The notes below the pieces were generated by a model. The model did no database searches. It was given only the letters and a program-made list of their open reading frames with translations, and was not told the origin of the DNA. Positions 1 to 64,000 of a stretch of 64,000 nt of DNA are shown here, in pieces. The position numbers and the translations under genes are program-made. Source of the stretch: Methylococcus mesophilus (GTDB lineage Bacteria; Pseudomonadota; Gammaproteobacteria; Methylococcales; Methylococcaceae); assembly GCF_026247885.1 (NCBI RefSeq), contig NZ_CP110921.1, forward strand, positions 3,541,501 through 3,605,500, read 5' to 3'. The stretch's first letter is position 1, and the number at the start of each line of letters is the position of its first letter.

Positions 1-332
1 GCGGCCACATCCGCGAGCAGCGAGCCTTCCGCAAATTGGCGCATCTTCACCGCGTATTCGAACGGGGAGCCTTCGCCTTCGATGCGGGGCGTTTGCGGCG
101 AACCGGCGATCGGACAGACGGCGAGATAGATTTCGGGCGCAAGCCTCCGGTTCAGCCTGAGTTCCTCCTCGCAGAAGCGCAGCCTCAGTTCGAGGGTGGA
201 GAAGTCGAGGAATCCGAAATCGACGGGTTTCTTGACCTTGTAGGCATAGGTTCCGGTCAGGAACACCCAGGAAATATGGGTTTCGATCAGGCGGATGTCG
301 GAAACCGGGTGCGGATAGGCCTCGGCGGTCAT
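1..332 (-). CDS. APH-like/AAA kinase family protein (COG2187-like), N-terminal part
   Basis: The reading frame starts at an ATG at 332 and runs off the left edge, so only about 110 N-terminal residues are visible. They contain the block YAYKVKKPVDFGFLDFSTLE followed by a region with RLAPEIYL, which I recognise from the bifunctional aminoglycoside-phosphotransferase-like / P-loop kinase proteins (COG2187 plus COG0645). Members are predicted small-molecule kinases of unknown substrate. The gene lies 34 nt downstream of rnd on the same strand and is probably cotranscribed with it. An earlier ATG that overlaps the rnd stop codon closes after 12 codons, so I prefer the ATG at 332. The exact function is unknown. 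Confidence 0.7.
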   Translation of the reverse strand, partial: MTAEAYPHPVSDIRLIETHISWVFLTGTYAYKVKKPVDFGFLDFSTLELRLRFCEEELRLNRRLAPEIYLAVCPIAGSPQTPRIEGEGSPFEYAVKMRQFAEGSLLADVA

Positions 333-366
333 CAGTCCGGCCGGGAATGCGCCTTGTGCGGCGATT

Positions 367-1533
367 TCATTCACGGTCGGTCAGGGCGAGCTTGTCGCCG
401 CTCATGCGCAGAAGTGCTCTTCCTTCCAGGAAAGCCCGGATGTCGCTCCCCGCCAGGTTACGCCGCCATCCCTGCATGACTTTGGCGTTGGCGGGAGACT
501 CCAATACCTCCTCGAGGTCTTTGCGGCTGGCGACGACGGATGGGTTGATGGTGTGTTCGATGCACCGCAGCCGGACTACCGCGGACATGGCATCGAGAAT
601 GGCTTCGGTTTCGGCGCTGCGGCGCTGAACGCGACGAGGCTGCGGCGGCAAGGTCCCTCCGTCGTCGGGCGCCTGGATAAGGGCGATCATCGCATCGCCA
701 TATCGCTGAACCGCGCGCAATTCGATCCCTCTCAGCGTCTGCAGGGCATCGCGGCTGCGGGGTTTCCTCAGCGCAATTTCCAGCAAGGCGTCATCGCGAA
801 GGATCCAGTTGCGGGGCAGGTCGTTCTTCTGGGCGGTGGTTTCCCGCCAGGCCGCGAGGCGCACCGCCAGCGCGAACTGGTCCGGCTTCAGTCGGTCCAG
901 CCCGCCGATGCGCTCCCAGGCGTCCTCGGGGCGGTTCACATACAGCCGTGGATTTTCGAGCGCGGCGAAATCGTCCGCCAGCCAGGAGGTGCGTTTTAGC
1001 CGGTCAAGTTGCTCGCGGATTTTCGGATACAGGGTGGCGAGATGGATCACGTCATTGGCCGCATACTCCTTCTGCGCCGCCGATAGAGGGCGTTGAGTCC
1101 AGTCGGTGCGAGTGTGCTCCTTGTTCACGGCGACGCCCAGCAGGGTCGAGACGAGGCTGGCATAGCCGATTTGCTCCGGATGCCCGATCAGGGGGGCGGC
1201 GAGCTGAGTGTCGAATATCGGGGCCGGAACGGATCGGAAGCGGTGGAAGAAAATTTCCAGATCCTGCCTCGCCGCGTGGAACACCTTGGTTATGGCTCGA
1301 TTGAACAGCAGGTTCTCCACCGGCTGCAGGTCTTCGATGCCAAGCGGATCGATGCAGGCGGCCTGGCTCTCGTTGGCGATCTGCAGCAGGCAGAATTTGG
1401 GATAATAGGTCTTATCGCGAACGAATTCGGTATCCACAGCGATCCAGGGTGACGCGCTGATCGAGTTGCAGAATGCCGCAAGTTCACTGGGCGAATCGAT
1501 GAAAGTGGTGGCCGAGGGCATGGTGGCGGGCAT
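367..1533 (-). CDS. rnd: Ribonuclease D
   Basis: The 388-residue product is a 3'-5' exoribonuclease that trims tRNA precursors and other small RNAs. The DEDD exonuclease domain opens with WIAVDTEFVRD near residues 30-40, giving the first catalytic Asp and Glu (about D34 and E36). A HRDC domain is recognisable around residues 205-290 (KPDQFALAVRLAAWRE). The length matches the family. The start could be residue 1 or the ATG five codons later. It sits divergently beside two tRNA genes, which fits but does not prove a tRNA-processing role. Confidence 0.93.
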   Translation of the reverse strand: MPATMPSATTFIDSPSELAAFCNSISASPWIAVDTEFVRDKTYYPKFCLLQIANESQAACIDPLGIEDLQPVENLLFNRAITKVFHAARQDLEIFFHRFRSVPAPIFDTQLAAPLIGHPEQIGYASLVSTLLGVAVNKEHTRTDWTQRPLSAAQKEYAANDVIHLATLYPKIREQLDRLKRTSWLADDFAALENPRLYVNRPEDAWERIGGLDRLKPDQFALAVRLAAWRETTAQKNDLPRNWILRDDALLEIALRKPRSRDALQTLRGIELRAVQRYGDAMIALIQAPDDGGTLPPQPRRVQRRSAETEAILDAMSAVVRLRCIEHTINPSVVASRKDLEEVLESPANAKVMQGWRRNLAGSDIRAFLEGRALLRMSGDKLALTDRE

Positions 1534-1620
1534 GTGAAGATATGGGGTGACGATTGTAACCGCCCTCCATGCGCAGGGGATCTGGCCCCGCCCATAATCT
1601 CGAGATCTTCAGATTGCTTA

Positions 1621-1649
1621 TTGACATTGCGTAAGCTCACCGTCATAAT
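1621..1649 (+). promoter_or_regulatory. Sigma70-type promoter of the tRNA pair
   Basis: TTGACA at 1621-1626 and CATAAT at 1644-1649 are separated by 17 nt. This is a near-consensus sigma70 promoter whose expected start point lies a few bases before tRNA-Arg at 1664. Confidence 0.8.
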
Positions 1650-1663
1650 GCCGTTTCCACAGC

Positions 1664-1740
1664 GCGCCTGTAGCTCAGTTGGATAGAGTACCTGGCTACG
1701 AACTAGGTGGTCGGGAGTTCGAATCTCTCCAGGCGCGCCA
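1664..1740 (+). tRNA. tRNA-Arg (anticodon ACG)
   Basis: A 77-nt cloverleaf with encoded CCA. The acceptor stem GCGCCTG (1664-1670) pairs with CAGGCGC (1730-1736), the discriminator is G1737 and CCA is 1738-1740. The anticodon stem CCTGG/CTAGG encloses ACG at 1698-1700, which is normally modified to ICG and reads CGU/CGC/CGA. The T arm contains GTTCGAATC. Confidence 0.97.
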
Positions 1741-1780
1741 TTTTGAAATGCCGTGGAGTTTTGGGTTTCGTGTTAGTTAT

Positions 1781-1856
1781 TCCCCTGTAGCTCAGTCGGT
1801 AGAGCAGCTGGCTGTTAACCAGCGGGTCGGCGGTTCGAGCCCGTCCGGGGGAGCCA
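1781..1856 (+). tRNA. tRNA-Asn (anticodon GTT)
   Basis: A 76-nt cloverleaf with encoded CCA. TCCCCTG (1781-1787) pairs with CGGGGGA (1846-1852, one G-T pair). The anticodon GTT at 1814-1816 lies inside CTGG/CCAG. It begins 40 nt after tRNA-Arg and the two are probably one transcript. Confidence 0.97.
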
Positions 1857-1865
1857 AATTCCAAG

Positions 1866-1893
1866 AAAGGCTTGCAGCGATGTAAGCCTTTTT
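1866..1893 (+). terminator. Rho-independent terminator after the tRNA pair
   Basis: The stem AAAGGCTT (1866-1873) pairs with AAGCCTTT (1884-1891) across a 10-nt loop and runs into a T-rich tract (to about 1900). It lies 10 nt after the tRNA-Asn CCA, which fits termination of the tRNA transcript before the rpsL promoter. Confidence 0.8.
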
Positions 1894-1918
1894 ATTTTTT
1901 GTTCCGGCGCGGGTGCGC

Positions 1919-1947
1919 TTGACATGGCGGCTGCCAGTAATTACTCT
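1919..1947 (+). promoter_or_regulatory. Candidate promoter of the rpsL super-operon
   Basis: A perfect TTGACA (1919-1924) is followed after 17 nt by a weak -10 element, TACTCT (1942-1947). It lies between the tRNA terminator and rpsL, about 80 nt before the start codon, and is the only obvious promoter for the long ribosomal operon. Confidence 0.5.
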
Positions 1948-2024
1948 GAGCGGCTTTAGTCTTTCCCATATTGTGCGCACAGTTCTGTGCGCGATGCGGG
2001 TTGGAATAGTTTCGGAGCTCGGTA

Positions 2025-2399
2025 ATGACCACAATCAACCAACTGGTTAGAAAGCCGCGAGTAAGCAAGAAGGAAAAAAGCAACGTCCCTGCGCTCGAAG
2101 GCTGTCCTCAGCGGCGCGGGGTGTGTACCCGTGTCTACACCACGACGCCCAAGAAGCCGAACTCGGCGCTCCGCAAGGTGGCGCGCGTTCGTTTGACGAA
2201 TGGTGCGGAGGTGACCTCTTATATCGGGGGTGAGGGCCACAACCTGCAGGAGCACTCGGTGATCCTGATTCGCGGCGGCCGTGTGAAGGACTTGCCCGGT
2301 GTTCGCTATCATGTCGTGCGCGGCAGCCTGGATACGGCGGGCGTTCAGAAGCGTCGCCAAGCCCGTTCGAAGTACGGCGCCAAGCGGCCGAAGAGCTAA
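2025..2399 (+). CDS. rpsL: 30S ribosomal protein S12
   Basis: The 124-residue protein carries the conserved decoding-centre segment [13 protein letters not shown] near residues 40-51 and [13 protein letters not shown] near residue 87. Lysines are present at the classical streptomycin-resistance sites, so the sequence looks wild type. It is the first gene of the super-operon. Here two tRNA genes and rnd, not rpoC, lie upstream. Confidence 0.98.
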
Positions 2400-2417
2400 T
2401 TTTAGAGGCTAGGTGAT

Positions 2418-2888
2418 ATGTCCAGAAGAAGAAGGAGTGAGCGGCGCGAGGTGATCGCCGATCCGCGTTTCGGGAGCGAGACCCTCGCCCGGTTCGTGAA
2501 TATGCTCATGGAGAGCGGCAAGAAATCGATTGCGGAAAAGATCGTATACGGCGCGCTCGACCATATTGAGACGAAGACGTCGCAGGATTCTCTGGGGGTT
2601 CTGACCAAGGCGCTGGAGAACGTGCAGCCCGTCGTCGAGGTGAAGTCCAGGCGCGTGGGTGGTGCGACTTACCAAGTGCCGATCGAGGTGCGTCCCGCCC
2701 GGCGCATGGCGCTGGGGATGCGCTGGCTGATCGATGCAGCCCGCAAGCGGGGCGAGAAAGGCATGGTGATGAAGTTGGCCGCGGAGGTTCTGGAGGCGAA
2801 GGAAAATCGCGGTTCAGCGGTGAAGAAGCGCGAAGATACTCATCGAATGGCAGAGGCGAACAAGGCGTTCTCGCATTACCGCTGGTAA
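2418..2888 (+). CDS. rpsG: 30S ribosomal protein S7
   Basis: The 156-residue protein starts [12 protein letters not shown] and contains the conserved [17 protein letters not shown] segment. S7 nucleates assembly of the 30S head on 16S rRNA and contacts E-site tRNA. It follows rpsL by 18 nt and has the usual length. Confidence 0.98.
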
Positions 2889-2930
2889 TTCCAGCTGACC
2901 CGCTCTTTAAGATAATCAGGTTATTTGGCT

Positions 2931-5027
2931 GTGGCACGCACGACTCCTATCGAGCGCTACCGGAATATTGGCATCATGGCGCATATCGACGCCGGGAAGA
3001 CCACTACGACCGAGCGCATCCTGTTTTATACGGGAGTTTCCCACAAAATAGGGGAGGTTCATGACGGTGCTGCCACTATGGATTGGATGGAGCAGGAGCA
3101 GGAGCGAGGCATCACCATCACGTCCGCAGCTACGACCTGTTTTTGGCGGGGCATGGATGGCTCCTTTCCTGAGTACCGCATCAACATTATCGACACCCCC
3201 GGGCATGTCGATTTCACCATCGAAGTAGAGCGCTCGCTGCGGGTGCTCGATGGTGCCTGCGCTGTGTTCTGCGCTGTCGGGGGCGTTGAGCCCCAATCGG
3301 AAACGGTATGGCGTCAGGCTGACAAATACTGCGTTCCGCGTCTCGCTTTTGTGAACAAGATGGATCGTGCCGGCGCGGATTTTCTGCGTGTCGTTGAGCA
3401 GATCCGCAAGCGTCTGGGCGCCAATCCGGTGCCGATCCAATTGCCTATCGGTGCTGAGGACGAATTCAAAGGGGTCGTCGATCTTCTGCGCATGAAGGCG
3501 GTCTGGTGGGATGACTCAACTCAGGGCACTCGCTTCGAACTCGGTGATATCCCGCCCGACATGGTCCCCATCTGCGCCTCTTGGCGAGAGAGGATGGTCG
3601 AGGCTGCCGCAGAATCTTCCGAAGAGCTCATGGAAAAGTACCTCGAAGGGGGTGAACTGTCCGTCGAGGAAATCAAGGAAGGATTGCGCGCGCGCACGTT
3701 GGCCAGCGAAACCGTTCCTGTCTTGTGCGGGTCGGCCTTCAAGAATAAGGGTGTCCAGGCCATGCTGGATGCGGTAGTGGAGTTTCTGCCATCGCCGGTT
3801 GACACGCCGCCCGTTGTGGGAATTGTCGAAGAAGGACTCGAAAGTCACCGCGATTCGTGCGATAATGCTCCTTTTTCGGCGCTTGCTTTTAAGATAGCGA
3901 CCGACCCTTACGTAGGGGTGCTTACTTTTATCCGCGTCTATTCCGGTGTGCTCTCCTCAGGAGATACGGTCTACAACCCTGTAAAAGGCCGGCGGGAGCG
4001 GATCGGTCGGCTGGTTCAGATGCACGCGAATAACCGGGAAGAAATCAAGGAGGTTCGGGCCGGCGATATCGCGGCGGCGATCGGCCTCAAAGATGTCACG
4101 ACGGGCGATACGCTGTGTGATCCGAAGGAAATCATTACGCTGGAGCGAATGGAGTTTCCTGAGCCCGTGATTTCGGTCGCCGTCGAGCCGAAAACCAAGG
4201 CAGACCAGGAAAAGATGGGCGTCGCGCTGAACAAGCTGGCGCAGGAGGATCCTTCTTTCCGGGTCAGGACTGATGAAGAGTCCGGGCAGACGATCATTTC
4301 CGGCATGGGCGAGCTTCATCTGGAGATCATTGTCGATCGGATGAAGCGGGAGTTCGGTGTAGACGCCAATGTCGGCGCGCCGCAGGTGGCATACCGGGAA
4401 ACCATCCGGAAAGCCGTCGAGCAGGAAGGGAAATATGTCCGGCAGACAGGCGGACGCGGGCAATACGGTCACGTATGGCTGAAGCTCGAGCCCACGGAGT
4501 CGGGGGCGGGATACGAATTTGTGAATGCCGTCGTCGGCGGTGTGATTCCTAAGGAATACATTCCGGCGGTGGATAAGGGTATCCAAGAACAGTTACAGAA
4601 TGGTGTCTTGGCAGGGTTTCCGGTCGTCGATGTGAAGGTCACCCTGTTTGATGGCTCTTACCACGACGTGGATTCTAGCGAAATGGCGTTTAAGATCGCC
4701 GGCTCGATGGGGTTCAGGGACGGCGCCAGAAAAGCCTCGCCGGTGCTCCTCGAGCCGATCATGAAGGTCGAGGTCGTTACGCCGGAGGAATACATGGGCG
4801 ATGTGGTGGGCGACATCAATCGCCGCAGAGGGATCATCCAGGGTATGGATGATGCGCCGGCGGGCAAGGTTGTTCGCTGTGAGGTGCCGCTCTCCGAAAT
4901 GTTCGGATACGCCACCGATCTGCGGTCGGCGACTCAGGGTCGGGCAACCTACAGCATGCATTTTGAGAAATATGTGGAAGCGCCGACGCATGTGGCGGAT
5001 GCCGTCATCAAGAAATCGGTGTCGTAG
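2931..5027 (+). CDS. fusA: Elongation factor G
   Basis: The GTPase drives translocation on the ribosome. I place the start at GTG 2931, giving [15 protein letters not shown] as in other EF-G proteins and 698 residues. A TTG two codons upstream is also in frame but too close to the AGG at 2918-2920. G motifs [17 protein letters not shown] and NKMD are all present, followed by domains II-V ([12 protein letters not shown] in domain IV). It is part of the rpsL-rpsG-fusA-tuf set. Confidence 0.97.
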
Positions 5028-5067
5028 TCGTTACACGGGACAGAGCGAGTTTTGAGAGGAAAAGACA

Positions 5068-6258
<1,191 letters not shown>

Positions 6259-6262
6259 GTCC

Positions 6263-6574
6263 ATGGCTAAGCAGAGAATTCGTATCCGTTTGAAGGCGTT
6301 TGATCATCGGCTCATCGATCAATCGGCGTCGGAAATCGTCGAGACCGCAAAGCGCACGGGCGCGCAGGTGTTGGGCCCGATTCCCTTGCCGACGAAGAAA
6401 GAGCGATTCACCGTGCTGGTATCCCCGCACGTGAACAAGGATGCCCGTGATCAATACGAGCTTCGCACTCATAAGCGGCTGATGGACATTATCGAGCCTA
6501 CGGACAAGACGGTGGACGCGCTCATGCGTCTGGATCTGGCTGCGGGCGTCGACGTTCAGATCAAGCTTAATTGA
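6263..6574 (+). CDS. rpsJ: 30S ribosomal protein S10
   Basis: A 103-residue protein beginning [19 protein letters not shown]. The ATG at 6263 is 4 nt after the tuf stop. The frame is open further upstream, but only this start gives a canonical S10. S10 is a 30S head protein (NusE in antitermination). The tight junction with tuf leaves no room for the long S10 leader used for L4 autoregulation in E. coli. Confidence 0.98.
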
Positions 6575-6611
6575 TAGAAAGGTATTAGAGCACACGACTC
6601 GGGGAAGAGAG

Positions 6612-7247
6612 ATGGCCATAGGTTTAGTCGGCCGCAAGTGCGGAATGACCCATATTTTTACGGATGCCGGTGCAGCCGTTCCGGTAACGGTGATCCATGT
6701 CGAGCCCAATCGGGTGGTTCAGGTTAAGACCCTGGAGTCAGACGGCTATCGTGCCATTCAGGTGACCACCGGCAGCAAGAAGCGTTCGCGCCTGACCAAA
6801 TCGGACGCTGGGCATTTCTCGAAAGCCGGCGTGGAAGCGGGGCGCGGGCTGTGGGAGTTTCGGCTGGAAGATTCCGACCAAGACTACGCGGTCGGCGCCG
6901 AACTCGGTGTTGGCCTGTTTGCGGAAGGTCAGTTCGTCGACGCCCGGTCGCGGAGCATCGGCAAGGGCTTCGCCGGTGTCGTGAAGCGATATAACTTTCG
7001 CACCCAGGATGCGACCCATGGCAACTCGCTGTCCCACCGGGCGCCGGGTTCCATCGGCCAGAACCAGACCCCTGGCCGCGTGTTCAAAGGCAAGAAAATG
7101 GCCGGCCATATGGGGGACGAGAACGTTACGGTTCCCAACTTGCGGGTCGTCGGCGTCGATGCCGAGCGGTCTCTGCTCCTCGTGAAGGGGGCGGTGCCCG
7201 GTGCCAAGGGCGCGGATGTGATCGTTCGCCCTGCTGCGAAGAAATAG
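6612..7247 (+). CDS. rplC: 50S ribosomal protein L3
   Basis: A 211-residue protein containing the segment [20 protein letters not shown], whose glutamine region reaches towards the peptidyl-transferase centre and is methylated in enterobacteria. It starts [13 protein letters not shown] like other L3 proteins. L3 is an early assembly initiator of the 50S subunit. Confidence 0.98.
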
Positions 7248-7257
7248 GTAGTTGGTC

Positions 7258-7875
7258 ATGAGCCTCAGTATTCCAAAAATCGAAAACGGATCTGCCGGAA
7301 ACCTGGAAGTTTCCGATAAGGTATTCGGTCAGGGATTCAACGAATCCCTGGTGCATCAGCTCGTCGTTGGCTATCTCGCCGCTGCACGTTCGGGAACGAA
7401 AGCGCAGAAGAGCCGGTCGGACGTATCGGGCGGTGGTAAGAAGCCCTGGAAGCAAAAGGGGTCCGGGCACGCTCGGGCGGGAACGACGCGCGGCCCGCTG
7501 TGGCGTACCGGTGGCGTGACTTTTGCGGCTTCCAACCGGAACTACCGGCAGAAACTGAACAAAAAGATGTACCGGGCCGCTGTCCGGTCCATACTTTCCG
7601 AGCTGCTTCGCCAGGGGCGTCTGGTCGTTTCGGACAGTATCGTACCGGAGTCCGCCAAGACACGTGATCTCGCGGTAAAGCTGAAGAGCTTTGGCGACGG
7701 ATATACCGTAATTCTGGCTGAGCAGCTCGATTTGAATCTCGCCCTGTCGTCGCGCAATTTGCCCAACGTCAGCGTCAATACCGCTGATACGTTGAGCCCG
7801 GTCGATCTGGTGCACGCTGAGCGCGTCATCGCCACCAGCTCGGCGATTCGCAAGCTGGAGGTAAGGCTGTCATGA
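7258..7875 (+). CDS. rplD: 50S ribosomal protein L4
   Basis: A 205-residue protein with the conserved loop GGGKKPWKQKGSGHARAG that lines the exit tunnel. The ATG at 7258 follows an AGGT sequence; an in-frame TTG two codons earlier is less likely. In E. coli L4 represses the S10 operon, but the leader it needs is not evident here. It overlaps rplW by 4 nt. Confidence 0.97.
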   Translation: MSLSIPKIENGSAGNLEVSDKVFGQGFNESLVHQLVVGYLAAARSGTKAQKSRSDVSGGGKKPWKQKGSGHARAGTTRGPLWRTGGVTFAASNRNYRQKLNKKMYRAAVRSILSELLRQGRLVVSDSIVPESAKTRDLAVKLKSFGDGYTVILAEQLDLNLALSSRNLPNVSVNTADTLSPVDLVHAERVIATSSAIRKLEVRLS

Positions 7876-8165
7876 ATCAAATCGAGTTGATGCGCACCCT
7901 GCTCGCCCCTGTGGTATCTGAAAAATCCACCGCAGGCGCGGAAAAGGACCGCCAGTTTGTATTCCGGGTCAAACCGGCAGCAAGCAAGCTTCAGATCAAA
8001 AGTGCCGTTGAGCTCATGTTCAGTGTGAAGGTGGAATCTGTACGCGTGCTCAACGTCAAAGGTAAGTCCAAGCGTTTCGGGCGGTTTATGGGCCAGCGTT
8101 CAGACTGGAAGAAGGCTTACGTGAAGCTGAAGCCGGGCTTCGATATTGAGCTGGCGGTAAATTGA
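7872..8165 (+). CDS. rplW: 50S ribosomal protein L23
   Basis: A 97-residue protein at the polypeptide exit. The motif VVSEKST near residues 14-20 contains the Glu that anchors trigger factor and SRP. Its ATG overlaps the rplD stop (ATGA). Confidence 0.97.
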
Positions 8166-8199
8166 TTCTGTATTCGATTGCTTGAGTAAAGATAAGACC

Positions 8200-9027
8200 A
8201 TGGCTCTGATCAAACAAAAACCCACTTCCGCTGGCTCGCGTTTTGTGACGCGAGTGCGCAGCGAGGAACTGCACAAGGGCGAACCGTATGCGAAGCTGCT
8301 GGAGAAGCAGACCCGCTCCTCGGGCCGAAATAATCAGGGCCGTGTGACCACCCGGCACAAGGGCGGCGGGCATAAGCAGTTCTACCGCATCGTGGATTTC
8401 AAACGGGATAAACTCGACGTGCCGGCTCGCGTGGAGCGTATCGAATACGACCCGAACCGAACCGCTTACATTGCGCTTGTGCTATATCGTGACGGGGAGC
8501 GTCGCTATATCGTCGCGCCGGCGGGCCTGAGCGCCGGCAACGAAATCGTTGCCGGCGAGTTTGCCCCCATCAAGGTCGGCAACAGCCTCCCGTTGCGGAA
8601 CATCCCCGTCGGTACCGTCGTGCATTGCGTGGAGGGGAAGCCAGGGAAAGGTGCTCAGTATGCGCGCAGCGCCGGCACCTCGATCCAGTTGGTCGCAAAG
8701 GATGGCGAGTACGCAACCATACGCATGCGTTCCGGAGAGATGCGTAAAGTGCTGGCCGATTGTAAGGCCACGATTGGCGAGGTTTCCAATACCGAGCACA
8801 ACCTGGTTTCGCTGGGGAAGGCCGGTGCGTCGCGCTGGCGCGGGGTTCGTCCGACGGTGCGGGGTGTCGCCATGAATCCTGTCGATCACCCCCATGGCGG
8901 CGGTGAGGGGCGGACGTCCGGGGGCAGACACCCCGTCTCGCCCTGGGGCATCCCCACCAAGGGTTACAAGACCCGGAACAACAAGCGAACCGATGGTCTG
9001 ATCATCCGCAAACGCAAGACGCGATAA
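8200..9027 (+). CDS. rplB: 50S ribosomal protein L2
   Basis: A 275-residue protein starting [16 protein letters not shown] at 8200; an upstream in-frame TTG would add six non-conserved residues. The [12 protein letters not shown] motif near the C terminus includes the His needed for peptidyl transfer and subunit association. Confidence 0.97.
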
Positions 9028-9046
9028 CGAGCAAGAGGAATAGACC

Positions 9047-9319
9047 GTGCCACGTTCTATCAAGAAAGGTCCGTTCGTCGACCATCACCTGATGAAAAAA
9101 GTCGACGAGGCGAGTTCTACCGGCGCCAAGAAGCCTATCAAGACTTGGTCGCGCCGATCCATGGTGTTGCCGGAAATGATCGGAAAGACCATAGCCGTCC
9201 ATAACGGGAAGCAGCACGTCCCCGTTTTGGTCAGCGATAACATGGTAGGCCACAAACTGGGGGAGTTCGCACCCACGCGGACTTACAAAGGGCATCAGGC
9301 CGACAAGAAGAGTAAGTGA
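9047..9319 (+). CDS. rpsS: 30S ribosomal protein S19
   Basis: A 90-residue protein starting at GTG with [15 protein letters not shown], the canonical S19 N terminus, preceded by an AAGAGGAA ribosome-binding site. It forms the S13-S19 pair in the 30S head. Confidence 0.97.
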
Positions 9320-9331
9320 GGCGTGTAGTCG

Positions 9332-9664
9332 ATGGAAGCATTATCGAGACATAAAACGGCGCGCATTTCTCCTCAAAAGTGCCGGCTGGTTGCCGATCAG
9401 ATACGCGGACTCAACGTCGCGGCGGCGTTGGACCTTTTGACGTTCAGCAACAAGAAAGCCGCCGAGCTGGTGAAAAAAGTGCTGCAGGCAGCCATCGCCA
9501 ACGCTGAACACAACGAGGGCGCCGACGTCGACGAACTGCGTGTAAAGACCGTGTTCGTCGACGAGGGCCCTGTGCTCAAGCGGATGAGCGCCCGTGCGAA
9601 GGGGCGCGCAAATCGGATACTCAAGCGCACCTCGCACATCACCGTGCTGGTGTCGGATAACTAG
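9332..9664 (+). CDS. rplV: 50S ribosomal protein L22
   Basis: A 110-residue protein. [17 protein letters not shown] near the start and [19 protein letters not shown] near the end match L22, whose extended beta hairpin forms the exit-tunnel constriction and the erythromycin-resistance site. Confidence 0.97.
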
Positions 9665-9687
9665 GTAATTTGTAAAGGCACTCGGTC

Positions 9688-10359
9688 ATGGGGCAGAAAG
9701 TCAATCCTACTGGAATTCGTCTGGGATATATCAAGGACTGGACATCGCGCTGGTTTGCGGACAGTAAGTCATATCCCGTATTTCTTAACAACGACCTTAA
9801 AGTTCGCCAGTTTCTGAAGCAGAAGCTGAAGCACGCATCGGTCAGCCGGATCCAGATCAATCGGTTGGCGAACAATGCCCAAATCACGATCCATACGGCG
9901 AGGCCAGGAATCGTAATCGGCAAACGCGGTGAGGACATCGATTCGCTCCGGCGCGACGTGTCCCGTTTCATGGGTGTCCCCGTTCAGGTAAGCGTCGAGG
10001 AGATCCGCAAGCCGGAAATGGATGCACAGCTTGTGGCGGAGGGCGTTGCCCAGCAGTTGGAGAAGCGCATCATGTTCCGGCGTGCAATGAAGCGCGCCGT
10101 ACAGAATACGCTGCGGGTCGGAGCCGAGGGCATCAAGATCAGCGTGGCCGGCCGACTGAATGGCGCCGAGATCGCGCGGACTGAGTGGTATCGCGAGGGT
10201 CGGGTGCCGCTCCACACCTTCCGTGCGGATATCGACTATGGATTTGCGGAGGCGATAACCACGTATGGGGTTATCGGCGTAAAGGTGTGGATTTTCAAAG
10301 GCGAGGTTTTCGAGCCTGTGCACGCGGAACCGAAAACCCGCAGTGCGGTTGAAGCTTGA
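9688..10359 (+). CDS. rpsC: 30S ribosomal protein S3
   Basis: A 223-residue protein starting [18 protein letters not shown]. It has a type II KH domain with [12 protein letters not shown] near residues 75-86 and the C-terminal S3 domain [18 protein letters not shown]. It lies at the mRNA entry channel and has helicase function with S4. Confidence 0.98.
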
Positions 10360-10371
10360 TGAGGTCATGCC

Positions 10372-10785
10372 ATGTTGCAGCCAAAAAGAACGAAATACAG
10401 GAAACAGCATAAGGGGCGCAATACCGGGTTGGCCATCGCCGGTAGTAAAGTGTCCTTTGGCGAGTATGGCCTTAAGGCAACGACTCGCGGTAGAATAACC
10501 GCCCGCCAAATCGAGGCTGCGCGTCGGACCATCTCCCGGCACGTAAAGCGGGGTGGAAAAATCTGGATTCGCGTATTCCCGGATAAGCCGATCAGCAGCA
10601 AGCCGCTGGAGGTTCGAATGGGTAGCGGTAAGGGCAGCGTGGAATACTGGGTTGCCGAAATCAAACCCGGCACCATGCTGTATGAGCTCGAAGGCGTCAG
10701 TGAAGAGCTGGCCCGAGAGGCGTTTCGACTGGCAGCAGCGAAGCTGCCTGTACAGACTACCTTTTCCCTGCGTACGGTGATGTGA
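10372..10785 (+). CDS. rplP: 50S ribosomal protein L16
   Basis: A 137-residue protein starting [17 protein letters not shown]. The [17 protein letters not shown] segment carries the arginine that is hydroxylated in E. coli. L16 helps organise the A site and P site of the large subunit. It overlaps rpmC by one nucleotide. Confidence 0.97.
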
Positions 10786-10979
10786 TGAAAGCCAGTGAAT
10801 TGAGAGCGAAACAGGCTGACGAACTCAAGTCGACGCTGATGGATCTGCATCGGGAGGCATTCAGTCTGAGGATGCAGCAGGCGACGGGGCAGCTGAGTAA
10901 GTCCCATCAGATCAGGGCGGTGCGGCGCGATATCGCGCGAGTAAATATGGTTCTGGCAGAAAAAGGCGGAAAAGTATGA
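10785..10979 (+). CDS. rpmC: 50S ribosomal protein L29
   Basis: A 64-residue helical protein starting [18 protein letters not shown]. The ATG at 10785 overlaps the rplP stop; an upstream GTG adds one residue only. L29 sits near the exit tunnel beside L23. Confidence 0.96.
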
Positions 10980-11236
10980 CGGCGAGCGAAGGTCGCGTGC
11001 GGAGCGTCACCGGGCGCGTGGTGTCGAACAAGATGGATCGAACCATCGTGGTCGCCATCGAGCGGCAGGTGTCCCATCCGTTGTATGGCAAGTATATCCG
11101 TCGCACTACGAAGGTGGTGGCGCATGATGAAAACAATGAGTGCGGCATCGGCGATCTGGTGACCCTGCATGCATCCCGGCCGGTTTCGAAGAGAAAGGCC
11201 TGGACCCTCGGCGCTGTCGTAGAGCGGGCGGTATGA
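10976..11236 (+). CDS. rpsQ: 30S ribosomal protein S17
   Basis: An 86-residue OB-fold protein containing [18 protein letters not shown] and the [13 protein letters not shown] loop. It is a primary 16S rRNA-binding protein and overlaps rpmC by 4 nt. Confidence 0.97.
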
Positions 11237-11280
11237 AGTCGTCCACTGGGGCCTTGAGCAAATATTTGGAGATTTGAACG

Positions 11281-11649
11281 ATGATACAGATGCAGACGTG
11301 TCTGGATGTCGCGGACAATAGCGGCGCGCGGCAAGTCATGTGTATTAAGGTCCTTGGTGGGTCCAAGCGGCGCTACGCGAATGTTGGCGACGTCATCAAG
11401 GTCAGCGTGAAGGATGCGATCCCGCGGGGGCGTGTCAAAAAGGGCGAGGTATACAACGCTGTGGTTGTTCGTACCCGCAAGGGTGTGAGGCGTTCGGACG
11501 GATCGCTGATTCGGTTCGATAACAATGCTGCGGTGATTTTGAACAATCAGCATCAGCCCATTGGTACGCGTATTTTCGGGCCGGTCACGCGCGAGCTTCG
11601 TTCTGAAAAGTTCATGAAGATTATCTCTCTGGCGCCGGAAGTGCTTTGA
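11281..11649 (+). CDS. rplN: 50S ribosomal protein L14
   Basis: A 122-residue protein starting [20 protein letters not shown] with the family signature [15 protein letters not shown]. It forms part of an intersubunit bridge and is the RsfS-binding site. It is the first gene of the classical spc set, 44 nt after rpsQ. Confidence 0.98.
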
Positions 11650-11668
11650 CGTAAGAAGGTGTTGCCCC

Positions 11669-11986
11669 ATGCGTAGGATCAAGAAAGGCGATCAGGTCGT
11701 CGTCATCGCCGGAAAAGACAAAGGAAAAAGAGGCTCAGTGCTGTCGGTGCTGAGCGACGACAAATTGCTGGTTGAGGGTGTCAATCTGGTCCGGAAGCAC
11801 CAGCGCCCGAATCCCATGAGAGGCGTGACCGGTGGTATCGTCGAGAAGGCCATGCCGATCCATAGTTCCAACGTGGCGCTGTTCAATGCCGCCACCAACA
11901 AAGGGGATCGCGTCGGATTCCGGCTGCTGGCTGATGGCAGAAAAGTCCGTTTCTACCGATCCACCAACGAACTGATTGACGCTTGA
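11669..11986 (+). CDS. rplX: 50S ribosomal protein L24
   Basis: A 105-residue KOW-domain protein: [20 protein letters not shown] at the N terminus. An assembly-initiator protein of the large subunit. Confidence 0.97.
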
Positions 11987-12000
11987 GTAGCGGATGTGCC

Positions 12001-12540
12001 ATGGCTAGGTTAGAAGAGCTTTATAAAGAGAAAGTTGTCCCGGAATTGATGGCGCGATTCGGCTACCAGTCCGTCATGGAGGTTCCGCGTCTGGTAAAGA
12101 TCACCCTGAATATGGGGGTGGGTGAAGCAGTCGCGGACAAGAAAATCCTGCAAAACGCGGTCGAGCACATGCAGGCGATCGGTGGGCAGAAGCCCGTCGT
12201 CACACACGCTCGCAAGTCGATCGCAGGTTTCAAGATCCGTGAGGGAATGCCCGTAGGTTGCAAGGTAACACTGCGGCGTGCGCGCATGTACGAATTCCTG
12301 GATCGTCTCATCAGTGTCGCGATTCCCCGTATACGCGACTTCCGCGGATTGAACCCGAAAGCATTCGACGGCCGGGGCAGCTATTCCATGGGCGTGAGGG
12401 AGCAGATCATTTTTCCGGAGATCGACTACGACAAGATCGATGCCATCCGGGGTATGGATATCACCATCACATCGACTGCGAAATCAGACGCCGAAGCTAA
12501 AGCATTGCTCGAGGCGTTCAAATTTCCTTTCCGGACGTAA
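12001..12540 (+). CDS. rplE: 50S ribosomal protein L5
   Basis: A 179-residue 5S rRNA-binding protein. The ATG at 12001 gives the canonical [17 protein letters not shown]; the frame is open six codons further upstream. The conserved [16 protein letters not shown] segment is present. Confidence 0.97.
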
Positions 12541-12554
12541 CGAAGGGCGGAGTC

Positions 12555-12860
12555 ATGGCAAAAAAATCAATGATCGCGCGCGAAGTGAAGCGCCAGAAGC
12601 TGAACAACCGCTACGAGAAGAAGAGAGCCGAACTGAAGGCAATCATTTGTAGCGGGGAAACGCCCGATGAGCAAAGGGAGGCGGCGATCGTTGCGCTGCA
12701 AAAGCTGCCGCGGGACAGCGCCGCCACGCGCCAGCGCAATAGATGCCAGCTGACCGGGCGCCCGCACGGCTTCTATCGTAAGTTCGGGTTAGGGCGAAAC
12801 AAATTGCGGGAATGCGTCATGCGCGGCGAAGTGCCGGGTGTGGTCAAGGCGAGCTGGTAA
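12555..12860 (+). CDS. rpsN: 30S ribosomal protein S14 (zinc-free type)
   Basis: A 101-residue protein starting [16 protein letters not shown]. It is the long form without the CxxC zinc knuckles of the short S14, so this copy needs no zinc. The C-terminal [18 protein letters not shown] is typical. Confidence 0.97.
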
Positions 12861-12892
12861 GGCGGACCGCTAACGTATCGGAGTTTATAGTC

Positions 12893-13288
12893 ATGAGTAT
12901 GTCAGATCCTTTGAGCGATCTCCTTACGCGGATACGCAACGGTCAAGCCGCCGGCAAGGCGGAGATCCTCGTTCCGGCGTCGAAGCTCAAGCGAGCCGTG
13001 TGCCAGGTTTTGAAGGACGAAGGTTATATCGCGGGTTTCTTCGATGTGGCGGACGGTGCAAAGCCCAACCTCCGTGTGGAGCTTAAATATCACAACGGCG
13101 CCCCGGTCATCGACAAGATCCAGCGGGTCAGCAAACCCGGATGTCGGCGCTATAGAGGGCGGAACGAAATGCCCAAAGTCATGGGCGGCTTCGGTATTGC
13201 CATAGTCTCCACCTCAAAGGGTGTTATGTCCGATCGCAGAGCCAGGGTGCTGGGTGAGGGCGGCGAAGTTCTCTGTGTCGTTGAATGA
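12893..13288 (+). CDS. rpsH: 30S ribosomal protein S8
   Basis: A 131-residue protein starting [18 protein letters not shown]; the open frame extends upstream into rpsN but only this ATG gives the S8 N terminus. In E. coli S8 represses the spc operon through a site near rplE. Confidence 0.97.
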
Positions 13289-13309
13289 TGTTTGTACAGG
13301 CTGGCCGAT

Positions 13310-13843
13310 ATGTCTCGTGTAGCGAATAATCCAATCTCCATTCCCAAAGGGGTGGAAATAAGCATTGCCGAAGGGATAGTAACCGCGAAGGGCAAGAACG
13401 GCGTGTTGTCGCGCGCACTTCCTGCATGCCTGAGCGTGAACGTGAACGCTGATACTGTCACGGTCGACTACGACCGGAATGATCAAGCGCAGAATGCCAT
13501 CGCGGGCACCACTCGCGCCAATCTTGCCAATATGATCGTCGGCGTCAGCAGTGGATTCGAGCGAAAGCTCTCTCTAGTAGGCGTGGGATACCGCGCGCAG
13601 GCCAAGGGGGATGTGTTGAGCCTGAGTCTCGGCTACTCCCATCCGGTGGAGTTCAAGGTCCCCGCAGGCATTGTGGTGGAGACCCCGTCCCAGACCGACA
13701 TTGTCGTTAAGGGAGCCGACCGTCAAGCGGTGGGCCAAGTGGCTGCCAACATCCGAGCGTTCCGCTCGCCGGAACCTTATAAGGGCAAGGGCGTCCGCTA
13801 CGCGGACGAGGTCATCATCCGCAAGGAAGCGAAAAAGAAGTAG
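13310..13843 (+). CDS. rplF: 50S ribosomal protein L6
   Basis: A 177-residue protein starting [17 protein letters not shown] at 13310. The C-terminal signature [20 protein letters not shown] is intact. It binds near the sarcin-ricin loop and factor-binding site. Confidence 0.97.
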
Positions 13844-13852
13844 GACATAGCA

Positions 13853-14206
13853 ATGGATAAGAAACAGGCCCGTCTGAAAAGGGCAGCCAAAACTAGGCAT
13901 GTCATTCGCGCCATGGGTGCGAATCGCCTGACCGTTCACCGCACTCCCCGGCATATCTATGCGCAGGTCATCGGCCCCGACGGTGGCACGGTCCTGGCTT
14001 CAGCGTCCACCCTCGAGACGGCCATCCGTGACCGCCTGGCCGTTACCGGAAACCGGGATGCCGCCACTGAGGTGGGCAGGTGCATCGCTGAGAAGGCGTT
14101 AGCCGCCGGGGTTTCCAGCGTTGCATTCGATCGATCGGGATTTAAGTACCACGGACGAATCAAAGCGCTGGCCGATGCGGCTAGAGAAGCTGGGCTCCAG
14201 TTCTAG
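13853..14206 (+). CDS. rplR: 50S ribosomal protein L18
   Basis: A 117-residue 5S rRNA-binding protein, with [16 protein letters not shown] and [20 protein letters not shown], both hallmarks of L18. Confidence 0.97.
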
Positions 14207-14218
14207 CGAGGATTATCA

Positions 14219-14728
14219 ATGGCAAACGTGAGTACTCAGGCAGGTGCCGGTGAGGGGTTGCAGGAAAAGCTGGTCGCCGTTCGGCGCGTCTCCAAGGTGG
14301 TCAAGGGCGGACGCCAGTTCGGATTTACCGCGTTGACTGTCGTTGGAGACGGCAACGGGCGCGTGGGTTTCGGCCTCAGCAAGGCGCGAGAGGTGCCGGT
14401 CGCGATCCAGAAGTCGATGGAGCAGGCGCGGAAGAATATGCGCAAGGTCGCGCTCAACGGTCAGACCTTGCACCATCCGGTCACGGCTGCGGCTGGGGCT
14501 GCGAAAGTACATATGCAGCCTGCTTCGGAGGGTACCGGCATCATCGCTGGTGGCGCCATGCGTGCTGTTTTTGAGGTGGTTGGCGTTCATAACGTCCTTG
14601 CGAAATGTATTGGCACCAACAACCCGATCAATGTCGTTCGCGCGACGATCAAAGGGTTGACGGAATTGCGGGACCCGAAATCTGTTGCTGCGAAACGCGG
14701 AATGACGGTCGAAGAACTTCTGGGGTGA
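14219..14728 (+). CDS. rpsE: 30S ribosomal protein S5
   Basis: A 169-residue protein with the double-stranded-RNA-binding fold: [20 protein letters not shown] near the N terminus, then the C-terminal domain. S5 takes part in translational accuracy and mRNA unwinding. Confidence 0.98.
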
Positions 14729-14733
14729 TGGCT

Positions 14734-14919
14734 ATGACGAAGAAGACTTTGCGCGTTACGCAGGTGCGCAGTTCCCACGGACGGCTGGAGTCACATAAGG
14801 CTTGCCTGCGCGGGCTTGGCTTACGTAAGCCCCATCATTGTGTAGAAGTTCCGGGCACGCCGGAGATTTTGGGCATGATTTTCAAAGTCTCCTACCTGCT
14901 CAAGGTGGAGGAAATCTGA
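14734..14919 (+). CDS. rpmD: 50S ribosomal protein L30
   Basis: A 61-residue protein ([16 protein letters not shown], then [14 protein letters not shown]). I prefer ATG 14734 because GGGGTG at 14722-14727 is properly spaced; ATG 14728, overlapping the rpsE stop, would add two residues. Confidence 0.95.
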
Positions 14920-14920
14920 C

Positions 14921-15355
14921 ATGTTTTTGAACACTATCGGCGCGCGGGACGGAAGCCGTCCGGCAAAAAGGCGGCTGGGGCGGGGCATCGGTTCGACACT
15001 GGGCAAGACCAGCGGGCGAGGGCATAAGGGACAGAAGGCCCGCGCTGGCGGCTTCCATAAGGTAGGTTTCGAAGGTGGCCAGATGCCGCTGCAGCGCCGG
15101 TTACCGAAGGTAGGCTTCAGAAGTGCGAAGAAGCGTTTCGCCGCCGAGGTAACGCTGACCCAACTCGCGAAAATTGCAGGTGGCGTGATAGGGTTGGTGG
15201 AACTGAAGGAAGCTGGTCTCGTTCCCTCCGTGGCAAAGACCGTCAAGATTGTTGCCACGGGCTCCATATCGGGAGCCGTAAGTGTGCGCGGTGTTAGCGT
15301 GACGCAGGGTGCCCGCGCTGCGATCGAAGCCGCAGGCGGCAAAGTGGAAAGCTGA
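14921..15355 (+). CDS. rplO: 50S ribosomal protein L15
   Basis: A 144-residue protein with the Gly/Arg-rich N-terminal region [20 protein letters not shown] and the signature [14 protein letters not shown]. It starts one base after the rpmD stop and overlaps secY by 1 nt. Confidence 0.97.
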
Positions 15356-16680
15356 TGAACGCCATCAACCCCCTGATGGCGGATCGCGGCGGCAGGTTCA
15401 CCGAGCTTCGCCAGCGTTTGCTGTTCGTATTCGGCGCGCTCATCGTTTTCCGGATTGGCGCGCATATTCCAATTCCAGGCGTCGACCCGAAGGCCTTGGC
15501 GGCAATGTTCAATCAGCAGGGCAGCTCGATCCTGGACATGGTGAACATGTTTTCCGGTGGCGCGCTCAAGCGGCTGAGCATCTTTGCACTAGGCATCATG
15601 CCCTATATCTCGGCATCAATCATTCTGCAGTTGATGACCATCGTCGTGCCGAAGCTGGAGCAGCTGAAGAAGGAGGGCGAATCGGGGCGGAAAAAGATCA
15701 ACCAGTACACCCGATACGCGACGGTTGTGCTCGCCTCGTTTCAGGCCACCGGCGTTGCGATGGCGTTGCAGAATCAGAGCGCAGGCGGTGCGCCGATCGT
15801 GGTTTCCCCGGGATTTCAGTTTGTTGCCCTCACTGCCATTTCACTAGTTACCGGCACCATGTTTTTGATGTGGCTCGGTGAGCAGGTGACCGAGCGTGGG
15901 CTGGGAAACGGCATATCGATCATTATATTTGCCGGTATCGTTGCCGGGCTGCCTTCCGCCGTGGGTGGAACGCTCGAACTCGCACGCACGGGCGAGTTGA
16001 GTGCGTTCAGCATCATTGGCATAGCCGCGATCGCGGTTGCTGTGACATGGCTCGTGGTATTCGTCGAGAAAGGACAGCGCCGGATTACGATCAACTATGC
16101 CAAGCGCCAGGAAGGGCGCCGCATGTATGCTGCGCAGAAGAGCTTCCTGCCGCTGAAGCTGAATATGTCCGGTGTAATCCCGCCGATATTCGCTTCCTCA
16201 ATCATACTGTTTCCGGCGACCTTGGCGGGCTGGTTCGGCAATTCGGAAAAGTTGGTCTGGCTGCAGGACATAGCGAGTACGCTGTCTCCCGGTCAGCCGC
16301 TTTATGTTCTTTGCTATGCGGCAGCGATCATGTTTTTCTGCTTTTTTTATGCGGCATTAGTCTTTAATTCCAATGAAACTGCGGAGAACTTGAAGAAGTC
16401 CGGCGCTTTCATTCCGGGGATCCGGCCCGGTCAGCAGACGGCGCGGTATGTGGACACCGTCATGACGCGGCTTACCCTGGTGGGCGGCATCTACATTACT
16501 GCCGTGTGCCTGTTGCCGGAGTTCTTGATCGTGTATTGGAACGTGCCATTCTATTTCGGCGGTACCTCGCTATTGATTATCGTCGTCGTGGTTATGGATT
16601 TCATGGCACAGATACAGACCTACGTGATTTCTCAGCAATACGAAGGATTGTTGAAGAAAACCAATATCAATATCAGGTGA
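15355..16680 (+). CDS. secY: Protein translocase subunit SecY
   Basis: The 441-residue inner-membrane protein forms the Sec channel with SecE and SecG. About ten hydrophobic segments are visible. Conserved blocks include [20 protein letters not shown], the first cytosolic loop region [20 protein letters not shown] and [12 protein letters not shown]. It starts at the ATG overlapping the rplO stop. Confidence 0.98.
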
Positions 16681-16708
16681 TTTTGTTTCGGATCGCCGAG
16701 GAAGCATT

Positions 16709-16822
16709 ATGAAAGTGAGAGCATCTGTTAAGCGTATTTGCCGTAACTGCAAGGTTCTGAAGAGGAACGGCATCGTCCGCATCATTTGTAAGGACGCCCG
16801 CCACAAGCAGCGGCAGGGCTGA
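16709..16822 (+). CDS. rpmJ: 50S ribosomal protein L36 (zinc-ribbon type)
   Basis: A 37-residue protein, [20 protein letters not shown] and onward to KQRQG. It has the Cys-x-x-Cys pair (C11, C14), C27 and H32 that bind zinc, so it is the zinc-containing type. It follows secY by 28 nt after a GAGGAAG-type ribosome-binding site. Confidence 0.95.
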
Positions 16823-16834
16823 TGGTTCCCATCG

Positions 16835-16863
16835 TTGTGAGATCGGCAGCGGCTGTGTATAAT
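16835..16863 (+). promoter_or_regulatory. Internal promoter before the alpha operon genes
   Basis: TTGTGA (16835-16840), a 17-nt spacer and a perfect TATAAT (16858-16863) lie in the 83-nt gap between rpmJ and rpsM. This would let rpsM-rpsK-rpsD-rpoA-rplQ be transcribed separately from the upstream ribosomal genes. Confidence 0.7.
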
Positions 16864-16905
16864 GGCCGGCTATCGCCCAGCGGCATAGAGTTGGAGTTTG
16901 TTTAA

Positions 16906-17262
16906 ATGGCGCGTATTGCTGGAGTCAACATCCCAGATCACAAGCATGTAGTTATTTCACTGACCGCGATCTACGGCATCGGGCGTACGCGTGCAGGTTT
17001 GATCTGCGACAGCGCGGGGATCGAGGCTGAAAAGAAAGTCAGAGAGCTGAGCGACGAGCAGGTCGAGCGCTTGCGTGGCGAAGTCGCGAAGTTCGTCGTC
17101 GAAGGCGATCTTCGGCGAGAGGTGGCTATGAACATCAAGCGGCTCATGGACCTCGGTTCCTACCGCGGTATGAGGCACCGGCGCGGCTTGCCCGTGCGTG
17201 GACAGCGCACCCGCACCAACGCCCGCACCCGCAAGGGGCCGCGTCGTCCGATCAAGAAATAA
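16906..17262 (+). CDS. rpsM: 30S ribosomal protein S13
   Basis: A 118-residue protein starting [19 protein letters not shown], ending in the basic tail [18 protein letters not shown] that contacts P-site t[22 protein letters not shown] is the family signature. Confidence 0.97.
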
Positions 17263-17276
17263 AGGTACGGTAGAAA

Positions 17277-17663
17277 ATGGCTACGACAGGTCGCCCGGTT
17301 AAAAGAATCAAACGAGATATCTCGGACGGTATCGCGCATGTGAGCGCGTCCTTTAATAACACCATAATTACGATTACCGATAGGAAGGGCAACGCTCTTT
17401 CGTGGGCTAGCGCCGGCGCATCGGGTTTTCGTGGTTCGCGCAAGAGTACGCCGTTTGCCGCGCAGGTCGCGGCTGAAAAAGCCGGCTTAGTGGCGAAGGA
17501 GTACGGGATGAAAAATCTGGACGTCCACGTCACCGGGCCGGGGCCGGGAAGAGAGTCTGCTGTGCGTTCTCTGAACGCATTGGGTTTTAAGATTGTGAAT
17601 GTCGTAGACACCACGCCGCTGCCGCACAACGGGTGTCGTCCCCCGAAGAAGCGGCGCGTTTGA
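17277..17663 (+). CDS. rpsK: 30S ribosomal protein S11
   Basis: A 128-residue protein: [19 protein letters not shown] and the C-terminal [17 protein letters not shown] are diagnostic. It is part of the 30S platform near the Shine-Dalgarno duplex. Confidence 0.97.
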
Positions 17664-17676
17664 CGAGAGGTTTGTT

Positions 17677-18297
17677 ATGGCTAGGTATCTTGGGCCGAAA
17701 TGTAAGTTGAGCCGCCGTGAGGGGACCGATCTGTTCCTGAAGTCACGGGGCAAGTCGCTGGATTCGAAATGCAAGCTGGATCAGCCTCCGGGGCAGCATG
17801 GGCAGAAGCGGCCTAGGCTGAGCGATTACGCTGCTCAGCTCCGGGAGAAACAAAAGCTGCGGCGCATATACGGCGTCATGGAGCGCCAGTTTCGCAATTA
17901 CTACGCCGAGGCGTCTCGCTTGAAGGGCTCTACCGGCGAGAATTTGCTGGCGTTGCTCGAGTCTCGGCTCGATAACGTCGTATACCGGATGGGATTTGCG
18001 TCTACGCGCGCTGAGGCGCGGCAGCTGGTGTCCCATAAGGCGATCAATTTGAACGGGCGTACACTGAACATTCCGTCTTACCAGGTGCGGAGTGGGGATG
18101 TTGTCGAGATTCGCGAGAAGGCGAAATCCCAGGGCCGTGTGAAGGACGCACTTCAGGTGACCGAGCAGTACGGTTTTCCGTCCTGGGTTGACGTCGATGC
18201 GAAGGCGATGAAAGGCACGTTTAAGTCGGCGCCTGAAAGAAGTGAGCTGGGCTCGGATATCAACGAGCAGCTGGTCGTCGAGTTGTATTCGAAGTAG
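17677..18297 (+). CDS. rpsD: 30S ribosomal protein S4
   Basis: A 206-residue primary 16S-binding protein starting [19 protein letters not shown], with an S4 RNA-binding domain ([20 protein letters not shown]) from about residue 95. In E. coli S4 represses the alpha operon. Confidence 0.98.
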
Positions 18298-18319
18298 CGC
18301 GTGACGGGGTATACCTAAT

Positions 18320-19306
18320 ATGCACAACTCGCTTGCCGAGCTGATCAAGCCGCGTACGGTAGAGGTGGTTCCGCACGGAACTCATTCTGCTCGCGTGGTC
18401 ATTGAGCCCCTGGAGAGGGGGTTCGGCCACACCTTGGGCAACGCCTTGAGGCGTGTCCTGCTTTCCGCTATCCCCGGCGCAGCGGTAACGGATGTCGTCA
18501 TTGATGGCGTGCTGCACGAATATTCGACCATTGAAGGGGTTCAGGAGGACGTGATCGACGTGCTGCTGAATCTCAAGAGTCTTGCCATCCGCCTCAACGG
18601 GCCGCACGATGTTTACCTCAACATCGACAAGCAGGGCCCTGGGCAGGTTTTGGCGGGCGACATGGAGGTTCCCCATGACGTCGAGGTGTTGAACCCCGAT
18701 CTGCTAATCGCGCACATCACGGGAAACGGTCGTTTGCGCATGACGCTTCACGTGCAGAAGGGGAGGGGCTACCAGCCGGTCGCGAGCCGGGCTATCGAAG
18801 GCGATTCGGCTATCGGGACCTTGCATGTCGACGCGAGCTTCAGCCCTATTAAGAAGGTGTCCTACGTTGTCGAGAGCGCCCGCGTTGAGCAGCGTACCGA
18901 CCTCGACCGGTTGGTTATCGAACTCCAGACAAACGGGACGGTTCAGCCGGAGGAAGCTGTTAAGCATGCCGCGAACATTCTTAACCAACATCTCGGCATT
19001 CTTGTCGACCTTAAGGGGGAGGATTTGCCGCTTTTCGGTGAGGATGGCCCCCAGTTCGATCCGCTGCTGCTGCACCCCGTGGACGATCTCGAGCTAACGG
19101 TTCGTTCAGCTAACTGCCTGAAGGCGGAGAACATATTTTACATCGGGGACCTCATCCAGCGTAGCGAGGCAGATTTGCTCAAGACTCCAAATCTGGGAAA
19201 AAAATCGCTTACGGAGATCAAAGACGTTTTGGCGACGAAGGGTTTGTCGCTGGGGATGCGTCTGGAGAATTGGCCGCCGGAAGGTCTCAAGAAGCTGAAT
19301 CCATAG
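18320..19306 (+). CDS. rpoA: RNA polymerase subunit alpha
   Basis: A 328-residue protein. The N-terminal dimerisation domain contains [20 protein letters not shown]. The C-terminal domain, which binds UP elements and activators, runs from about residue 250 ([18 protein letters not shown] to the end). Normal length. Confidence 0.98.
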
Positions 19307-19327
19307 CCTTTTAGGGTGTAGAAAAAC

Positions 19328-19687
19328 ATGCGTCATCGTAAAGCAGGAAGGAAGTTCAATCTGACCAGCAGTCACCGCACTGCTTTGTATCGGAATTTGG
19401 CTGCCGCACTCGTTGAGCACGAGATCATTCGGACGACTCTGCCAAAAGCCAAAGAGATCAGGCGTTACGTAGAGCCGCTGATTACCTTGTCGAAGGAAGA
19501 CAGCGTGGCCGGCCGGCGGCTTGCGTTCGCGAGGCTGCGTAACCGGGACGCGGTGACGAAGCTGTTCAACGATCTTGGTCCCCGGTTCAAGACGCGGCCG
19601 GGCGGTTACACACGGATTCTGAAATGCGGCTTTCGGGCGGGCGACGCAAGTCCGATGGCTTTTGTGGAACTCGTGGATCGAGCCTGA
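19328..19687 (+). CDS. rplQ: 50S ribosomal protein L17
   Basis: A 119-residue protein starting [20 protein letters not shown] with [20 protein letters not shown] near the end. It is the last gene of the super-operon and is followed by terminator-like hairpins. Confidence 0.98.
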
Positions 19688-19695
19688 GCGTGATT

Positions 19696-19732
19696 GCCGG
19701 GGGCGTGCTCCGGTTTCCCGGCTCGGTTTTTT
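19696..19732 (+). terminator. Terminator after rplQ
   Basis: GCCGGG (19696-19701) pairs with CCCGGC (19717-19722), followed by TCGG and six T residues (19727-19732). A second perfect 8-bp GC hairpin, CGGGGCGC / GCGCCCCG with a TCAG loop, follows at 19733-19752 without a T tract. Together they end the ribosomal operon. Confidence 0.65.
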
Positions 19733-19801
19733 CGGGGCGCTCAGGCGCCCCGTCTCGTTAGTCGGTAGGTCGGCCTGCCGGACCACCCGCCCAGCCTAGT
19801 C

Positions 19802-22666
19802 TTGCCGTCGAAGACGTCTGTGGCCTCTCCCAGCAAAACCCGTTTTCCGGATTTGGCGCTCCACGAGTGGGAGCGGATATTCGAGGAGCGGAGGCATTTA
19901 TTCGAAGGGTGTTCCGAATCCTTTCGCCAGTCTCTGGGCTTCGTCTGCGCGTGCAGCCCGTTCTTCCTGGGAGTCTTGAAGCGCGACAGCCATCTGATCC
20001 CCATGCTCCGGGCTTTGGCCGAGGATAGCCTTTCGGGCAGGGATGCCGTTACGGATCTGCAGAAACTCGTAGCTGGCGCGGGCGACCGCGACTGCCTGGC
20101 GCGTGTATTACGTCAGTGGCGCAATCGCGAAATGGCCATCATTGCTTGGCAGGACATTTCAGGCGAACTCGGTATCGACAAGATATTAGGAAGGATATCG
20201 GAAACGGCGGAATTGGCCATCCGAGCGGCTCTCGACTGGCTTTTCGCAGATGCCTGCCGGCGATGGGGTATTCCGACGCGCATAGGCGGTTCGGCGCAGA
20301 ATCTGGTCGTCTTGGGCATGGGAAAGCTCGGGGGGAGAGAGCTCAATTTTTCGTCCGACATCGACTTGGTCTTTGCCTATGTCGAGGAAGGTGAGCTGCC
20401 AGGCCCCATGGGCACGACCTACGCCGAATTTTACACGCGACTTGCACAGTCACTCGTTCATGTCCTCGATGCGGTGACCGAAGACGGATTCGTTTTTCGT
20501 GTCGATGTACGGCTGAGGCCTTTCGGCGAGAGCGGTCCGCTCGTGATCAGCTTCGAGTCATGCGAACGCTATTACCAAGCCCAGGCACGCGACTGGGAGC
20601 GCTACGCCATGGTAAAGGTCCGTGCGGTGGGGGGGGATGCGGAGGACGGCGCTGAGTTCGAGCGGTTCTTCTACCCGTTCGTGTATCGTCGATACCTCGA
20701 CTATCGGGTGTTCGGTGAACTGAGGTCGCTAAAATCCAAGATCGTGGCGGAAGTCCGGAGGAAGGACCGGGGCGATAACATCAAGCTGGGCTCCGGCGGA
20801 ATCCGGGAAATCGAGTTCGTCGGACAGGCGTTCCAGCTGATCCGCGGGGGCCGAAATATTGAGCTGCAGGATCGAAGCATCCTGACGGTCCTGGAGCGAG
20901 CCGGGCAACTGCGCCTGCTTGAGCATGAGACAGCGTCGTTTCTCTGTGACGCGTACCGGTTCTTGCGCAAAGTCGAGAACCGGCTCCAGCAGTACGATGA
21001 CAAGCAGACGCATGACCTACCGGCATCCGAGGAGCGGCGCGAGTTGCTGGCTTACTCCCTGGGTTTCGAGGGCTGGGGGGAGTTTAAGAGGGAGCTCGAC
21101 GGAGTTCGGAGCCGGGTCCACGGAATTTTCGCCGAGGTGATTGCCGAGCCTTCGCAGAGCGCGTCCGCCGAGCTGCTACTGGATGGGGGCGAGGCGGAGC
21201 TATCTGTCGCGCTGGCAGGATTCGAAGGCGCCGCGGACGCCATGGCCAGCCATTTGGTCAATTTCCGTGCCTCGGCGGCTGTTCGGCGGCTCGGTGCCGG
21301 TGCCATGGCCGAGCTTCAGCAAGTCATCGGAAAGCTGCTGGCTGAACTCGCGGCTGCCGGCTTTTCCGACCCGGCGAGCATCTTGGCGAGAGTTCTCAAG
21401 TTGCTCGAGTCGATCGCCGGCAGGGGGGTGTATTTTTCGCTGCTGGCGGAGAAGCCGGCTGCATTGTCCCAGTTGGTGAGGCTGGCTGCTGCGAGTCCTT
21501 GGATCGTGAGGCTCATTTCCGGCGCGCCGATTCTGCTTGACGAACTGCTGGATCCCCGGACCCTGTACAGCCCCCTGACCCGGGAGGCCTTGGGCCGGGA
21601 AGCGGACATTCTGGCAGGCAGCCTGACTCCCGACGATGACGAGCAGTTGATGTTGCGGCTCCGGCAGTTCAAGGCCGCGCATCAGTTGCGGATTGCGGCG
21701 GCCGACATAATGAACGTCATTCCGGTCATGGTTGTCAGCGATTACCTGACGGACTTGGCCGAGGTAGTGATCGCGCGTGCGCTCGGGCTGGCCTGGAAGT
21801 CCGTGGCTGCGCGCCACGGCGTTCCGCCGGTGGCGGCGGGAGCATCTCCGGATTTTCCCGGATTCGGCGTCATCGCCTATGGAAAGCTCGGCGGCATAGA
21901 ACTGGGCTATGGGTCAGATCTGGATCTGGTTTTTCTCTACGATGGAGTCGCCAGCGACGCCGTAACCGATGGGCCGCGTCCGGTCACCGCCGCCGAGTTT
22001 TATGCCCGGGTGGTTCAGCGGATGGTCAGTCTGCTGACGACCGAGATGCTCGGCGGGGCGCTGTATGAAGTCGATCTTCGCTTGCGGCCAAGCGGGAGCT
22101 CCGGTCTCCTCGTCAGCAAAGTCGACGCCTATGAAAATTACCAGCTCCACCAAGCCTGGACCTGGGAGCGTCAGGCGCTGGTGAGAGCACGGTTCGTGGC
22201 CGGCGACCCGGGGGTGGGCGCGCGCTTCGATGTGATCCGGCGGACCGTGCTTTGCGCGGAGCGGGACAGCCGGCAGGTGAGACTCGATGTTCAGGCGATG
22301 CGCGAGAAGATGCGGGAAAGCTTGGCGGACAGGCGGCCCGGCGTGTTCGACTTGAAGCAGGGATTTGGCGGTATTGCCGATATCGAGTTTATTGTACAAT
22401 TCGGGGTTCTTGTCAGCGCCGCGAAGCATTGCGAGATCACTCGCTGGACCGATACGGTCCGCCTACTGGAAACCCTTCGCACCGCAAACTTCCTGAAGCC
22501 AGAGCAGGCGGATCGGCTTCGATGTGCCTACTGCGACTATCGCGGCAAGGCGCATCGTCTTGCTTTGCAAGAGATGCCGGCGTTGGCATCGTCGTCGGAA
22601 TTTTCCGAACACCGGGCGGCTGTGCAGGCGGTTTGGAAGCAGATCATCGAAGCGCCGGCGCTTTGA
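19802..22666 (+). CDS. glnE: Bifunctional glutamine synthetase adenylyltransferase / adenylyl-removing enzyme
   Basis: A protein of about 954 residues that adds AMP to glutamine synthetase, or removes it, in response to PII. Two homologous nucleotidyltransferase domains are visible: the N-terminal removing domain with VVLGMGKLGGRELNFSSDID and the C-terminal adenylylating domain with VIAYGKLGGIELGYGSDLD. Length is normal. The start is uncertain: the longest form begins at TTG 19802, a GTG at 19820 is also possible, and neither has a convincing ribosome-binding site. ilvE follows 49 nt downstream. Confidence 0.94.
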   Translation: MPSKTSVASPSKTRFPDLALHEWERIFEERRHLFEGCSESFRQSLGFVCACSPFFLGVLKRDSHLIPMLRALAEDSLSGRDAVTDLQKLVAGAGDRDCLARVLRQWRNREMAIIAWQDISGELGIDKILGRISETAELAIRAALDWLFADACRRWGIPTRIGGSAQNLVVLGMGKLGGRELNFSSDIDLVFAYVEEGELPGPMGTTYAEFYTRLAQSLVHVLDAVTEDGFVFRVDVRLRPFGESGPLVISFESCERYYQAQARDWERYAMVKVRAVGGDAEDGAEFERFFYPFVYRRYLDYRVFGELRSLKSKIVAEVRRKDRGDNIKLGSGGIREIEFVGQAFQLIRGGRNIELQDRSILTVLERAGQLRLLEHETASFLCDAYRFLRKVENRLQQYDDKQTHDLPASEERRELLAYSLGFEGWGEFKRELDGVRSRVHGIFAEVIAEPSQSASAELLLDGGEAELSVALAGFEGAADAMASHLVNFRASAAVRRLGAGAMAELQQVIGKLLAELAAAGFSDPASILARVLKLLESIAGRGVYFSLLAEKPAALSQLVRLAAASPWIVRLISGAPILLDELLDPRTLYSPLTREALGREADILAGSLTPDDDEQLMLRLRQFKAAHQLRIAAADIMNVIPVMVVSDYLTDLAEVVIARALGLAWKSVAARHGVPPVAAGASPDFPGFGVIAYGKLGGIELGYGSDLDLVFLYDGVASDAVTDGPRPVTAAEFYARVVQRMVSLLTTEMLGGALYEVDLRLRPSGSSGLLVSKVDAYENYQLHQAWTWERQALVRARFVAGDPGVGARFDVIRRTVLCAERDSRQVRLDVQAMREKMRESLADRRPGVFDLKQGFGGIADIEFIVQFGVLVSAAKHCEITRWTDTVRLLETLRTANFLKPEQADRLRCAYCDYRGKAHRLALQEMPALASSSEFSEHRAAVQAVWKQIIEAPAL

Positions 22667-22715
22667 GCGAACTGAGGCCGGTGGCAATTTCCCTCTGATT
22701 GCAGGAGATCAATTC

Positions 22716-23636
22716 ATGGCAATGGACGATCGGGACGGGCAGATCTGGCTCGATGGGACGTGGCTTCCCTGGCGCGAAGCCAAGGTGCACGTTTTGACCC
22801 ACACGCTTCACTACGGCTGCGGCGTGTTCGAAGGCCTGCGCGCCTACCGCACGGAACGTGGCCCTTCGGTTTTCAGGCTCCGTGACCATACGGACCGTCT
22901 GTTCCGTTCGGCCCACATCATGAAGATGTCGATTCCGTTCGACAAGGACACTCTGGACCAAGCCCAGTTGGAGGCGGTGGCGCGGAATAATCTGGAAAGC
23001 GCCTATATCAGGCCGATGTGTTTTTTTGGCGCCGAAGGCATGGGTTTGCACGCTCACGGACTGGCGGTTCATGTGATGGTCGCCGCTTGGCAATGGGGCA
23101 GCTATCTGGGGGCCGAAAACATGGCTCGCGGCATCCGCGTGAGAACCTCGTCCTACGCCAGGAATCATGTCAACAGCATCATGTGCAAGGCCAAGGCGAA
23201 CGGAAACTATCTCAATTCGATCCTTGCCGTCCAGGAAGCGATCGAAGCCGGCTGTGACGAAGCGCTATTGCTGGACCACGAAGGCTACGTTGCCGAAGGA
23301 AGCGGTGAAAATATCTTCATCGTTCGCAAGGGAAAGCTCTATACGCCGGATCTGACCTCGGCACTGGAGGGCATCACGCGGGATACCGTGATGACTCTGG
23401 CTCAGGAACAAGGCCTGCAAGTCGTGGAAAAACGTATTACCCGTGACGAGGTTTACGTAGCCGACGAGGCATTCTTCACCGGGACGGCCGCCGAAGTCAC
23501 GCCGATCCGAGAGGTGGATGGGCGAGTGATCGGTGAAGGCGGGCGCGGACCGGTGACGGAAAAGCTGCAGGCGCTGTATTTCGATTATGTGCATGGGCGC
23601 CGTTCCGACCATGCCGAATGGCTGAGCTTCGTCTGA
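22716..23636 (+). CDS. ilvE: Branched-chain amino acid aminotransferase
   Basis: The 306-residue PLP enzyme of fold class IV performs the last step of Val, Leu and Ile synthesis. The ATG at 22716 follows GCAGGAGA. THTLHYGCGVFEGLRAY near residues 29-45 and the Lys-containing region NSIMCKAKANGNYLNS are typical, as are EGSGENIF and TGTAAEVTPIREVDGR. The open frame extends upstream into glnE but without a family match. Confidence 0.95.
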   Translation: MAMDDRDGQIWLDGTWLPWREAKVHVLTHTLHYGCGVFEGLRAYRTERGPSVFRLRDHTDRLFRSAHIMKMSIPFDKDTLDQAQLEAVARNNLESAYIRPMCFFGAEGMGLHAHGLAVHVMVAAWQWGSYLGAENMARGIRVRTSSYARNHVNSIMCKAKANGNYLNSILAVQEAIEAGCDEALLLDHEGYVAEGSGENIFIVRKGKLYTPDLTSALEGITRDTVMTLAQEQGLQVVEKRITRDEVYVADEAFFTGTAAEVTPIREVDGRVIGEGGRGPVTEKLQALYFDYVHGRRSDHAEWLSFV

Positions 23637-23656
23637 GGGCTCTCTCGGCTCAGCCA

Positions 23657-23687
23657 CGCGGCAGGTGGCTGTGTTCTGCCTGCCGCG
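23657..23687. terminator. Hairpin between convergent ilvE and degQ-like genes
   Basis: CGCGGCAGG (23657-23665) pairs with CCTGCCGCG (23679-23687), a 9-bp GC-rich stem with a 13-nt loop. It lies between two convergent genes and could stop transcription from both sides, though no long T run follows. Confidence 0.5.
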
Positions 23688-23704
23688 CAGTCCGTTTGTC
23701 CGTT

Positions 23705-25048
23705 CTACTTTAGCATCAGGAAGAAGGAGCCACTGCCCCGCTGAATGCTGAGGAGGAGCTCGGAGCGGCCCTTGGTGGCACCCTTCAGGTCGTCAAGCGT
23801 TCCGATTTCCTCGCGGTTTGCCATCACGATGACGTCCCCGGGGCGCAAGCCAGCCTGAAATGCGTACGACCCCGTGTGGATTTTCTCCACCTGCACGCCG
23901 TCCTCGCTGTTCTTGAGTACGACTCCGGAAAGTCTGGGATGGATTTTGCCGCCCTCCTCCTGAACCAGTTTGGGGGCGCGGATCGCCGCTTCACGTACCA
24001 CTCTTTCCCCCTTGTGCATCACCTCGACTCGGACCTCTTCGCCTATGGGTAGGAGGCCGATGGTATTGCGGACATCCGCGCTGTTCTTGACCGGTCGGTC
24101 ATTGATGCTGAGAACGACATCGCCGGCTTCCAGTCCTGCGGAAGCGGCGGGAGAGTCTTTTTGGATGCCGGTGACCACGGCGCCCTGGCTCTGGCTCAGT
24201 CCGAATGCCTGGGCGAGATCCGGCGTCAGGTCCTGGATGGTGATCCCGATCTGCCCGCGGCGGATTTCGCCCTTTTCGACCAGTTGGGTCATGATGCTTG
24301 AGGCCATGTTGGAGGGAATGGCGAACCCGATGCCGACGTTCCCTCCGGTAGGGGCGATGATGGCCGTATTCACGCCGACCAGTTCGCCGCGGAGATTGAT
24401 CAAGGCGCCTCCGGAATTGCCGGGATTGATCGAAGCGTCGGTCTGGATGAAATCCTCGTAGCCTTCGATGCCTAGCCCGGAACGCCCCAGGGCGCTGACG
24501 ATGCCGGAGGTCACGGTCTGTCCCAGGCCGAAGGGATTGCCGATGGCGACGACGAAATCGCCGACCTCGAGCTGGCTCGAGTCGCCGATGGGCAGTTCCG
24601 TCAGATTCTTGGGTTCGACCTTGATGACGGCCAGATCGGATTCGGGATCGGCTCCGACCAGCTTTGCGCTCAATTGGCGTCCGTCTCTTAGCGTCACACT
24701 TATCTCGTCCGCCTTGTCGATCACGTGGTTGTTGGTGAGGATGTAGCCCCGCCGGGCGTCGACGATGACGCCGGAGCCGAGGCTGGAGCTCTCTCGGCGC
24801 CTTGGCTGATTCGGAATCCCGAAGAAATGCCGGAAGAAGGGGTCTTGCATCAAGGGGTTTTCGGCGATTTCGATCTGAGTCTTCGTCGAGATGTTCACCA
24901 CCGCGGGCATGGCTTTTTTCAGCACGGGAGCGAGGCTGGGCATAGGCTGGCCATTGACGCTGGTGGGCAAATCCGCCCAGGCGGGGGGGCAGATGGACAA
25001 GCCGCTGGCGGCAAGGAGCAACAGGGCGCTGACGGATTTCATGCGCAT
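23705..25048 (-). CDS. Periplasmic serine protease, Do/DegQ family
   Basis: A 447-residue HtrA-type protease and chaperone for periplasmic quality control. It begins with a signal peptide ending near PPAWA. The catalytic triad is visible: H108 in TNNHVID, D138 in ESDLAVIKV and S212 in NPGNSGGALI. Two PDZ domains follow (about 255-345 and 355-447). The LA loop is shorter than in DegP, so DegQ/MucD is the better name. It ends convergently with ilvE. Confidence 0.93.
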   Translation of the reverse strand: MRMKSVSALLLLAASGLSICPPAWADLPTSVNGQPMPSLAPVLKKAMPAVVNISTKTQIEIAENPLMQDPFFRHFFGIPNQPRRRESSSLGSGVIVDARRGYILTNNHVIDKADEISVTLRDGRQLSAKLVGADPESDLAVIKVEPKNLTELPIGDSSQLEVGDFVVAIGNPFGLGQTVTSGIVSALGRSGLGIEGYEDFIQTDASINPGNSGGALINLRGELVGVNTAIIAPTGGNVGIGFAIPSNMASSIMTQLVEKGEIRRGQIGITIQDLTPDLAQAFGLSQSQGAVVTGIQKDSPAASAGLEAGDVVLSINDRPVKNSADVRNTIGLLPIGEEVRVEVMHKGERVVREAAIRAPKLVQEEGGKIHPRLSGVVLKNSEDGVQVEKIHTGSYAFQAGLRPGDVIVMANREEIGTLDDLKGATKGRSELLLSIQRGSGSFFLMLK

Positions 25049-25243
25049 GGAATTACCTCCATCATATTTTTCTGCACGAAGTGGCGTGAGGGTCCGAAGT
25101 CTAGCTAAATGCCAGCTCGCGCTGCGGCGAACGGGATACTGAGAATATGGGACGTCTGTAGTGCGATAACAATGTCGAAAAGATGGCCCGCTAATGGGGC
25201 CGTGCCGGTTCGTCCGGGCGCCCGCGCCGGGATTCGGGGAGAA

Positions 25244-25600
25244 TCAGGCTTTGAGTGTGCTCTGGTCGGCGCCGGGAGCGGCGCTGTCCCGCTGAGTTTC
25301 GAGCCAAGTCAGCGACTGGCGCGCCGCGGCTGTCCCGTCCTGGAGTCCTTTGGCGATCAGCTGCCGTCCCGGTATGAGCTTGCCCAGCACCAGTGCGCTG
25401 AGGACGACGCCGAAGGAAAGGCAGTAGACCGACCCGTAGACCGCCTTGGCGATCAGGCCGGGTTTGGCGGGTCCGTGGAATGCATCGGCCGGAGTAGTTG
25501 AAGGGGCCGAGGCGCGTGCGGTCTTTTCTTCTGTCGCCGATACCAGGCTCAGAACAGGCCCGCGTGGCTTGGACGTAATGGGTACGACTTTCTTGGCCAT
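25244..25600 (-). CDS. Small membrane protein downstream of ParA
   Basis: The frame gives 118 residues from the ATG at 25600, four bases after the parA-like stop; five further codons are open upstream. The N-terminal half is polar and Ser/Pro/Ala-rich. One or two hydrophobic segments lie around KAVYGSVYCLSFGVVLSALV. I do not recognise a family. The close coupling with an orphan ParA suggests it could be a membrane anchor or cargo for that ATPase; this is inference only. Confidence 0.7.
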   Translation of the reverse strand: MAKKVVPITSKPRGPVLSLVSATEEKTARASAPSTTPADAFHGPAKPGLIAKAVYGSVYCLSFGVVLSALVLGKLIPGRQLIAKGLQDGTAAARQSLTWLETQRDSAAPGADQSTLKA

Positions 25601-25604
25601 GGCC

Positions 25605-26228
25605 CTATTCCTCAACTAGTTCACGAACGAGCGCTTTGATTTCCCTGGCTGCCGGTCCCTTGCTGTCGAACTCGAGTACGGAAAGTCCGGACGCGGCACT
25701 TTCGGCATAGGCAACCCTCTGATTTACCGCGGTTTCCGCTACTGGGAAAGGGTAGTCCCTGAGCGCTTCGGCCACATCGCGACCGATAGCCGTATTCACG
25801 ATTTTCCGGTTGACGATGAATCGCCCTTTCAGGCGTTCCTTGTATATCATAACCTCTTGGATCAACTTGACAATCTCGTCGGCAGCCCAGACGTCGTAAG
25901 GGGATGGCTGGACCGGGATGAGGACGAGGTCGGAGGCCATGATGGCCGACCGGGCGAGTTCATTGACCCGGGGGGGGCCGTCGATGATGACGTAGTCATA
26001 GCTGCAAGCGAGCTCCGGAACGTCCTTGTGCAAAGTCGGTTTGGCCATGCCGACGACGGGAAACAGAGTGTCACCCTGCCGGGTCGATTGCCAGTCCAGT
26101 GCGCTGCCCTGCGGATCGGCATCGATGAGGAGGGTACGCTTGCCCGACAAGGCCAAGGCGGCAGCTATGTTGACCGACAAGGTGGTCTTGCCGACGCCGC
26201 CTTTTTGGTTGAGAACGCCGATGATCAT
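25605..26228 (-). CDS. ParA/MinD-type ATPase (orphan)
   Basis: A 207-residue deviant-Walker ATPase: KGGVGKTT at residues 9-16, LLIDADPQGSALDW and YVIIDGPPR. It has the short ParF/ParA type length without an N-terminal DNA-binding domain. No ParB gene or rRNA-like parS repeats are next to it, and it is not beside gidA/parB, so it is not the chromosomal segregation ParA. The partner gene downstream encodes a membrane protein. Such orphan ATPases position varied cargoes on the nucleoid or membrane. Confidence 0.88.
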   Translation of the reverse strand: MIIGVLNQKGGVGKTTLSVNIAAALALSGKRTLLIDADPQGSALDWQSTRQGDTLFPVVGMAKPTLHKDVPELACSYDYVIIDGPPRVNELARSAIMASDLVLIPVQPSPYDVWAADEIVKLIQEVMIYKERLKGRFIVNRKIVNTAIGRDVAEALRDYPFPVAETAVNQRVAYAESAASGLSVLEFDSKGPAAREIKALVRELVEE

Positions 26229-26398
26229 ACGGGGGTGCCGTTCCGCGGGAAGTACGGTATGGCTATGTATGCTAGTCGATTCCGGCTACGGTTGCATCGG
26301 CGGCGGTGCCGAACCGTCTGAATATGCTGATGACCTGAAATGGAGGGGGATGCGCACGCAGGCTTGGGCCGCGCGCGCATCTGTAATGCCGGAGACCG

Positions 26399-26554
26399 TT
26401 ATTTGATCTTGGCTTCTTTGTACATGACGTGCTTGCGCACGACCGGATCGAATTTTTTGATTTCCATCTTTTCCGGCATGGTGCGCTTGTTCTTGGTAGT
26501 CGTGTAGAAGTGACCGGTGCCGGCGCTGGACACCAACTTGATCTTGTCACGCAT
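26399..26554 (-). CDS. rpmG: 50S ribosomal protein L33 (cysteine-free type)
   Basis: A 51-residue protein, starting [20 protein letters not shown] and ending KEAKIK. It lacks the CxxC pairs of the zinc-binding form. It lies 19 nt after rpmB on the same strand. Confidence 0.95.
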
Positions 26555-26573
26555 GGCTCATCGCTCCTGCAGA

Positions 26574-26810
26574 TTAAACTCTTTCGCCGCGCTTGCGGAT
26601 GTCTGCCAGGACGGCGTCGATCCCGCACTTGTCGATGACCCTCAAGCCGTGGCTCGAGACCTTGAGGCGAACCCAGCGATTTTCGCTCTCGACCCAGAAA
26701 CGGCGTTCGTGCAGGTTGGGGTTGAACAGTCTTTTCGTCTTGTTGTTAGCGTGGGAAACGTTATGGCCTACAATACGTCGCTTCCCCGTAACCTGACATA
26801 CCTTGGACAT
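26574..26810 (-). CDS. rpmB: 50S ribosomal protein L28
   Basis: A 78-residue protein starting [20 protein letters not shown], with [18 protein letters not shown]. It carries a single Cys, so it is the zinc-free form. It forms the usual rpmB-rpmG pair with its own promoter upstream. Confidence 0.97.
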
Positions 26811-26850
26811 GGCTTACCTCAATGTCGGCTTGCAGGGTGGAAAAACGTGC

Positions 26851-26879
26851 TTTATAAGGGTTTGACGGCATTTAGTCAA
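26851..26879 (-). promoter_or_regulatory. Promoter of rpmB-rpmG
   Basis: Read on the minus strand, TTGACT (26879-26874), a 17-nt spacer and TATAAA (26856-26851) form a strong sigma70 promoter about 40 nt before the rpmB start. Confidence 0.8.
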
Positions 26880-26904
26880 CAGTGAGAGTGGTTCGGGGGA
26901 AGCG

Positions 26905-27879
26905 ATGACATTGAAGCTCGGGATCGTGATGGATCCGATCGGCAAGATCAAGATCGGCAAGGACAGCAGCTTCGCGATGTTGCTGGAAGCTCAGGCGCGG
27001 GGCTGGGAGCTCTTCTACATGGAACTGAACGATCTTTACCTGCGTGATGGCCGTGCCCATGCACGGGTCAGGCACCTTCAGGTCGAGCGCGATTACGTCC
27101 GCTGGTTCGAGTTTCTGGACGAGCGGGACATCGCGCTGGACACGCTCGACGTCATTCTGATGCGCAAGGATCCGCCCTTCGACCAGGAATACATCTATGC
27201 GACCTATCTGCTCGAATGCGCCGAGAGCCGGGGCGTGTATGTGGTCAACCGGCCGCGCTCGCTGCGGGATGCCAACGAGAAGCTGTTCACCGCCTGGTTC
27301 CCCCAATGCTGCGCGCCGACGCTGGTCGCCCGCGAGGCAGGCCGCGTCCGTGAATTTCTCCGCGAACATGGCGAGATCGTCCTGAAGCCGCTCGACGGCA
27401 TGGGCGGAGCCTCGATCTTCCGGGTCGCCGAAGGCGATCACAACCTGAGCGTCATTCTCGAAACCATGACTCAGCACAATCGGCGTTTCGTGATGGCCCA
27501 GCGATATCTTCCGGAAATCCGGGATGGCGACAAGCGGATACTCGTCGTCAACGGCGAAGCGGTCCCCTATGCCCTGGCGCGCATCCCCGCCCACGGCGAA
27601 AGCCGGGGCAATCTGGCGGCCGGCGGGCGGGCGGAAGGGAGGGAGCTGACCGAGCGGGACCGCTGGATCGTGTCGCAGGTCGGGCCCACCCTGCGCCAGC
27701 GCGGTCTGGTATTTACCGGTCTCGATGTCATCGGCGATTACCTCACCGAGGTCAACGTCACCAGCCCGACCTGCATCCAGGAGCTGGACACGCTGTTCGG
27801 CCTGAACATCAGCGCCATGCTCATGGACCACATCGAGTCGGTCGTGTCCGGGGCGGACCGGGCCCGCGATGTCGCTTGA
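26905..27879 (+). CDS. gshB: Glutathione synthetase
   Basis: The 324-residue ATP-grasp ligase joins gamma-glutamylcysteine and glycine. It starts TLKLGIVMDPIGKIKIGKDS, with VLKPLDGMGGASIFRV in the ATP-grasp region and VNVTSPTCIQELD near the end. It heads a plus-strand series in the same order as in Pseudomonas (gshB-tonB-yqgE-ruvX-pyrR-pyrB-pyrC'). Confidence 0.97.
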   Translation: MTLKLGIVMDPIGKIKIGKDSSFAMLLEAQARGWELFYMELNDLYLRDGRAHARVRHLQVERDYVRWFEFLDERDIALDTLDVILMRKDPPFDQEYIYATYLLECAESRGVYVVNRPRSLRDANEKLFTAWFPQCCAPTLVAREAGRVREFLREHGEIVLKPLDGMGGASIFRVAEGDHNLSVILETMTQHNRRFVMAQRYLPEIRDGDKRILVVNGEAVPYALARIPAHGESRGNLAAGGRAEGRELTERDRWIVSQVGPTLRQRGLVFTGLDVIGDYLTEVNVTSPTCIQELDTLFGLNISAMLMDHIESVVSGADRARDVA

Positions 27880-28711
27880 GTCGCACGACCAAAGCCGCCT
27901 GCTGCTCGCGCTGCTGATCGCGTTCGCGATGCATGCGGCGGTGATTCTCGGTCTGAATGCCAAGCCCGCCGCGACATCGCAAGATACGCCCAGGGCTTTC
28001 GACGTGACGCTGCTGCGGCTGCCCGCGCCCGATGCGCCGAAACGGGCGGAACATCTGGCGGCGGAGAACCAGCGTGGCGACGACAAGCCGGATCGGGCGG
28101 AGCCGTTGCCGGGTAGCAGCGCGGAAAAAATGGCGGAACCGGCGCAGGGAAAAGCGTCGCGACCGGCGACCGAGCGTCCTCCGCGGAAGCCCGTGCTGAA
28201 AAGCCCCCGGGTTGAACGGTCCGCCAAGCCCGCGCCCGAGCCCGAACTTGAAGCCGCTCCGCCGGCTCATATTTCCGCCGAATCCTTGAGCCGGCAGATC
28301 GCTGAATTCGGTGCGGCCTATGTGCGGCAGCAGGAGGAAGCGCCGCACCCGCGGATGGTGTATATCAATTCGGTCAATGCCCATAAATACAAGGCGGCGG
28401 CTTACGAGCGGGCTTGGCAGGACAAGATCGAGCGCATCGGCAACTTGAATTACCCCGAGGAAGCGCGCCGCAAGAACCTGACGGGCAGTCTGCTGCTGAG
28501 CGTAGTCCTGCGGCCCGACGGAAGCGTCCACAAGGTACAGGTGCGGCGTTCCTCCGGGGAGCAGGCGCTGGATGATGCGGCGGTGAGGATCGTCCAGCTC
28601 GCGGCGCCGTTTGCACCGTTTCCGGTGGAGCTGCGGGAGGAGGCCGATATGCTGGTGATCACCCGCACCTGGAAGTTCTTGAACGGCACGCGTCTGGAGA
28701 CCGCGCCGTAG
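27869..28711 (+). CDS. TonB-family energy transducer
   Basis: A 280-residue protein. An N-terminal membrane anchor (residues about 10-30, LLLALLIAFAMHAAVILGL) is followed by a Pro/Ala/Glu-rich periplasmic spacer and a C-terminal TonB domain (about 195-275; LRPDGSVHKVQVRRSSGEQA). It overlaps gshB by 11 nt. It could power the TonB-dependent receptor encoded at 34.3 kb, but ExbB/ExbD are not in the window. Confidence 0.88.
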   Translation: MSLESHDQSRLLLALLIAFAMHAAVILGLNAKPAATSQDTPRAFDVTLLRLPAPDAPKRAEHLAAENQRGDDKPDRAEPLPGSSAEKMAEPAQGKASRPATERPPRKPVLKSPRVERSAKPAPEPELEAAPPAHISAESLSRQIAEFGAAYVRQQEEAPHPRMVYINSVNAHKYKAAAYERAWQDKIERIGNLNYPEEARRKNLTGSLLLSVVLRPDGSVHKVQVRRSSGEQALDDAAVRIVQLAAPFAPFPVELREEADMLVITRTWKFLNGTRLETAP

Positions 28712-28756
28712 TTTGCCGCTTGCGGCGCCGTTGCAGGAGCGCCGATACTAATCACG

Positions 28757-29323
28757 ATGAACCAGGAAACAGCATTTCTCGCCAACCATTTTCTGATCGC
28801 CATGCCGGGCTTGGCCGATCCGCATTTTGCGAAAACCGTGACCTTGCTCTGTCAGCACAACGCGGACGGCGCTCTCGGCATCATCATCAACCGTCCGTCC
28901 GAACTCAAGCTGGGCGACGTTATGCGGCAGATGGAGATCGAAATGAAAACCGCCGAGATGGGCGATCTGCCGGTGTATTTCGGCGGCCCTGTGCATCCGG
29001 AGCGCGGCTTCATTTTGCACGAGCCGGCAACGGTCTGGGCTTCCACCCTGGTGGTTTCCGATCGCCTGGCATTGACGACGTCCAGAGACATTCTGGAAGC
29101 GGTCGGGCGGGGCGAAGGGCCGAGCCGCATGCTGCTGGCTCTGGGCTACGCCGGCTGGGGCCAGGGCCAGCTCGAGCGCGAAATCATCGAAAATTCATGG
29201 CTCAACGCGCCGTCGGACAACGCGGTCATTTTTGAGCATCCGCCGGTGCGGCGCTGGAAGGCCGCGGCGGATCTCGTGGGCATCGACATCTCGCTGTTGA
29301 CCAGCCAAGCGGGTCATGGCTGA
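28757..29323 (+). CDS. yqgE: YqgE/AlgH family protein
   Basis: A 188-residue protein with the family start LANHFLIAMPGLADPHFAKT and the GIIINRP motif. Members are called AlgH in Pseudomonas; the biochemical function is unknown. It overlaps ruvX by 8 nt, as in many gammaproteobacteria. Confidence 0.93.
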   Translation: MNQETAFLANHFLIAMPGLADPHFAKTVTLLCQHNADGALGIIINRPSELKLGDVMRQMEIEMKTAEMGDLPVYFGGPVHPERGFILHEPATVWASTLVVSDRLALTTSRDILEAVGRGEGPSRMLLALGYAGWGQGQLEREIIENSWLNAPSDNAVIFEHPPVRRWKAAADLVGIDISLLTSQAGHG

Positions 29324-29771
29324 AGCGCCGCCCGACTCGCGCGGTGCCACTTATCTCGGTTTCGACTTCGGCGAGAGGAACATCGGGGTTGCGGTCGGGC
29401 AATCGGTCACAGGCACTGCGGCGCCGCTTCGGACCCTGCGGGCGCAGCCGACCGCGCAGTTCTGGGCCGCCATTTCCGAACTGATCGCGCAATGGCAGCC
29501 CGCGGGCCTCGTCGTCGGCCTGTCCCATCAGCAGGACGGCAGCGAAAACCCCATCACGGCGCCGACCTTGCGCTTCTGCAGGCAGCTCGAAGGCCGTTAC
29601 CGGCTCCCGGTGCATACGGTGGACGAGACGCTCACCACGGCCGAGTCGCGCACCCATTTTTATCAGCGCCGCCGCCGGAAATCGGTCGAGTTCGAGCAGG
29701 TGAAGGACGAAATGGCGGCGCAACTGATCCTGCAAACCTGGTTTTCACTTGATAAGGCATCACCGAGGTAA
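29316..29771 (+). CDS. ruvX: RuvX/YqgF family Holliday-junction resolvase-like nuclease
   Basis: A 151-residue RNase H-fold protein. LGFDFGERNIGVAVG at residues about 14-28 carries the first catalytic Asp, and VDETLTTAESR the Glu region. In E. coli YqgF is needed for 16S rRNA 5'-end maturation. pyrR begins 3 nt after its stop. Confidence 0.93.
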   Translation: MAEAPPDSRGATYLGFDFGERNIGVAVGQSVTGTAAPLRTLRAQPTAQFWAAISELIAQWQPAGLVVGLSHQQDGSENPITAPTLRFCRQLEGRYRLPVHTVDETLTTAESRTHFYQRRRRKSVEFEQVKDEMAAQLILQTWFSLDKASPR

Positions 29772-29774
29772 TAC

Positions 29775-30287
29775 ATGAGTCAAGCGGATCTCGACGTCGA
29801 AACGCTGCTGGCGCGTCTGGAAGCTTCATTGCGGGAGGAACTCGTCCGGCGCCGGGTCGACGATCCGGCCATGATCGGCGTCCACACGGGCGGGGCTTGG
29901 ATCGCGGAAATCTTGCATCGGCGTTTGGGGTTCTCCGAGCCGCTGGGGTATCTGGATATTTCCTTCTATCGGGACGATTACCCGCAATCGGGCATGAATC
30001 CGGACGTGCGGGCGAGCAAGCTGCCTTTTCGCGTCGACGGCCGGAACATCGTGCTGATCGACGACGTGCTGTACACCGGCCGTACCGTGCGCGCCGCGTT
30101 GAACGAGATCTTCGACTACGGCCGTCCGGCGGAGATCGTGCTCGGCGTGTTGATCGATCGCAACGGGAGGCAGATTCCGATCCAGGCTGACTGCATCGGC
30201 GGGCGGGTGGAGCTGGAGCCGGGGCAGCGCATCAAGCTCGTCGGTCCCGAGCCCTTGCAGCTGACGATTCGTGCGGGGGGGCGATGA
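29775..30287 (+). CDS. pyrR: Bifunctional pyrimidine regulator / uracil phosphoribosyltransferase PyrR
   Basis: A 170-residue PRTase-fold protein with the PRPP-binding motif [17 protein letters not shown]. In Bacillus PyrR binds pyr mRNA; in Pseudomonas the homologue affects pyr genes. I see no clear PyrR anti-antiterminator in the few bases around the gene. It overlaps pyrB by 4 nt. Confidence 0.95.
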
Positions 30288-31270
30288 GCGCGACGGCCGC
30301 CGCTGATATCCAGCTCGATGCTTCCGGGCGTCTGCGCCATTTCCTGACGGTCGAAGGGCTGAGCCGGGAGCTGCTGGTCCGGATCATGGACACGGCCGAA
30401 TCCTTCGCCGGCGTGACGGCGCAGAACGTCAAGAAGGTGCCTCTGCTGCGCGGCAAGACCGTGGTCAATCTGTTCTTCGAAAACAGCACGCGGACCCGGA
30501 CGACCTTCGAACTCGCCGCCAAGCGCTTGTCCGCCGACGTCCTCAACATCAACATCGCCACCTCTGCGACCTCCAAGGGCGAAAGCCTGCTCGACACCGT
30601 CCGCAACCTGGAGGCGATGCACGTCGACATGTTCGTGGTGCGCCATGCCCAGAGCGGCGCCGCCCATTTCATCGCCCGCCATGTTGCGCCCCACATCAGC
30701 GTGCTCAATGCGGGTGACGGCCGTCATGCCCACCCGACCCAGGCCATGCTGGACGTGTTCACGATCCGGCGTTGCAAGGGCGAATTCGCCGGCCTCAAGG
30801 TGGCCATCGTCGGCGACATCCTGCATTCCCGGGTGGCGCGTTCGGAGATCTGGGCGCTCAATACGCTGGGTGTGGATGAGGTGCGGGTGGTGGCGCCCAA
30901 GACTCTGCTGCCGGCCCACGTCGAAGCCTTGGGCGTGGTGCCTTACCATGATCTGAGCGAGGGATTGCGCGACGTCGACGTGGTGATCATGTTGCGCTTG
31001 CAGCTCGAGCGCATGGGCAGCGCGTTCATTCCGTCCGAACACGAATATTTCCAGCGCTTCGGCCTGACCGAAAGGCGTCTGGAGAAAGCCAGGCCGGACG
31101 CCATCGTCATGCATCCCGGGCCGATCAACCGCGGCATCGAAATCGATTCAGCGATCGCCGACGGTCCCCGTTCCGTGATCCTCCCGCAGGTGACGAACGG
31201 CATCGCGGTGCGCATGGCGGTGATGTCCATGGCCATGCACGCCGGTCCGGACAGGGAGGTGGCGGCATGA
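30284..31270 (+). CDS. pyrB: Aspartate carbamoyltransferase catalytic subunit
   Basis: The 328-residue enzyme performs the committed step of pyrimidine synthesis. [15 protein letters not shown] near residue 65 is the carbamoyl-phosphate site and [13 protein letters not shown] lies near the C terminus. There is no pyrI; in Pseudomonas the partner is the inactive PyrC' encoded next, and the 4-nt overlap with that gene fits such a complex. Confidence 0.97.
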
Positions 31271-32550
31271 GCGGCGAACGCATCATCATCGAAGGCGGCC
31301 GCATCGTCGATCCGGCTTCCGGCTTCGACGGACCGGGCATGGTATGCGTCGCGGACGGCGTCGTCGCCAGCGTCGGCGGCCTGCCGGACGGATTCGAGGC
31401 CGATCGCCGCATCGATGCGGCCGGGCAAATCGTGTGTCCCGGATTCATCGACCTGTGCGCCCGGCTCAGGGAGCCGGGGCAGGAGCACAAGGGCAGCATC
31501 GCCTCGGAAAGCGCCGCCGCGGCGGCCGGCGGCGTTACTACGCTGTGCTGTCCGCCGGACACCGTTCCGGTCATCGACACCCCCGCCGTGGTCAAGCTGG
31601 TCACCGAGCGTGCCGAGCAGGCGGCTAAAGTCCGGGTGCTGCCCATCGGCGCCCTGACCCGCGGCCTCACGGGGACCGATCTGAGCGAAATGTACGCGCT
31701 GAAGCGCGCGGGCTGCCTGGCGCTGGGCAATGCCGACCGGCCTCTCGCCCATCCGCTGGTGCTGCGGCGGGCCTTGGAGTACGCGGCGAGTTTCGATCTC
31801 GTCGTGGTGTTCCGTCCCGAGGACCCGTGGCTGCGCAGCCAGGGCTGCGTCCATGAAGGGGCGGTGAGCAGCCGCCTGGGTCTGCCCGGCATACCGGAGA
31901 CGGCGGAAACGGTTGCAGTCGCCCAGGCTCTCCCGTTGATCGAGCAGACCGGGGTGCGCGCGCACTTCGGCCAGCTCAGCAGCGGCCGCGCGGTGGAAAT
32001 GGTCGCCGAGGCCCGGGCGCGAGGCGTGCATGTCAGCGCGGACGTGGCGGTGCATCACCTGCACCTCACCGAGTCGAGCGTCGACGGCTTCGATGCGCTT
32101 TGCCACAGCCGTCCGCCGTTTCGTACGACAGCCGATCGCGATGCGTTGCGCGCCGCCGTGGCCGACGGCCGGATTTCGGCTGTGTGCTCGGACCATCAGC
32201 CGCATGAAACGGATGCCAAGCTCGATGTGTTTCCCGCAACCGAGCCCGGCCTGTCTTCGCTCCAGACCCTGCTGCCGCTGATGTGCGCCTTGGTGGCGGA
32301 GGGGCGGCTGTCGTTGTCTGATGCCATTGCCCGCGTGACAGCGGGGCCGGCGGCAATACTCGGCCTGGATTCCGGCCGGCTGGCGCCGGGCGCACCGGCT
32401 GACATCTGCGTGTTCGATCCGGCGGCGGCGTGGGTGCCCGCGCACGGTGGCTGGCTCAGCGCGGGCCGCAACACGCCGTTCTGGGAGTGGCCGTTGACCG
32501 GCCGGGTGACCGCTACCCTGGCCGGCGGGCGGCTGGTTTACGCGCTGTGA
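31267..32550 (+). CDS. pyrX: Dihydroorotase-like protein, probably non-catalytic (PyrC')
   Basis: A 427-residue amidohydrolase-fold protein. Active dihydroorotases have Asp-x-His-x-His before LREPG; here the segment reads [12 protein letters not shown], with Cys64 and Arg66 where the two metal-binding histidines should be. The later [11 protein letters not shown] block is retained. By comparison with Pseudomonas PyrC', it probably has a structural role in the aspartate carbamoyltransferase dodecamer. An active PyrC must be elsewhere. Confidence 0.9.
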
Positions 32551-32560
32551 AGCCTGCGTT

Positions 32561-32950
32561 TCACTTCAATTCCGGCAGGTCGGTTTCCAGCATCCAGCGT
32601 TCCTTGTCGATGTCGTAGCGCCACATCTCCTCCTCGACCATGCTGCGTTCGGTGAGCTCGTCCGGCCGCAGGTAGCGGATCTCGACCGTCTGGAACAGCA
32701 GGGCGGAGGGCTCCTCGCTGTGCCTGTAGCGCACCTGGTAACCTGTGACCTTGTAGCCGTTCAGACGGTCGAGGCGCTGCTCGGGACGGGGCCGCCTGAC
32801 CTGGTAGATCGTTGCCTTTTCCCACAGGCCCCAGCGAATCGCCGATTCGTATCCCGTCAGGGTTTCGTCCTGCCGCATCAGGCCGATGTCGTGGCTGCAG
32901 CCGGCGAGCGATGCCATTGCAAGCGCAAGCGCATGGAAATTCTTGGGCAT
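32561..32950 (-). CDS. Small putative lipoprotein
   Basis: A 129-residue protein with a short signal and the lipobox LAGC (Cys18). The rest is soluble, charged and rich in Arg/Glu/Trp (for example EEMWRYDIDKERWMLETD). I do not recognise a family. It ends 11 nt from the convergent pyrC' stop and is transcribed away from the zur block. Confidence 0.75.
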   Translation of the reverse strand: MPKNFHALALAMASLAGCSHDIGLMRQDETLTGYESAIRWGLWEKATIYQVRRPRPEQRLDRLNGYKVTGYQVRYRHSEEPSALLFQTVEIRYLRPDELTERSMVEEEMWRYDIDKERWMLETDLPELK

Positions 32951-33048
32951 GAGGCGTTTTACGTGTGATTCGGGTGGGTCCGAAAATTATATAATGCGAC
33001 GGTAGGTTTGCTGGGATCGCGGGATTTGTGCCAGCGTCGAGCATCCGT

Positions 33049-33064
33049 TTCCCCCATGGGGGAA
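33049..33064. promoter_or_regulatory. Perfect 16-bp palindrome upstream of the zur operon gene
   Basis: TTCCCCCATGGGGGAA is fully self-complementary and ends 20 nt before the ATG at 33084. A TATAAT lies further upstream at 32991-32996. It could be a protein-binding site or a short hairpin in the 5' leader. Confidence 0.4.
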
Positions 33065-33083
33065 TGATCCATGGAGAAATCAT

Positions 33084-33578
33084 ATGAGCCAGTCTGTAGA
33101 GCAGAAAGACAGCGGGTTGTCGAGCAAGGCCATGCGCGTTCTCGCCGTCGTGATGGCGGTGCTCGCGGTCATCTATTTCCTCCCGGCATTCATGTCGAGA
33201 ACCGCGGAAATCAATGGGGTGACCAAGGCTGCGGCATACAAGTCCGCGATGAAGGTCAAGCGCTACCTGTCGACCAACGATCGCGTGATCTTCGATACGG
33301 CGTTCGGCCTCCTCGACAAGATCAAGTCGCAGGAGGGGCCGGACGCCTTCGCCAAGGCGGTGGACGGTATGACGCCCGAAGAGGTCATCGAACTGGCAAG
33401 GACTGCGGTCAACGCTAGGATCGCGGCGGGTGATCCGGAGTTCAGGCAGTACGCTTCCTGGGACGACATGATTGCGAAGCTGGTGGATACCAGCCTCGGT
33501 TCCTCGCGTTCACGCCAGGGCGCAGGGCAGCAGCCGGCGCCGCTGCGCCAGTCGGAGCGTCCCGGCCGTCCGCAGTGA
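33084..33578 (+). CDS. Single-pass membrane protein of unknown function, cotranscribed with zur
   Basis: A 164-residue protein. One membrane segment (residues about 17-36, MRVLAVVMAVLAVIYFLPAF) is followed by a soluble helical region and a Gln/Pro/Arg-rich tail. I do not recognise a named family. GGAGAAA precedes the ATG. Its stop overlaps the zur start by 4 nt, so the two are translationally coupled. Confidence 0.8.
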   Translation: MSQSVEQKDSGLSSKAMRVLAVVMAVLAVIYFLPAFMSRTAEINGVTKAAAYKSAMKVKRYLSTNDRVIFDTAFGLLDKIKSQEGPDAFAKAVDGMTPEEVIELARTAVNARIAAGDPEFRQYASWDDMIAKLVDTSLGSSRSRQGAGQQPAPLRQSERPGRPQ

Positions 33579-34093
33579 GTTTCGGAGGGACCTTGACAGC
33601 GGACGTGGCCACGCTCACGCCGGTCGGCGGCCACGACCATCAGGGGTGCATAGATCGCGCCCTGGGCCGTGCCGAAAAACTCTGCAGCGAGCGCGGGGTG
33701 CGCTTCACGCCGCTGCGGCGCAAAGTGCTCGCGCTGATCTGGGAAAACCACGAGGCGGTCAAGGCTTACGACCTGCTCGAACTGCTCAAGTCGTTCGATC
33801 CGTCGGCCAAGCCCGCAACCGTATACCGGGCGCTGGATTTCCTGCTGGAGCAGGGCTTCATCCACCGCGTCGAGAGCCTCAATGCCTTCATCGGCTGCAG
33901 TGACGTGGGACGCCAGCACGAGCTCCTGCTGCTGATCTGCGACCGCTGTCATACGGTCGAAGAGCGTGCCGCCTCATCCGTCATGGCCGCCGTGGCTGCG
34001 GAAATCGCCTCGGCCGGTTTTCGCGTTCGCTACAAGGCGCTGGAAATACACGGCATTTGCACGGCTTGCGCGGCGCAAGAACCTTCCTTTTGA
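33575..34093 (+). CDS. zur: Fur-family regulator, probably Zur
   Basis: A 172-residue zinc uptake regulator candidate. It has a winged-helix domain (residues about 40-105, with AKPATVYRALDFLLEQGF as recognition region) and a C-terminal metal/dimer domain. Two structural-zinc pairs are visible: C122-x-x-C125 and C162-x-x-C165. I choose Zur over Fur because the next operon is a zinc-starvation set with a Zur-type operator. The GTG start overlaps the upstream stop. Confidence 0.88.
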   Translation: MSFGGTLTADVATLTPVGGHDHQGCIDRALGRAEKLCSERGVRFTPLRRKVLALIWENHEAVKAYDLLELLKSFDPSAKPATVYRALDFLLEQGFIHRVESLNAFIGCSDVGRQHELLLLICDRCHTVEERAASSVMAAVAAEIASAGFRVRYKALEIHGICTACAAQEPSF

Positions 34094-34162
34094 GTTTTTC
34101 CGGAATTCCTGCCTGACCACTGGTGCGGGTTGCGGCATCGTCCTGGCGCGACAAGGGTCGGC

Positions 34163-34192
34163 TTGTTTTTGTTACTTTATAACATATATAAT
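34163..34192 (+). promoter_or_regulatory. Promoter with overlapping candidate Zur operator
   Basis: TTGTTT (34163-34168), an 18-nt spacer and TATAAT (34187-34192) form a promoter in an AT-rich island. Between them lies TGTTACTTTATAACA (34170-34184), an imperfect dyad with one mismatch that resembles proteobacterial Zur boxes. Zinc-loaded Zur here would block RNA polymerase for the operon starting at 34320. Confidence 0.65.
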
Positions 34193-34319
34193 TTCGCCCG
34201 CTGCTAGAGCTGCTCTTCGGGTTGGCTGCGAGTGTTTGCCGGAACATAAGGGAGCGGATGGCGCGAGACGAGTGACGATATAACATCATTGCTGATCCAA
34301 GAAAGGTTCAGGAAGCATC

Positions 34320-36449
34320 ATGCTCAAACGATTTTCCCTGTCTTTGTGCTCCATTGCGTTAGCGGCGCCGATCCATGCCGCCGAGGTTTCCGAGCCAGCG
34401 GGCAAGCGGGTCCCTAGCGAGAAGGATCAGCCCGCCGCCGGTGTGGAGCCGGCTCCTGTGCAGCTCGAACCGGTCGTCATCAGCAGTCCGTTGGAAGAAA
34501 GGGTCTCCGAAATGGCGCGGCCGGTGACCGTGCTGACGGGCAGCGAATTGCGCCGGAAGATTGGGGGCACGATCGGTGAAACCCTCAAGCAGGAAGCCGG
34601 CGTGACCAGCGAATCCTTCGGTCCGGGCGTAGGCATACCGGTGATCCGGGGACAGACGGGGCCACGTGTCCAGGTTATGACCAACAGCATAGGCACCGGC
34701 GACGTGTCGCAGATCAGCCCGGACCATGCCAATGCGGTGGAACCGGTGCTGGCCGACCGCGTGGAAGTACTGCGCGGTCCGGCGACTCTGCTGTACGGCA
34801 GCGGGGCGATCGGCGGCATCGTCAACGTCCTCGACAACCGCATTCCCTCGCTGGTGCCGGACAAACTGATGACGGCGACCGGGGAACAGCGGTTCAACTC
34901 GGTCTCGGGCCAGACCACGACCAATCTCAAGGTAGAGGGCGGCCAGGATCTGGTGTCCTATCATCTGGACGGCTTTTACCGCGATGGCAACAATCTGCAC
35001 ATCGGCGGTCCGGCGATCGCCGAGACTCAGGCGCGCCAGACCGACCTGGCTTTGCAAGGCAGCCCGATTCAGAATTCCTACGGCGTCATCCCCAACACCG
35101 AAAATCGGGCCAAGGGCGGTTCTGCCGGTTTTTCCCTCGTGGGCGAGCCGGGCTTCGCCGGGGTGTCGATCAACTATCTCGGCAACAACTACGGCATTCC
35201 GCCCGATGGCTCGCCTGGCGCGGGTGACACCCGGATCAACCTCAAGGAGTCGCGCTACGATTTCAAGAGCGAGCTGAACGCCCCGGTGGATTTCGTCGAG
35301 ACCGTGCGCATGCGCTTCGGCCACATCAATTACACCCACACCGAGCTGGACGACAGCGTGGCGGCCGCCCGTTTCAACAAGACGACCAACGAAGGCCGTC
35401 TGGAAGTTGTGCATCAGCCCATCGGCATCGTGAAGGGTGTCGTTGGGGTACAGATGAGTTCGGCCGATTTCGAGGCGATCGAAATCGGCTCCCCTGACGC
35501 GCTGGTGCCCAAATCGCAGCTCGGCAGCTACGGCGTGTTCGCGGTCGAATCCTTCGAGCTCGGCGCGGGGCTCTATGAGCTGGGACTCCGAGGAGAATCC
35601 GATTCCGTCGACCCGCAAGGCGGCCCCAACCGCAGTTATGCGCCGATCAGCGCCTCCGGCTCCGGGCAGTGGAAGCTCGACGACGAACACACCGTCAGCT
35701 TCGCCGCGACCCGCTCGCAGCGGGCGCCCCAGGTGCAGGAGCTGTTCACCGACGGCGTGCACGATGCCACTCACAGCTACGAGCTGGGCGATCCCAATCT
35801 CATTGAGGAGACCTCCTACAACTTCGACTGGGGCTACCGCTACAAGAGCCATGGCATCAGCGCCGAGCTCAACGTGTTCCAGAATTTCGTGAACGACTAC
35901 ATCTACCAGCAGATCACGGATGAGGTGTTCAACGAAGATACCGAACAGTTCGAGAACGCGTGCACGAGTCCGGGCGCCTGTTTCCCGGTAGTGCAGACCA
36001 CTCAGGCCGGCGCGTATTTCCTGGGCTATGAAGGCAACGTCAAATTTCCGCTGATGGAGAACCATTACGGCGTGATCGACCTGACCCTGTTCAGCGACTT
36101 CACCCGCGGCCAGTTCGTCAACGGCGGCAACGTGCCGCGCATGCCGCCGCTGCGCTACGGCTTCCAGCTCGACTATGCCTACGACGAGCACTGGAGCAGC
36201 AATCTGCGGCTGACTCGCGGTGAGAAGCAGATCTATGCCGGCCAGAACGATGCCATGACCAACGGCTACGTGCTGCTCAACCTGGGTGTGCAGTACGAGG
36301 TCAAGGCATTCAAGGACGCCGACGTGCTGGTCTTCGCTCAAGGCAACAACCTGCTCAACGACAACATCCGAAACTCCACCTCCTACCTGCGCTATTTCGC
36401 GCCGGAGGCGGGGCGCGGGGCGGAGTTGGGCATACGGATCACCTACTAG
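34320..36449 (+). CDS. TonB-dependent outer-membrane receptor, ZnuD-like
   Basis: A 709-residue protein with a signal peptide ending near PIHA, a plug domain (about residues 55-165; [20 protein letters not shown]) and a C-terminal beta barrel ending in an aromatic-terminal strand (ELGIRITY). A Cys pair, CTSPGAC, lies in an extracellular-type loop. The Zur-type operator upstream and the COG0523 gene downstream point to zinc or zinc-complex import. Substrate is inferred from context. Confidence 0.88.
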
Positions 36450-36474
36450 GAAGTGCAGAAGCGGCAGAATCCCC

Positions 36475-37704
36475 ATGAATGAGAATTCGCAAATTGACGG
36501 GCGGAGCAAGCTCCCGGTTACGGTGCTGTCCGGTTTTCTTGGCGCCGGGAAGACGACGCTGCTCAACTACATACTCGCCAACCGGGAAAACCGCAAGGTG
36601 GCGGTCATCGTCAACGACATGAGCGAGGTCAACGTCGACGCTGCCCTGATCCGTAGCGAAGTCCAGCTCAACCGGGCAGAGGAAAAACTGGTTGAGATGA
36701 GCAATGGCTGCATTTGCTGCACCCTGCGCGAAGATCTGTTGATCGAAGTGGGGCGCATGGCGCGTGAGGGGCGTTTCGATTACCTGGTTATAGAGTCCAC
36801 CGGCATCGCCGAACCTCTGCCCGTCGCGGAAACCTTCACTTTCCGCGATGAAGACGGCGCCAGCCTGTCCGACGTTGCCCGTCTGGACACTCTGGTGACA
36901 GTGGTGGATGCCGTCAACTTCATGCCCAACTATATGGAAGCTCTCAGCTTGAAGGAGAGCGGCGAGTCCCTGGGCGAGGACGACGAGCGCAACGTCGCCG
37001 ATCTCCTCGTCGACCAGATCGAGTTCAGCAATGTGATTCTGATCAGCAAGACCGATCTCATCGGGCGCGACGAACTGGCCAACCTCACAGGAATCCTGCA
37101 CAGCCTCAATCCCACAGCCGAGATTCTGCCCATGGTGATGGGGCAGGTGGCGCTGGACAAGGTCTTGAATACCCGCCGGTTCGATTTTGCGCAAGCCGAA
37201 ATGGCGCCCGGCTGGCTCAAGGAACTGCGGGGCGAGCACACACCGGAGACCGAGGAGTATGGGATTGCCAGCTTCGTTTACCAGGCCCGCCGTCCATTTC
37301 ACCCTCAGCGCTTTTTCGATTATCTGTACGGCGAGAACTGGAGCAGCGGTATTTTCCTCCGCTCCAAGGGATTCTTTTGGCTCGCTTCGCGTCCTGAGTG
37401 GGCGGGCTCCTGGTCGCAGGCCGGCGGCATCATGCACCACGGTTGTGCCGGGCGCTGGTGGGCCGCGGTACCGCGCCGCGACTGGCCGGAAGGACTGGAA
37501 TCGCATATCGCCGAGGACTGGCTGGAGCCCTACGGCGACTGCCGGCAGGAACTGGTCTTCATCGGGCAGAACGTGGATTCAGGCCAGGTCTGTAGCAGCC
37601 TTGACGCCTGCCTGCTGACGGATGAAGAACTGGCCGGAGGTCTTGGACGTTGGCGCAGCTATCCCGATCCTTTTCCCTCCTGGCTGCCGGGGGATGCGGC
37701 ATGA
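36475..37704 (+). CDS. COG0523 G3E GTPase, zinc-linked (ZigA-like) metallochaperone
   Basis: A 409-residue GTPase: Walker [10 protein letters not shown] near residues 20-28, the metal-binding GCICC at 78-82, ESTGIAEP and a C-terminal CobW_C domain. Members linked to zinc starvation are thought to deliver scarce zinc to client enzymes. The ATG at 36475 is 25 nt after the receptor stop; the open frame extends upstream but out of family. It overlaps the DUF1826 gene by 4 nt. Confidence 0.92.
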
Positions 37705-38369
37705 CGGCGCTTGCCTCCTTGTCCTATACCGCGGACGGTCCACACGCTGTGCTTTCGGACGATTTCGCTGATCTGGCGTGCATCTACCAGCCGGACGTCA
37801 ATCTCTGCCTGATCCGGCGCGAGCCCGAGCCGGCGATCGAGCGCTTCGTGGGCGAACTGCTGAAGCGCGGGGACGCAATCGAATCGTCGCAGGCGTTGTC
37901 CTTCGAGCATTTCGATTTTTCCTCGCTGCTGCCCCGGTACCGGGAGCTGGAGGGCCACGATTCATGGTGGCGGGACGTCGCCCGGCTCACCGCGGCCTTC
38001 TGCGACCTGTTCGAAACCGGCTCGGTTGGGCTGCGTCTGCGCACGCTGAACCAGGCCATGTGTCCGCGCTTCCATGTTGATTTCGTACCCTGCCGGCTGG
38101 TGTGCACCTACGGTGGGTTGGGGACCGAGTGGCTGGCGGACGACGAGGTCGACCGCAGCAAGCTGGGGCTGGCCGGTTCGAAAGGCTTGGCCGACGAGGA
38201 TTCCGGGCTGATTCTCGGCGGCGTGCGCGCCATGCCCGCCCATGCCGTCGCCCTGATGAAGGGCGCCACCTGGGCGGGGAGGGACTATCCCGGCGTCGTG
38301 CATCGCTCCCCCAGGCCAACGTCCGAACATCCGCGCCGTCTGCTGTTGACCCTGGACCTAGTCCTATAG
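37701..38369 (+). CDS. DUF1826 protein
   Basis: A 222-residue protein with features I associate with DUF1826, such as [18 protein letters not shown] and [12 protein letters not shown]. The function is unknown; homologues are often found beside COG0523 and Zur-controlled genes. The Cys/His cluster in the quoted segment could bind metal. The start is the ATG overlapping the upstream stop. Confidence 0.82.
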
Positions 38370-38384
38370 CAGGAGGGTTGCAGC

Positions 38385-40103
38385 GTGCTGATCAAGCTTG
38401 CAGGCGCGTCCGTCTACGACCCGGTGCAGGGTTGGGCGGGGGAGATCCGCGATCTGTACCTCCGGGATGGGTGCGTCGCCGCCGACCCGGGGCCCGATGC
38501 CACAGTCGATGAGGTGCACGACCTTTCGGGCCATATCCTCATGGCCGGAGCGATCGACATCCACAGCCATATTGCCGGCGGCAATGTGAACACGGCGAGG
38601 GTGCTTCTGCCGGAGCAGCATCGGAACTCGATGGCGCGGTGGCTGAACCCTCCGGAGCTCACGCCGTCCATGGGATTCGTCCCTTCGGGGCTTGCTTTGC
38701 GGTCCCAGTTGGCTCCCGCCGGATTTGTCAGTACGGCCAAATGGTCGAGCGCCGACATCGGCCACCGTTACGCCCGGATGGGGTATACCACCGTGGTCGA
38801 GCCGGCGGTGCTGCCGGCCAACGCCCTGGACGCCCATCTGCAGATGGCCGACATTCCCATCGTCGACACGGCGGGCCTGGCCATCCTGGGCAGCGACGAT
38901 TTTCTGCTGGGATTGCTGCGCGACAAGGCCAGCCAGGCGCAGGTCAACGACTACGTGGCATGGACGCTGCGTGCCACCCGCTGCCTGGGACTCAAGGTGA
39001 TCAATGCCGGCGGGGCCGCGGCCTTCAAATGGAACGTGCGCCAGTTCGATCTGGACGATGTGGTGCCGTATTACGGTGTCAGCTCCCGCCAAATCCTGCA
39101 AACGCTGCAGCGGGCCGTGTGCGAGCTGGGCATCCCGCATCCCGTGCACGTCCACTGCAACAATCTGGGTGTGCCGGGCAACGTGGAAACCGCTGTCGCT
39201 ACCATGGAGGCTGCGCAGGGCTTGCCCATGCATCTGGCGCACGTCCAGTTCTACGGTTACGGCAAGGAGGGCGCCAAGGGTTTTTCCTCGGGCGCGGCGC
39301 GTCTGATGGAGGCTTTCCACCGCCACCCCAACATCACCATGGATGTGGGTCAGGTGCTGTTCGGGCAGACGGTGACCGTTTCTGGCGACGTGATCGCGCA
39401 GTACAGCCGCCGCGGCGACGCCAGCCCCAGCAAATGGGTGGTGTGGGAGGCCGAGTGCGACGGCGCCGGCGGGGTGGTGCCTTACCGGTACCGGGAGCGG
39501 AGTTTCGTCAACACCCTGCAGTGGGCCGTCGGTCTCGAGATTTTCCTGCTGGCGGAAGACCCCTGGCGGCTGTTTTTCACCACCGATCATCCTAACGGCG
39601 CGCCTTTCACCGCCTATCCGGAACTGATCCGCTTGCTGATGGACGCCGACTACCGTGCATCAGTCATGGCCCGGCTCGATCAGGAGGCGCTGGCCTTGAC
39701 GCTTTTGCCGCACCTGCGCCGGGAGTTTTCCCTCCATGACGTTGCGGTCATGACACGGGCGGCGGCGGCGCGTCTTCTGGGTTTGGAAGACCGTGGCCAC
39801 CTGTGTTCCGGCGCCATTGCCGATGTCGCGGTCTACCGGCCCCAGGCGGACAAGCGGGCGATGTTCGCCGATGCGGCGTGGGTATGGAAAGGTGGAAGAC
39901 TCGTGGTTCGCGAGGGCGCCGTGGTCGATCGCCCAGCGGGTTCGGCGCTGACTATCGAGCCTTGCTACGACAGGCGCATCGAGCGCGACGTCAAAGCCTA
40001 TTTCGATCGCTTCTACAGCCTGTCGCTGGACCATTTCACCGTGGGCGGCGTGGCTTTCGAACGCGAAGATGCCGAGCGTTTCCGCTCGATTCGGGCGGCA
40101 TGA
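38385..40103 (+). CDS. Formylmethanofuran dehydrogenase / formyltransferase-hydrolase subunit A-like amidohydrolase
   Basis: A 572-residue protein starting [20 protein letters not shown], as in FmdA/FwdA/FhcA. FhcA hydrolyses formyl-methanofuran to formate in the methanopterin C1 pathway and holds a binuclear zinc site. Candidate ligands are all present: H60 and H62 (DIHSHIAGG), a lysine near 204, H255/H257, H286 and D401 (FTTDHPNG). Subunits B, C and D are not adjacent. It lies 15 nt after DUF1826 and just before folE2, inside a predicted zinc-starvation operon, so it may be a paralogue of the main FhcA. Whether a second copy exists cannot be seen here. Confidence 0.85.
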
Positions 40104-40159
40104 GAACTCCTGACGCACGGCGGGGCCCCCGTGGATTTCAAAACGATCGAGGACGAGGC

Positions 40160-40966
40160 ATGGAGGAGGAAGGCTTGGCCATCGACGACGTGCAAGGCCG
40201 AGCGGACCTGCGCCGCATAGACATCGACAGGGTCGGGATCAAGGGCATTCGCCATCCGGTGAGGGTCCGGGATCGAAGTCCGGGCGAACAGCACACTGTC
40301 GCCCGTTTCGACATGGCGGTGAGTCTGCCGCACCATTTCAAGGGGACCCACATGTCGCGCTTCGTGGAGATCATTAATGGCCACGACCGCGAGATCGACA
40401 TCGACTCCTTCGAGGCGATGCTGGCGGAAATGGTGGAGCGCCTGAACGCCGAGGCGGGTCACATCGAAATGCGTTTTCCCTATTTTCTGGAAAAACGGGC
40501 GCCGGTGACAGGCGTCAGGAGTCTCATGGATTACGAGGTCGCCCTGATTGGCGAAGTTTCCGGCGCCGCAACGACGACATGGCTTAGTGTGACCGTGCCG
40601 GTCACCAGCCTGTGCCCTTGTTCCAAGGCAATTTCCGAACGCGGCGCCCACAACCAGCGCTCTCATGTCACGGCCGCCGTGCGCATGCGTGATTTCGTGT
40701 GGATCGAAGAGCTGATCGAGTGGGTGGAGGCAGAGGCTTCTTCGCCGATTTACGATCTCCTGAAACGTCCCGACGAAAAGTACGTCACCGAATACGCCTA
40801 TGACCATCCCCGCTTCGTCGAGGATCTGGTACGCGGTGTGGCCGCCCGTTTGGACGCCGAACCGCGTGTCGCGGCATACGCGGTCGAGGTGGAGAATTTC
40901 GAGTCCATCCACAATCATTCGGCCTCCGCGCTGATCGAGCGTGACAAGGGGATGGCGGCCGCTTGA
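40160..40966 (+). CDS. folE2: GTP cyclohydrolase IB (zinc-independent type)
   Basis: A 268-residue enzyme that makes dihydroneopterin triphosphate from GTP, the first step of folate and methanopterin synthesis. The motif [20 protein letters not shown] at about 149-168 holds the active-site Cys and His. FolE2 replaces zinc-dependent FolE when zinc is scarce in several bacteria, which agrees with its position here. I choose ATG 40160, after GAGGACGAGG; an ATG at 40100 overlapping the previous stop would add 20 residues without family similarity. Confidence 0.93.
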
Positions 40967-41061
40967 GGCCCTCCCTCCGCCGCTGACGGCCTCGAATTCA
41001 CTGGTACGGGAACCGACGCGATCGAATAGAATGGCGGGCCAAAAATCGCCCGGACCGTTCC

Positions 41062-41898
41062 ATGAACCGATTGCATGCTTCGCTCGCCCTGGATCGCCCC
41101 CTGATCATGGGCATCCTCAACGTCACCCCCGACAGTTTCTCCGACGGCGGCCTGTACGACGACGTCGAGCAGGCCGTCCGCCGCGGCGTCTTCATGGCGG
41201 GAGAGGGCGCCGACGTGATCGACGTGGGCGGGGAGTCGACCCGGCCGGGGGCGGAACCGGTCCAGGCCGCGGTCCAGATCGCACGTGTGGTTCCGGTCAT
41301 CGAGCGCCTGCGGGTGCTGCTGCCCGAGCGGGTGGCGATCAGCATCGATACCACCCAAGCGGAAGTGGCGCGCTCGGCCCTGGCCGCCGGTGCGGACCTG
41401 ATCAATGACGTTTCGGCCGGTCGGGACGATCCGGCCATGTTGTCGCTCGCGGCGGCGGATGGAGTGCCGATCGTGCTGATGCACATGCAGGGTAGCCCTA
41501 AGACCATGCAGGAGCGGCCGCATTACGACGACGTCGTGGGCGAAGTGTTGGAATTCTTGCTGGAGCGGTCGGAGGCGGCCGGGCGCGCCGGCGTCCCGCG
41601 CGAATCCATCCTGTTCGATCCCGGCATCGGCTTCGGCAAGCGCCGGGACGACAATCTGAAGCTGATGGCCCATCTGGACCGCTTCGTCGCAATGGGTTAC
41701 CCGGTGTTGTTGGGCACCAGCCGGAAGCGCTTCATGGGAGCGGTCTGCGGCGAAACCGAGCCGGCGGCCCTGGTGCCGGCGACGGTGGCGACCACCGCGC
41801 TGGGCGTTTCAGCGGGGGTGCGGCTGTTTCGGGTTCACGACGTGAAGGAAAACCGGCAGGCGGCGGATGTCGCGGCCGCGATCCGCCGCGCGCGGTAG
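41062..41898 (+). CDS. folP: Dihydropteroate synthase
   Basis: The 278-residue TIM-barrel enzyme condenses pterin pyrophosphate with p-aminobenzoate. MGILNVTPDSFSDGG near residues 16-30, DVGGESTRPGA and the C-terminal LLGTSRKRFMG are diagnostic. It follows folE2 after 95 nt and precedes panD convergently. It is not next to ftsH-glmM as in E. coli. Confidence 0.95.
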   Translation: MNRLHASLALDRPLIMGILNVTPDSFSDGGLYDDVEQAVRRGVFMAGEGADVIDVGGESTRPGAEPVQAAVQIARVVPVIERLRVLLPERVAISIDTTQAEVARSALAAGADLINDVSAGRDDPAMLSLAAADGVPIVLMHMQGSPKTMQERPHYDDVVGEVLEFLLERSEAAGRAGVPRESILFDPGIGFGKRRDDNLKLMAHLDRFVAMGYPVLLGTSRKRFMGAVCGETEPAALVPATVATTALGVSAGVRLFRVHDVKENRQAADVAAAIRRAR

Positions 41899-41902
41899 GG
41901 CT

Positions 41903-42283
41903 TCAGGCAGCCTGTACCGGAATGGCGTGGCTGGTCCGGGTGATTTCGTTGTTTTCGTTGACGTAGACCAGATTCGGCCGGTAAACGGCCAGCTCGGCCT
42001 GGTTCAAGCCGACATAGGCGCAGATGATGACGATGTCGCCCACGGCGGCGAGGCGGGCGGCGGCGCCGTTGACCGAGACGGTGCCGGAGCCGTCGGCGGC
42101 GCGGATGGCGTAGGTGGTGAAGCGTTCGCCGTTGTTGACATTGTAGATCTGGATTTGCTCGTATTCGCGAATGCCGGCACAGTCGAGCAGGGCGCCGTCG
42201 ATGGCGCAGGAGCCTTCGTATTCGAGCTCCGAATGGGTCACACGCGCTCGGTGCAACTTGGCTTTCAACATCGTGGTTTGCAT
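41903..42283 (-). CDS. panD: Aspartate 1-decarboxylase proenzyme
   Basis: A 126-residue pyruvoyl enzyme that makes beta-alanine for pantothenate. The self-cleavage site is at Gly24-Ser25 in [10 protein letters not shown]. It is the last gene of a minus-strand set with panC and panB, separated from panC by 100 nt. Confidence 0.96.
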
Positions 42284-42383
42284 TGAGCGTACCTGTCAGG
42301 TCTGATCAGGGCGTGGGATTATGCCGGATGGGCAGGAGCGTAGCAATCCGGCGACTGTGGCGAATCGGAAACAATCCATTTCA

Positions 42384-43244
42384 TCAACGGGTTGTGTCGA
42401 GAGAAATCAGGATGTTGTCGATCAATCGTGCCCTGCCCAGATGCGCCGCCGCCAGGATCACGAGCGCGTCGTCCTCTGCCGAAGGCGCGGCAAGGTCCCG
42501 CTGTCGCCGGATGCTGACATAGTCGACCGTGAAGCCGCCGGCTTCGAGCGCCTCGGTGGCTTTCCGCTCGATGCGAGGGTAATCCCGCTCGCCCTCGCGC
42601 ACGGCTTCGGCGGCCCGGCTCAGCGTGTGGAAGATGAGGGAAGCGTGTTCCTTTTCCTCCGGGCTGAGATAAGCGTTGCGGGAACTCATGGCCAAGCCGC
42701 TGGGCTCGCGCACCGTCGGGACGCCCATGATCGTCACGGCCATGTCGAGGTCGCGCACCATCTTGCGGATGACGGTCAGTTGTTGAAAGTCCTTTTGGCC
42801 GAACAAGGCGAGGTCCGGCCGGACCCGGTTCAACAGCTTGCAGACCACGGTTGCGACGCCGCGGAAATGGCCGGGCCGGAATTTTCCGCAGAGCTGTTCC
42901 GACAGCCCGGGCACTTCGACGAAGGTCGCCGGCTGGCCGTCGTCGGGGTAGACGTCGGCTGCGTCGGGCAGATACAGCAGGTCGGCCTGATGATCGCGGA
43001 GCCGCTCGACGTCCAACTCGGGTGTGCGGGGATAGGCGGCCAGATCTTCGCCGGGCCCGAACTGGGTCGGGTTGACGAAGATGCTGACGACCACCCGTGC
43101 GGCCCGCATCTTCGCCGTGTCGACCAGGTGCAGGTGGCCGGCGTGCAGGTTGCCCATGGTGGGCACGAAGGCGATGCTGCCGCCCGCCGCCCGCCATTGC
43201 GCCAGGGCGGCTTCGAGTTCCGTTTTCCTGCGGACGATTCTCAT
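42384..43244 (-). CDS. panC: Pantothenate synthetase
   Basis: A 286-residue ligase for pantoate plus beta-alanine. FVPTMGNLHAGHL (HxGH motif), VSIFVNPTQFGPGEDL and FGQKDFQQ are typical. The true start is the ATG at 43244 (MRIVRRKTELEAAL); the open frame extends far upstream over panB. It overlaps panB by 4 nt. Confidence 0.96.
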   Translation of the reverse strand: MRIVRRKTELEAALAQWRAAGGSIAFVPTMGNLHAGHLHLVDTAKMRAARVVVSIFVNPTQFGPGEDLAAYPRTPELDVERLRDHQADLLYLPDAADVYPDDGQPATFVEVPGLSEQLCGKFRPGHFRGVATVVCKLLNRVRPDLALFGQKDFQQLTVIRKMVRDLDMAVTIMGVPTVREPSGLAMSSRNAYLSPEEKEHASLIFHTLSRAAEAVREGERDYPRIERKATEALEAGGFTVDYVSIRRQRDLAAPSAEDDALVILAAAHLGRARLIDNILISLDTTR

Positions 43245-44050
43245 GGACCGTTGCGGCCGAAGCTGTGTACGTCGCTCGGGAAGATGCCGGCCTTGACCTC
43301 GCGCACATAGGCCGAGAGCGCCCCTCGAATCCCCGCATTGCCGGCGAGGAAGTCCTTGGAGAAACGCAGGTGCTGCGCGCTCATGCCCAACATGTCCTGC
43401 CAGACCAAGACCTGGCCATCGCAATGACGGCCGGCGCCGATGCCGATGGTGGGTATGTCGACGGCGGCGGTGATTTCCTGGGCCAGTTCCCAGGGGATGC
43501 ATTCGAGCACCAGGAGCACTGCGCCGGCGTCGGCCAGCAGGCAGGCGTCTTCGATCATGCGGTTTGCCGATTCGGCATCGCGGCCCTGGACGGCGTAACG
43601 GCCCAAGCGGTGGATCGCTTGCGGCTGCAGACCCAGATGGCCGCATACCGGGACGTTCTGCTCCGTCAGGAACCTGACGATGCCGAGCCGCTCCCGCCCG
43701 CCTTCCAGCTTGACCGTCTGTGCGCCGCCTTCGCGGATCAGACGGGCGGCGCTATGGGCCGCCTGTTCCGGGGTGCAGTAGCTCAGGAAGGGGAGGTCGG
43801 CCAGAATCAGGGCGCGCCGCGCCGCGCGCTGCACGCAGGCAGTGTGGTACACCATGTGGTCGAGCGTGACGTTCAGGGTGGTGGGCTGGCCCTGGATGAC
43901 GTTGCCGACAGAATCGCCGACCAGGATGACCTCGATCCCGGCCTCGTCCTGCAAGGCCGCGGTGGAGGCGTCGTAGGCCGTGAGGGAGGCGATCTTTTCT
44001 CCCCGCCGCTTCATGGCGAGCAGGCCGGGCAGGGTCACCGGATCAGTCAT
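43241..44050 (-). CDS. panB: Ketopantoate hydroxymethyltransferase
   Basis: A 269-residue enzyme that transfers a hydroxymethyl group from methylene-tetrahydrofolate to ketoisovalerate. IASLTAYDASTAAL and VGDSVGNVIQG are family motifs. The start ATG at 44050 overlaps folK by 8 nt. Confidence 0.95.
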   Translation of the reverse strand: MTDPVTLPGLLAMKRRGEKIASLTAYDASTAALQDEAGIEVILVGDSVGNVIQGQPTTLNVTLDHMVYHTACVQRAARRALILADLPFLSYCTPEQAAHSAARLIREGGAQTVKLEGGRERLGIVRFLTEQNVPVCGHLGLQPQAIHRLGRYAVQGRDAESANRMIEDACLLADAGAVLLVLECIPWELAQEITAAVDIPTIGIGAGRHCDGQVLVWQDMLGMSAQHLRFSKDFLAGNAGIRGALSAYVREVKAGIFPSDVHSFGRNGP

Positions 44051-44540
44051 GAGCGATGACCGTAAGGCCTTTGCGGGGGCAGTTCCGGACCAGCTCCCGC
44101 AAGGGACCATGGTTGGGAACGTGGAGGTCGGGAGCGATTTCCGCCAGCGGATGCAGCACGAATTCCCGTTCGGCGATGCCGGGATGTGGAATCGTCAGGG
44201 TCTCCGTGTCGAGCACGAGGTCGTCGTAGAGGAGCAGGTCGAGGTCGAGCGTCCTCGGTCCCCAGCGCTCGCCGGTACGGACGCGACCGTGGTCCTGTTC
44301 GATCCGCTGGAGCGCCTGGAGCAGATCCTGCGGCACCAGCGTCGTGGCGACGGCCATGACGGCATTGACGTAGTCCGGCTGGCCGCTCGGCCCCATCGGG
44401 GCACTGCGGTAAAGACTGGAAAAGGCGAGTTCCCGCACGCCGGGCACGGCTCCGATCGCCCGCCGGGCGGTCTGCACGGTTTCGGCCGCGTCGCCGAGAT
44501 TGCCGCCTAGACCGATGTAGGCCTTGCTTTCGCCGCTCAT
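44043..44540 (-). CDS. folK: 2-amino-4-hydroxy-6-hydroxymethyldihydropteridine pyrophosphokinase
   Basis: A 165-residue enzyme acting just before FolP. It starts KAYIGLGGNLGDAAET, and GERWGPRTLDLDLLLYDD carries the metal-binding Asp pair. It lies between pcnB and panB, a common gammaproteobacterial order. Confidence 0.96.
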   Translation of the reverse strand: MSGESKAYIGLGGNLGDAAETVQTARRAIGAVPGVRELAFSSLYRSAPMGPSGQPDYVNAVMAVATTLVPQDLLQALQRIEQDHGRVRTGERWGPRTLDLDLLLYDDLVLDTETLTIPHPGIAEREFVLHPLAEIAPDLHVPNHGPLRELVRNCPRKGLTVIAHD

Positions 44541-44552
44541 TCCCGGAAAGGG

Positions 44553-45965
44553 TCAGGCCGCCGCTACCGGCGCACGCCGGCGCCGTTTCCGGGGTCTGGA
44601 TTTCCCGCTGGGCTTGCGGCCGGTGCGGGTCATGGCCTTCTGCTCGGCCTCGTCGGCGGATTGGAAGCGGGTCCACCATTCCGCCAGCTCGGGTTCGGCT
44701 TCGCCGGTTTCGGCGCGCAGCACCAGGAAGTCGTAGGCGGCGCGGAAACGCGGATGGCTCAAGAGCCGGAAAGGGCGCCCGCCTTGGGTCTTGTCGAAGC
44801 GGGACTGGAGCAGCCAGATTTCCCGCATCGGAATTCCAATCGTCTTGGGAAAGGCCGTGTGGCGGGCTTGCCGGGAGATGACTTCGGACGCCGCCTCCTG
44901 ATAGGCCAGGATGGCGTTTTCTCCCTCGGCGATCCGGGCTTCGGCCCGGCTGCGCACCGGCTCCCATAGCAATGCCGAGAAAAGAAAGTAGGGCGCGACC
45001 GCCTTGTCTTCCTGCACGCGCTGGTCGGTACGCTCCAAAGCCTTGGCTACGAAAGTCACCGGGAACCCACCGCTTTCGCGGGCCAGGCAGCTTTCCGTTT
45101 CCGGGAACAGCGAACCGAACAGCCGGAAATGGCGAAGCTGCTCGAAGGTTTGCACCGCGTATCCGGCCAGGAACAATTTGACGATTTCGTCGTAAAGCCG
45201 GGCCGCCGGAATGTCGCGCAGCAGCTCCGCCAGCCGGTGAATCGGCTCGGCGCAGCTCGGATGCAGGGTGAAGCCGAGCTTCACCGCAAACCGGATCGCC
45301 CGCAGCATCCGCACCGGATCCTCGCGGTAGCGCTGTTCGGGATCACCGATCAGCCGCAGCGATGCATTGCGGTGGTCGTCCATGCCTCCGACGTAATCGA
45401 TCACCGAGAAGTCGCTGATGTTGTAATACAGCGCATTGACCGTGAAGTCGCGCCGGAAGGCGTCTTCTTCGATGGTGCCGTAGACGTTGTCGCGCAGAAT
45501 GCGTCCGCCTTCGGTAACATGGTCGTCGTGTGGCTCGCGGGTCAGGGCGCGGAAGGTGGCGACCTCGATGATCTCCTCGCCGAAGTGCACATGGGCGAGG
45601 CGGAAGCGGCGCCCGATCAGCCGGCAGTTCCGGAAAACGGCCTTGATTTCCTCCGGGTGGGCATCGGTGACCACGTCGAAATCCTTCGGCTCCCGCCCCA
45701 GCAGCAGATCGCGTACGCAGCCGCCGACCAGATAGGCCTGATAGCCCGCTTTACGCAGGCGATAGAGCACCTTCAGCGCATTGTCGCTGATCAGCGTGCG
45801 CGAGATCGAGTGTTCGGAACGGGAATAAATCCGCGGGCCGGAAGCAACGGGAACCGGGGCTGCCGTGGCGGCGGGGCGTAGCGCACCGATCAACCGTTTG
45901 ATTAAGGCGAAGAGTTCCAGAGGATTTGTTGGTTGTTTGGTTATAGGAAGTTGTATATGAATCAT
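44553..45965 (-). CDS. pcnB: Poly(A) polymerase I
   Basis: A 470-residue class II nucleotidyltransferase that adds 3' poly(A) tails and promotes RNA decay. YLVGGCVRDLLLGREPKDFD at about residues 78-97 includes the catalytic Asp pair. The basic C-terminal tail (GRKPSGKSRPRKRRRRAP) is typical of PcnB and not of CCA-adding enzymes. Confidence 0.94.
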   Translation of the reverse strand: MIHIQLPITKQPTNPLELFALIKRLIGALRPAATAAPVPVASGPRIYSRSEHSISRTLISDNALKVLYRLRKAGYQAYLVGGCVRDLLLGREPKDFDVVTDAHPEEIKAVFRNCRLIGRRFRLAHVHFGEEIIEVATFRALTREPHDDHVTEGGRILRDNVYGTIEEDAFRRDFTVNALYYNISDFSVIDYVGGMDDHRNASLRLIGDPEQRYREDPVRMLRAIRFAVKLGFTLHPSCAEPIHRLAELLRDIPAARLYDEIVKLFLAGYAVQTFEQLRHFRLFGSLFPETESCLARESGGFPVTFVAKALERTDQRVQEDKAVAPYFLFSALLWEPVRSRAEARIAEGENAILAYQEAASEVISRQARHTAFPKTIGIPMREIWLLQSRFDKTQGGRPFRLLSHPRFRAAYDFLVLRAETGEAEPELAEWWTRFQSADEAEQKAMTRTGRKPSGKSRPRKRRRRAPVAAA

Positions 45966-46038
45966 AACTCAGGTGAAAGACGGGCTCAATCGAGCGCCCC
46001 TTGCGGTTTTGGCGCCACTCGTCGAAATCCGGAACCCG

Positions 46039-46767
46039 ATGTCTAAAGACGAAATTTATAGGCAGTCGCAGTCGTTCCTCGACGACTTCGGCTTTGGCGA
46101 GAACGTAGCGACCGTGTTCGACGACATGTTGGAGCGTTCGGTGCCCTTCTATGCCGAACTGCAGCGCATGATCGCCGAAATGGCCGGCGACTTCGCCGCG
46201 CCGGACACCCGCGTCTACGATTTCGGCTGCTCCACGGGTACCACCTTGATCGGCCTGGACCAGGCGATCGGGCGGCGCGGGCTTACTCTCGTCGGTGTCG
46301 ACAACTCGGAAGAGATGCTGGCCAAATGCCGCGCCAAGATGGCCGGGCGCGTTTTCGCCAACGCCGTCGAACTGATCCATGCCGATCTGAACCAGGGGAT
46401 CGCCATGGAGAAGGCATCGCTTGCCCTGATGATACTTACCTTGCAGTTCGTCCGCCCGCTCTACCGCGATCGGATGGTCAAGGCCATACACGAAGGGTTG
46501 GAGGAAAACGGCGCGCTGTTTCTGGTGGAGAAAGTGCTGGGCGAAAGCTCCCTTTTCAATCGTTCATTCATCAAGTACTACTACGAATTCAAGAAGCGCA
46601 ACGGCTATACCGAGCTGGAGATCGCCCAGAAGCGCGAGGCCCTGGAAAACGTCCTGGTACCGTACAAACTGGCGGAAAACCTCGAGATGCTCAAGTTGGC
46701 CGGCTTCCGCTACGTCGACGTGTTCTTCAAGTGGTACAACTTCGTCGGCATCGTGGCCGTCAAGTGA
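46039..46767 (+). CDS. cmoA: Carboxy-S-adenosyl-L-methionine synthase
   Basis: A 242-residue SAM-binding enzyme that makes carboxy-SAM for the wobble-uridine modification of tRNA. VYDFGCSTGTTLIGLDQA is motif I. FVRPLYRDRMV and the C-terminal FFKWYNFVG match CmoA. I start at ATG 46039 (MSKDEIYRQ); an upstream in-frame start adds 22 unlike residues. cmoB is not adjacent. Confidence 0.93.
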   Translation: MSKDEIYRQSQSFLDDFGFGENVATVFDDMLERSVPFYAELQRMIAEMAGDFAAPDTRVYDFGCSTGTTLIGLDQAIGRRGLTLVGVDNSEEMLAKCRAKMAGRVFANAVELIHADLNQGIAMEKASLALMILTLQFVRPLYRDRMVKAIHEGLEENGALFLVEKVLGESSLFNRSFIKYYYEFKKRNGYTELEIAQKREALENVLVPYKLAENLEMLKLAGFRYVDVFFKWYNFVGIVAVK

Positions 46768-46867
46768 GGGCATATGGCGATGCACGCGGTTTTGTAGTAT
46801 TCTTCGCCCTCCTCAAGACGGTTGAGCGGCATCCGGATGCCTCCGGGGCTGCCAACTCTGCAAATTA

Positions 46868-46943
46868 GTCCCCATCGTCTAGAGGCCCAGGACACCGCCC
46901 TCTCACGGCGGCGACGGGGGTTCGAATCCCCCTGGGGACGCCA
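46868..46943 (+). tRNA. tRNA-Glu (anticodon CTC)
   Basis: A 76-nt cloverleaf with encoded CCA. GTCCCCA (46868-46874) pairs with TGGGGAC (46933-46939). The anticodon loop CTCTCAC between CCGCC and GGCGG places CTC at 46902-46904, reading GAG. A TTC isoacceptor must exist elsewhere. Its 3' end could act as an integration site for mobile DNA; the next 2 kb is gene-poor. Confidence 0.96.
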
Positions 46944-47232
46944 TAAAATCAATCGCTTACGATTCAAGGCGGCGACCGTACGGAAAAAATACGGAAACAC
47001 GTCTACGGCAGAATGCGGAAAATGGCGGACGAATAGCCCTGTTTTTCGTCTCTACGCTGCCGATATCCGCTCTCACAGTCTGGCCAGCTTAGACTGATCC
47101 TTGCACATCTGGAGCCAATTGGCGTGGCGGCTATGGTGCTGTGGGCTCGAGGTTTGCAATGAACCCCCGGTGCATTTGCCGGGGGTTACTGTTCGTCCAT
47201 GTCGGTATGAGATCCTTTTGACCTGGGGCTAG
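46944..47232. other. Non-coding stretch after tRNA-Glu with short repeats
   Basis: No convincing gene. Between 46978 and 47030 TACGG occurs three times and is followed by TGCGG and GGCGG variants at irregular 9-14 nt steps. A 9-bp perfect inverted repeat, AACCCCCGG (47162-47170) / CCGGGGGTT (47179-47187), could stop transcription arriving from either side. Confidence 0.5.
47162..47187. terminator. Strong GC hairpin, possible terminator of the 47.2-47.5 kb gene
   Basis: AACCCCCGG pairs perfectly with CCGGGGGTT around an 8-nt loop. It lies 46 nt after the stop of the minus-strand gene at 47233-47508. No T run follows on either strand, so termination is only likely, not shown. Confidence 0.4.
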
Positions 47233-47508
47233 TTACTTAACTTCACCATCATCAGCCCGCTTAACCGCGCAGATGAGATTTGCTACCGGTACTGCGGGTG
47301 CTTTCACTCTAAACCGGTCGCCGACCAGTGTGTAAAGAACCCCACCATTCCCTAGCTCCTCAGTTGACTCGATCCGATTCACAGGACCTTGAGTAAGAAG
47401 AGCATTGAGCGCGTGCGCGCAATCTGTCGTTCCGACCTCAATTTCAGCCGGAGCGTTAAAACCTGCGACGCTAAGGTGAGCCACCAACAACGATATTGCG
47501 CCTAACAT
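47233..47508 (-). CDS. Small secreted protein of unknown function
   Basis: A 91-residue product from the ATG at 47508, which is preceded on the minus strand by a strong GGGGGA ribosome-binding site. Residues 1-21 look like a signal peptide (MLGAISLLVAHLSVAGFNAPA). The mature part has two cysteines (C30, C80) that could form a disulfide. The open frame extends 52 codons upstream, but the ribosome-binding site and signal peptide support this start. No family recognised. Confidence 0.6.
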   Translation of the reverse strand: MLGAISLLVAHLSVAGFNAPAEIEVGTTDCAHALNALLTQGPVNRIESTEELGNGGVLYTLVGDRFRVKAPAVPVANLICAVKRADDGEVK

Positions 47509-48307
47509 AAAGTCCCCCAAGTAGGTTTTTGCGGTTGTGCCGAGACGATAAGCAAAAAAGAACCGGCTATTGCATAGGGTAAGTCCGATCTTTTCCCGAT
47601 CCCGGCAAGGTATAAAAGGCAGGCCATGCCGCCGCTGTTGCCCATGAATCACGTCCCTGGCCAAAGTTCGGCTTGGCGCTCCCAGTGTCCCAGGCGGAAG
47701 TTACGCAATCATGTCGCCGGGATCACAGGCATGTAAACGTGGAAAAGTGGCCACGCCAGCGGCGGGTGAGGTGCGGAAGGGACCAGCGCCGGCGTGACAG
47801 TCTCAAGTGTAGTCGGTTTCCGACGTCGTGCAACAGAATTGCCATCGATGATACTAATGATAAAAAAGTAATGTCATATATCCCCCATTTCTGTGGGATC
47901 GGGGTGAGTGGCTGGTATATGGTATTACCTTTTTAACTAATAGCGACCGCATGATTAAAAGAAATTTTTCAGGCTCCAAAAGCCGGCCCCAAGGCCGAAA
48001 AATGCTATCTATGAATAAACTGAGTCAGATTTCTAATGTGATGAATCAAACAGGAAAATTCTTCATTCCTCCAATAGTGTGCTCGACTGGAATTCTGGGA
48101 GGAAGGTGAATTCCGGATTCACTCCCAGTCTAGCGGGTTTTCGCTGGATTTACGCATGGATATATTCAAAGATGGGATACCGCCTCTCCCCGGCTGGATG
48201 TCGAGGGCGACTGACGTGCTCGCGGTTTGTGGTCGGTATCTAAATTCTATTTTTCCGCCTTATTGAATCTCCGTTTTCGGGTATCGCGCCGACCTTGCAG
48301 TTGAGCG
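47509..48307. other. Gene-poor, AT-richer stretch
   Basis: About 800 nt with no confident gene. From roughly 47810 to 48270 the sequence is visibly richer in A/T than the rest of the window. Two short open frames (47951-48109, 52 codons; 48156-48266, 36 codons) lack good ribosome-binding sites. CTGGGAG (48095-48101) / CTCCCAG (48122-48128) forms a stem. This looks like decayed or imported DNA. Confidence 0.5.
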
Positions 48308-48568
48308 TCAAGGGCAGTGACCGGAGCCGCACCCGCACCCGGCCGCGCCACCTGTTGATAGAATCCATGCCAGCAAAGCCTCAACAATATTCGGCGGAAA
48401 AGACTTATCAGCGTCAGTTGACGGGGTAGCGGGTCCATACGCAACGGGCATAGGCTTACGATAACGCCTAGGAAGATATCCAGCGGACGGAGAAGCGACG
48501 GAGGGCTGCGACGGTGTTGGTGGGGGCGTTACGCGCAAAGCAAATGCAACAGCAACAAGCGCAGCCAC
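48308..48568 (-). CDS. Doubtful small ORF with Pro-rich middle and Cys/Gly tail
   Basis: An 86-residue frame from a GTG. It has a short hydrophobic start (VAALVAVAFALRV), a Pro/Ser-rich middle, a helical stretch (FPPNIVEALLAWILS) and the tail GGAAGCGCGSGHCP. No promoter or ribosome-binding site is evident, and it lies just after a minus-strand terminator. It may be a gene fragment. Confidence 0.3.
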   Translation of the reverse strand: MAALVAVAFALRVTPPPTPSQPSVASPSAGYLPRRYRKPMPVAYGPATPSTDADKSFPPNIVEALLAWILSTGGAAGCGCGSGHCP

Positions 48569-48590
48569 AGCAGTAGGAGTCGAGGATCGC

Positions 48591-48626
48591 CAAAAAAAGC
48601 CCGCAGTCGCGCGAAGCCACTGCGGG
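48591..48626 (-). terminator. Rho-independent terminator of the pirin operon
   Basis: On the minus strand CCCGCAGT (48626-48619) pairs with ACTGCGGG (48607-48600) across an 11-nt loop and is followed by a run of seven T (48598-48592). It lies about 100 nt after the small ORF downstream of the pirin gene. Confidence 0.8.
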
Positions 48627-48730
48627 ACTTGGGAAATCTCCCGCCCATCCCGGCAAGAATGCCACGCCGGCGTGAACTAGGGGGTGTCACGCCGTAGCCC
48701 GTTTTCGGTCTGGTCCGAACGTGGCAGGCT

Positions 48731-48889
48731 TCAGTCTGGCGGGAAAGATTTACAGGATGATGTCGCCCGTATGGCGATCAGGAGACGGTCCGGCTTGAAC
48801 GGAAATTCCAGCTTCTCGAAGCCGGTAGCATCCAGACCACCCCGTACGGACCGAAACTTCGTCGTCCGGATTTTCCTTGCCGCGTTCAT
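48731..48889 (-). CDS. Candidate small protein downstream of pirin
   Basis: A 52-residue frame. The ATG at 48889 is 20 nt after the pirin stop and has GGGAGGGG in ribosome-binding position. The product is basic, with ATGFEKLEFPFKPDRLLIAI in the middle. It lies between pirin and the operon terminator, which supports its being translated. No family recognised. Confidence 0.4.
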   Translation of the reverse strand: MNAARKIRTTKFRSVRGGLDATGFEKLEFPFKPDRLLIAIRATSSCKSFPPD

Positions 48890-48909
48890 TGGTCACCCCT
48901 CCCGCCCGA

Positions 48910-49761
48910 TCAAGCCAAAGTGCCGTCCCGGTAGTCTGCCAATGCCTGCTCGATCTCTTCGCGCGTGTTCATTACGAAGGGGCCGTGCTGGACGATGGGT
49001 TCTCTCAAGGGTTTCCCGGCGAGCAGGAGCAATCGCGCCCCTTGCGGTCCCGCTTCGAGGCGGACCGTTTCCCCCTTCGTGAGAAGGCCGGCGGCGCGAT
49101 GCGGCAGTGTCTGGCGGTCGCCGCCGACGGTCGCCGTGCCGTCATAAAGGTAAAGGAGTCCGTTGTGGCCTGCGGGGACGGGAACCGTGAAGACGGAAGC
49201 GGCCGGAATATGCATGTCGAAATACAGCGGCTCGGTGCTCAGACCCTGGATCGGACCGGAGACGCGATGCTCGCCTGCAATCAGCGTGCCGGCGATCACA
49301 CGGACCTCGCCTCCATTTTCCAGCGCCAGGGCCGGTATCTCGCGCGCCGGTATGTCGCGGTAGGCCGCCGGCTTCATTTTTTCCCGGGCCGGGAGGTTGA
49401 TCCAGAGCTGGAAGCCGCGCATCCGACCTTCGGTCTGCTGCGGCATCTCGGAATGGATGATCCCGCGCCCTGCGGTCATCCACTGCACATCGCCTGGACC
49501 GAGGTCGCCGCGGTGACCGACACTGTCCTCATGGCGCATATGGCCGTCGAGCATGTAGGTGACGGTCTCGAAGCCTCGGTGCGGATGCGCGGGGAATCCG
49601 CGGATGTAATCGTCCGGATCATCCGAAAAGAATTCGTCCAGCAGGAGGAAGGGATCATGGCGCAGCGTCTGCGAGCTGCCGAGGCTGCGCCGCAGGTTCA
49701 CCCCGCCGCCGTCGGAAGCGGCGATGGAAGGGATGACGCGGTCGAGAGTCCGGGTGGTCAT
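48910..49761 (-). CDS. Pirin family protein
   Basis: A 283-residue bicupin starting MTTRTLDRVIPSIAASDGGG at 49761; the open frame continues upstream over doxX but without similarity. The iron-binding motif is visible in FPAHPHRGFETVTYMLDG and in the HSEM block. Some pirins have quercetin-dioxygenase activity. It overlaps doxX by 4 nt and belongs to an azoR-doxX-pirin cluster, typical of electrophile or quinone stress loci. Confidence 0.92.
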   Translation of the reverse strand: MTTRTLDRVIPSIAASDGGGVNLRRSLGSSQTLRHDPFLLLDEFFSDDPDDYIRGFPAHPHRGFETVTYMLDGHMRHEDSVGHRGDLGPGDVQWMTAGRGIIHSEMPQQTEGRMRGFQLWINLPAREKMKPAAYRDIPAREIPALALENGGEVRVIAGTLIAGEHRVSGPIQGLSTEPLYFDMHIPAASVFTVPVPAGHNGLLYLYDGTATVGGDRQTLPHRAAGLLTKGETVRLEAGPQGARLLLLAGKPLREPIVQHGPFVMNTREEIEQALADYRDGTLA

Positions 49762-50186
49762 GGGGAGTCCTCCGTCATTTGCTCGGGGTTGCCGGTACGA
49801 GGGCTGCGACGCTTGGCATCCAGGCTCCAGGGACCAGCGCCGTGGACGAACAGCAGCAGGAACCCGCCGCCGATGGCGACGTTCTTCAGAAACAGGATCC
49901 TCTGGATTTGATCCTGGAAGTCGGTGTGGAAGATCACGGCCGCCAGAAGACTGAAGACCGCCAGCGTAACCGCAGCGAGCCGCGTCCGCCAACCGATGAC
50001 GACGGCGAGAGCGCCGGCCGTTTCCAGCGCGATCACGGCGGGCAGCAGCTCTCCCGGCACACCGGCGGAAGCCATGTAGCTTTGCGTTCCGGCGTAATGG
50101 CCGAGCTTGCCCAAGCCGGAAATCAGGAAGACTGCTGCCAGAAAGCTGCGGCCGAAGAATTCAGCGAATGCATTCAAGGGTTTCAT
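49758..50186 (-). CDS. DoxX family membrane protein
   Basis: A 142-residue protein with four hydrophobic segments and the family start FGRSFLAAVFLISGLGKLGH. DoxX-type proteins accompany redox enzymes; their exact role is unclear. It lies between azoR (33 nt) and pirin (overlap). Confidence 0.88.
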   Translation of the reverse strand: MKPLNAFAEFFGRSFLAAVFLISGLGKLGHYAGTQSYMASAGVPGELLPAVIALETAGALAVVIGWRTRLAAVTLAVFSLLAAVIFHTDFQDQIQRILFLKNVAIGGGFLLLFVHGAGPWSLDAKRRSPRTGNPEQMTEDSP

Positions 50187-50219
50187 CGAGGTGCTCCGCG
50201 TAGATGACTTGACGGACGA

Positions 50220-50822
50220 TCAGGTGAGCAGGCGGTCAATCTGAGCATGGGCTTCCGCGAGGGCGGCATGCTGCCGCTCTTGGCCGAGATTCAGCCCCTC
50301 CGCGTAGATGAACCGGACGTCGCCGATACCTACGAAGTTGAAGAAATCTTCGACGTATACGGTCTGCGTGTCCTTTGCCGTACCGCGGTAGGCTCCGCCG
50401 CGCGTGGCCAGCACGTAGACCCTTTTGTCGCCCAGGAGGCCAACCGGCCCGTTCCCGGTATAGCGGAAGGTAACACCGGCCCGCGCCACATGGTCGAAAT
50501 AGGCCTTGAGCGCCGATGGTACGCCGAAGTTGTACATTGGCAGTCCCAGCACGATGATGTCCGCTTGCCGCAGCTCGTCGATCAGTGCGTCCGAATAAGC
50601 GGCGTGCGCCCGTTGTTCGTCGGTACGTGCGTCGAGCGGCGTGGCGAAGGCCCGAACCCGCTCCGCCGTGAGGTGGGGCGGAGGGGCTTTCGCCAAGTCG
50701 CGTACGATTAAGCGGTCTTCCGGGTGCCGCGACCGCCAAGCCCGTACCAACCTGTGCGCCAGGCGCGACGAGTGCCCCTCTTCCGAAAACAGACTGGTGT
50801 TGATCTGCAATAGGGTGTTCAT
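50220..50822 (-). CDS. azoR: FMN-dependent NADH-azoreductase / quinone reductase
   Basis: A 200-residue flavodoxin-fold enzyme. TLLQINTSLFSEEGHSSRLA binds the FMN phosphate, LPMYNFGVPSALKAYFDHV is the family signature and TRGGAY lies near the flavin. It reduces quinones and azo compounds with NADH. It is the first gene of the minus-strand set and diverges from a LysR gene. Confidence 0.93.
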   Translation of the reverse strand: MNTLLQINTSLFSEEGHSSRLAHRLVRAWRSRHPEDRLIVRDLAKAPPPHLTAERVRAFATPLDARTDEQRAHAAYSDALIDELRQADIIVLGLPMYNFGVPSALKAYFDHVARAGVTFRYTGNGPVGLLGDKRVYVLATRGGAYRGTAKDTQTVYVEDFFNFVGIGDVRFIYAEGLNLGQERQHAALAEAHAQIDRLLT

Positions 50823-50874
50823 AGCGTACCTCCTTCGGGATATCAGGTGATCCTATTGAACAATTGATTGAATC

Positions 50875-50893
50875 GATAAAAAAGCAGATTATC
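50875..50893. promoter_or_regulatory. Candidate LysR-type operator in the azoR-lysR intergenic region
   Basis: GATAA (50875-50879), nine nt and TTATC (50889-50893) form a dyad of LysR-regulator type. ATCGATAA occurs at 50872-50879 and again at 50915-50922, overlapping the LysR start codon. The 99-nt divergent region fits control of azoR together with autoregulation. Confidence 0.5.
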
Positions 50894-50921
50894 TCCGCTA
50901 TATAGATCGACTGTATCGATA

Positions 50922-51836
50922 ATGACGGCGGCTTTTCCGAAGATTACTCTGGATCAGTGGCGGACACTCATCGCAGTAGTGGAGGCGGGTGGTTACGCGC
51001 GTGCAGCAGATCAACTGCACAAGAGCCAGTCGACGCTGACCTACGCCGTGCAGAAGTTCGAGCGTCTCCTGGGCGTCAAAGTGTTCGAAATGCAGGGGCG
51101 CAAGGCTGTCCTCACCGCTGGCGGCCAAGTGCTGTATCGGCGCGGCAAGATGCTGATGGAGGAGGCGTTGCGACTGGAGCGAGTGGCGGCCGGCCTCGCG
51201 GCGGGATGGGAACCGGAGCTGCGGCTCGCAGTGGACACGATTTTTCCCACCTGGCTGCTGCTGGAGTGCATCGGGCGCTTTGCGGAAGAGCAGCCGGAAA
51301 TCCGCGTCGAACTGATCGAATCGGTGCTGAGCGGAACCGATGAGGCCTTGCTGGAGGGCAGCGCCGACCTGGCCATCGGGTCGTCGATCCCGCCCGGATT
51401 CGTCGGCGATCCGGTGATGCGGGTACGCTTCATCTCCGCGGCTTACCCGGATCATCTCCTGCACCGGCTCGGCCGGCCGCTGACCCTCGAGGACTTGAGC
51501 CAACACCGGCATCTGGTGGTGCGCGATTCCAGCCGCGATCGGAGCCGTACCCCCGGGTGGCTTAACGAACGGCGCTGGACGGTGACCCACAAGGAGACCT
51601 CCGTACGCGCCGCCTGCATGGGGCTAGGGTACGCATGGTATGCCGAAGATACCATCCGGAAGGAACTCGAGGCCGGCGAACTGAAACCGCTGCCGCTTCG
51701 GGAGGGCGCGGAGCGCTGGGCGACTCTCTACCTGATCTTCGCCGACCGCGATGCCGCGGGTCCCGGCGCACTGCGGATCGCGGAACTCATCCGCGCCGGC
51801 ATTTCGCGGCACTGCCCCAAGACGAGCGCCGGCTAG
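50922..51836 (+). CDS. LysR family transcriptional regulator
   Basis: A 304-residue regulator with an N-terminal winged helix-turn-helix (residues about 8-66; EAGGYARAADQLHKSQSTLT) and a substrate-binding domain (about 95-300). It is divergent from azoR-doxX-pirin, so it probably controls those genes in response to a quinone-like or electrophilic signal. The inducer is unknown. Confidence 0.92.
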   Translation: MTAAFPKITLDQWRTLIAVVEAGGYARAADQLHKSQSTLTYAVQKFERLLGVKVFEMQGRKAVLTAGGQVLYRRGKMLMEEALRLERVAAGLAAGWEPELRLAVDTIFPTWLLLECIGRFAEEQPEIRVELIESVLSGTDEALLEGSADLAIGSSIPPGFVGDPVMRVRFISAAYPDHLLHRLGRPLTLEDLSQHRHLVVRDSSRDRSRTPGWLNERRWTVTHKETSVRAACMGLGYAWYAEDTIRKELEAGELKPLPLREGAERWATLYLIFADRDAAGPGALRIAELIRAGISRHCPKTSAG

Positions 51837-51875
51837 GCCGGCAGGACCCGGATGCGATGTACTCGCCGCCGCCCT

Positions 51876-53048
51876 TCAGTCGAACAGCCGCAGATTTTCC
51901 CCTTTCATGTTTTCGCTGGGCTGGCGGGAGCCCGGACTGCCGGCCGTGTCCGTCCCGCCGGGCCGCGACAGCGACGAGGCGCGGATGCCGAGCAACCGCA
52001 GCCTGCGATCCAGCGGCACCCGCTTGAGGCAGGCTCTCGCCGTACTCAGTATCGCCTGCGGATCGCTGATCGGAGCCGTGAGCGTTTTGTCACGCGTCAC
52101 GGTGCGGAAGTCGTCGTAGCGCAATTTGACGCCGATGGTCCTGCTCGAATAGCCCTTGTGGGCGAGGTCCCCGCTCAGGCGTTCACAGAGGGAAATCAAA
52201 ATCCGCGACAGCACCTCGCGGTCTTGGCGCGGGTCCAGGTCCCGCTCGAAGGTCGTTTCGCGGCTGAGGGATTTCGGCTCGCTCGCCGTGACGACCGGGC
52301 GTTCGTCACGCCCGTTTGCCGCTTGGTTCAGCCAGTGTCCGTAGTGCTTGCCGAAATGTTCCACCAGGAGGTTCAGGGGGGCCCGGGCCAGTTCGCCGAT
52401 CGTCCGGATGCCCAGAGCCTCGAGCTTGAGGCTCGCCTTCGGGCCGATGCCATTGATCTTGCGCGGCGGCAACGGCCAGATGCGAGCGGGAACGTCCGCG
52501 TACGTCAGTACGGTCGATCCGTCCGGTTTTTCCAGTTCCGAGGCGATCTTGGCGAGCAGCTTGTTGGGCGTCACGCCAATGGAGCAGCCGAGGCCCGTGG
52601 CGCGTCTGACAGCGTCCTTGATCCGCCGGGCCAGCGCTGCCGTTTCGCCCGGCACGTCCGTCAGATCGATGTATATCTCGTCAATCCCGCGGTTCTCGAT
52701 GCACGGAGCGATTTCGGCGACGGCGGCCTTGAAGCGCCGGGAGTAACGGCGATATTCGTCGAAGTCGGCGGGCAGCAGGATGGCGTCGGGTGCCAGAGCG
52801 GCCGCCTTCATCAGTCCCATGGCGGAATGCACCCCCAAGGCCCTCGCTTCGTAACTCGCCGTGGTTGCGACACCGCGCCCGACGTAGTCGCGCAGGCGGG
52901 CGAAGTCCTTCAAGTCCGCACCCGGTTCCGGGCCGGCGCCGCGCCGGCCGCCGACGACGACCGCCAACCCCTTGAGCTGGGGGTAGCGGAGCAGTTCGAC
53001 GGATGCGTAGAAGGCATCCATGTCCAGGTGGGCGATGCGGCGTTCCAT
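51876..53048 (-). CDS. dinB: DNA polymerase IV (Y family)
   Basis: A 390-residue translesion polymerase. IAHLDMDAFYASVELLRYP near the N terminus carries the first catalytic Asp, and ENRGIDEIYIDLTD the second acidic pair. Thumb, HhH (INGIGPKASLKLEALGI) and little-finger domains follow. The start is ATG 53048; another ATG lies three codons upstream. I see no clear LexA box directly before it. Confidence 0.95.
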   Translation of the reverse strand: MERRIAHLDMDAFYASVELLRYPQLKGLAVVVGGRRGAGPEPGADLKDFARLRDYVGRGVATTASYEARALGVHSAMGLMKAAALAPDAILLPADFDEYRRYSRRFKAAVAEIAPCIENRGIDEIYIDLTDVPGETAALARRIKDAVRRATGLGCSIGVTPNKLLAKIASELEKPDGSTVLTYADVPARIWPLPPRKINGIGPKASLKLEALGIRTIGELARAPLNLLVEHFGKHYGHWLNQAANGRDERPVVTASEPKSLSRETTFERDLDPRQDREVLSRILISLCERLSGDLAHKGYSSRTIGVKLRYDDFRTVTRDKTLTAPISDPQAILSTARACLKRVPLDRRLRLLGIRASSLSRPGGTDTAGSPGSRQPSENMKGENLRLFD

Positions 53049-53122
53049 GCGCGGCATCGTAGCGCAACCGCGGAGTTCGGTGGGCCATGGCTGCCTACAA
53101 CCCGCCTGCAGGGCTTGGGGCT

Positions 53123-54181
53123 TCAAGGCTTGCGATCGGGCGGTGAACCGGCGGCCGGATCGGCTTGGTGGGGCGGGCGCCCTTGAAGCGCCCGTTCCCA
53201 AGCGGAGATGTTCATTTCCGGGAGTTTTTCGGGGCCTCCCGGCGGCACGGCGTTCTTCGCGAGAACGATGTAAGGAGCGGTGGCCATGGCGTGACCGACC
53301 GAACCCTCCGGTACGGCTTCGCGTTTGATCCCCACGAATATTTCCCGGTACCTCACGCCTTGATTCGCTCCGACGCGCATCACGCTCTTTGCGAGATTCT
53401 GGCGTATCAGGCGAAAGTAGAACTCCCCCGTCGGGTCTCGGCTGGATCGGCCTCTACGTTTGCCGCATAGCTCCATGATCGCGCTTGCGTCGGTATCGCG
53501 ATGCTCGGCGATGCCTATGGCGACGCCGCACCAGACCGTTGCCGGCCCCCGCGCCGTGATCTCCTTGTGGGCGGCGATGACCTGAGCGCCGGGGAGCAAA
53601 GGAAATCGCGGGGTATCCCGGGTGCCCAGGAGACGCGATGCGGCGTCCAGAAGCGGATCGGCGGGGTAGACAGGGATGCCGCCCGTCTTCGGTTCCGGTA
53701 TCTCGAACAGCTTGCGTTCGCCGATCTCCGATGCCTTGGCAACGTCATACCCCCAGATGGCGCCATTGATTCCGATGAAGGACGAGGCCACGATGAGGTT
53801 GACTTGTCCCAGATAGGCCCCGCCCGCTTCCGCGCGATCGAAAGCCAAGGTTCCGTCCAGGCCTTCTCCGGTTTGTCCGGTTATGGCCAGTTCTCTTCGC
53901 GTCTGGCCGGTGTGCAAGGTGATCAAGGCGATGTACCCCAGGCCGCTGGCGCCCGGATTGCCGTATCCGTCGGAATGGGAGGGGAAGGGACCGACCGCTC
54001 CCTTGACGACCTCCGGCAGCGACAAAGCCGGTGACGCTCCAGGAATCGCCGCCTGGGGATCGCTTCGGGCCAGAACGCCGGCGGAGAACGGCGTCAGCAC
54101 GTCCAGGACGGCCAGGATCGTTGCGAGGGCCGCTGTCGCGTAAGGGACGGTTCGAGCCGGATTTGCAAGGCTTGTTTCCAC
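53123..54181 (-). CDS. Pyruvoyl-dependent histidine decarboxylase-like proenzyme
   Basis: A 352-residue protein. From about residue 70 it matches the Lactobacillus 30A/Clostridium type enzyme: AFDRAEAGGAYLGQVNLIVA, then SSFIGING, a conserved IWGYDV, PVYPADPLLDAA and YIVLAKNAVP. The predicted self-cleavage is between Ser133 and Ser134, giving a beta chain and a pyruvoyl-alpha chain. A hydrophobic N-terminal segment (residues about 14-38), absent from the lactobacillus enzyme, suggests export or membrane anchoring. No histidine/histamine antiporter gene is adjacent. Family assignment is from memory of the sequence. Confidence 0.8.
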   Translation of the reverse strand: METSLANPARTVPYATAALATILAVLDVLTPFSAGVLARSDPQAAIPGASPALSLPEVVKGAVGPFPSHSDGYGNPGASGLGYIALITLHTGQTRRELAITGQTGEGLDGTLAFDRAEAGGAYLGQVNLIVASSFIGINGAIWGYDVAKASEIGERKLFEIPEPKTGGIPVYPADPLLDAASRLLGTRDTPRFPLLPGAQVIAAHKEITARGPATVWCGVAIGIAEHRDTDASAIMELCGKRRGRSSRDPTGEFYFRLIRQNLAKSVMRVGANQGVRYREIFVGIKREAVPEGSVGHAMATAPYIVLAKNAVPPGGPEKLPEMNISAWERALQGRPPHQADPAAGSPPDRKP

Positions 54182-54317
54182 TGTGTGTCCCCTCTGACCG
54201 GGCCGCGGTGCGATCGCCCGCGAAGTTGCAGTGAGTTTACCGAAACGAGCCCCTTTTGCGGTTGACGCCCGCAGGTCTTGGTTTCACGCTGGCGGCATTG
54301 GCAATACACTTACCGGC

Positions 54318-55190
54318 ATGGCTTCCGAAAATACCTTCCTGCCCGCGGACCTCGTGGAGACCGATCCGCTGCTCGGCGTCCTGCGGCTGGCGGCGTTGTC
54401 CGCGGGCTCTGGCGGAATGCCGGACGACCCCACGTTGGACCTCATGTTCGAACGGCTGCCGGCCGCCGGGATCGGCGATGAGCTTTCAGCCGCAGCATGG
54501 CGGGAACTGGCCCGCGGCCTGATGGGCCAAAGACCGTCGAACATGTTCGTCGCACTTTCCGGTTGCGGGGCGTTACGGCTGGTATTGCCGGAAGTGGCGG
54601 CCCTGTTCGGCGTCCCGCAGATAGCGGACGACCCTCCCCAGGTCGATATCGGCCAACACCTGCTGCGCGTTCTGGACGAGGCGGCGCGCTGCGACGCGCC
54701 ACTGCCGGTTCGCTTCGCCGCGCTGGTGATGCACATCGGCAAGTCGGACTCTCCGGCCGAGCACCTTCCGGTTCATTATCGCCACGTCGAGCGGGGGCGT
54801 CCACGCATCGAGGCGCTGTGCGAGCGTTTCGGCGTGCCTGAGGAGTGCCGCGAACTCGCGCTATTGGCGCTGAGCGAATGCGAGCGGGTGCACCGGGTCA
54901 CGGAAGTGCGTGCGGGGCCCATCGCCGCAATGCTGGAGCGGGTGGGGGCGTTCGACCGTCCGGATCGCTTCGGCCAATTGCTGACGCTTTGCGCATGCGA
55001 CTACCGCGCCTACCGGGGACACACGGCTGAGGAGTATCCCAAGGCCAGCCTGTTGGGCGTTGCGTTGAAGGCCTGCGCTGGTGTCGAGGAGGCTGGCGGC
55101 TTCCAGGGCGCGGACGGGTTGCAGGAAGCCCGCGCCGCGGCGATCGCCAAGGCGTTCCGCTCCGAACGCTGGTCGAGTTCAGGGACATAG
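54318..55190 (+). CDS. HD-domain protein related to the C-terminal half of CCA-adding enzymes
   Basis: A 290-residue protein. Its order of motifs (LMFERLPAAGIGDELSAAAW, LVLPEVAALFGVPQ, HLLRVLDEA, RFAALVMHIGK) follows the region after the catalytic head of bacterial tRNA nucleotidyltransferase. The nucleotidyltransferase head itself is missing. Where HD enzymes have His-Asp, this one has His-Ile (MHIGK), so phosphohydrolase activity is doubtful. Role unknown. ATG 54318 is preferred; the frame extends 29 codons upstream. Confidence 0.75.
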   Translation: MASENTFLPADLVETDPLLGVLRLAALSAGSGGMPDDPTLDLMFERLPAAGIGDELSAAAWRELARGLMGQRPSNMFVALSGCGALRLVLPEVAALFGVPQIADDPPQVDIGQHLLRVLDEAARCDAPLPVRFAALVMHIGKSDSPAEHLPVHYRHVERGRPRIEALCERFGVPEECRELALLALSECERVHRVTEVRAGPIAAMLERVGAFDRPDRFGQLLTLCACDYRAYRGHTAEEYPKASLLGVALKACAGVEEAGGFQGADGLQEARAAAIAKAFRSERWSSSGT

Positions 55191-55335
55191 GGTGCTTGGC
55201 AAACGGCGGATTCGGCGGCGGGAAGGTGTCTGCCGTCGTCAGTTCATCAGGACCGCCCGACAAAATCGCCACGCTTCACACGCCCTGGCGATTCGTACCG
55301 CTCGGCCGGACATCGCCGGATGTTCCGGGAACTGG

Positions 55336-55605
55336 TCAGTTTTTGACCAGGCACCTCGGGCCGGCGGGATTCGGGGCTATCAGCACCTGGGTGCACGGGT
55401 TTTCCACAGCTTTTGTGGACAGGCCACATGGCCGGCCGCGCGGCTCCGAGGGGTGCGTTACCGCGTGCCGCCGGAGCACCTCCGCGATTTCGAGATCGAT
55501 GGGGTATTCGACCCAGCGGACCCAGCCGAGCCTGGCCTTGGCGGCCATGCCGCACATGAGCAGGAACAGGCACCAGCCGCCGACAAACCACAGGACGAAG
55601 TTCAT
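55336..55605 (-). CDS. Possible small membrane protein
   Basis: An 89-residue frame from ATG 55605. The first 20 residues are hydrophobic (MNFVLWFVGGWCLFLLMCGM), then WVRWVEYPIDLEIAEVLRRH. No family recognised. The frame is open upstream. Codon use and an amphipathic membrane start make it plausible, but it could be spurious. Confidence 0.4.
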   Translation of the reverse strand: MNFVLWFVGGWCLFLLMCGMAAKARLGWVRWVEYPIDLEIAEVLRRHAVTHPSEPRGRPCGLSTKAVENPCTQVLIAPNPAGPRCLVKN

Positions 55606-55725
55606 GGGATCACCCGCGATTCGATTTCCAAAGGGCAGTATTGCCCCGGTGTCTTGCAATTTGCCTGCCGGCAGATGACAGCTCCGGGTCACCCGGCGTT
55701 ACCTTCATCAACGGATATTACGTCC

Positions 55726-57318
55726 ATGCACATTCCCGGATCGTTCAGGATAGCGGGGGGATTTCCTGCGGGATTCGCCCTTCTTCTTTCGGCAAGTTTC
55801 GCTGCTGCTGCGGCCACGGCAGAGGTGGCGCCGCCGCTCTGGTCGGCGGTGGAGGTTTCCTCCGAGCAGATCGATCGGGCCATTGCCGCTATCGACGGCT
55901 TGGCCCATGGCCTGATGGAGCGGACCGGCCTGCCGGGGATGGCCGTGGCCGTCGTCCGCAACGATCAGGTCGTCTACAGCCGGGGTTTCGGCATCCGCAA
56001 AGCCGGCCATCCGGAGCCCGTTGACGCAGACACGGTATTCCAGCTGGCGTCGGTTTCAAAGTCCGTGGGCGCAACCGTGGTCGCTGCGGCAGCGGGCCGC
56101 GGCTGGACCGCCTGGAACAGGCCGGTCGCCGAAATGCTGCCCTGGTTTCGCCTTTCCGACCCGTACGTCACGCGGAACCTGACTGTCGGCGATCTTTACA
56201 GCCACCGCAGCGGGCTGCCGGACCACGCCGGCGATTCGCTGGAAGATTTGGGCTACGGCCGCGCGGAAGTGCTGCGTCGACTGCGCTACCTGCCGTTAAG
56301 TCCGTTCCGGGTGACGCATACCTATACCAACTTCGGCCTGACCGCCGCGGCAGAGGCGGTCGCGGCGGCACGCGGTACCACCTGGGCCCGTTTGTCCCAA
56401 GAGCTCATCTATGAGCCCCTCGGCATGACGTCGACGAGTTCGGAGTTCTCCGGCTATCTCGCCCGGCGCAACCGGGCGGTCGGGCATGTGCGTGAAGGTG
56501 GAAGCTGGGTTGCGCGTCATGTGCGCCAGCCGGATGCGCAAAGTCCCGCCGGAGGCGTCAGTTCCAGCGTCAAGGACATGGCGCAGTGGATGCGCCTGGT
56601 CCTTGCGCTCGGCACGCCGGACGGGAAAGCGATGGTTGCCCGCGAGCCGCTGGTCGAGGCGCTGACACCGCAGATCCGCTCCTCTTCGACGTCGCGGCCC
56701 GATTACCGCAGTTCGTCCTACGGCTATGGCGTAGGTGTCAGCGACGACGGCACCGGCCGGGTCCGGCTCGGCCATTCCGGGGCGTTCCTGCTCGGTGCCG
56801 CGACGAGCTTCGCGCTGCTGCCGTCGGAAAACCTGGGTGTCATCACGCTTACCAATGGGAGTCCCATCGGCATTCCCGAAGCGCTCAACGCCAGCTTCCT
56901 GGATATGGTGGAGACGGGGCGGGTGCAGCGCGACTGGCTGACCGCGTTGACCCCGATATTCGCCCCGATGTACGCCAACCCGGGTGTGCTCGCAGGGCGC
57001 CCACGTCCGCCGAATCCGGCCCCGTCCCGGGACCTGCGGGCCTACGTGGGGACCTATGCAAACGCCTATTACGGGGAGGCCGAGGTGTCGAGGGCCGGCA
57101 ACGATCTCGTCCTGGCGTTGGGGCCCGAGCCGAAGCGCTTCCGGCTGAGCCATTGGAGCGGCGACCAGTTCGCCTACGAGCCGGTGGGAGAAAATGCCGT
57201 GGGTACCGCCGCTGTCTGGTTCCGGGCGGATTCGGCGGGCCGGGTTCGGGCCCTTGAAGTCGAAAATTTCGAGGAAGGCGTGCGGATCCTGCCTAAACGA
57301 CGGGGCCGCCATCCGTAA
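55726..57318 (+). CDS. Exported serine hydrolase of the beta-lactamase/penicillin-binding fold
   Basis: A 530-residue protein with a signal peptide (residues 1-31). Active-site motifs: S109-V-S-K112 in QLASVSKS, Y200-T-N202 and H350-S-G. A C-terminal domain (about 430-530) resembles the DUF3471 type. Homologues include class C beta-lactamase-like esterases and D-aminopeptidases; the substrate is not predictable and it should not be assumed to confer resistance. The open frame extends 215 codons upstream, but the signal peptide fixes the start. Confidence 0.88.
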   Translation: MHIPGSFRIAGGFPAGFALLLSASFAAAAATAEVAPPLWSAVEVSSEQIDRAIAAIDGLAHGLMERTGLPGMAVAVVRNDQVVYSRGFGIRKAGHPEPVDADTVFQLASVSKSVGATVVAAAAGRGWTAWNRPVAEMLPWFRLSDPYVTRNLTVGDLYSHRSGLPDHAGDSLEDLGYGRAEVLRRLRYLPLSPFRVTHTYTNFGLTAAAEAVAAARGTTWARLSQELIYEPLGMTSTSSEFSGYLARRNRAVGHVREGGSWVARHVRQPDAQSPAGGVSSSVKDMAQWMRLVLALGTPDGKAMVAREPLVEALTPQIRSSSTSRPDYRSSSYGYGVGVSDDGTGRVRLGHSGAFLLGAATSFALLPSENLGVITLTNGSPIGIPEALNASFLDMVETGRVQRDWLTALTPIFAPMYANPGVLAGRPRPPNPAPSRDLRAYVGTYANAYYGEAEVSRAGNDLVLALGPEPKRFRLSHWSGDQFAYEPVGENAVGTAAVWFRADSAGRVRALEVENFEEGVRILPKRRGRHP

Positions 57319-57412
57319 CATTCCCGATCGGACGCGATCAGGTCCGCATTCACGCAAGGCTGTCCGCCTTGATCGCCGGTGCCTCCGCCCCGTGCGTCCG
57401 GCACCTGGCCGA

Positions 57413-58798
57413 TCAGTGCACCTTTGTGCGCATCTCCCGCAGGATATCCTTGGGCACCGGAGCCAGCCGGCCGTCGGGCTGGACAAAGAGCCGCCCGGTT
57501 TCGATCTCGTCGAGTTTCTGTATGCCCGCCCGGCTCAAGCGGCAGATGTCGCCGTTTTGGACGACGCAGGCATGCGGAACGTGGCAGGCGGCCGCCAGTT
57601 CCGCATTGGCGGCGAGATGCCTCGGCGTCCCGTGCACCGGAATCACCGCCGGCGGCTGGACCCACTCATAGAGCCGGCGCAGGTCTTCTTGGGCGGGATG
57701 GCCGGATACATGCACCATCGCCTCGGCGTCGGTCACCAGGTGGACACCGGTTTCACGCAGGCGCTGATGAATCCGTGCAACCGCGCGCTCGTTGCCGGGT
57801 ATCACCCGTGACGAGAAGACGACGGTATCGCCGGCGTCCAGCAACAGGTCGCGATGCAGGTCCTGGGCGAGCCGTGCCAATGCCGACCGGGGTTCGCCCT
57901 GGCTGCCGGTGCAGGCAGCGAAGACCTCGCCGCGGGGCAGATGCCCGATGTGGCGGGCTTCCACGAGTTCGGGCAGATCGTCCGGCCAGTGGCCGGTAGC
58001 GCGGGCGACGGCCACCATATGTTCCATCGCAGGGCCTACCACGCCGAAGCGCCGTCCCAAGGTCCGGGCGACCCGCGCCAGGGTGACGAGGCGCGCGATG
58101 TTGCTGGCGAAGGCCGTCACGACCATGCGTCCCGCCGCCTCCGCTCCCAATGCCAGCAGCGGTTCGTACAAGTCGCCCTCGAAGCCGGTGCGGCCGGGGA
58201 CCATGGCGTTGGTGGAATCGCAGACCATTGCCAACAACGGTTCGCGCCGAAGGGCGAAAAGCCGGGAGTGGTCGTAGCCGCGTCCCACCACGGGACGGTC
58301 GTCCAGTTTCCAGTCGCCGGTATGCAGGACGGCGCCGACGGGTGTGCCGATCAGCAGCGTATTGGGTTCCGGGATGGAATGCGTCATGACGATGTATTCG
58401 ACCGCGAACGGTCCGATCTGGAACCGTTTTCCAGGGGAGATTTCGACGAGCGGCGCGTCGTCGATTCCGGCGCGCGCGAGCTTGGTTCGCGCCAACGCCG
58501 CAGTGAAGGGAGTCGCATAGACCGGACAGCGCAGCCGTTTCCAGAGGTAGGGCAGGGCACCCACGTGGTCTTCATGGCCGTGGGTCAGGACGATGCCTGC
58601 GAGACGTTCGCGGCGGGCCGCGACGAACGCCGGGTCGGGCATCATCACGGCATGTTCCGGGAAATCGTCGCCGCCGAAGGTGATGCCCATATCCACCGCG
58701 ATCCATGCGCCGTCGTGGCCGTACAGCGTCAGGTTCATGCCGATTTCGCCGGTTCCGCCCAGGGGCAGGAAGAGGCACTCGCCGCGGGCGGGGATCAT
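57413..58798 (-). CDS. Short RNase J-like metallo-beta-lactamase/beta-CASP protein
   Basis: A 461-residue protein starting near LFLPLGGTGEIGMN, with HGHEDH at 73-78, THSIPEP, HTGDWKLDD, the beta-CASP block AFASNIARLVTLARV and the C-terminal VIPVHGTPRHL. RNase J proteins are about 550 residues; here the C-terminal domain is absent. RNase J-like proteins are uncommon in gammaproteobacteria, which use RNase E. It may act on RNA, but its substrate is not shown by the sequence. Confidence 0.85.
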   Translation of the reverse strand: MIPARGECLFLPLGGTGEIGMNLTLYGHDGAWIAVDMGITFGGDDFPEHAVMMPDPAFVAARRERLAGIVLTHGHEDHVGALPYLWKRLRCPVYATPFTAALARTKLARAGIDDAPLVEISPGKRFQIGPFAVEYIVMTHSIPEPNTLLIGTPVGAVLHTGDWKLDDRPVVGRGYDHSRLFALRREPLLAMVCDSTNAMVPGRTGFEGDLYEPLLALGAEAAGRMVVTAFASNIARLVTLARVARTLGRRFGVVGPAMEHMVAVARATGHWPDDLPELVEARHIGHLPRGEVFAACTGSQGEPRSALARLAQDLHRDLLLDAGDTVVFSSRVIPGNERAVARIHQRLRETGVHLVTDAEAMVHVSGHPAQEDLRRLYEWVQPPAVIPVHGTPRHLAANAELAAACHVPHACVVQNGDICRLSRAGIQKLDEIETGRLFVQPDGRLAPVPKDILREMRTKVH

Positions 58799-59081
58799 GA
58801 GGTACTCAAAGCCGCTCTTATTTGGAGAATCCGCCGGAGCGCGGACCGCTTGAACACGATACAGCTGGGGTGGCCGCCGGCAGCTCCATTCCGCCGCCAG
58901 CCGCTCGGAAAGCCCGGCCCGTCAACTGAACAGGCTCACGGGCACATACCGGATTATTCTAGCGCGCCGCAACCGGCGCCGCAGCATGTGACGAAGGCGA
59001 GCCGGGAAGATTCGCTTCCTAAATCCCAACCGCCGAAAGCCCAGGATATGAGCTTCGGAGATGTCGTGACTTCGGACCTCA
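58799..59081. other. Intergenic region upstream of the RNase J-like gene
   Basis: About 280 nt between two minus-strand genes. I see no convincing gene or promoter; the 60-codon open frames inside it look like chance. Confidence 0.4.
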
Positions 59082-59126
59082 AAAAAAGAATCGGTGGCGT
59101 TCACCCGAGGTGAAACCCGCCACCGA
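59082..59126 (-). terminator. Rho-independent terminator of the FadL-type gene at 59.2-60.5 kb
   Basis: On the minus strand TCGGTGGCG (59126-59118) pairs with CGCCACCGA (59099-59091), with a nested TTCACC/GGTGAA stem, followed by TTC and seven T (to 59081). It lies 24 nt after the stop codon. Confidence 0.88.
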
Positions 59127-59149
59127 GAGTCGAGGAGGAGTGCCGCAAA

Positions 59150-60475
59150 CTAATCGAACCGGTAGACCACCTGGGCCGATACCGAATTCTCGGCCAGCCG
59201 GTTGGTGACACTGGTGCCCGGAATCGGCTGGTTCATCGCCGGATAGCCGGGTCCGCCGCTGCTGATGAAAGATCCGGAGACGTCATTCTGGAAGGCATGG
59301 TAATAGGCGAGGTTCAACTCCAGGGCGGGCGTGAAATTGAAGCCCCCACCCAGCGTCAGGTGATGTTGAACGATGGCCGGCGCGAAGACGTTGAAGAACT
59401 GCTGGTCCGAAGGAATGGGATTGTCGCTGTAGTTGTACCCTGCCCGCAGGGTGAACCGGGGCGTGATCCTGTATTGCGCCCCGAGCGCGACCGTCCAGAT
59501 GTTCTCCCAGCCGAAGCCCTGGACGTAGGGGCCGGACGCCGAAGCCGCAAAATTCTTCTTCTCGAAGCCGTTGGTCCCGCTGTAATTGATCCACTTCAAG
59601 TCGGCGGCGAGGATCAGGTCCTCGACCGGTTTGTAGCTCAAGCCGCCACCGACGATCATCGGGTAATCGAGCTGGAACTGGAATTTGGCCGGCGTGCCGT
59701 TCGGATATTGGGAATCCCAGCCGAAATCGCTGAACCACTGCGGGCTCTTGAAACTCAAGCCCAGTGCCAGATTCGACAGCGCCTGGTAGGTTGCGCCGAC
59801 GGTGAATCCCTGACCCCAGCTCGTCGCTGCGTGCGAGCCGCTGGGATAGCCCGAGGCATTGGGCGGCGTGGCCGGCCAGGGGTCCACGGCGAGCGAAGCC
59901 CAGTCCAGATTGAAACCGACACCTACAGAAAAATCCCGGTTGAGCCGGTAGGCGATCGAAGGCGTGATCTGCATCAGCTGGTAGTTGGAATAGATCGAAC
60001 CGAACCCGCCGAATTGCTGCGGCACCGCAAGCGGGTTGAAGTTGCCGCTGGCATTGGGCAGGTTCGCCGGGTAATCCACCCCGAAGCCGCCAATCCCCAG
60101 CGCGGTGAAGCCGAAGGTCCAGTCCTGGTCGATCTTGTAGGCCAAGCCGACGCTGGGGATCACCGCTTCCCGCGTGCTGCTGTCGACCCTGCCCGATGCG
60201 AACGGCGTCGAAGCCGAAAAGCTGCGGTCGGGAATGAACAATTCCGCGCCGAATTCGACCGAATCCTTCTCCAGGAACGAAATCGAAGAGACGTTGTTGT
60301 AGTTCGAGCCGATAGCGTCGATGGAGGTCGCGATGCCGGCGCCGCCCATGGCCTGGTTGACCGAACCCACCCCGTGCAGCACGTGGCCGTCCGTCGCCAG
60401 GACCGGTACCGCCGGCAGCAACCCCGCCGCTACCCCGATCAATCGCCACGCCGAAGATGATATGCGCTCTCGCAT
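59150..60475 (-). CDS. FadL/TodX-type outer-membrane protein
   Basis: A 441-residue beta-barrel protein with a signal peptide ending near PVLA. The N-terminal hatch region GVGSVNQAMGGAGIATSIDA followed by NYNNVSSISFL is the FadL family mark, and the protein ends QVVYRFD with a C-terminal aromatic residue. FadL proteins import hydrophobic compounds such as fatty acids or aromatics. It is divergent from a second family member at 60938. Substrate unknown. Confidence 0.9.
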   Translation of the reverse strand: MRERISSSAWRLIGVAAGLLPAVPVLATDGHVLHGVGSVNQAMGGAGIATSIDAIGSNYNNVSSISFLEKDSVEFGAELFIPDRSFSASTPFASGRVDSSTREAVIPSVGLAYKIDQDWTFGFTALGIGGFGVDYPANLPNASGNFNPLAVPQQFGGFGSIYSNYQLMQITPSIAYRLNRDFSVGVGFNLDWASLAVDPWPATPPNASGYPSGSHAATSWGQGFTVGATYQALSNLALGLSFKSPQWFSDFGWDSQYPNGTPAKFQFQLDYPMIVGGGLSYKPVEDLILAADLKWINYSGTNGFEKKNFAASASGPYVQGFGWENIWTVALGAQYRITPRFTLRAGYNYSDNPIPSDQQFFNVFAPAIVQHHLTLGGGFNFTPALELNLAYYHAFQNDVSGSFISSGGPGYPAMNQPIPGTSVTNRLAENSVSAQVVYRFD

Positions 60476-60722
60476 GCTTGTTTTTCCTTTGCGGATAAGG
60501 GCTAGACCCGGAAAAAGCCGACAAAAAAGCCAGCGGTTCGCTAGAACGCGCTGGCTTCCGGCGGACCGGTCGGCTCGGCTGTTGGGAGGGCAATGTATCC
60601 GAATTCTTAAATTCCTTAAAAGACTAAAAACGAATATTTTTATTCACAAATAACAGTGTCCCAAATACGGCGGTGCGACGCCAACTTCCGTTTCAGCCGG
60701 GCTCTCGAAGTCCCGGCGACAT

Positions 60723-60771
60723 CTGCCGCCACAGCGGCAACCCGAACGCACCGTTGCCGTTGCAGCGGCAG
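60723..60771. repeat. Two-tier inverted repeat
   Basis: CTGCCGC (60723-60729) pairs with GCGGCAG (60765-60771), and inside it CGGCAAC (60735-60741) pairs with GTTGCCG (60753-60759). It begins about 100 nt upstream of a sigma54-like element, a usual distance for an activator site. Confidence 0.5.
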
Positions 60772-60823
60772 CCACGTCCATCAAAGAACTACACGGGTTA
60801 ATATTTATCAATGAGTTAGACAG

Positions 60824-60838
60824 TGGCACGAACGCTGC
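60824..60838 (+). promoter_or_regulatory. Candidate sigma54 promoter
   Basis: TGGCAC (60824-60829), five nt and CTGC (60835-60838) give the invariant GG-N10-GC spacing of -24/-12 promoters. It is about 100 nt upstream of the ATG at 60938. Confidence 0.45.
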
Positions 60839-60937
60839 GATATCCCCTGCAAGCGATCTGTGCGCCGGCCGTTTCCGCGAATCGGCGGGAAAGCCGGCGC
60901 ATCCGAATCAGGACTACTCAAGCAAGGGGAAAACAGC

Positions 60938-62278
60938 ATGCACACGACAAAACGGCTCACAGGGGCGCCCGGAATCTATCTGCTGGCGGCCAACGCGCTG
61001 GTTTCGACCTCGGCCTACGCGCTGAATACCGGCACCGACCTCAACCTGAGCATGAAGCCGATCGCCGGCGGCATGGCGGGCGCGGCCTATACCAACCCGC
61101 AGGAAGTCTCGGCGGCCCTGTTCGGCAACCCCGCCACCCTGACCCGGTTCAAGAGCGTCCATTTCGAGATCGGTGCCGGCTTGCTGGAACCGAACGTCGA
61201 CAATACCCAGACAAATAACGGTTACAGCCATACCTCGACCAGCGCCGCCCGCAACTACGTGATACCGGACGTGGCGGTGAGCGGCGAGGTGCTGCCGGGA
61301 TTCGTGCTGGCGGGCGGTATCGGCGTGGATTCCGGTCTGGGCGCGGACTACCGGACCAGTCCGGTCAATGCCGGCGCAGGGCTGGGATTGGGCGGCGCCG
61401 GTGCCGGCGGGGCGGCCACGCTGCCTCTGGTGGTGGAGTTGCTGTCCTTCAGCGGCAATCTCGGCGCGGCCTGGGAAGTCACTCCGGATCTGTCCCTCGG
61501 CGCGGCGCTGACCCTGGGCTTCGGCTTGGGCCAGCTCGGCACTACCGGCAGCACCACCGGCCTGCAGGGGCTCTCCGGCAATTTCGGCGGCACCACCTCC
61601 AGCGTGCACAACATCTCGCTGCGCGGCGCGCTCGGGGCCACCTACAAGGTCGCGCCGGAATGGACCCTAAGCGCCTCGATCAAGAGCCCGTTGCAATACG
61701 ACTACCACAGCATCCTGTCGACCACCGTCAACGGCTACGACCAGTATCAGTCGGTGAAGGTGGCGCAGCCGCTCGAAGTCACCTGGGGCGTTGCTACCGA
61801 CATCGTCCCGAACCTCCTGCTCGAAGTCGACGTGGCCTGGAAGAACTGGTCCAACGCCGAGCTTTACCAGGACATCTATCAGGACCAGTTCCTGACCATG
61901 CTGGGCGGACAGTACACGCTGGACGCCTGGCAGTTCCGGGCGGGCTACAGCTATGCCTCCTCGCTGCTCTTGAACAGTCCCAACGGCTCGCTGGGCGGCC
62001 TGGACGGCGTCGGCACCCTGCCGCTGAACACCGCCGTACCCGGCGTCCTGGCGCAGAACGACCTGACCAAGGTCGTGCAGACCACGCTGGCCCCGGTCAT
62101 CTGGCAGAACACCCTGACCGCGGGGCTGGGCTATGCCTTCACCCCGCATTTCCGGCTCGACGGTTTCGGTGCCTATGCCTTCAGCGAAAACACCAGCCGT
62201 TCCACGCTGGCGCTGGGCAACTATCAGGTCACCGCCAGCGAGTGGGCCATCGGCGCCGGCGCCAATTTCAGCTTCTGA
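60938..62278 (+). CDS. FadL-family outer-membrane protein (second copy)
   Basis: A 446-residue protein with a signal peptide ending near SAYA, the hatch-like MKPIAGGMAGAAYTNPQEVS followed by GNPATLTRF, then a barrel ending GANFSF. It contains a long Gly/Ala-rich stretch (about residues 145-165). It is clearly in the FadL superfamily but diverged from the neighbour at 59150. A flavin reductase and an acyl-CoA dehydrogenase follow, so a hydrophobic substrate that is then oxidised is likely. AAGGGGAAAAC precedes the ATG. Confidence 0.85.
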   Translation: MHTTKRLTGAPGIYLLAANALVSTSAYALNTGTDLNLSMKPIAGGMAGAAYTNPQEVSAALFGNPATLTRFKSVHFEIGAGLLEPNVDNTQTNNGYSHTSTSAARNYVIPDVAVSGEVLPGFVLAGGIGVDSGLGADYRTSPVNAGAGLGLGGAGAGGAATLPLVVELLSFSGNLGAAWEVTPDLSLGAALTLGFGLGQLGTTGSTTGLQGLSGNFGGTTSSVHNISLRGALGATYKVAPEWTLSASIKSPLQYDYHSILSTTVNGYDQYQSVKVAQPLEVTWGVATDIVPNLLLEVDVAWKNWSNAELYQDIYQDQFLTMLGGQYTLDAWQFRAGYSYASSLLLNSPNGSLGGLDGVGTLPLNTAVPGVLAQNDLTKVVQTTLAPVIWQNTLTAGLGYAFTPHFRLDGFGAYAFSENTSRSTLALGNYQVTASEWAIGAGANFSF

Positions 62279-62310
62279 CATCTACCGTTCCATTACCCGA
62301 CAGGTATTTC

Positions 62311-62871
62311 ATGAGTACGTTAAAAACCGTGGTCGTATCCGGCAATCTGGGCTCGCCTTCCAAGACCCTGGCGCTGGCCGGACAGATCGTGGAGGCGATC
62401 CGCCGCCATGCCGCGACCGAGGCCGAGATACTGCAACTGGCGGAACTCGCTCCGGTGGTGGGCCCCGCCCGCAATCCCAACGAACTGGGCAGCGTCGGCA
62501 AGGCGGCGCTGACCTCCATTGCGGCAGCCGACATCCTCGTCGCCGTCACCCCCGTCTACAAGGGGGCCTACACCGGGCTGTTCAAGCATCTGTTCGATCT
62601 GCTCGACCCCAAGGCCCTGAACGAAAAGCCGGTCATCCTCGGCGCCACCGGCGGCGGCGACAAGCACGCACTGATCGTCGAACACCAGCTGCGGCCGCTG
62701 TTCGGCTTCTTCGGTGCATTCACCGTGCCGTCCGGCGTCTATGCCGCCGAGCAACTGTTCGACGGACAGCGCTTCGCCGACCCGGTGCTCCTGGAGCGCA
62801 TCGAAGCCGCCGCCCGCCAGGCCGTCGGCATCGCCCTCAATCAAACCCTTCCTGCCACCCAAGCCGCCTGA
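62311..62871 (+). CDS. NADPH-dependent FMN reductase (MsuE/SsuE-like)
   Basis: A 186-residue flavodoxin-fold reductase. VVVSGNLGSPSKTLALA binds the FMN phosphate, AVTPVYKGAYTGLFKHLFDL lies at the dimer interface and GATGGGDKHALIVEHQLRP is typical of the MsuE/SsuE group. Such enzymes feed FMNH2 to two-component monooxygenases, including those that desulfonate alkanesulfonates. It lies 32 nt after the FadL-type gene. Confidence 0.88.
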   Translation: MSTLKTVVVSGNLGSPSKTLALAGQIVEAIRRHAATEAEILQLAELAPVVGPARNPNELGSVGKAALTSIAAADILVAVTPVYKGAYTGLFKHLFDLLDPKALNEKPVILGATGGGDKHALIVEHQLRPLFGFFGAFTVPSGVYAAEQLFDGQRFADPVLLERIEAAARQAVGIALNQTLPATQAA

Positions 62872-62880
62872 GAGAAAACC

Positions 62881-64000
62881 ATGTCAGCACACGACTACGA
62901 CAAAATCCGCAGCGAAATCCGCAGCCTGGTCGACGAAGTCATCCGCCCCAACGCCGAGAAAATCGACCGCGACGGCATTTTCCCCCGCGAAAACCTCAAT
63001 GCCCTGGGCAAAGCCGGCTGGAACGGCGTCCTGATCCCCAAGGAATACGGCGGCCTGGGGCTGGACCACGTAGCTTTCTCCATCGTCGCCGAAGAAATCG
63101 GCCGGGCTTGCGCCTCCACCGGCCTGGTCTACGTCATGCACACCGGCGCGGTGCAGACCATCAACCTGTTCGGCAACCACGACCAGAAGGAACGTTGGCT
63201 GAAACCGGCACGGGACGGCCTGCTCGGCACCTACTCGACCAGCGAGAAAGCCTCCGGCGGCCACTGGTGGTTCAACTTCAGCGAAGCCGCGCGGGACGGT
63301 GCCGAGTATTACCGCCTCAACGCCGAAAAATCCTTCACCACCAGCGCGGGCCAGGCGGATTACTACCTGTTCCAGACCCGCTCCCCCGGCGCCAAGGGGC
63401 CAACCGACATCAGCTTTTTCATCGTCGACTCCAAGCTGGATGGCATTTCCCACGGCGGCTGGGAAGCGCTGGGCGTGCGCGGCAACCACAGCGGCCCGAT
63501 CAGCTACCGCGACGTCAAAATCCACGCACGCGACCGCCTGGGCGAGGAAGGCCAGGGCAAGGACATCGTCTACCACGGCGTTTCGCCGGTCTATCTGATC
63601 GGACTCGGCTCGGTCTGGCATGGCGTGGCACGGGCCGCCCTGGAGAAAGCCTCCGAACATCTCACCGGCACCCATCACCGCGATTTCGACAAGAAGCTGT
63701 CGGATTACCAGGTGCTGCGCCAGCAACTGGGCGAGTCGAAGGTGCTGGTGGAGAGCCTCCGGCCCTGGCAGACCGAACTGGCCAGGCGCCTCGACGACTT
63801 GCAGGCCGCCGGCCAGCCGCAGGGGCAGATTCTCATCCCGCTCACCGAATTCAAGGTGCACGCGGCCGAGGTCGCCAACATCTCGGCGCGCAACGCCCTC
63901 GACGTCAGCGGCGGCTACGGCTACAAGCGCGGCCCGCTGGAGCGCATCTTCCGCGACGCCCGCGCCGGCATCGGCATGGGACCGTCCAACAACATCGCCC
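62881..64000 (+). CDS. Acyl-CoA dehydrogenase family flavoprotein (3' end outside window)
   Basis: The frame starts at ATG 62881, 9 nt after the reductase stop, and runs off the right edge, leaving about 373 residues. LNALGKAGWNGVLIPKEYGG and VAEEIGRACASTGLVYVMHT are typical of the family; STSEKASGG and FTTSAGQADYYLFQTRS follow the FAD contacts, and DVSGGYGYKRGPLERIFRDA lies in the C-terminal helical domain. Next to an FMN reductase it could be a true dehydrogenase or an SfnB/DszC-like monooxygenase component; the sequence alone does not decide. Confidence 0.88.
   Translation, partial: MSAHDYDKIRSEIRSLVDEVIRPNAEKIDRDGIFPRENLNALGKAGWNGVLIPKEYGGLGLDHVAFSIVAEEIGRACASTGLVYVMHTGAVQTINLFGNHDQKERWLKPARDGLLGTYSTSEKASGGHWWFNFSEAARDGAEYYRLNAEKSFTTSAGQADYYLFQTRSPGAKGPTDISFFIVDSKLDGISHGGWEALGVRGNHSGPISYRDVKIHARDRLGEEGQGKDIVYHGVSPVYLIGLGSVWHGVARAALEKASEHLTGTHHRDFDKKLSDYQVLRQQLGESKVLVESLRPWQTELARRLDDLQAAGQPQGQILIPLTEFKVHAAEVANISARNALDVSGGYGYKRGPLERIFRDARAGIGMGPSNNIA

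Follow-up and report, generated by a model that had tools for sequence, protein, structure and literature searches.

A second fhcA gene within a predicted Zur operon of Methylococcus mesophilus: a candidate zinc-starvation isoform

Introduction

In methanopterin-linked formaldehyde oxidation, the formyltransferase/hydrolase complex, of which FhcA is a subunit, produces formate by hydrolysis of the formyl carrier. FhcA belongs to the same superfamily as PyrC, the dihydroorotase. Nine families of Zur-linked paralogs (HisI, PyrC, Cam, HemB, CysRS, ThrRS, AmiA, QueD and DksA) are given in the sections of Haas et al. 2009 (PMC2770081) drawn on here, and FhcA is not among these nine. A search of open-licence PMC papers, by which a subscription paper could be missed, found no description of a Zur-linked fhcA, in agreement with the original prediction, which had put the link forward as one without a known description.

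The stretch of DNA analysed, referred to as the window, comprises 64,000 nucleotides of the M. mesophilus genome (NZ_CP110921.1, positions 3,541,501 to 3,605,500).

Gene content of the predicted operon

A compact gene order of znuD-zigA-DUF1826-fhcA-folE2 was identified in the window, preceded by a zur-like gene and an operator-like site:

33575-34093, + strand: zur-like regulator of the Fur family (PF01475; best NCBIfam match is the Zur model)
34170-34184, no strand: predicted Zur-type operator TGTTACTTTATAACA, 135 nt 5' of znuD
34320-36449, + strand: ZnuD-like TonB-dependent receptor, first gene of the predicted operon (PF00593, PF07715, NF038289)
36475-37704, + strand: COG0523 GTPase ZigA, of the zinc metallochaperone family (NF038288, 663.2 bits; cut-off 600)
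37701-38369, + strand: DUF1826 protein (PF08856, 211.9 bits)
38385-40103, + strand: FhcA2, second formylmethanofuran dehydrogenase / formyltransferase-hydrolase subunit A (TIGR03121, 632.6 bits, well above the curated cut-off of 392.75)
40160-40966, + strand: FolE2, alternative GTP cyclohydrolase I (PF02649; NF010200, 296.2 bits; cut-off 215)

Gaps between successive genes from znuD to folE2 are 25, -4, 15 and 56 nt, and both the genes and the spacing that had been predicted from the DNA were confirmed by coordinates and profile matches. In the NCBIfam profile search the zur-like gene scored 158.5 bits with the Zur model, slightly below its cut-off of 167, while the ZnuD-like receptor matched NF038289 with 374.9 bits (E 9.3e-112), below the 'exception' cut-off of 950. 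Three matches to PF02492 were found in the genome (189, 80.3 and 22.3 bits), zigA being the strongest. The gene is not a constant member of such operons, as near relative G017 was found to have no COG0523 match in the corresponding one. An ORF at 33084-33578, with relatives in only 3 islands, was left out of the system, and a scan of 33400-41100 for a consensus sigma-70 promoter found none.

The predicted operator

When scored against a 22-base Zur consensus, the window operator reached 14, with shuffles of the window reaching 13-15. As this score is no better than that of the shuffles, weight was placed on the position of the site, its relatives and counts across the order. The pattern TGTTANNNTATAACA, allowing at most one mismatch, has a single match in the 4.34-Mb genome, namely the window operator, although this match alone is not beyond chance, since the backwards control pattern gave two (one forward, one reverse). 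The core of this site is kept at the corresponding place in two related loci (L043 and L050), and no site scoring 15 or more was found at two same-genus loci (L044 and L105). Zur-like sites scoring at least 17 of 22 were identified at 31 of the 63 FhcA2 loci of the order besides the window, at none of 30 canonical fhcA loci and at none of 63 shuffled loci; Zur-like box cores were likewise present at 40/63 FhcA2 loci versus 0/30 canonical loci. Place, conservation and these order-wide counts thus lend support to the site being a Zur operator.

Second copies and metal ligands

A full-genome search for a second fhcA located a canonical fhcBADC cluster elsewhere, which rules out the window copy as the only fhcA of the genome, a situation that the original prediction had named as speaking against it, and a zinc-type FolE is also encoded outside the window, so that the fhcA and folE2 of the window are both spares. 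FhcA2 shares 55% identity with the genome's own FhcA1. Its best relative of solved structure is chain A of PDB 6s6y (492.8 bits; 456.2 bits for FhcA1), and an AlphaFold model built from a 23-sequence alignment was poor, with a mean pLDDT of 59.

The ligands of the binuclear site of FhcA2 (H60, H62, K204, H257, H286 and D401) were identified by aligning the protein with the pattern of dihydroorotase ligands given in the same sections of Haas et al. 2009 (PMC2770081), and not from a structure of the protein itself. All six are kept and are invariant (HxH, K, H, H, D) in 118/118 sequences. A zinc-free FhcA2 arising through ligand loss was therefore rejected, and the sequence gives no reason for a lower zinc need. 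The original prediction had proposed a back-up FhcA for zinc limitation, which is supported at the level of sequence comparison by the spare copy and its link to zinc genes (see below), with the refinement that its sequence does not make it a zinc-free enzyme.

Distribution and gene neighbourhoods

Of 301 genomes of the order, 61 carry FhcA2, which also occurs in Methylophaga; the sequences of Methylococcales and Methylophaga lie on one side of a well supported branch (bootstrap 100, SH-aLRT 99). An FhcA from a member of the Methylophilaceae (L182), encoded beside zigA and DUF1826, was placed outside this clade on a long branch in a quick tree.

Zinc-homeostasis genes adjoin 59 of the 63 further FhcA2 loci (with at least three kinds of zinc markers at 56 of these) versus none of the 30 canonical fhcA loci, counts which are not independent trials since the loci are related and the control loci were picked by the analyst. 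The proposed association of FhcA-family genes with zinc genes was accordingly borne out for the FhcA2 clade, which is almost always linked, and never seen at the canonical loci examined. Zinc neighbours are absent at L045, L080, L089 and L098, the remaining 4/63, and at L179. Some FhcA2 islands also hold genes of the HisI, ThrRS, QueD and DksA families, all of which Haas et al. 2009 (PMC2770081), in the part consulted here, include among the Zur-linked paralogs. Canonical fhcA loci were found to carry FhcD and FhcC at 30/30 and FhcB at 29/30, whereas FhcB, C or D adjoin FhcA2 at 0/63 loci and not at the window either.

Among Methylophaga and the outliers, zinc markers were identified at 16 of 17 loci. 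A palindrome unlike the window type, TGATAYGATATATCA (at most one mismatch), is found ahead of the dksA-zigA genes in all five Methylophaga genomes; in two of the five it also occurs between zur and the ABC...COG0523-fhcA2 genes. Its backwards control gave no match in these five genomes.

An extra COG0523 gene was found to abut FhcA2 at 28/63 loci, on both sides at 15, versus 0/30 canonical fhcA loci; the window FhcA2 has no such gene. A motif search of the Methylophaga-and-outliers set placed a COG0523 gene touching FhcA2 in 1/17, the motif being too strict there, and in most FhcA2 loci of Methylophaga tblastn located a COG0523-like match immediately upstream. At L174 a COG0523 gene lies 6 nt upstream of fhcA2.

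Interpretation

The presence of two fhcA copies, a single FhcA2 clade, linkage to zinc genes, operator-like sites, retained ligands and purifying selection were all observed, and we consider it probable (roughly 0.7, as judged from sequence) that FhcA2 is a zinc-starvation isoform of FhcA which replaces or supplements FhcA1 when zinc is scarce. On a drop in zinc, Zur would leave its operator and the operon would be derepressed; ZnuD (ZIP-type transporters in other genomes) would take up zinc, FolE2 and other spare enzymes would stand in for zinc enzymes, and FhcA2 would replace or supplement FhcA1 using the shared FhcB, C and D. The activity of FhcA2 may be kept up by better zinc capture, by loading through a COG0523 GTPase or by another metal. 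We infer that Zur binds, that expression depends on zinc and that FhcA2 assembles with FhcBCD, and likewise how the metal demand is met. A narrower version is that methanotrophs and Methylophaga, when starved of zinc, form an Fhc complex that spares zinc: FhcA2 would replace FhcA1 on FhcBCD, its metal would be one other than zinc or one delivered to it by preference, and the COG0523 GTPase encoded directly beside it in many genomes would be its dedicated loading partner. This version is possible but on balance doubtful.

An overlapping explanation is that FhcA2 is an ordinary zinc FhcA of which more is made under zinc shortage, with more sites competing for zinc. Retention of all ligands agrees with this, and a higher copy number is offered for ligand-keeping paralogs in the consulted part of Haas et al. 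2009 (PMC2770081), but FhcA2 stands as a well supported lineage of its own and not as a recent duplicate, and the COG0523 genes abutting it at 28/63 loci (not at the window) hint at special metal loading; we regard it as somewhat unlikely. That FhcA2 acts on another substrate, as a zinc-starvation binuclear amidohydrolase no longer working with FhcBCD, appears less probable still. The 55% identity to FhcA1 and the lack of adjoining FhcB, C or D would fit such a role, as would six residues specific to FhcA2, of which five fall within 311-345; one of these is A338, a position at which 36/41 canonical sequences have R or K. Two FhcA2 MAGs (G227 and G210; 87 and 89% complete) have neither a second FhcA nor FhcD. 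In two within-genus genome pairs dN/dS was 0.14-0.18 for FhcA2 versus 0.03 for FhcA1, with synonymous divergence lower for FhcA2; FhcA2 is under purifying selection in both, and its relatively greater amino-acid change also fits a changed function. Against this, 117 of 140 canonically conserved FhcA positions are retained by at least 90% of the sequences in each of the two FhcA2 groups, the TIGR03121 score is far above its cut-off, and FhcA2 travels with the Fhc pathway: more than one FhcA match was obtained for 57 of the 61 genomes of the order with FhcA2, and each of the 9 named FhcA2 genomes tested encodes FhcD together with another FhcA that scores higher. In Filomicrobium this higher-scoring FhcA does not lie beside FhcD. 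Furthermore, in a phylum sample of 398 genomes, thin in that it held no Methylophaga-like second copy, 18 had an FhcA match, none besides the window's genome exceeding 57% identity to FhcA2.

It is very unlikely that fhcA2 is a passenger of a mobile zinc island with no zinc-related role. Its lineage is unlike that of the host FhcA1 and its presence is patchy (61/301), DUF1826 (at least 50% identity) occurs without FhcA2 in 8/38 family genomes, one of the eight being stop-broken, and at least three FhcA2 copies are broken (G021 and G086 carry frameshifts, G146 a single internal stop). Several families nevertheless retain the linkage to zinc genes although the order of the genes varies, as does Methylophaga, where the operator is of a different type, and the selection described above also speaks against a passenger.

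If FhcA2 is a zinc-starvation isoform, the zinc-sparing response would reach beyond housekeeping enzymes into central one-carbon metabolism, and zinc supply would be predicted to shape formaldehyde handling in methane oxidisers; the distribution suggests that many methane- and methanol-eating bacteria may keep a spare FhcA to oxidise formaldehyde when zinc runs out. To our knowledge few targets of COG0523 metallochaperones are known, and the adjacency of FhcA2 offers a concrete client candidate; if the narrower version above is true, this class of metallochaperones would gain a named client.

Comparison with known systems

The window holds a second zinc-enzyme copy, in what is predicted to be a Zur operon, with COG0523 and further zinc genes, and as in the Zur-linked paralogs of Haas et al. 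2009 (PMC2770081), as far as the sections consulted describe them, DUF1826, FolE2 and zinc uptake accompany it. The PyrC paralog of Zur regulons, an amidohydrolase-type protein from the same kind of operon, has lost its zinc ligands according to these sections, whereas FhcA2 keeps all six and so differs from the ligand-lost PyrC, HemB and DksA paralogs. In this respect it resembles the HisI, ThrRS and QueD paralogs, whose ligands are there described as kept. Its ligands align with those of the FhcA in the solved formyltransferase/hydrolase complex (chain A of PDB 6s6y), but the genes fhcB, C and D, which are usual though not obligatory neighbours, accompany canonical fhcA and not fhcA2. Relative to the listed families of that source, FhcA2 is distinguished by being a C1-pathway subunit that in this analysis was seen only with the Fhc pathway, save in two incomplete MAGs, and by the extra abutting COG0523 genes at 28/63 of its loci. 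On this comparison FhcA2 is probably a further spare zinc enzyme of the Zur-linked kind, one that carries this known class into central C1 metabolism.

The predicted window operon and its proposed role

The best-supported reading of the window fhcA2 gene, judged from sequence comparison, is that it encodes a predicted Zur-controlled spare FhcA for zinc shortage, as had been put forward in the original prediction of a Zur operon. The predicted order of zur, operator and five tightly spaced genes (znuD-like to folE2) was recovered in the window in full, with the same intergenic gaps in the five-gene run (25, -4, 15 and 56 nt). The features are as follows:

5' of the operator and the five genes: zur-like gene of the Fur family (best NCBIfam model Zur, score below cut-off)
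34170-34184: predicted operator TGTTACTTTATAACA, upstream of the ZnuD-like gene
+ strand, gene 1 of 5 of the compact run: ZnuD-like receptor (best NCBIfam model ZnuD, score below cut-off)
+ strand, gene 2 of 5: ZigA-type COG0523 GTPase (NCBIfam cut-off passed)
+ strand, gene 3 of 5: DUF1826 protein
+ strand, gene 4 of 5: FhcA homologue, FhcA2 (NCBIfam cut-off passed)
+ strand, gene 5 of 5: FolE2 (NCBIfam cut-off passed)

The host genome is a single contig of 4.34 Mb, with the window at positions 3541501-3605500, and on it the window ZigA gene was the single strong match to PF02492, accompanied by two weaker ones. A zinc-type FolE is encoded elsewhere, at 482714, and the window FolE2 is therefore a spare too.

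FhcA copies and their lineages

Two FhcA genes scored above the cut-off of TIGR03121 in the window's genome, the window copy at 629.9 bits and the canonical FhcA1 at 810.6 bits. The latter is the second copy that the original prediction called for, lying at 2944463-2946067 within fhcB-fhcA-fhcD-fhcC, and the window gene is thus not the sole fhcA. FhcD was found in all ten named genomes tested. Nine of these bear FhcA2 (six Methylophaga, M. buryatense, Filomicrobium and M. capsulatus Texas) and each has two FhcA genes above the cut-off, while the tenth, Sedimenticola, has one. The higher-scoring FhcA adjoins FhcD in seven of the nine, is 1.6 kb from it in M. buryatense and lies far apart in Filomicrobium. 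At L008 (10205-13237), reading by eye showed pmoC-, pmoA- and pmoB-like genes behind the canonical fhcBADC cluster and in its orientation, and two Methylosinus loci (L189, 10001-13289; L192, 8344-11632) carry a tandem pair of fhcA inside an fhcB...fhcD-fhcC cluster.

In the main tree of 61 FhcA proteins (midpoint-rooted), a branch with support 100/99 sets the FhcA2 proteins of Methylococcales (25 rows, support 97/96) and Methylophaga (7 rows, 100/100) together against an FhcA1 group (100/100) containing canonical copies from the same kinds of organism. FhcA2 thus forms a lineage of its own rather than a recent copy, and may have arisen by duplication or by transfer. A quick tree of 109 rows agreed, adding on long uncertain branches a Filomicrobium protein (L186) and a gammaproteobacterial one (L185), the latter with a HisI gene 140 nt ahead of FhcA. 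In the quick tree, the FhcA of a Methylophilaceae MAG (L182) fell on a long branch outside the FhcA2 clade, yet lies beside zigA and DUF1826.

Gene neighbourhoods across Methylococcales

An FhcA match was found in 266 of 301 genomes of the order. Window-class FhcA accounted for 64 listed places in 61 genomes, at 69-100% identity to the window copy, with other places among the matches listed reaching at most 58%. All window-class places except the window's own were taken with their flanks (63 loci, 3.4 to 19.9 kb) and compared by tblastn with 30 canonical fhcA loci, hand-chosen from the order survey, 20 of them from FhcA2-bearing genomes. At least one zinc-homeostasis marker was found at 59/63 FhcA2 loci, and at least three kinds at 56/63, against 0/30 canonical loci; as the loci are related by descent, these counts are not independent trials. 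The survey of other methanotrophs suggested earlier bore out the association with COG0523 (57 of 63) and FolE2 (35), and DUF1826 (55), ZIP (46) and ZnuD (32) were also common, with Zur (14), HisI (14), QueD (12), ThrRS (10) and DksA (4) being rarer. The identities of the ZIP, QueD-, HisI-, DksA- and ThrRS-family proteins and of two extra COG0523 types rest on Pfam/NCBIfam matches of one representative each. FhcB, C or D was beside none of the 63 FhcA2 genes, and canonical fhcA was accompanied by FhcD (30/30), FhcC (30/30) and FhcB (29/30).

Of the markerless FhcA2 loci, three form one subclade (L045, L089, L098) and the fourth is a cut copy resembling them (L080); bioA-like or sulfate-assimilation-like genes were seen nearby by eye. 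Three of the four genomes concerned (G144, G179, G169) also carry an island copy. DUF1826 at ≥50% identity occurs without FhcA2 in 8 of the 38 genomes of the window's family (in one, broken by a stop), so the island can be present in a genome that lacks FhcA2. The zigA gene, too, is variable, with a near relative (G017) showing no COG0523 match in the corresponding operon.

Operator-like sites

A genome search with TGTTANNNTATAACA (≤1 mismatch) gave the window operator as its single match; the backwards control gave two, and the number of matches is therefore no evidence by itself. When scored against a 22-base Zur consensus, the window operator reached 14, a value that shuffles also attain. 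The predicted operator signal is clearer order-wide than at this site alone: sites scoring at least 17 of 22 occurred at 31/63 FhcA2 loci, compared to 0/30 canonical loci and 0/63 shuffled FhcA2 loci (one shuffle per locus), and the exact operator core, both orientations allowed, at 40/63 compared to 0/30. Most sites lay approximately 20-60 nt ahead of the zigA match or 65-400 nt ahead of the znuD match, the reference point being the tblastn match rather than the start codon. Two loci of the window's genus (L044, L105) had no site scoring 15 or more.

In five Methylophaga genomes, TGATAYGATATATCA (≤1 mismatch) matched 15 places, with none for the backwards control. It lay ahead of the dksA-zigA genes in all five. 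In two genomes a second match separates zur from the ABC...fhcA2 genes, and it lay beside COG0523-like and znuC-like genes in two (with a HisI-like gene in one, by eye), the other places being ahead of further genes.

Methylophaga and outliers

In a scan of 84,980 species (one genome each), 159 relatives were confirmed, and the best 80 of these include Methylococcus capsulatus Texas, Methylotuvimicrobium buryatense 5G, several Methylomonas and Methylobacter, Crenothrix sp. D3 and Methylophaga. FhcA2 of Methylophaga likewise lies within a zinc island, and 16 of the 17 Methylophaga and outlier loci had markers. The order in M. aminisulfidivorans (L174) is dksA-like, zigA, DUF1826, zur-like, ABC ATPase, TonB receptor, two further genes, COG0523 and fhcA2, the last two 6 nt apart (the dksA and zur matches being below their cut-offs). 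In another Methylophaga island (L164), positions 97-513 encode a DksA-family protein with CxxT...CxxA instead of a four-cysteine zinc finger, as in the zinc-free DksA2.

At seven Sedimenticola-type loci FhcB was beside FhcA throughout, the sole marker being QueD (2/7). At six (L168, L169, L176, L180, L181, L184) FhcA directly follows FhcB with no adjacent FhcD/FhcC match, and in S. selenatireducens FhcD is approximately 14 kb from FhcA. A MAG contig titled Methyloversatilis universalis (L117) carries a Methylococcales-type island with an FhcA2 78% identical; its label or bin is possibly wrong.

The FhcA2 protein

A comparison of metal ligands had been proposed between the two copies, and all six, invariant in 118 compared sequences, are kept in FhcA2; a zinc-free form by ligand loss is contradicted. 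The ligands do not show how FhcA2 would stay functional in low zinc: it may use another metal, bind more tightly, be loaded with the help of a GTPase or be made in more copies. Both FhcA2 groups keep, in ≥90% of their sequences, 117 of the 140 positions at which canonical FhcA is conserved, and they share six marker residues (Q15, F311, M319, A338, R342, D345) that are weaker in the outliers. A further COG0523 gene abuts FhcA2 at 28/63 loci (on both sides at 15), compared to 0/30 canonical loci; the stop codons of upstream copies fall between 49 nt ahead of the first position of the FhcA match and 6 nt past it, and the window FhcA2 has no such extra gene.

In two within-genus pairs, dN/dS was 0.14-0.18 for FhcA2 versus 0.03 for FhcA1, with dS of 0.10-0.22, below the 0.28-0.33 of FhcA1. 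The lower synonymous divergence of fhcA2 in these genome pairs (from G000, G017 and G003) might reflect island exchange within the genus. At least three FhcA2 copies are broken (G021, G086, G146).

Comparison with known Zur-linked paralogs

A connection with pterin supply, by way of FolE2, is plausible, though FolE2 is frequent in Zur-type operons (PMC2770081). Haas et al. 2009 (PMC2770081) described nine zinc-enzyme families with Zur-linked paralogs, in a main text where the word formylmethanofuran is absent, and a description of Zur- or zinc-linked fhcA was not found in searches of the open PMC literature. FhcA2 would therefore be a new addition to the known Zur-linked zinc-enzyme paralogs, FhcA not being among the nine families.
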